Source of the DNA: a bacterium
GTDB lineage: Bacteria; Blakebacterota; Blakebacteria; Blakebacterales; Blakebacteraceae
Length of the DNA stretch: 20,464 nt
Direction of reading: 5' to 3'
Assembly: GCA_025774205.1 (NCBI GenBank)
Contig: JALGWK010000005.1
Coordinates: 1-20,464 of the forward strand
Both the position numbers and the translations under genes were made by a program. Shown here piece by piece: positions 1 to 20,464 of this stretch. Below the pieces are notes generated by a model. It saw only the letters and a program-made list of their open reading frames with translations. It was not told where the DNA came from and ran no database searches. Positions within the stretch are counted from its first letter, which is position 1. Each line of letters begins with the position of its first letter.

Positions 1-100
1 GGAAGGCGTTCGCGAACTCCTCGGTCTCCCCGCGGTTCCTGGCGTTCCGGAACGATTCGGGATTGAGGATCAGGGCGATGTTGTTGATCGGTCTGTCCAT
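1..100 (-). CDS. Unidentified protein, N-terminal fragment (runs off window)
   Basis: A frame with no stop runs on the minus strand from an ATG at 98-100 to the window edge and encodes about 33 residues beginning MDRPINNIALILNPESF. It lies 22 nt downstream of the stop of the GNAT gene on the same strand, so co-transcription is likely. The short hydrophobic strand followed by an Asn-Pro turn could be the first strand of an alpha/beta fold, but I do not recognise the family and no function is claimed. No strong Shine-Dalgarno is visible. The frame is also open upstream of the ATG, so a start inside the GNAT gene's 3' end cannot be excluded. Confidence 0.45.
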   Translation of the reverse strand, partial: MDRPINNIALILNPESFRNARNRGETEEFANAF

Positions 101-122
101 CTGCTCGGCCGGGATCGGGTGG

Positions 123-1259
123 TCAGTCAGCCACGGGTCCGAGATCCTTCTGCCAGACCCGGAAGATCTTGTAGATCTCGCCCCCCATCCGCTCCATTCC
201 GGAGCGGACGGTTTCATTGGTTTCCATCTCGTGATGGGTATCGATGACCTTCATTCCTGCTTCAATCCCCGAGCGGAAGATCGCGGCTCCCATAAGGATA
301 TCAAGTCCGCGACCGCGATAATCCTTCTTCACCGCCCCGAGGAGGAGATCGAGCTGGGTCGTCTTCTTCGCAGCTCTCAGGATCTTGAGCAGGCCGAAGG
401 GCAGAAGTCGGCCTTTCGCCTGCTGGATGCCGAGGGTGAGGTCGGGCATGCTGATCACGAAGGCGACCGGCTCGCCATCCACCATCACTGCTTTGACCAG
501 CCGCGGATCGAGTAGGGGCAGGTAGCGTCTGGCAAGGTCCTCCATCTCCTTCTCGGTAAGCGGGACATAGCCGTAGATGTTGGTCTCGGTGTAGGTCTCG
601 TTCATGAGGCTGAGAATGGGCTTCACCCACGGTTTCAATTCCCTGCGCTTCGTGAATTCGGTGACTTCGAAGCCGCGCTCCCTGACCCGATCACAGATCC
701 GCTGGTATTGTTCCGGGATAGGATCGGGGATGGGATAGGTGTAGACGAAATAGTCGATATCCTTGACGTACCCCTCCTCCTCTATGATTCCCGGCAGCCA
801 TTCGAAGTTGTAATAGGTGGCGATCGTGGCCCGATTCTCGAATCCCTTGATCAGATACCCCTCCGGATCCTGATCGGAGAAGCCGTACGGTCCGATGATC
901 CGCTCCATGCCCAGCTGGCGGGACCAGTCCTCGACCCGGTCCAGCATGGTGTGGATCAACTCCCGATCTTCACGGGCCTCGAGCCATGCCCACCGGGCAG
1001 TCTTCTCGCCCCGATGTTCGTTGAAGCGCCGGTTGACGATACCCATGATCCGGCCGACGACTTCATCACCCCGCCTGGCCAGCAGCCGGATCGTGTCGCA
1101 GTGAGAGAAAGACTCGTTCTTCCCGGGATCGAAGAGATTCCATTCATCGGTCCAGATGGGAGGTACCCAGTTCTCCCGTCCCCTGTGTATCTTGGCGGGA
1201 AGGAATATGAACTCTCTGAGATCTTTCCTGGTCTGAACCTCTTTCAGAACGATCTCCAT
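123..1259 (-). CDS. YghO-like GNAT-fold N-acyltransferase
   Basis: A 378-residue protein of the large GNAT-related group that contains E. coli YghO. The N-terminal half carries the family-typical opening (residues 1-60, with FIFLPAKIHRGRENWVPP), a first acyltransferase-like subdomain (VVGRIMGIVNRRFNEHRGE), and the motif IGPYGFSDQDPEG near residue 140. The C-terminal half has a second GNAT-like subdomain with a KKDYRGRGLDILMGAAIF helix, the usual acyl-CoA pyrophosphate-binding region. The ATG at 1259 is preceded by GGAGG (plus-strand 1265-1269) at 5-nt spacing, so this start is well supported. From established knowledge, members of this broad group include bacterial ceramide-synthase-type acyltransferases, so acyl transfer to an amine is plausible. 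The substrate here is unknown. The gene is divergent from the isochorismatase operon and probably co-transcribed with the fragment at 1-100. Confidence 0.8.
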   Translation of the reverse strand: MEIVLKEVQTRKDLREFIFLPAKIHRGRENWVPPIWTDEWNLFDPGKNESFSHCDTIRLLARRGDEVVGRIMGIVNRRFNEHRGEKTARWAWLEAREDRELIHTMLDRVEDWSRQLGMERIIGPYGFSDQDPEGYLIKGFENRATIATYYNFEWLPGIIEEEGYVKDIDYFVYTYPIPDPIPEQYQRICDRVRERGFEVTEFTKRRELKPWVKPILSLMNETYTETNIYGYVPLTEKEMEDLARRYLPLLDPRLVKAVMVDGEPVAFVISMPDLTLGIQQAKGRLLPFGLLKILRAAKKTTQLDLLLGAVKKDYRGRGLDILMGAAIFRSGIEAGMKVIDTHHEMETNETVRSGMERMGGEIYKIFRVWQKDLGPVAD

Positions 1260-1341
1260 CGCGACCTCCGGCAGTTATGCGATGAGGAAGGGTGGAGTGT
1301 AGACCACCGGATAGAACCCCGCAAGTCGGGGCCATGCCGGG

Positions 1342-2040
1342 ATGATCCGTGCAGGGAAAGGACGCCGGAGCGTGAGTGGACTGGGGACCGAAGCGTGGCT
1401 CAGGGCGATCAGAGAGAGGGTCGCTCCCCGTCCGAGCCTCTCCCTCGACCCGCACCGGGCGGCGCTGCTGGTGATTGACATGAACGTCCATTTCACCTCC
1501 TCCGATGGACGCTCATACCTGCCCATGGCGGAACTCATCATCCCGAACGTGAGAGAACTGGTTGACCGCTGGCGGACCATCGGAGCCGAGGTGATCTTCA
1601 CGCGGCACGGCCACCAGGGAGAGCACGATCTCGGTATGCTGGGGAAGTTCTTCTCCGACTACATCGCTACAGATGAGCCGGATGCCGAGATCATCCCCGA
1701 ACTCGCTCCGCTCGATAGCGAGAGGATCATCCGCAAGAACACGTATGACGCCTTCCTCGACACACCGCTCCAATCAATCCTTGAGGAGAAAGGGATCGAC
1801 CAGGTGCTCGTGACGGGTGTCCTGACCCACATGTGCTGTGAGACGACTGCCCGTTCGGCGTTCTGCCGGGGATATGAGGTGTATGTCGCCGTCGATGCCA
1901 TGGCCTCGAAAAGCGAAGACCATCATCTGGGCTCACTTCTTTCGATGGCGGATTCCGTGGCCGTGATGATGAGCACCCGGGAGATCCTCGAGGCCGCTCG
2001 AATGCGACGGTTGTCGCATGACAGGGCACAAGACCGGTGA
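1342..2040 (+). CDS. Isochorismatase-family cysteine hydrolase
   Basis: A 232-residue cytosolic alpha/beta hydrolase of the isochorismatase/nicotinamidase superfamily. The catalytic triad is visible: Asp46 in ALLVIDMNVHF, Lys132 in RIIRKNTYDAF, and the nucleophile Cys165 in GVLTHMCCETTAR, where a second Cys follows directly. The group typically hydrolyses amides or vinyl ethers such as nicotinamide, ureas, carbamates or isochorismate. Nothing here fixes the substrate, and no aryl-carrier domain is present. The start is uncertain: ATG 1342 has only a weak ribosome site, and the in-frame GTG at 1372 would remove ten basic residues that precede the fold. Its stop overlaps the GTG of the next gene by 4 nt (GTGA at 2037-2040), so it is translationally coupled to the flavoprotein and radical SAM genes. 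Confidence 0.88.
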   Translation: MIRAGKGRRSVSGLGTEAWLRAIRERVAPRPSLSLDPHRAALLVIDMNVHFTSSDGRSYLPMAELIIPNVRELVDRWRTIGAEVIFTRHGHQGEHDLGMLGKFFSDYIATDEPDAEIIPELAPLDSERIIRKNTYDAFLDTPLQSILEEKGIDQVLVTGVLTHMCCETTARSAFCRGYEVYVAVDAMASKSEDHHLGSLLSMADSVAVMMSTREILEAARMRRLSHDRAQDR

Positions 2041-2942
2041 GGTCGACCTCGATCATCATCGTCGGCGCGGGACCCGCGGGCTGCGCCGCCGCCGTTCAGT
2101 GCGCGCGCATGGGGGTGATGCCGGTCCTCCTCGACCGCACCGGACGCCCGGGAGGACTGATAGGCAACGCCTGGTCGGTCGAGAACTACCCCGGGCTGGA
2201 ACCGATGGACGGCCGGGAGATCTCGAACCGGTTGAGGGAGTTCCTCGATCGGTTCCGGGTTGAGATAGTACCGGCTGTGGTTTCCGGCATCAGGCGCGAC
2301 AGCGGGCATCTCGTGGTGGACTCGTCCGAAGGTGTCATAGGCGCCGGAGCGGTGGTCGTCGCGACCGGCACCCGGCCGGTCCTGCTCGAAGCACCGGGGA
2401 GTGAAGAGCTGCGAGGTCGGGGTTTCTGCTACGAAGTCCGGGAACTGCTCGAGGCCGACCCGGTCCCGGAGAGGGTGGCAGTCATCGGAGGGGGCGAGGC
2501 GGCGCTCGATTACTCCCTTTCGCTGGCCGGGGCAGGCGCCGGTGTCACCCTGCTGGTCAGGGGGGCAACCCTCCAGGCCGGAAAGAGATTGATCGATCTG
2601 GTGGCGGCAGATGAGAACATTTCGATCCGCTACGGGATCGGGATCGGGAGTCTGAGGAGATCGGGGGAGGGGATGACGGTGACCTTCTCGTCGGAAGAGG
2701 TGGAGGACTCGCTCCACTGCGACGGAGTCGTCGCGGCCATAGGCAGGGAAACCGCGACAGATCACCTGCCGGAGGAGCTGAGGGGCGGTGACACGGCTAC
2801 GGTTGGTACCGGCTGGGAGGGATTGTATATCGTGGGGGACGCAAGACTCGGCGCGCTCGGACAGGTGGGGATCGCGGTCGGGGATGGTCTGGAGGCGGCC
2901 ATGGCCGCTGTATCACTGGTGAAGGGAAGGGATGAGTCGTGA
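2037..2942 (+). CDS. TrxR-like FAD/NAD(P)-dependent oxidoreductase lacking the CxxC pair
   Basis: A 301-residue flavoprotein with the thioredoxin-reductase fold. The FAD-binding GxGxxG is at residues 9-14 (IIVGAGPAGCAAA), the ATG-type motif is in VVVATGTRPV, the NAD(P)-binding GGGEAA follows in VAVIGGGEAALDYS, and the C-terminal FAD motif is GDARLGALGQVGIAVGDG. Where thioredoxin reductases carry CATCDG after the GRG turn, this protein reads GRGFCYEVRELL. It has one cysteine only, so it cannot form the redox disulfide that reduces thioredoxin. This resembles ferredoxin-NADP-reductase-type relatives of TrxR. The GTG start at 2037 overlaps the upstream stop by 4 nt, and its own stop overlaps the downstream GTG by 4 nt. 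Inference: it passes NAD(P)H electrons to a partner, possibly the adjacent radical SAM protein. Confidence 0.85.
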   Translation: MRSTSIIIVGAGPAGCAAAVQCARMGVMPVLLDRTGRPGGLIGNAWSVENYPGLEPMDGREISNRLREFLDRFRVEIVPAVVSGIRRDSGHLVVDSSEGVIGAGAVVVATGTRPVLLEAPGSEELRGRGFCYEVRELLEADPVPERVAVIGGGEAALDYSLSLAGAGAGVTLLVRGATLQAGKRLIDLVAADENISIRYGIGIGSLRRSGEGMTVTFSSEEVEDSLHCDGVVAAIGRETATDHLPEELRGGDTATVGTGWEGLYIVGDARLGALGQVGIAVGDGLEAAMAAVSLVKGRDES

Positions 2943-3874
2943 ACCTGGAGATCGTACGAACCACCGGAGAAGATGAGCTGGCCCAAGTGTTCGTGGCCCG
3001 GCTCGAGGACGGCTACGCGATCGAATTCGTGGAATCGGTCCAGCCGCCCTTCTCGCGCGAAGAGAAATGGGTGCTGATCGTGTCGACCCTCAGGGGTTGT
3101 CCGGTCGGCTGTCCGATCTGCGACGCAGGGGGAGATTACGCCGGGAAACTCTCGCGGGATGAGATCATGGCCCAGATCGACTTCCTGATCCGGAGGCGGT
3201 ATCCGGACGGCCGGGTGCCGGTGCCGAAACTGAAGCTGCAGTTCGCCCGGATGGGAGATCCCGCCCTGAACGAGGCCGTGCTGGAGGTGCTCGAAACTCT
3301 GCCCGACAGGTACGAACTACCGGGACTGCTGCCCAGCGTTTCGACGGTGGCTCCGTCGGGCTGTGATGACTTCTTCGAGCGGCTCATCACGATCAAAGAC
3401 ACGCACTACTCCGGTGGCCGGTTCCAGATGCAGTTCTCACTGCACACCACCGACGAAGAGAGTCGACGTCGGCTCATTCCCTGCCGGACCTGGTCGCTGG
3501 AACAGATTGCCGCGTACGGTGACCGGTTCTTCCGGGCCGGGGATCGGCGGATTACCCTGAACTTCGCCCCGGCGGTCGGTCTGCCTCTTGAACCGGCCGC
3601 GCTTCTGCCCCTCTTCTCTCCCGATCGGTTCTTCATCAAACTGACGCCGATCAATCCCACCCACGCGTCGGTCGATTCACGGCTGGTCGGGCTGATCGAT
3701 CCGGATGATGAGGCTTCCAACCGCGCGAGAGTCGAATCATTCGAGGCGTGCGGTTACGATACCCTGCTGAGTATCGGTGAGGTGCGGGAGAACGCGATCG
3801 GATCGAACTGCGGGATGTATGTGACGCAGATGGAGAAGATGGCCGGTCAGGTCCACACCGGTCCCGGGCAATGA
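2939..3874 (+). CDS. RlmN/Cfr-like radical SAM protein, non-canonical
   Basis: A 311-residue radical SAM protein with the CxxxCxxC cluster at Cys54, Cys58 and Cys61 (RGCPVGCPIC). Homology to the RlmN/Cfr rRNA methyltransferases is visible throughout: an entry strand ARLEDGYAIEFVES, MGDPALN at 105-111 in place of MGEPLLN, SVSTVAPSG, QFSLHTTDEESRRRLIP, a KLTPINPTHAS strand, and the terminal Cys291 in IGSNCGMY, which aligns with the methyl-carrying Cys355 of E. coli RlmN. Two things differ. The N-terminal RNA-binding helical domain of RlmN is missing or reduced, and Ile47 occupies the place of the second catalytic cysteine (Cys118 of RlmN, seven residues before the first cluster Cys). GTG 2939 overlaps the previous stop by 4 nt. 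It is probably not a housekeeping RlmN; the substrate may be RNA or a small molecule. Confidence 0.8.
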   Translation: MNLEIVRTTGEDELAQVFVARLEDGYAIEFVESVQPPFSREEKWVLIVSTLRGCPVGCPICDAGGDYAGKLSRDEIMAQIDFLIRRRYPDGRVPVPKLKLQFARMGDPALNEAVLEVLETLPDRYELPGLLPSVSTVAPSGCDDFFERLITIKDTHYSGGRFQMQFSLHTTDEESRRRLIPCRTWSLEQIAAYGDRFFRAGDRRITLNFAPAVGLPLEPAALLPLFSPDRFFIKLTPINPTHASVDSRLVGLIDPDDEASNRARVESFEACGYDTLLSIGEVRENAIGSNCGMYVTQMEKMAGQVHTGPGQ

Positions 3875-3895
3875 CCGCTGCCATGATGTCTTCGG

Positions 3896-5263
3896 TCAGC
3901 TGACCGTTTCCGAATCTCTCTCCGGTTCGAGCCGGTCCAGATATGTCCGGACCGAACTGATCGCGACACCGGAGAGCACTGCCACCCCGATGAGATTCGT
4001 CAGCGCCATCATCCCGTTGAATATGTCGCCGATCGACCAGCTGGTCTCGACCCCCATCGAAGCGCCCAGGAAGATGAGGATACAGAACAGCCATCTGAAG
4101 GGGAGACGGATCTTCGGCCCGAAGAGGTAACTGTATGAGATCTCGCCGTAATACGGGTTGGCGATGAGACTCGAGAAACCGAAGAGAAGTGAGGAAGCCG
4201 CCACGATCAGACCACCGATGCCGGGGATTGCGGTGTTGAAGGCGTTGACGGTCATCTCGGTGCTGATCCCTTCTGTCCATGCCCCTGTCACCAGCACTGC
4301 CAGGGCGGTGAGGGTGCAGACCACCAGCGTGTCGATGAACACATCAAGCGCCGCGATCATCCCCTGCCGGGCAGGTTCACTGGTCCGGGCGGCGGCGTGG
4401 AAGACGGCCGCCGTTCCCGTCCCGGCCTCGTTCGAGTAGGCTCCCTTCGCGAAACCCTGGCGTATCGCGTGCGCGATGGTGGCGCCCGCGATTCCTCCGC
4501 CGACAGCCTGGGGGTTGAACGCGCCCCTGAATATCAGTCCCAGCGCCTCCGGGATCCGGTTCGCGAAAAGAGCGACCGTGACGAGAGCTCCGCCGAGGTA
4601 GAGCACGACCATGAAGGGACTCAGCACCACCGTGACGCGGGCGATCCACTTGATACCGCCGATGATGACCAGCCAGACCGCCAGCGCCAGCCCGAGTCCG
4701 GAGATCCAGGGTGCGATACCCACCTGGGTTTTCAGGGCCAGGGCGATCGAATTCGACTGCACAATCGTGGTCGCGAAGAGCGCCTTCCCCCCCATGAAGA
4801 ACGCGAAGATAGCCGCCAGCCAGCCGAGTCCGAGACCGCGGCTGATGTAGTACATCGGTCCGCCCGCCACACTGCCGTCGGGAGTGATGATCCGGAAGCG
4901 CTGCCCGAGCACGGCCTCGACGATCTTGGTGGCCATTCCGAAGAAGGCGGCGAGCCACATCCAGAACACGGTGCCCGGGCCGCCAAGGGCTATCGCCGTA
5001 CAGACCCCGGCGATATTCCCGTTGCCGATCGTGGCTGCCAGCGAGGTGGTCAGGGCCTGCAGGGGGGAAATGTCACCGGTGAGGTCCTCGTCATCCTTGC
5101 CGCGGAGCAGGAGGCGGATTGAGAGACCGAGCCTGCGGATCTGAATGAAGCGGAGTCGAACGGTGAGGAATATCCCTACTCCGATCAGGAGCAGGAGCGT
5201 ATGGGGCCCCCAGACGATGGCGCCCAGGAGGTTGACAATCCGTTCGAACAGCCCTGTCTCCAC
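3896..5263 (-). CDS. Sodium:alanine (AGCS-family) symporter
   Basis: A 455-residue inner-membrane carrier of the alanine/glycine:cation symporter family, which imports small neutral amino acids with Na+ or H+. The family signature region is intact (residues about 65-115): DISPLQALTTSLAATIGNGN, then IAGVCTAIALGGPG and FWMWLAAFFGM. Family-typical segments follow: GQRFRI, GGPMYYISRGLG, the later GFAKGAYSNEAGTGTAA helix, and a terminal hydrophobic block ending near LIGVAVLSG. About ten to eleven hydrophobic segments are apparent and the length is normal. The start is a GTG at 5261-5263, with a purine-rich stretch (AGGGG) upstream on the minus strand. A sigma70-like promoter lies 50-80 nt upstream. 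Its 3' end faces the radical SAM gene with a 21-nt gap and no obvious terminator hairpin. Substrate identity within the family cannot be read from sequence. Confidence 0.93.
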   Translation of the reverse strand: METGLFERIVNLLGAIVWGPHTLLLLIGVGIFLTVRLRFIQIRRLGLSIRLLLRGKDDEDLTGDISPLQALTTSLAATIGNGNIAGVCTAIALGGPGTVFWMWLAAFFGMATKIVEAVLGQRFRIITPDGSVAGGPMYYISRGLGLGWLAAIFAFFMGGKALFATTIVQSNSIALALKTQVGIAPWISGLGLALAVWLVIIGGIKWIARVTVVLSPFMVVLYLGGALVTVALFANRIPEALGLIFRGAFNPQAVGGGIAGATIAHAIRQGFAKGAYSNEAGTGTAAVFHAAARTSEPARQGMIAALDVFIDTLVVCTLTALAVLVTGAWTEGISTEMTVNAFNTAIPGIGGLIVAASSLLFGFSSLIANPYYGEISYSYLFGPKIRLPFRWLFCILIFLGASMGVETSWSIGDIFNGMMALTNLIGVAVLSGVAISSVRTYLDRLEPERDSETVS

Positions 5264-5313
5264 GGTTCGGACACCCCTTCCTCGATCCCCGACGGCAGGT
5301 CGGGATCGGGATC

Positions 5314-5342
5314 ATTGTAGTGGCGGATCAGATGGGCCTCAA
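5314..5342 (-). promoter_or_regulatory. Putative sigma70-type promoter for the AGCS symporter
   Basis: Read on the minus strand, TTGAGG (plus 5337-5342) and TACAAT (plus 5314-5319) are separated by exactly 17 nt. They match the -35 consensus at 4 of 6 positions and the -10 consensus at 5 of 6. This would place a transcript start about 40-45 nt ahead of the GTG start at 5263. No operator is obvious, although an imperfect inverted repeat (5285-5308 region, ATCCCCGAC / GTCGGGAT) lies in the predicted leader. Confidence 0.5.
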
Positions 5343-5373
5343 TGTTCAGTGCCAGCAGGAGGTATACATGGAG

Positions 5374-5396
5374 TATGATTGAATCCCGGATCCGGG
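5374..5396 (+). promoter_or_regulatory. Tentative -10 element with adjoining 12-bp palindrome before the M14 peptidase
   Basis: TATGAT at 5374-5379 matches the -10 consensus at 5 of 6 positions. It is followed five bases later by the perfect palindrome CCCGGATCCGGG (5385-5396), about where transcription would begin. No convincing -35 hexamer sits 16-18 nt upstream, so promoter status is weak. The palindrome could be an operator or chance in GC-rich DNA. Confidence 0.25.
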
Positions 5397-5442
5397 CCCG
5401 GGAGACAGGCCCGCCACATAACCCCTGCAGTCGAGGTTGACC

Positions 5443-7044
5443 ATGCGAACCAGGTCGAGTGTTCCCGTAATCAGAACCGTCATCGTAACGATCTTCCTGC
5501 TGACCGCGGTGAGCCCCGCAGTCGCCCAGATCGATATGTTGACCCCGGCGGAAGCCTCAGGCTTCACCGAATACACTACCTACACGGAGATGATGTCCTG
5601 GCTCCAGGTGGTACAGGCGAAATCCCTCGAGATGAGCCTGGCCATCTATGGTGAATCGTACGAGGGGCGGGAGATCCCGGTTGCCATCTTCAGCCGTCCC
5701 TTGATCCGCGAGCCGTGGGAGGCGCTTGTCTCGGACAAGCCGATCGCGGTGGTGGCTGCCAACGTGCACGGCGGTGAGCGGACCCTCCGGGAATCACTCC
5801 TCATCCTGGTGCGTGAACTGGCCACGCCAGGTACGGCGGCCAACCGGCTGCTCGACGATCTCGTCATCCTGGTGGTGCCGTCGGTCAATCCCGATGGACT
5901 GGAGGCGCAGCCGCGCCCGACGCGGGGGAACGCCTGGGGGATCGATCTGAACCGAGACTACATGAAACTGGAACAGGATGCCCTCGCTGCCTACGTGGCC
6001 GGGATCGCGAACACCTGGCATCCCCACGTCCTGGTGGATGGGCACAACGGCGGATCGTATCCCTATAACGTCTGCTACGCCAGTACGAGCCATGACACTC
6101 CCGACCCCCGCATCACACAGCTCTGTGATGAGGAGATCTTTCCCTTCATGAACGCCATGATGGAGGAGAACGGATACCGGTCTTTCTACTACAGCGGGGG
6201 TGACCGTACCAAATGGCGGACCGGGGGCTCCGATCCCCGGATCGCCAGGAACTATCTCGGCTTCTCCAACAGCATCGGCATCCTCTTCGAGTCCCCCGGG
6301 GGACAGGAGATGGAGCCGGGAGTATTGAGCGGAGTGGTTGGCTACCATTCGATCCTCGAGTACACCGCCCGGAATCCGCGCAAGGTGAGAGAGGTGGTGA
6401 GCAATGCCCGCTGGGGTACGGTGGCAAAGGGCGAGAACCCGGGTGATGCCCTCACCGTCCAGCAGGTGTACGGTCCGGCCGACTTCCAGGTGACCTACCA
6501 GATCAGAGAGGGGGGCCGGGGAGATCCCACCTCGGAACTGATCACAGTCACCAGCGACAGCCTCATGAAGAAGCCGATCCCCACGCTTCAGCGGACCTGG
6601 CCCTTCGCCTACCTCCTGCCGCGGGACGCGGTCGACGCCGTGGCGATGCTGCGCCGGCACAACATCACCATTGAAGTGCTGCAGGATACCCTGACCCTCG
6701 AAGTCCAGGCCTACAAGCCGGCTGGCTTCTCCTGGAGACAGGAATACAACCACAATGCCGCGGTAGTCGTGGAGGTCGAGGAAGTGGTGACGTTCACCCA
6801 GCGGTTCCCGGCCGGCACCTACGTTATCCCGACGGGGCAGTTCATGGGTCGGGTGGCGGCTCACCTGCTCGAGCCGGAGACCGATGACAACGTGGTCAGG
6901 TGGAACACGATGGACGCCTGGCTGCCACTCTCGGAACCATCCAGGTTCCGGCGCAGTCGACCCGGGACTGAACCGCCGCCGCGGGTCATCCCGATCTGGA
7001 AGGTGATGCGGCCGGTCCCGATGCCGACCCGGATCCTGCGGTAG
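5443..7044 (+). CDS. Secreted M14-family zinc carboxypeptidase
   Basis: A 533-residue exported metallopeptidase. Residues 1-29 form a Sec signal peptide: basic MRTR, a hydrophobic core [14 protein letters not shown], and probable cleavage after AVA. The M14 active site is complete: zinc ligands His109 and Glu112 in NVHGGERT, His201 in VLVDGHNGG, substrate-binding Asn170-Arg171 in GIDLNRDY, and the catalytic glutamate Glu283 in ILFESPGG. The C-terminal part has the [10 protein letters not shown] and [15 protein letters not shown] segments typical of the large M14 peptidases in Gemmatimonadota/Bacteroidota-type bacteria. It presumably trims peptides in the periplasm or outside the cell. ATG 5443 is chosen over the in-frame TTG at 5437 because GAGG lies 5-8 nt ahead of it. 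The gene stands alone, divergent from the symporter, and a hairpin follows about 50 nt after the stop. Confidence 0.9.
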
Positions 7045-7097
7045 TACCCGCCGGAGAATCCAACCGGGGTGCGATCCCGGCAGCGTTCCGGACCGAT

Positions 7098-7127
7098 GCG
7101 GGAGCCCTGTCTGTTCCGGGCTCCTGC
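7098..7127 (+). terminator. Hairpin downstream of the M14 gene, possible terminator or attenuator stem
   Basis: GCGGGAGCCC (7098-7107) pairs with GGGCTCCTGC (7118-7127) around a 10-nt loop: seven perfect GC-rich pairs plus three more with one G-U. It begins 54 nt after the M14 stop. The following bases (GCGCTTGTCTCTCC) are only weakly T-rich, so this is not a textbook intrinsic terminator. Its right arm and loop overlap the left arm of a second inverted repeat (7111-7120), so the two foldings exclude each other. Confidence 0.45.
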
Positions 7128-7150
7128 GCGCTTGTCTCTCCCCGGAACAG
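7111..7150 (+). repeat. 10-bp perfect inverted repeat upstream of rubredoxin
   Basis: CTGTTCCGGG (7111-7120) and CCCGGAACAG (7141-7150) are perfect inverted copies with a 20-nt centre. As DNA this could be a two-site operator. The right half lies between a candidate -35 (TTGTCT, 7132-7137) and -10 (TACATT, 7154-7159). As RNA it would form a stem that competes with the hairpin at 7098-7127. It sits 52 nt before the rubredoxin start codon. Confidence 0.55.
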
Positions 7151-7159
7151 GAGTACATT
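7132..7159 (+). promoter_or_regulatory. Candidate promoter of the rubredoxin-flavodiiron operon
   Basis: TTGTCT (7132-7137) and TACATT (7154-7159) are spaced by 16 nt, each matching the sigma70 consensus at 4 of 6 positions. The right arm of a perfect 10-bp inverted repeat (7141-7150) fills the spacer, a classic position for a repressor or activator site. Transcription would begin near 7166 and leave a leader of about 37 nt. Confidence 0.35.
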
Positions 7160-7188
7160 GTCGGACGGAACTCACCCGCACCTTCACC

Positions 7189-7195
7189 GAGGAGG
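7189..7195 (+). promoter_or_regulatory. Ribosome binding site deciding the rubredoxin start
   Basis: GAGGAGG lies 7 nt before ATG 7203. It fixes the rubredoxin start there rather than at in-frame codons from 7158 on, which would add 15 residues unlike any rubredoxin N-terminus. Confidence 0.75.
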
Positions 7196-7202
7196 ACAAC
7201 CG

Positions 7203-7364
7203 ATGCATAAGTGGATCTGCATGGCGTGTGACTACATCTACGACCCGGAAGCCGGCGATCCTGACAGCGGCATCCCCCCCGGAACACCCTTTGAAGATAT
7301 CCCCGCTGACTGGATCTGTCCCAACTGCGGGGTCGGCAAGGACCTCTTCGAACCGTATGGTTGA
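7203..7364 (+). CDS. Rubredoxin
   Basis: A 53-residue one-iron electron carrier, the normal length for the family. The four Fe-ligating cysteines form two CxxC knuckles: [12 protein letters not shown] near residues 5-8 and [11 protein letters not shown] near 38-41. The spacer contains the family-typical sequence [19 protein letters not shown]. Cytosolic; it shuttles single electrons, normally from an NAD(P)H:rubredoxin oxidoreductase to an acceptor protein. Its stop (7362-7364) is followed by only two bases before the ATG of the flavodiiron protein, so the pair is translated together, and the flavodiiron protein is the evident electron acceptor. An inverted repeat and candidate promoter lie upstream. 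No dedicated rubredoxin reductase gene is in the window. Confidence 0.96.
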
Positions 7365-7366
7365 TC

Positions 7367-8551
7367 ATGAATCCACGCAGAATCCGTGACAACATCTGGG
7401 CGGTCGGGACGATCGACTGGGATCGGCGGCTCTTCGACGATCTCATTCCCCTTCCGGAAGGCACGAGTTACAACTCCTACCTGTTGAAGGGGAGTGAGAA
7501 GACCGCGCTGATCGACGGCGTCGATCCGGCGGTCGAGCAGGTTCTGCTCGACAACCTCCGTTCGCTGGGCGTCGAGAAACTCGACTACATCATCTCGAAC
7601 CACGCTGAGCAGGATCACTCCGGCGCGATCCCGGCGGTTCTCGAGGCCTGGCCGGAATCGATGGTGGTGACCAATCCCCGGTGCGCGGGGATGCTGACCG
7701 ATCACCTGCACCTCCCGGAGGAACGGTTCATCCTGAAGGATGACGGAGAGACCCTCTCTCTCGGCGACTGGACCCTCCAGTTCTTCCTGGCCCCATTCGT
7801 ACACTGGCCCGAAACCCAGTTCACCTGGCTCACCGAGGAGAAGATCCTCTTCACGGGTGATTTCCTCGGCTCCCATCAGGCCACCAGCGATCTCTTCGTG
7901 AGGGATGAAGCCGGCACGCTCTTCGGCGCCAAGCGGTACTACGCCGAGATCATGATGCCCTACCGGAAGAAGTTCCCGAAATACCTCGACCGTATCGACG
8001 GACTGGCGCCCGAGATCATCGCCACCACGCACGGTCCGATCTACGACCGGCCCGCCTCCATTCTCGAGGCCTACCGGGAGTGGTCTTCCGACGAAGTGAA
8101 GAACGAAGCGGTGGTGGCCTACGTCTCGATGCACGACACCACCGCGAAGATGGCCGGCCACCTCATCAACGCGCTCATCGACCGGGGTGTGCGCGTGAAG
8201 GTCCACAACCTGACCGGGGTCGACGTGGGGGAACTGGCCATAGACCTGGTCGACGCCGCCACGGTCGTCTGGGCCTCACCGATCGTCGGCGTCGGGCCGC
8301 ACCCCAACGCCGCCTATGCCGCCTTCCTGGCGAATGTCCTGAAACCGAAGGTGAAGTACACTGCTGTCATCGGCTCCTACGGCTGGGGCGGGAAGATGGT
8401 GGAGCAGCTGCTCGGCCTGCTCAAGAACCTCAAGGTCGAAGTACTCGATCCGGTGATGGTCAAGGGCTTCCCCCGGGAGGAGGATTTCGCCTCGCTCGAC
8501 GGTCTGGCCGATACGATCGCCGGGAAACACCGGGCAGAGGGACTGCTCTGA
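7367..8551 (+). CDS. fprA: Flavodiiron protein (class A, FprA-type O2/NO reductase)
   Basis: A 394-residue protein made of an N-terminal metallo-beta-lactamase domain with a diiron site and a C-terminal flavodoxin domain. Diiron ligands are visible: His79, Glu81, Asp83 and His84 in SNHAEQDHSG, His146 in FVHWPETQF, Asp165 in FTGDFLGSH, and His222 in TTHGPIYDRP. The flavodoxin part starts near residue 248 with the FMN phosphate loop SMHDTTAKMA (254-263) and continues through ASPIVGVGPHP and IGSYGWGG. It has no C-terminal rubredoxin or flavin-reductase extension, so it is class A and takes electrons from the rubredoxin encoded immediately upstream. It reduces O2 to water and/or NO to N2O in the cytosol. 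ATG 7367 is preferred over the TTG at 7361, which overlaps the rubredoxin stop. Confidence 0.95.
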   Translation: MNPRRIRDNIWAVGTIDWDRRLFDDLIPLPEGTSYNSYLLKGSEKTALIDGVDPAVEQVLLDNLRSLGVEKLDYIISNHAEQDHSGAIPAVLEAWPESMVVTNPRCAGMLTDHLHLPEERFILKDDGETLSLGDWTLQFFLAPFVHWPETQFTWLTEEKILFTGDFLGSHQATSDLFVRDEAGTLFGAKRYYAEIMMPYRKKFPKYLDRIDGLAPEIIATTHGPIYDRPASILEAYREWSSDEVKNEAVVAYVSMHDTTAKMAGHLINALIDRGVRVKVHNLTGVDVGELAIDLVDAATVVWASPIVGVGPHPNAAYAAFLANVLKPKVKYTAVIGSYGWGGKMVEQLLGLLKNLKVEVLDPVMVKGFPREEDFASLDGLADTIAGKHRAEGLL

Positions 8552-8594
8552 CACCATCCGGCTTCCCCGAACCCCCGATTCACTGAACAGAAAT

Positions 8595-8619
8595 CCGGCG
8601 GATGATACCGGCGGATGAT
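8595..8619. repeat. 12-bp tandem direct repeat between convergent genes
   Basis: CCGGCGGATGAT occurs twice (8595-8606 and 8608-8619), separated by one A, giving a 13-nt period. It lies in the 86-nt gap between the 3' ends of the flavodiiron gene and the NapG-like gene. There is no further copy and no strong terminator hairpin in this gap. Confidence 0.5.
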
Positions 8620-8637
8620 CCCTGCTGAGGGTGTCAG

Positions 8638-9396
8638 TTAATAGGGGAGTCCGCTGCCGGTACCCAGCAGGAACTGGTTGTCCGGGTTCCTCGTTTCGCC
8701 CCCGCTGACCACTCGGATCGCCGCCGGATCGTTCACCGGGCACCGTTCCTCACAGATGCCGCAGCCGATGCACAGTTCGGCGTCCACGTACGGCTGCTGC
8801 AGCACCTTCTCGACTCCATTGTGGTCGATCACCGTCACTTCGCGGAACCAGATCGCCTTCCTGGGTGTCGGACAGTGTTCCTCGCAGACGATACACTCGA
8901 CGTCGTAGACCCACGGGAGGCAGCGGTTCCGGTCGACCCAGGCAGTGCCGATGTGAGTTTCCTTCTTCTCCTCCAGCGTGATTTCCTTGATCGCTCCGGT
9001 GGGACAGACCTGACCGCAGAGGGAACAGTTGTATTCGCAGTAGGCGGTCGCGAAGAAGAGGAAGGGGGTCCAGAGACCGGCCAGCCCGGCCTCCGAGGTG
9101 GTCGGATGGATGGCGTTGGTGGGGCAGACCTTCATGCACTCGCCGCAGCGGATGCACTTCCGGAGGAAATCATCCTCCCCCAGCGAGCCGGGGGGGCGGA
9201 TCAACCAGGGATTCCAGGTATGACCCTGCACGAAGGGTGAGACCTCGAGCAGCATGGTGGCCGCCACGCCCGAGCCGGCCGCGGTGAGGAAGGATCGCCT
9301 GCTGACCGCGGTCTTCGGCAGTCTCTTCCTCTTCCGGCGTCGGAACCGGCTGCGGAACCAACCCTCTTTCCGGTCTCCTCCCTTATTCCGCAACAT
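8638..9396 (-). CDS. NapG/MauM-like Tat-exported polyferredoxin
   Basis: A 252-residue iron-sulfur protein. A twin-arginine signal is visible at residues 32-37 (SRRSFL) with a following hydrophobic stretch TAAGSGVAATMLL, behind an unusually long and basic 30-residue lead. Four cysteine clusters follow: Cys81/84/87/91 (CIRCGECMKVCP), Cys124/127/131 with nearby Cys120 (CSLCGQVCP), Cys168/171/175 with nearby Cys159 (CIVCEEHCP) and Cys209/212/215/219 (CIGCGICEERCP). These can hold up to four [4Fe-4S] centres and resemble NapG/MauM. It would act on the outer face of the inner membrane, receiving electrons from or passing them to the NapH-like membrane protein. Its ATG overlaps the upstream gene by 14 nt, showing tight coupling. 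No nap or mau structural gene is nearby. Confidence 0.88.
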   Translation of the reverse strand: MLRNKGGDRKEGWFRSRFRRRKRKRLPKTAVSRRSFLTAAGSGVAATMLLEVSPFVQGHTWNPWLIRPPGSLGEDDFLRKCIRCGECMKVCPTNAIHPTTSEAGLAGLWTPFLFFATAYCEYNCSLCGQVCPTGAIKEITLEEKKETHIGTAWVDRNRCLPWVYDVECIVCEEHCPTPRKAIWFREVTVIDHNGVEKVLQQPYVDAELCIGCGICEERCPVNDPAAIRVVSGGETRNPDNQFLLGTGSGLPY

Positions 9397-10375
9397 CGGC
9401 CGTCACCTTCTTCCTGAACTTTGCCTTCGGGGGCAGAGGCGGCACGATAACCGTCCTCTTCCCGAACCACTTCCATCGGAACGAGATCGCGCCTGCCGGA
9501 CACTGCTCCCGGCAGTTGAAACAGGCGAAACACTCCTGCTGTTTCCACTCCCCGCTCAGATGGGGATCACAGGACCCGTGGCAGTAAGGGACGCACAGAT
9601 TGCAGTCGATGCAGGCCTCGGGATCGTTGTACACCTCCAGCCGGGAGACCTTCGAGCAGTAGCCGAGAAGCGCGCCGAGGGGACAGATGAACTTGCACCA
9701 GAAGCGGAACCTCACCAGGGCGAAAACCGCCAGGGTGGTGAAGAAGAGCCCGACCAGGACCCCGCCCCGGAACGAGATCGGCTCATAGGGAAGAGCGTTG
9801 TTGAGCAGGAAGGAGTAGATCGGCTCCGAGATCAGGGTGATCCTGACCGGCCCGATACCGGGGTTCCAGTTGTAAAGCCAGGTGAAGAGCTGCTCGGCGC
9901 CCCACGCGAACGCCGGATAGATGGTCGTGGCCATGGTGCGATAGAAGAGGGGGATGGGGTCGAAGAGCCCCACCAGATTGAGGCCGCTCGCCGCCGCTGT
10001 GAGCAGCCCGATGAGCAGGAGGTACTTGCTCTTCTGCCACTTCGACCACTGGCCGGTACGGATCTGCTCCTTCAGGGAGTCGCCGCGGAAGGAACTGATC
10101 AGGTTGAAGGTCGTCCCCAGCGGACAGACCCAGCCGCAGAAGACCCGGCCGAGAAGCAGGGTAAGCGCCACGGTAATGAGTGCCAGCAGCATGCCCGGGA
10201 GGATGGTGCCGGAGGAGATGAAGGTGGAGAGCAGGACGAGAGGGTCTATCTGGAGGAAGAACCTGGCCAGCGGTCCGTGATCGTTCTCCCCCACCAGGGT
10301 CGTGCCGAGGAAGAGCACGATGAAGAGCCCGAGGAAGAAGATCTGCGATGCGCGGCGCCAGTTGACGATGCTCAT
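9383..10375 (-). CDS. NapH-like membrane 4Fe-4S protein
   Basis: A 330-residue integral membrane iron-sulfur protein. Hydrophobic segments occur at about residues 10-27, 45-80, 118-140 and 205-225. The membrane-loop cysteine motifs typical of the NapH/CcoG/RdxA superfamily are present (FCGWVCPLGT and the related WCKFICPLGALLG), followed by two ferredoxin clusters, CIDCNLCVPYCHGSCDP and CFACFNCREQCP. By family knowledge such proteins pass electrons between quinol and extracytoplasmic Fe-S partners. It lies between the DUF362 gene (60-nt gap upstream) and the NapG-like gene (14-nt overlap downstream), so it is probably the membrane anchor of a three-protein module. The ATG at 10375 has only a weak AGGGA ribosome site. 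No heme-binding pattern was noticed. Confidence 0.88.
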   Translation of the reverse strand: MSIVNWRRASQIFFLGLFIVLFLGTTLVGENDHGPLARFFLQIDPLVLLSTFISSGTILPGMLLALITVALTLLLGRVFCGWVCPLGTTFNLISSFRGDSLKEQIRTGQWSKWQKSKYLLLIGLLTAAASGLNLVGLFDPIPLFYRTMATTIYPAFAWGAEQLFTWLYNWNPGIGPVRITLISEPIYSFLLNNALPYEPISFRGGVLVGLFFTTLAVFALVRFRFWCKFICPLGALLGYCSKVSRLEVYNDPEACIDCNLCVPYCHGSCDPHLSGEWKQQECFACFNCREQCPAGAISFRWKWFGKRTVIVPPLPPKAKFRKKVTADVAE

Positions 10376-10435
10376 AGTCCCTGGTGTCCCTTCACATGAC
10401 GGACGTCGGCACGGAGAGTGCCGCCGGACCCGACA

Positions 10436-11362
10436 CTACACCTCGGTCCGGACCGGGTCGAGACTTTCGTAATCGACCGTGCCCAGTCCAAGGGCCGCCC
10501 CGGCTATGGTGGTGTCGATCCGGCTGGCGTCCAGGCCAAAGAGAGTGGCCCCGAAGGCCTCGATGGCGACGGTATCGGTCCCGGCCACAACGGTATCGCG
10601 GCGTTCCACATCATCGATGCTGCCGCCGGTCGGGCCGTTGGCGATCAGCACCCGGACCGCGTCGAGGACGACCAGGTCGGAGGGCACGAACTTCGCCACG
10701 TCGGCCATCGCCGGTCCGAGGTTCTGGTGGATCCGGTTCCGTTCCCCGCCGATCACACCCATCAGGTTCTTGATAGTGAGGGTGAGACCGGTGAGGTTGT
10801 GGTGCTTGGCAATGGGGACGTTGATCCGCTTGTCGCATTCCACGTAATCGACGTACATCGGCCAGCGTCTGAGGTTCTCACCGCCGATATCCATCTCCCG
10901 GAACTTGCGGCGATCCATGAAGAATACGTCGGCTCCCTCTGCTTCCGCGGCGGCCTGGATCCCGCTACGGAGGAAGGTACGCCGCTGGTCGTTGCAGGGA
11001 TAATCGGAGACCTTCACCTTGCCGGCGCCCGCGTCGAAACAGAGACGAACCAGGGTGGCTACCACATCGGGATTGGTGCAGGCCGCCTGCGCGGGCATCT
11101 TGTCCCAGCCGATATTCGGTTTGACGAAGACTGTATCACCCCGGTCGACGAACCGCCCCATTCCGCCCAGGTCCCTGATCGAGGCCTCCGTGAGGCGGAT
11201 CGCTTCTTCCCTGATCGCCTCCTCACCCTCTTCCGGATTCCGGTAGGTCGCGATCGACATGGCTGGTGAGCCCTGCAGCCCGGGAAAGGGCATGATACTG
11301 TACGCGGCCGTTCCCAGAGCGGCTCTCTCGATGAACGATCTTCGTGTGCAACGCGGCACCAT
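10436..11362 (-). CDS. DUF362 family protein with Tat signal
   Basis: A 308-residue DUF362-family protein of unknown biochemical role. The N-terminus has a twin-arginine motif (CTRRSFIERAALGTAAYSI, residues 5-23), indicating folded export. Family-typical stretches include DTVFVKPNIGWD, a PDVVATLVRLCFDAGAGKVKVSDYP region, the central INVPIAKHHNLTGLTLTIKN with NLMGVIGG, and a C-terminal VVAGTDTVAIEAFGATLFG. It has no ferredoxin domain of its own; the Fe-S clusters are supplied by the two neighbours downstream. The start at 11362 is chosen because GGGGAGG (plus-strand 11368-11374) lies 5 nt ahead of it. The longer frame to 11446 would bury the Tat motif about 30 residues in. It is the first gene of a probable operon running to 8638. 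Confidence 0.85.
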   Translation of the reverse strand: MVPRCTRRSFIERAALGTAAYSIMPFPGLQGSPAMSIATYRNPEEGEEAIREEAIRLTEASIRDLGGMGRFVDRGDTVFVKPNIGWDKMPAQAACTNPDVVATLVRLCFDAGAGKVKVSDYPCNDQRRTFLRSGIQAAAEAEGADVFFMDRRKFREMDIGGENLRRWPMYVDYVECDKRINVPIAKHHNLTGLTLTIKNLMGVIGGERNRIHQNLGPAMADVAKFVPSDLVVLDAVRVLIANGPTGGSIDDVERRDTVVAGTDTVAIEAFGATLFGLDASRIDTTIAGAALGLGTVDYESLDPVRTEV

Positions 11363-11367
11363 CTCAT

Positions 11368-11374
11368 CCTCCCC
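11368..11374 (-). promoter_or_regulatory. Ribosome binding site deciding the DUF362 start
   Basis: GGGGAGG on the minus strand lies 5 nt before the ATG at 11362. It supports this start, which places the twin-arginine motif at the extreme N-terminus, over an upstream in-frame start at 11446. Confidence 0.7.
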
Positions 11375-11530
11375 GTTCTCTGGAGATCTCCCCCAACGAT
11401 TCCACTGGCACTCCTTACTATAGTGAAAACTGCCCCGCCGTGACATTCAAAGGGGGACCGATTGATCCCCGGCGGTGGCTCGCGGTTCAAAGGTGCTGAA
11501 ACGACAGCCTCCAGGCTGTATCTTGAGACC

Positions 11531-13564
11531 ATGTCCGAGAAACGGCTCAAAAAGCATTTAAATCTGACCGCCACCTTCTCGTTCAGTATCGGGCCGATGC
11601 TCAGTTCGGGCGTCTTCCTCCTCCCGGCCTTGGTATTCAGCGAGATCGGTCCGGCGGCGATCCTGGTCTACCTGATCGCCGGCCTGCTCCTGATCCCGTC
11701 CCTGCTCTGCCAGGCTGAGCTGGCAACGGCGATGCCTAGGGCGGGCGGGACCTACTACTTCCTCGACCGCAGTCTCGGACCGCTGGTGGGGACCGTCGCC
11801 GGGGCGGGGACCTGGCTCGCGCTGACATTCAAGAGTGCCTTCGATCTGGTCGGGCTCGGCGCCTACCTGGTCCTCTTCCTCGATCTGCCGATCAAGCCGG
11901 TCGGGGTCGCGCTCTGCATCCTTTTCGCCGGGCTCAGCATCAGCGGCGTGAAGTACGTCGCCCGGATACAGGTCGTGCTCGTCAGCGTGGTGCTGGCCCT
12001 GACGGGATTCTTTATCGTCAAGGGACTCTCCTGGACGGAAGCCGCCAACTTCACTCCCTTCTTCGCCGACGTCGGCGGTTCCTTCCTGGGGGCGATCGGC
12101 CTCGTCTTTGTCGGTTTTACCGGTCTGACGAAGGTTGCCAGCGTGGCCGAGGAGATCGATGATCTGGAGCGGAACATCCCCCTGGCGATGATCTATGCCC
12201 TGGGGATAACCACCCTGCTCTACATCCTGGTGATGGTTGTGCTGGTTGGTGTCCTCGACGCCGATACCCTCGGTTCCACCCTGAGCCCGATCGCCATGGG
12301 CGCGAGACAGTTCCTCGGCGAGACCGGCTACATTGTCATGTCGGTCGCCGCGATCGTGGCCTTCATCGCCTCGGCGAACGTTGGACTTACTGCTGCCAGC
12401 CGCTATCCCTTCGCGATGGCCCGGGACCGCCTGGCCCCGGATGTTTTCAGCCGACTGGGGCGGTTCCACACGCCGACGAGCGCGATCGTCGTCACCGCGA
12501 TGCTCATGATCCCCTTCATCCTGATCCTGAGTCCGACTTCGATCGCCAAGCTCGCCGCCGCCTTTCAGCTGATGCTCTTCGGGATGCTGAACCTCGCGGT
12601 CATCGTGATGCGCGAGAGCCATATCGATTCCTACGATCCCGGCTTCTACGCCCGGCCCTATCCGTGGGTTCAGATCATCGGAATTCTCACCTCCCTGATC
12701 CTGATTCCCGCCCTCGGCATGCTGCCGGTTATCGCCTCCACCGTGATCGTCAGCATCACCCTCCTCTGGTACATCCTCTACGCCAGGAAGCGGGTCTCCA
12801 GGTCGAGCGCCCTCCTCCATGTCTTCGAACGGATGGGGCGGGGCGCCTCTCCTCACCTCGACCAGGAACTGCGGCAGATCCTGCGAGAGAAAGGGCTCCG
12901 CAAGGAGGACATGCTCGAGAACAGCATCATCCGGGCCGATATTCTGCATCACTATCCGGGGGAATCGTTCGACGGCCTGCTGGCGAAGGCTTCGGTGGCG
13001 CTGGCGGCCCGCTCCGGCCTGTCAGAGCAGACGATACTGCGGGCGTTACGTGCCTCGAACCGGCTGGGTGAGACACCGATAGGTAACCATATCGCCCTGC
13101 CGCATGCCCGTGTCGCCGGGCTCACCACCCACGAACTGGCGATCATCCACTCGCGGGACGGTCTGCGTATCGAGGGCGCCGAGGAACTTGTTTACGCGCT
13201 CTTCGTGCTGATCGGACCGACCACTGACCCGGGCCGGCACCTGCGGTTCCTGGCCGAACTGGCGAACCGGGCCGATGCGATCGATTTCACCGATATCTGG
13301 AGGGATGTGGAGGAGGGGGCCGCCATCAGGGGATTCTTCCTGAGGTCGGGGGAGGTGGTGGAGGTCGAGCTGCTCAACGCCTCTCTCGAAGGCGTTATGA
13401 TCAGGGACCTGGGACTTCCCCCCGAATGCCTGATTGCCATGATCGTGCGGGAGGGAGGGATGATCGTGCCCCACGGCCAGAGTCGCCTCGTGACGGGGGA
13501 TCTCCTGACGCTCGTCGGGGAATCCCACGCCGTCATGGAGACGATCGACCGGTTCACGCCATGA
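11531..13564 (+). CDS. APC-family amino acid permease fused to PTS EIIA and RCK_C domains
   Basis: A 677-residue membrane protein in three parts. Residues about 1-430 are an amino acid-polyamine-organocation transporter: the first helix has FSFSIGPMLSSGVFLLPA, followed by AELATAMPRAGGTYYFLDRSLG and the conserved FVGFTGLTKVASVAEEI region. Residues about 460-600 are a PTS fructose/nitrogen-type EIIA domain with the phosphoryl-accepting His525 in NHIALPHARV. Residues about 605-677 resemble a TrkA-C (RCK_C) ligand-binding domain (EVELLNASLEGVMIRDLGLP ending in GDLLTLVGE). The cytosolic domains probably regulate transport by phosphorylation and by ligand binding, but this is an inference. The ATG at 11531 begins MSEKRLKKHLNL, right at the first helix, with a weak GAG upstream. 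The longer frame from 11462 adds a non-conserved-looking segment. The 3' end overlaps convergent fabG by 11 nt. Confidence 0.87.
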   Translation: MSEKRLKKHLNLTATFSFSIGPMLSSGVFLLPALVFSEIGPAAILVYLIAGLLLIPSLLCQAELATAMPRAGGTYYFLDRSLGPLVGTVAGAGTWLALTFKSAFDLVGLGAYLVLFLDLPIKPVGVALCILFAGLSISGVKYVARIQVVLVSVVLALTGFFIVKGLSWTEAANFTPFFADVGGSFLGAIGLVFVGFTGLTKVASVAEEIDDLERNIPLAMIYALGITTLLYILVMVVLVGVLDADTLGSTLSPIAMGARQFLGETGYIVMSVAAIVAFIASANVGLTAASRYPFAMARDRLAPDVFSRLGRFHTPTSAIVVTAMLMIPFILILSPTSIAKLAAAFQLMLFGMLNLAVIVMRESHIDSYDPGFYARPYPWVQIIGILTSLILIPALGMLPVIASTVIVSITLLWYILYARKRVSRSSALLHVFERMGRGASPHLDQELRQILREKGLRKEDMLENSIIRADILHHYPGESFDGLLAKASVALAARSGLSEQTILRALRASNRLGETPIGNHIALPHARVAGLTTHELAIIHSRDGLRIEGAEELVYALFVLIGPTTDPGRHLRFLAELANRADAIDFTDIWRDVEEGAAIRGFFLRSGEVVEVELLNASLEGVMIRDLGLPPECLIAMIVREGGMIVPHGQSRLVTGDLLTLVGESHAVMETIDRFTP

Positions 13565-14309
13565 GCATACCACCGTTGACGTGGATGACCTGGCCGGTGA
13601 TATAGGCCGCTTCCTCAGAGATCAGGAATTTCACGGCACCGGCGACATCCTCCGGTGTGCCCGCCCTGGCCAGAGGGATCGTAGTCATGTAGGCCTCCTT
13701 GACCTCTTCGGGCAGAATCGCCGTCATCTCGGTCTCGATATAACCGGGCGCGACCACGTTGGCGGTGATGTTCCGGCTGGCGAACTCTTTGGCGACCGAG
13801 CGGGTGAGTCCGATCATACCGGCCTTCGAGGCGGCGTAATTGGCCTGTCCGGCGTTGCCCTGAATCCCGACCACCGAGGCAATGCTCACGATCCGTCCGT
13901 AGTGCTGTTTCATCATCGTCCGGGCCGCCGCCTGGATGCAGTTGAAGGCGCTCTTGAGGTTGACCGAGAGCACGGCGTCCCAGTCGCCCTCCTTCATACG
14001 CATCAGGAAGTTGTCACGGGTGATCCCGGCATTGTTGATGAGCACATCGATCCGACCGTGCCGCTCCACCACGCCTCCCATGAACTCCTTCACCGCCCCG
14101 TGATCGGAGACGTCGACACGGGCATATTCGGCATGGGCGCCCGCCGCCTCGACCATGCTTACGGTTTCGTCGGCCGATCCGTCTTCGGGCGGATCGAAGT
14201 GGTTGAAAACGATCTGGAGCCCCGGTTCGGCCAGCTCCAGGATGATAGCCCGTCCGATCCCCTTGGAGCCGCCGGTAATGATCGCTACCCGTTCGCCGTT
14301 CTCGCCCAT
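13554..14309 (-). CDS. fabG: 3-oxoacyl-[acyl-carrier-protein] reductase (FabG)
   Basis: A 251-residue classical short-chain dehydrogenase, which reduces 3-oxoacyl-ACP with NADPH in the cytosolic fatty-acid elongation cycle. It shows the cofactor glycine motif TGGSKGIG near the N-terminus, NNAG followed by ITRDNFLMRMKEGDWDAVLSVN, the catalytic Ser in SIASVVG, and YAASKAG with the catalytic Tyr/Lys. VVAPGYIETEMT and the C-terminal TGQVIHVNGGM are FabG-typical. Two ATGs stand in tandem (14312 and 14309); the second is preferred because GGGGGA lies 5 nt before it. Insertion of DPPEDGSADE after the second strand, where NADPH-binding residues usually lie, is slightly longer than usual. It is isolated from other fab genes here and divergent from an ETF-type oxidoreductase. 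Other SDR activities cannot be excluded. Confidence 0.9.
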   Translation of the reverse strand: MGENGERVAIITGGSKGIGRAIILELAEPGLQIVFNHFDPPEDGSADETVSMVEAAGAHAEYARVDVSDHGAVKEFMGGVVERHGRIDVLINNAGITRDNFLMRMKEGDWDAVLSVNLKSAFNCIQAAARTMMKQHYGRIVSIASVVGIQGNAGQANYAASKAGMIGLTRSVAKEFASRNITANVVAPGYIETEMTAILPEEVKEAYMTTIPLARAGTPEDVAGAVKFLISEEAAYITGQVIHVNGGMLMA

Positions 14310-14418
14310 CATATTCCCCCATGCTTCCTGATGACTGGTGCTCGCGTTTCCTCTTCGCATTCTGACCACGGCAGTTTCAGCCCTCGCCGGACATGATACA
14401 AGGGTAAAACCTGTGCGG

Positions 14419-14447
14419 TTGACTATCGCGCGGAGGGCTACGATTAT
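14419..14447 (+). promoter_or_regulatory. Putative sigma70-type promoter of the Fe-S oxidoreductase/alr/ggt/rsgA operon
   Basis: TTGACT (14419-14424, 5 of 6 to the -35 consensus) and GATTAT (14442-14447, 4 of 6 to the -10 consensus) are separated by exactly 17 nt. Transcription would start near 14454, about 30 nt before ATG 14483. Confidence 0.5.
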
Positions 14448-14471
14448 CCCACCGATGCCACCTGAGTCCCT

Positions 14472-14476
14472 GGAGG
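14472..14476 (+). promoter_or_regulatory. Ribosome binding site of the Fe-S oxidoreductase
   Basis: GGAGG lies 6 nt before ATG 14483. It selects that start over the out-of-frame ATG at 14479. Confidence 0.7.
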
Positions 14477-14482
14477 TCATGA

Positions 14483-16345
14483 ATGCTGGAGTTCTCTTCA
14501 TTGGAAGTCTGGATCTTCGTCTTCCTGCTCATCGCCGCCGTGGCCGGGTTCCTGCTGGTCGCCGGCCGGCAGTTGCGGGTTGTAAGGGAGGGACAACCCG
14601 ATCCGGGACGCCTCGATGAGATCGGGAAACGGCTCGGCCGGGTGATCAGGGAGGTCCTCTTCCAGACCCGGGTGGTGGGCGGTCGCCCGATAGCCGGTAC
14701 GCTCCATGCTCTGGTCTTTCTCGCCTTCCTTCTCTTCATTCTCGAGACGACCAGCATGTTCCTCGAGCCGTTCGGCCTGGAATACCTGCACGCCCTCATG
14801 GGAGACGCGCTGCCACTCTTCCGGACGATCGTGATGATCGCGGCTGCTGCCTGCGCGATCTCGATGCTGGGATTGGCATTCCGCCGGTTCGTGCTGGTCA
14901 GCCATTCCCCCGATCCGAAGGCATATGAATCCGGTTTCGTGGCCCTGCTGATCGTGCTCCTGATGCTCACCTACATCGACCTGAACGGCACCGCGCTTAT
15001 CGCTGCCAGGGTGGACTGGTGGCTCCATGTAGTAATCATCCTCGGATTCCCCGTCCTCATCCTCACCTCCAAGCACCGGCACATCCTCCTGGCGCCCGTC
15101 AATGTCTTCCTCCGCTCGCCGCGTCTCTGGGACGTGCCGAAGATGAACCTCGACTTCGAATCAATGGAGGATGATGAGGAGATCACCCTGGGGCTCGAGA
15201 CGGTCGCGGCGATCCCCTGGAAGCTGCGACTCGATTTCCTCGCCTGCGTGGAGTGCAAGCGCTGCACCGACCACTGCCCGGCAGCCGGCGCCGGACAGGA
15301 ACTGCGGCCGGCTGATTTCATCAAGGCCGGTCAGAAGGCGATCCTGTCGGGGAATGGCGATGACGCGGTGATCGGAACCGTGATCAGTGAGAAGGCGCTC
15401 GGGCAGTGCACCACCTGCATGGCCTGCGAGAACATCTGTCCGGTCGGGATCGAACATTCGAAGGTCCTGGCCGGGGCCAAGTACGCGCAGACCCTGGCGC
15501 TCGGTACCGGCGGGGTGGCGACCGAGTTCCTCAAAGCCATGAACAACACCGGCAACCCGTTCTCCTCGGAAGCGGATGTGCGCTCTGAACTGATCTCGGC
15601 GCTGGAAATGCCGATCTATGAGAAGGGGGAGACCGAATACCTCCTCTGGCTCGGATGTATCTGGTCGTACAATCCCGACTTCAGGAAGGTGGTCGAAGCC
15701 ACCTGCACCCTGCTGCGCCGGGCAGGGGTCTCCTGGGGTGTCCTTGAAGAGGAGAGCTGCAGCGGTCACCACTCCCGGCGCCAGGGGGAGGAGATGCAGT
15801 TCCAGATGCTGGCCGAGGAGAACTGCACGAGGTTCGCCGAGCAGGGAGTGCGCCGGATCGTCACCGGTTGTCCGCACTGTTTGAACACCTTCCGACACGA
15901 GTACCGTGACTTCCCGGGCGGAGAGGATCTTGAAGTGGTCCACCACTCGGAACTCTTCGCCGATCTCATCGGATCGGGTGCGCTCGCACTCGGCAAGGGG
16001 GCCCTTGCCGGCCGGCAGGTCACCTATCACGATCCGTGTTATCTCGGACGGTACGAAGGGGTATTCGGTGAGCCGCGCGACCTGATCGGAGCCGTCGGCG
16101 GTTCCCTCGTGGAGACCGTTCCCAACCGTTCCCGCTCCTACTGCTGCGGCGGGGGAGCCGCGGGATTCGTGATCGAGGCCGAGGAGGAGAACCGGGTCGA
16201 CCAGGAACGGAAACGCCATATCGAGGAGAGTGAAGTGGATCTGCTGGTCACCTCCTGTCCCGAATGCCGGATGATGCTCGCCGGCACCCTCGAAGAGACG
16301 AAGGATGTCGCCGAACTGCTCGTGGAATCGCTGGTGGGACCATGA
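14483..16345 (+). CDS. Membrane HdrD/FadF-type (Fe-S)-binding oxidoreductase
   Basis: A 620-residue membrane-bound iron-sulfur oxidoreductase. Residues 1-215 carry about six hydrophobic segments of the cytochrome b / NarI-HdrE-like type. Next is a dicluster ferredoxin domain with Cys255/258/261/265 (CVECKRCTDHCP) and Cys309/312/315/319 (CTTCMACENICP). The C-terminus carries two cysteine-rich (CCG) domains: WLGCIWSYNPDF with ESCSGHHSRR and TGCPHCLNTF, then DPCYLGRYEG, Cys554-Cys555 in YCCGGGAAG and SCPECRMM. This architecture matches proteins proposed as electron-transfer-flavoprotein:(mena)quinone oxidoreductases (FadF/EMO type) in fatty-acid oxidation; an HdrDE-like role is the alternative. 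No etfAB genes are in the window, though fabG is divergent next door. ATG 14483 is supported by GGAGG at 6 nt. The stop overlaps the alr ATG (ATGA). Confidence 0.88.
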   Translation: MLEFSSLEVWIFVFLLIAAVAGFLLVAGRQLRVVREGQPDPGRLDEIGKRLGRVIREVLFQTRVVGGRPIAGTLHALVFLAFLLFILETTSMFLEPFGLEYLHALMGDALPLFRTIVMIAAAACAISMLGLAFRRFVLVSHSPDPKAYESGFVALLIVLLMLTYIDLNGTALIAARVDWWLHVVIILGFPVLILTSKHRHILLAPVNVFLRSPRLWDVPKMNLDFESMEDDEEITLGLETVAAIPWKLRLDFLACVECKRCTDHCPAAGAGQELRPADFIKAGQKAILSGNGDDAVIGTVISEKALGQCTTCMACENICPVGIEHSKVLAGAKYAQTLALGTGGVATEFLKAMNNTGNPFSSEADVRSELISALEMPIYEKGETEYLLWLGCIWSYNPDFRKVVEATCTLLRRAGVSWGVLEEESCSGHHSRRQGEEMQFQMLAEENCTRFAEQGVRRIVTGCPHCLNTFRHEYRDFPGGEDLEVVHHSELFADLIGSGALALGKGALAGRQVTYHDPCYLGRYEGVFGEPRDLIGAVGGSLVETVPNRSRSYCCGGGAAGFVIEAEEENRVDQERKRHIEESEVDLLVTSCPECRMMLAGTLEETKDVAELLVESLVGP

Positions 16346-17595
16346 CCCGGTTCGACCGTCGATCGTTCCTCACCACCGTGGGGTTCGGAGCGGCGGCGAC
16401 TTTCGGCGATCAGAAGGCGCTTCAACCGGCTCTCTCTCCCGGCCATGACTCCCCTGCCTCCTCCGATCGGGCATCACCGTCACCACCTCGACCGGGTGGG
16501 CCCGATCCGTGGATCGAACTCGACCGGGAGGCGCTGAACCACAACCTGGCCGTGACCGGGCGACAGGCCGGGGGACGTCCGATCATGGCGGTGATCAAGG
16601 GGAACGGTTACGGTCACGGCCTGGTCGAGATGGGGACCCTCCTCCAGGAGGCGGGGAATCGCCAGGTCGCGGTGGCAAAGGTCGGGGCCGCCCTCGATCT
16701 GCGCGCCAACGGATACGACTGGCTCATCCTCAACTTCGGCCCCTATTCGTACACCGACCTCCCGGAACTGGTCCACGCCCGGATCTCGCAGACCGTCTTC
16801 ACCTCCCGCGTCAGGGACCTCGCGGCGGAAGCAGTACGACAGAGTCTCGTGGCCCCGGTCCAGGTAAACATCGATACCGGACTGGGAAGGGTAGGAGTCC
16901 CCTGGCGACAGGCTCCCGACTATCTCAGGGAGGTCGCCGGCCTGGAGGGTGTCCGCCTCGAAGGGGTATTCACCGCCCTGACCGAGGATCCGGAATTCGA
17001 CCGGGTTCAGGTCGAGCGGTTCGAATCTGTCTGTCTCGCGGCTCGTGAATCGGGGATCGATACCGGTTACCGCCACGCGGCCAGCAGTGCTGCCCTGATG
17101 GATAGCGGAGGCCCGTTCCTCGACATGGTGCGTCCGGGGATCGCCCTCTACGGGCACTATCCCAACGCCGGGAGCCGGCAGAGCCGCCCGATCGAACTGC
17201 GCCCCGTACTCTCACTGAAGACCAGGGTGGTATTCGTCAAGGAACTCGCGGCCGGAGATTCACTCTCCTATCATCGGGCGTGGACGACTGATCGACCGAC
17301 GCGGATCGCGACCCTCCCGATCGGGTATTCAGACGGCTATCCGGCCACTGCGGCCGGAGAGACCGGGGTGCTCATCCGCGGCCGGAAGTTCCCGGTGGTG
17401 GCGAGCATCACGGCGAACCACACGCTACTCGATCTGGGTGACGATGACACGATCGAGATCGGGGATGCGGCTGTCCTCATCGGGCGGCAGGGGGAGCAGC
17501 TGATCGACGCCGCTGACGTCGCCGACGCGGCGGGCGTCTCGGTCTATAAGCTTCTGATCGGCATGAACGCGGCGCTGCCCCGTCTCATCAGATGA
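16342..17595 (+). CDS. alr: Alanine racemase with twin-arginine signal
   Basis: A 417-residue PLP-dependent fold-type III racemase, interconverting L- and D-alanine or other small amino acids. The N-terminus is a Tat signal (RFDRRSFLTTVGFGAAATFG) followed by a Ser/Pro-rich linker to about residue 52, so the enzyme is predicted to be exported, unlike cytosolic Alr. The PLP lysine is Lys86 in MAVIKGNGYGHG and the catalytic tyrosine Tyr310 in SLSYHRAW; LYGHYPN and IGYSDGYP are family motifs. Asn176 in VNIDTGLGRVG takes the place of the often-carbamylated lysine, and ITANHTLLDL (Ala358-Asn359) replaces the usual Met-Asp pair. The ATG overlaps the upstream stop by 4 nt and its stop overlaps the ggt remnant's ATG by 4 nt. 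Substrate range may be broader than alanine. Confidence 0.87.
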   Translation: MTRFDRRSFLTTVGFGAAATFGDQKALQPALSPGHDSPASSDRASPSPPRPGGPDPWIELDREALNHNLAVTGRQAGGRPIMAVIKGNGYGHGLVEMGTLLQEAGNRQVAVAKVGAALDLRANGYDWLILNFGPYSYTDLPELVHARISQTVFTSRVRDLAAEAVRQSLVAPVQVNIDTGLGRVGVPWRQAPDYLREVAGLEGVRLEGVFTALTEDPEFDRVQVERFESVCLAARESGIDTGYRHAASSAALMDSGGPFLDMVRPGIALYGHYPNAGSRQSRPIELRPVLSLKTRVVFVKELAAGDSLSYHRAWTTDRPTRIATLPIGYSDGYPATAAGETGVLIRGRKFPVVASITANHTLLDLGDDDTIEIGDAAVLIGRQGEQLIDAADVADAAGVSVYKLLIGMNAALPRLIR

Positions 17596-19041
17596 AAAGG
17601 AACAGCATGAAGAGAACCAGACCAATCCTGTTGCTGTCCGCGGCAGCATTGCCCGTGGTCTTCGCGACATCACTGCTGCTCGATCGTCCGCGACCGCCGC
17701 GGGCCTCGAGGTACTGCAGAACGGGGGTAACGCCGTCGACGCCGCGGTGACCGCGGCCGCGGTACTCTGCCTGGTTGAACCCCACATGACCGGAATCGGT
17801 GGAGACGTGTTCGCGATCTACTGGTCGGCCGCGGAAGAGCGACTGACGGGACTGAACGCGAGTGGTCGATCCGGGGCACTGATGACGAGAGGCGCTCCAG
17901 CCGGTGATCAGGCTCGCCGAGGAGGGCTATCCCGTCTCCCCCATCATCGCCCGGCAGTGGGCGAACCAGACCCGGAAGCTCCTGCGTGATGAGGGCTCCA
18001 GGAACACCTGGCTGATCGATGGTGAACGGGCGCCGGAGGAGGGTGAGATATTCCGCAATCCCGATCTGGCCGCCACCTTCAGACTGCTGGCCACAGAAGG
18101 GCCGGAGGTCATGTACGGCGGGGAACTGGGAGCACGGCTTGTCGAATTCATGGAGGCGAACGGGGGCTTTATCACCCTGCAGGATCTGCGAGACCATTCG
18201 GTGGAGTGGGTGGATCCGATCGGGGCCCGGTTCGGCGACCGCACACTCTGGGAACTCCCTCCGAACGGTCAGGGAGTGGCCGCCCTGGAGATGCTGCGCA
18301 TCCTCGAACCGTACGATCTGAAGGGAATGGGGCACAACAGCGCGGCGTATCTCCATCATCTCGTCGAAGCGAAGAAACTTGCCTTTGCCGACCTGGCCCG
18401 CTATGTCGGCGATCCCGATCACCTCGACGTTCCACCGGAGCATCTCATCTCCGATGAGTTCATCGAGGCCAGGCGCGCACGACTCGATCCCGAACAGGCA
18501 GCGCGACGGCAGGACCCCGGTCCGGAGGTCACGGCCACCGAGACGGTCTATCTCTGCGTGGCGGACGCCGAGGGGAACATGATCTCCTTCATCCCAGAAC
18601 CGCGGTCAGGGCTTCACCATGGAAGAGGGGCTGCCGAACACGGTGGCGCCGCGCAAACGTCCTTTCCATACCCTGATACCCGCCTTTGTCACCCGGTCAG
18701 ATGCAGCGGGAGGCACCCGGGAGCCGTGGCTCGCCTTTGGTGTCATGGGCGGCTCGATGCAGCCGCAGGGCCATATCCAGGTCCTGTTCAACCTGCTCCT
18801 CTTCGACATGGATCCTCAGGAGGCCATCGACGCGCCCCGGTTCCGGCATCTGAGCGGATTGCGGATCGTCCTGGAGTCCCCGATCGGGGATGAAGTAAGA
18901 AGGCAACTCGAGGCCATGGGACATGTGATCGGTTCGGAGGCCTCGGTGGCATTCGGAGGAGCCCAGGCGATCATGAACATTGCCGGGGGCTGGAGTGCCG
19001 GGTCGGATCCGCGGAAGGACGGCATGGCCGCGGGGTATTGA
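17592..19041 (+). pseudogene. ggt: Gamma-glutamyltransferase remnant with three frame-changing deletions
   Basis: Protein similarity to periplasmic gamma-glutamyltransferases runs across the interval but in four successive pieces. Piece 1 (17592-about 17680) is a signal peptide MKRNSMKRTRPILLLSAAAL. Piece 2 (about 17687-17895, another frame) has GLEVLQNGGNAVDAAV and EPHMTGIGGDVFAIYW. Piece 3 (about 17896-18594) has PVIRLAEEGYPVSP through the catalytic-Thr region ETVYLCVADAEGNMISFI. Piece 4 (18595-19041) has QNRGQGFTMEEGLP to AGSDPRKDGMAAGY. Compared with the family, about 60 residues are missing between pieces 2 and 3 and about 25 between pieces 3 and 4. A smaller stretch may be missing at the first junction. 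Residues flanking the gaps are well conserved, so the gene died recently or the assembly lost sequence. Its ATG overlaps the alr stop (ATGA). Confidence 0.82.
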
Positions 19042-19066
19042 TCCCCTGAGACGCGAGAGAGATCTG

Positions 19067-19975
19067 ATGGTGCCGGATCAACTGGACATGATGCCCATGG
19101 TGACCGCCGTTTTCGGTGAGGTAGTGGAAGTGCGTCGGGTCGGTTCAGATCCTGTCCTCGCCTTCCAGACCCGGAATGTCGGCACGGCGGTAGTCGGTGA
19201 TCGCGTCCAGATCGAGAAGGTACCGGGTGACGCGAACGAGGTGTCACTGCGGATCTCCGAACTTCATGAGCGTGAGCGGTGTCTGTGGAGATCTTCACGG
19301 AGGCGACGGAGTCAGCTGGTGGCGGCCAATGTCGATCGACTGGCGATCATCATGGCGATTGACCCTCCTCCCCGGACCGGTCTGATAGATCGCTACCTGC
19401 TGGCAACCGAAGTGGAATCAATAACGGCAGTGATCATGCTGAACAAAATCGACCTGCCGGGAGCCGGGCCGATCCTCGATGAACTGGCCGTCTACCGGGA
19501 CCTCGGGTATGAGGTCCTGCCGGTCAGCGCCGTGACCGGTGAGGGCATCGCTCAGGTAGAGGCCACTCTTTCGACCGGACTGACGGTACTCGTAGGTCAT
19601 TCCGGCGTGGGGAAGACCACCCTGCTCAACCTGGTCGTGCCGGGATTGACATTGCTTACCCGGGAACTGAGCAGCGCTACCGGGAAGGGGCGGCATACAA
19701 CCAGCGCGGTAACCGCCCATCCCTGGCGGGATGGTATGATTGCCGACACGCCGGGCATCAGGGAATTCGGGCTGGTCGGCATCGAACCGGAGAGAGTAGC
19801 GGTCGGTTTCAGGGAGATCGCCGCGCGCGAAGGAAACTGCCGCTTCGCCGACTGTTCCCACCGCGAGGAACCGGGATGTGCCATTAAAGAGGCGGTCGAT
19901 ATCGGGGATATCGACCGCCGCCGGTATGAATCGTTCCTGCGGATCAGGGAGAGCCTGGAAGCAGGTGAACGCTAG
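19067..19975 (+). CDS. rsgA: Ribosome small-subunit-dependent GTPase RsgA
   Basis: A 302-residue circularly permuted GTPase that acts in late 30S ribosomal subunit maturation in the cytosol. After an N-terminal OB-fold (residues about 1-75) the permuted order of GTPase motifs is clear: NKIDLP (G4), SAVTGEG (G5), the P-loop GHSGVGKTTLLN (G1), GKGRHTTSA (G2 region), then DTPGIREFGL (G3). The C-terminal zinc motif CRFADCSHREEPGCA follows, with three Cys and one His as ligands. The ATG at 19067 has GAGAGAG about 6 nt upstream. The longer frame from 18980 reads back through the ggt remnant and is not used. It follows that remnant by 25 nt on the same strand and may be the reason the transcript is maintained. 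The stop codon lies inside a 16-bp palindrome. Confidence 0.95.
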   Translation: MVPDQLDMMPMVTAVFGEVVEVRRVGSDPVLAFQTRNVGTAVVGDRVQIEKVPGDANEVSLRISELHERERCLWRSSRRRRSQLVAANVDRLAIIMAIDPPPRTGLIDRYLLATEVESITAVIMLNKIDLPGAGPILDELAVYRDLGYEVLPVSAVTGEGIAQVEATLSTGLTVLVGHSGVGKTTLLNLVVPGLTLLTRELSSATGKGRHTTSAVTAHPWRDGMIADTPGIREFGLVGIEPERVAVGFREIAAREGNCRFADCSHREEPGCAIKEAVDIGDIDRRRYESFLRIRESLEAGER

Positions 19976-19992
19976 CGTTCATGTCACGTGAC
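19966..19992. repeat. Two adjacent perfect palindromes at the rsgA 3' end
   Basis: TGAACGCTAGCGTTCA (19966-19981) is a perfect 16-bp palindrome that contains the rsgA stop TAG. One base later GTCACGTGAC (19983-19992) is a perfect 10-bp palindrome. They lie between rsgA and the convergent MarR gene. No T-run follows on either strand, so a standard intrinsic terminator is not supported; a protein-binding site or a loopless cruciform-like stem is possible. Confidence 0.5.
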
Positions 19993-20020
19993 GCGGCACC
20001 AGGTATCGGTCGGAGCCGGA

Positions 20021-20464
20021 TTACTGCTCCGTACACACGATGTGGTTCGGACAATCGATGCACAACTCTTCCAGGGTGAGCAGGGCATCCCGCCTGATGC
20101 AGTAGAACTTGTTCCCTTCCTCGGAAAGGGTCTTGAAGTGCGCGCAGGAGGCGCACATCGCTTCGGCCGGCACGAATCCGGCCTCGACCTGGTCACGGAG
20201 CACACGGGTCAGGGCTCCGAGAAGATCGAGCTGCTGTTCGTTGGTCAAATCCCTGATGGAATCCTCGATCGGATCCGCCCACGACTGGAGGCGATCGGCC
20301 AGATTGTTGCCCTTCTTCGTCAGGTGGAAGTAGGCAACGCGCCCGTCCTCTTCACTCTTCTGCCGGGTCAGGTAGCCCTTGCGGACCAGAGCCTTCATGC
20401 TGTCGCTGATCGTGGGAGGTGTAAGCTGCATCTTGTCGGCCAGGACGCCGACCGTGCTGCCATT
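20021..20464 (-). CDS. MarR-family winged-helix regulator with six-cysteine C-terminus (5' end outside window)
   Basis: At least 147 residues are visible; the frame is still open at the window edge, so the N-terminus is missing. The winged-helix part shows the recognition helix region LADKMQLTPPTISDSMKALVRKGYLTRQ, then a wing EEDGRVAYFHLTKKG and a dimerisation helix with DLTNEQQLDLLGALTRVL, typical of MarR regulators. The C-terminal 45 residues hold six cysteines in the order CxxC, a lone Cys 15 residues later (FYCIRR), and CIDCPNHIVC, with two histidines nearby. Such a cluster could bind zinc or an Fe-S centre and make the protein a redox, NO or metal sensor; the ligand is not known from sequence. 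It is convergent with rsgA. Its target genes cannot be seen. Confidence 0.82.
   Translation of the reverse strand, partial: NGSTVGVLADKMQLTPPTISDSMKALVRKGYLTRQKSEEDGRVAYFHLTKKGNNLADRLQSWADPIEDSIRDLTNEQQLDLLGALTRVLRDQVEAGFVPAEAMCASCAHFKTLSEEGNKFYCIRRDALLTLEELCIDCPNHIVCTEQ

Follow-up and report, generated by a model that had tools for sequence, protein, structure and literature searches.

Do three genes joined end to start in a bacterial genome encode a single system, and what might such a system do? The locus lies in a 20,464-nucleotide stretch of a Blakebacteraceae genome (assembly GCA_025774205.1, contig JALGWK010000005.1, positions 1 to 20,464; hereafter the window). All three genes are on the forward strand: gene 1 (1342..2040, 232 aa; start either ATG at 1342 or GTG at 1372) encodes an isochorismatase-superfamily cysteine hydrolase, gene 2 (2037..2942, 301 aa) a FAD/NAD(P)H flavoprotein of the TrxR fold, and gene 3 (2939..3874, 311 aa) a radical SAM protein of the RlmN/Cfr fold which its AlphaFold2 model and tree place in a separate family. 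Both junctions are GTGA start/stop overlaps, at 2037..2040 (start GTG at 2037, stop TGA ending at 2040) and at 2939..2942 (start GTG at 2939, stop TGA ending at 2942), as an earlier note on this DNA had described. The neighbouring genes on either side, at 123-1259 and 3896-5263, are on the opposite strand, so that the trio forms an isolated unit. Four-base overlaps, GTGA included, are commonplace in bacteria; the observation exceeds chance because one gene order (hydrolase, flavoprotein, radical SAM protein) recurs in distant lineages.

Other features of the window were recorded in passing. NapG-/NapH-like ferredoxin genes adjoin a DUF362 gene at 8638-11446 on the reverse strand, beside a gene for a flavodiiron-type protein at 7361-8551. 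An alanine racemase encoded at 16264-17595 (+) has a twin-arginine-like N-terminus (DRRSFLTTVGFGAAATF), which is unusual for an enzyme that is normally cytoplasmic. A gamma-glutamyltranspeptidase at 17747-19041 (+) is split over several frames, two pieces of which match PF01019 at 110-345 and 386-512, reflecting either assembly frameshifts or a broken gene.

Across homologous loci, the flavoprotein gene immediately preceded the radical SAM gene in 96 of the 97 with enough sequence, and the hydrolase gene lay before the flavoprotein gene in 71 of 82. These counts are slightly inflated, as a handful of contigs were reached twice, by different routes, and entered as separate loci. The junction between flavoprotein and radical SAM genes was a 4-nt overlap in 46 of the 96 adjacent pairs. 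At two Thermotoga-like loci an ORF lies between these genes, transposase-like in one (L165, 6519-7763) and of the metallo-beta-lactamase fold in the other (L166, 8350-8922). All four genomes checked that lacked a neighbouring hydrolase gene (G006, G105, G135, G137) encoded a trio-type hydrolase elsewhere (211-239 bits), and 19 trio-negative genomes yielded no hydrolase match above 119 bits. The neighbours of the unlinked trio-type hydrolase genes indicated no common pathway; one adjoins an adenosylhomocysteinase gene. Distance matrices of the three proteins were correlated (Mantel r 0.79-0.86, in part through shared ancestry), with all three co-varying about equally. In a Thermoplasmatota MAG (L065), genes 2 and 3 are fused into a single ORF of 622 residues; the linker, of ~30 residues, is longer than a simple frameshift joining two overlapping genes would produce. 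The trio is thus a conserved three-gene functional unit, within which the flavoprotein and the radical SAM protein are strongly paired. The earlier note had proposed a single system and had named the scattering of the homologues in most genomes as the observation that would count against it; the adjacency counts, the unlinked hydrolases and the fusion all agree with its proposal. It had also known of no described pathway with this set, and among the papers we searched, on the gene set and on RlmN-like families, none was found that describes the trio.

A close homologue of gene 3 was present in six of 98 genomes of mixed origin (including that of the window), each time with a gene 2 homologue upstream. 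Screening of bacterial and archaeal genomes yielded at least 494 relatives, the best 80 of which came from bacteria including Eisenbacteria, Fermentibacteria, Myxococcota, Krumholzibacteriota, Chloroflexota, Bipolaricaulota/Acetothermia, Hydrothermae, Cloacimonadota, Zixibacteria, Latescibacteria, Planctomycetes and Desulfobacterota, and from archaea including Thermoplasmatota and methanogens such as Methanoculleus and Methanogenium. Overall, the trio was found in ~8% of a diverse bacterial sample, in 44 of 103 genomes belonging to a phylum presumed from gene content to be Thermotogota, and in some archaea. It is depleted in COX1-bearing genomes, COX1 being encoded by 2 of 31 trio genomes against 171 of 355 others (p = 2e-6, phylogeny ignored).

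The AlphaFold2 model of the gene 3 product (pLDDT 92.7) matched RlmN with Z 23-25 and Cfr with Z 18, the next fold reaching Z 14. At the sequence level the relationship is distant: matches to the RlmN/Cfr models were weak and far under their cut-offs, the window protein scoring 35 bits against a curated cut-off of 290 bits for RlmN (TIGR00048), and the match to the Pfam radical SAM model was also weak. In a tree with RlmN sequences, trio proteins formed one clade on a long branch apart from RlmN (support 0.85), and genome searches separated the two, with trio members at 266 bits or more (one fragment at a contig edge aside) and no RlmN-type protein above 86 bits. On sequence and modelled structure, we regard the gene 3 family as an RlmN/Cfr-fold sister family of its own. 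Another protein, a 302-residue RlmN-like sequence at L147 (8154-9062, genome G382), lacks the N-terminal domain, keeps equivalents of both C118 and C355, scores 209 bits against the RlmN cut-off of 290 and may represent another RlmN-like family.

Class A enzymes employ two conserved cysteines; in RlmN, E105 deprotonates C355, and C118 is indispensable (PMC9692996). The C118A variant gives no product, and NADPH with Fpr and FldA serves as a reductant in vitro (PMC5130265). RlmN without C118 is inactive and remains cross-linked to its RNA (PMC5130265, PMC9692996). In the trio proteins the CxxxCxxC [4Fe-4S] motif (C54/C58/C61, GCPVGCPICDAG, 3098..3121) is present in 111 of 111 sequences, as are C291 (3809..3811) in GSNCG, aligned to the methyl-carrier C355 of RlmN (ACGQL), and R104 (3248..3250) in ARMG(D/E)P, whose RlmN counterpart is GMGEP. 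The residue aligned to E105, the base for the methyl-carrier cysteine, is E29 (3023..3025), kept in 110 of 110. The position of the resolving cysteine C118 is taken by I47 (3077..3079) and holds I, L, M, V or S in all 111 sequences and Cys in none, leaving C54, C58, C61 and C291 as the only invariant cysteines; every genuine RlmN row in the alignment has Cys there. The N-terminal domain is also absent, structural alignment beginning at RlmN residue 78 and Cfr residue 64. The earlier note's RlmN/Cfr-like assignment stands as regards the fold; it had overlooked the missing resolving cysteine and N-terminal domain. The proteins are mostly acidic, with a median pI of 6.1 (4.9 in the window) against 7.6-10.0 in nine genuine RlmN proteins, but not universally so, a quarter of the family having a pI above 8.2.

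Since they lack C118 and the N-terminal domain and are usually acidic, these proteins fall outside the class A methylases as defined, and the sequences and models suggest that RNA is probably not the substrate. We accordingly do not count the enzyme among these methylases, but its mechanism may match theirs as far as the thiomethylene radical. A role as a replacement for RlmN was rejected, genuine RlmN coexisting with the trio in 27 of 32 trio genomes. In the genome of the window (G000, 86% complete) and its congener G001 no genuine RlmN was found, the trio protein being the sole match to the RlmN model in both.

The flavoprotein matched PF07992 (Pyr_redox_2) and the TrxR model TIGR01292 (E = 1e-39), and by both sequence and structure TrxR is its closest relative. 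Its AlphaFold2 model (pLDDT 95) has the FAD and NAD(P)H Rossmann domains in the TrxR arrangement and best matched the flavin-reducing form of TrxR (5mh4; Z 34.8, 294 residues, rmsd 2.6), with a worse fit to the flavin-oxidising form of the same enzyme (5mjk; Z 28.8, rmsd 7.2). As the earlier note had recognized, the CxxC pair is missing: 107 aligned homologue rows contained no conserved CxxC and no column with Cys in more than 38 of 107, which rules out a conventional disulfide reductase. R175 of the TrxR NADPH motif HRRxxxR is kept and the remainder is partial.

The assignment of gene 1 to the isochorismatase-fold cysteine hydrolases was borne out by a match to Pfam PF00857 (Isochorismatase, E = 5e-45) and by an intact triad, which is invariant wherever it could be aligned (D46 in 77 of 77, K132 in 85 of 85 and the nucleophile C165, in THMCCETTARSAF at 1834..1836, in 85 of 85). 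H89 and R171 are invariant or nearly so. With D46, K132 and C165 kept, the hydrolase should be an active amidase-type enzyme, to judge by its sequence; membership of the superfamily points to no particular substrate.

These observations lead us, tentatively, to favor a stand-alone module of anaerobes in which an RlmN-like enzyme with a probably non-RNA substrate works with a dedicated flavoprotein redox partner and a hydrolase. In such a module, SAM would methylate C291 with E29 acting as the base. The reduced [4Fe-4S] cluster would then cleave another SAM molecule, so converting the S-methyl group on C291 to a thiomethylene radical. This radical would attack an sp2 carbon of the substrate, for which a small N-heterocyclic metabolite or cofactor precursor is the likeliest candidate. 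The flavoprotein, as the dedicated partner of the radical SAM enzyme, would draw electrons from NAD(P)H and pass them either to the cluster or to the one-electron reduction that ends the turnover, which in RlmN involves C118. The cysteine hydrolase may cleave the precursor or the product at an amide or ureido bond, before or after the radical SAM step. Gene order and adjacency, the unlinked hydrolases, the Mantel correlations, the fusion, the invariant equivalents of C355 and E105, the missing N-terminal domain, the low pI, the coexistence with RlmN, the rarity of COX1 and the parallel of LipT all speak for this reading. The weakness of NAD(P)H as a donor (see below), the partly kept HRRxxxR motif, the pI values that are not uniformly acidic and gene neighbourhoods that indicate no consistent substrate speak against it. 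So does the inactivity of RlmN without C118 (PMC5130265, PMC9692996), in view of which the chemistry of the trio may differ from methylation altogether.

The earlier note's proposal that the flavoprotein is the reductant of the radical SAM enzyme is plausible. The flavoprotein could alternatively act on the substrate or product, or re-reduce the enzyme after turnover. As an electron source for a radical SAM cluster NAD(P)H is weak; it is thus not self-evident that the flavoprotein could reduce the cluster directly, and an intermediate carrier may be required. A possible, if somewhat doubtful, alternative is a three-step pathway in which one step, a reduction or oxidation of the substrate or product, is carried out by the flavoprotein itself, the radical SAM protein being served by the cell's ferredoxin. 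Low-potential ferredoxin is abundant in anaerobes, Fe-S and FMN carrier domains are absent from the flavoprotein, whose model adopts the flavin-reducing form, and the roughly equal co-variation of the three proteins is also consistent with a pathway. However, the flavoprotein gene is tied to the radical SAM gene more tightly than the hydrolase gene is, and the sole fusion seen joins the flavoprotein to the radical SAM protein.

A bolder proposal, which we consider rather unlikely, is that the radical SAM protein is a one-cysteine relative of the class A enzymes: it would form the Cys-S-CH2 radical and end the reaction without C118, leaving the terminal electron step to a dedicated NAD(P)H flavoprotein, within a cofactor or metabolite biosynthesis that is undescribed and common to anaerobic bacteria and archaea.

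Gene neighbourhoods bear on whether the trio is instead accessory to a known pathway, namely CODH/ACS maturation, LipS1/S2 lipoate assembly or an anaerobic purine/urate cluster. In two Anaerolineales loci (L075, L089) the trio is enclosed in a CODH/ACS-type operon, and genes for CooC-like ATPases lie beside it there and in L069. The trio hydrolase gene is overlapped by 4-8 nt by a LipS2-type radical SAM gene in L168 (8932-9831) and by a gene resembling this type in L175 (9271-10173), the model-based assignment to LipS2 covering L168 only. SsnA, YgeY, carbamoyltransferase and HyuA genes surround the trio in three Thermotogota-like genomes (L129, L171, L174), a purine/urate-type context confined to one family of that phylum, and folP is nearby in Dehalococcoidia and one other Chloroflexi MAG. 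These local contexts, which differ by lineage, hint at one-carbon, sulfur or purine metabolism. We nevertheless judge an accessory role improbable: each context is limited to one lineage and other neighbourhoods vary, and at the genome level neither CdhC (3 of 31 trio genomes against 40 of 355 others; Fisher p = 1) nor LipS2 (3 of 31 against 15 of 355) was associated with the trio. General partnership with CODH/ACS, suggested by the Anaerolineales operons, and a general link to LipS2 were both rejected on these counts, and at 12 other loci no flavoprotein gene was found near LipS2 genes. Anti-phage defence was also rejected, PADLOC returning no match except one weak hit.

Slightly less probable still is RNA modification, with gene 3 encoding an RlmN paralogue that methylates another rRNA or tRNA adenosine by an altered mechanism. 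The RlmN/Cfr fold and the retained equivalents of C355 and E105 are what would be expected of such an enzyme, but the N-terminal domain and C118 are missing, the proteins are mostly acidic, and a hydrolase and a flavoprotein would be unusual partners for RNA methylation. Chance neighbours that merely overlap, as bacterial genes frequently do, have a negligible probability, this explanation being already refuted by the identical order in distant bacteria and archaea, the fusion and the co-occurrence of even unlinked genes.

A fixed three-enzyme module of this kind points to an overlooked anaerobic metabolite or modification. The radical SAM enzyme of the trio is missing a residue regarded as essential to the chemistry of its fold, and a flavoprotein of its own accompanies it. 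Two questions thereby become accessible to experiment: how the thiomethylene adduct is resolved, and by what means a radical SAM enzyme is coupled to a single reductase. In RlmN, the source of the electron that closes the cycle is noted as unidentified (PMC9692996).

Among known systems, the flavoprotein shares with TrxR and its FNR2 and Bdr relatives the two-domain FAD/NAD(P)H fold and the GxGPAG and GxGxxA motifs; it differs from TrxR in having no CxxC, no conserved Cys and a partial NADPH motif, and in the flavin-reducing conformation of its model. The hydrolase shares its fold family and D-K-C triad with the biuret hydrolase BiuH, RutB and N-carbamoylsarcosine amidase, and resembles EntB by similarity, but scores far under the cut-off of every NCBIfam equivalog. 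For a flavoprotein tied to radical SAM enzymes, LipT offers a proposed parallel by analogy: in the portion of the source consulted, it is described as a FAD-dependent NAD(P)H oxidoreductase encoded with the radical SAM enzymes LipS1/S2, and its authors propose it as their electron source (PMC10332631). The likeness rests on that description and on the LipS2 gene adjoining the trio in L168. Unlike the trio enzyme, LipS1/S2 are BioB-like, insert sulfur and are accompanied by a lipoate ligase, with no hydrolase mentioned in that portion (PMC10332631), and the genome co-occurrence expected of LipT was not seen in the counts, which covered LipS2 (3 of 31 trio genomes). Class A RlmN and Cfr methylate A2503 of 23S rRNA or A37 of tRNA. 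With them the trio protein has in common the fold, the CxxxCxxC motif, a C-terminal xxCGQ-like loop with the methyl-carrier Cys (C355 in RlmN, C338 in Cfr) and the E105 equivalent; it differs in having neither the second Cys (C118 in RlmN, C105 in Cfr) nor the N-terminal domain, in being mostly acidic, and in forming a separate clade with its own CDAGG and ARMG(E/D)P motifs and an adjoining flavoprotein gene in 96 of 97 loci.
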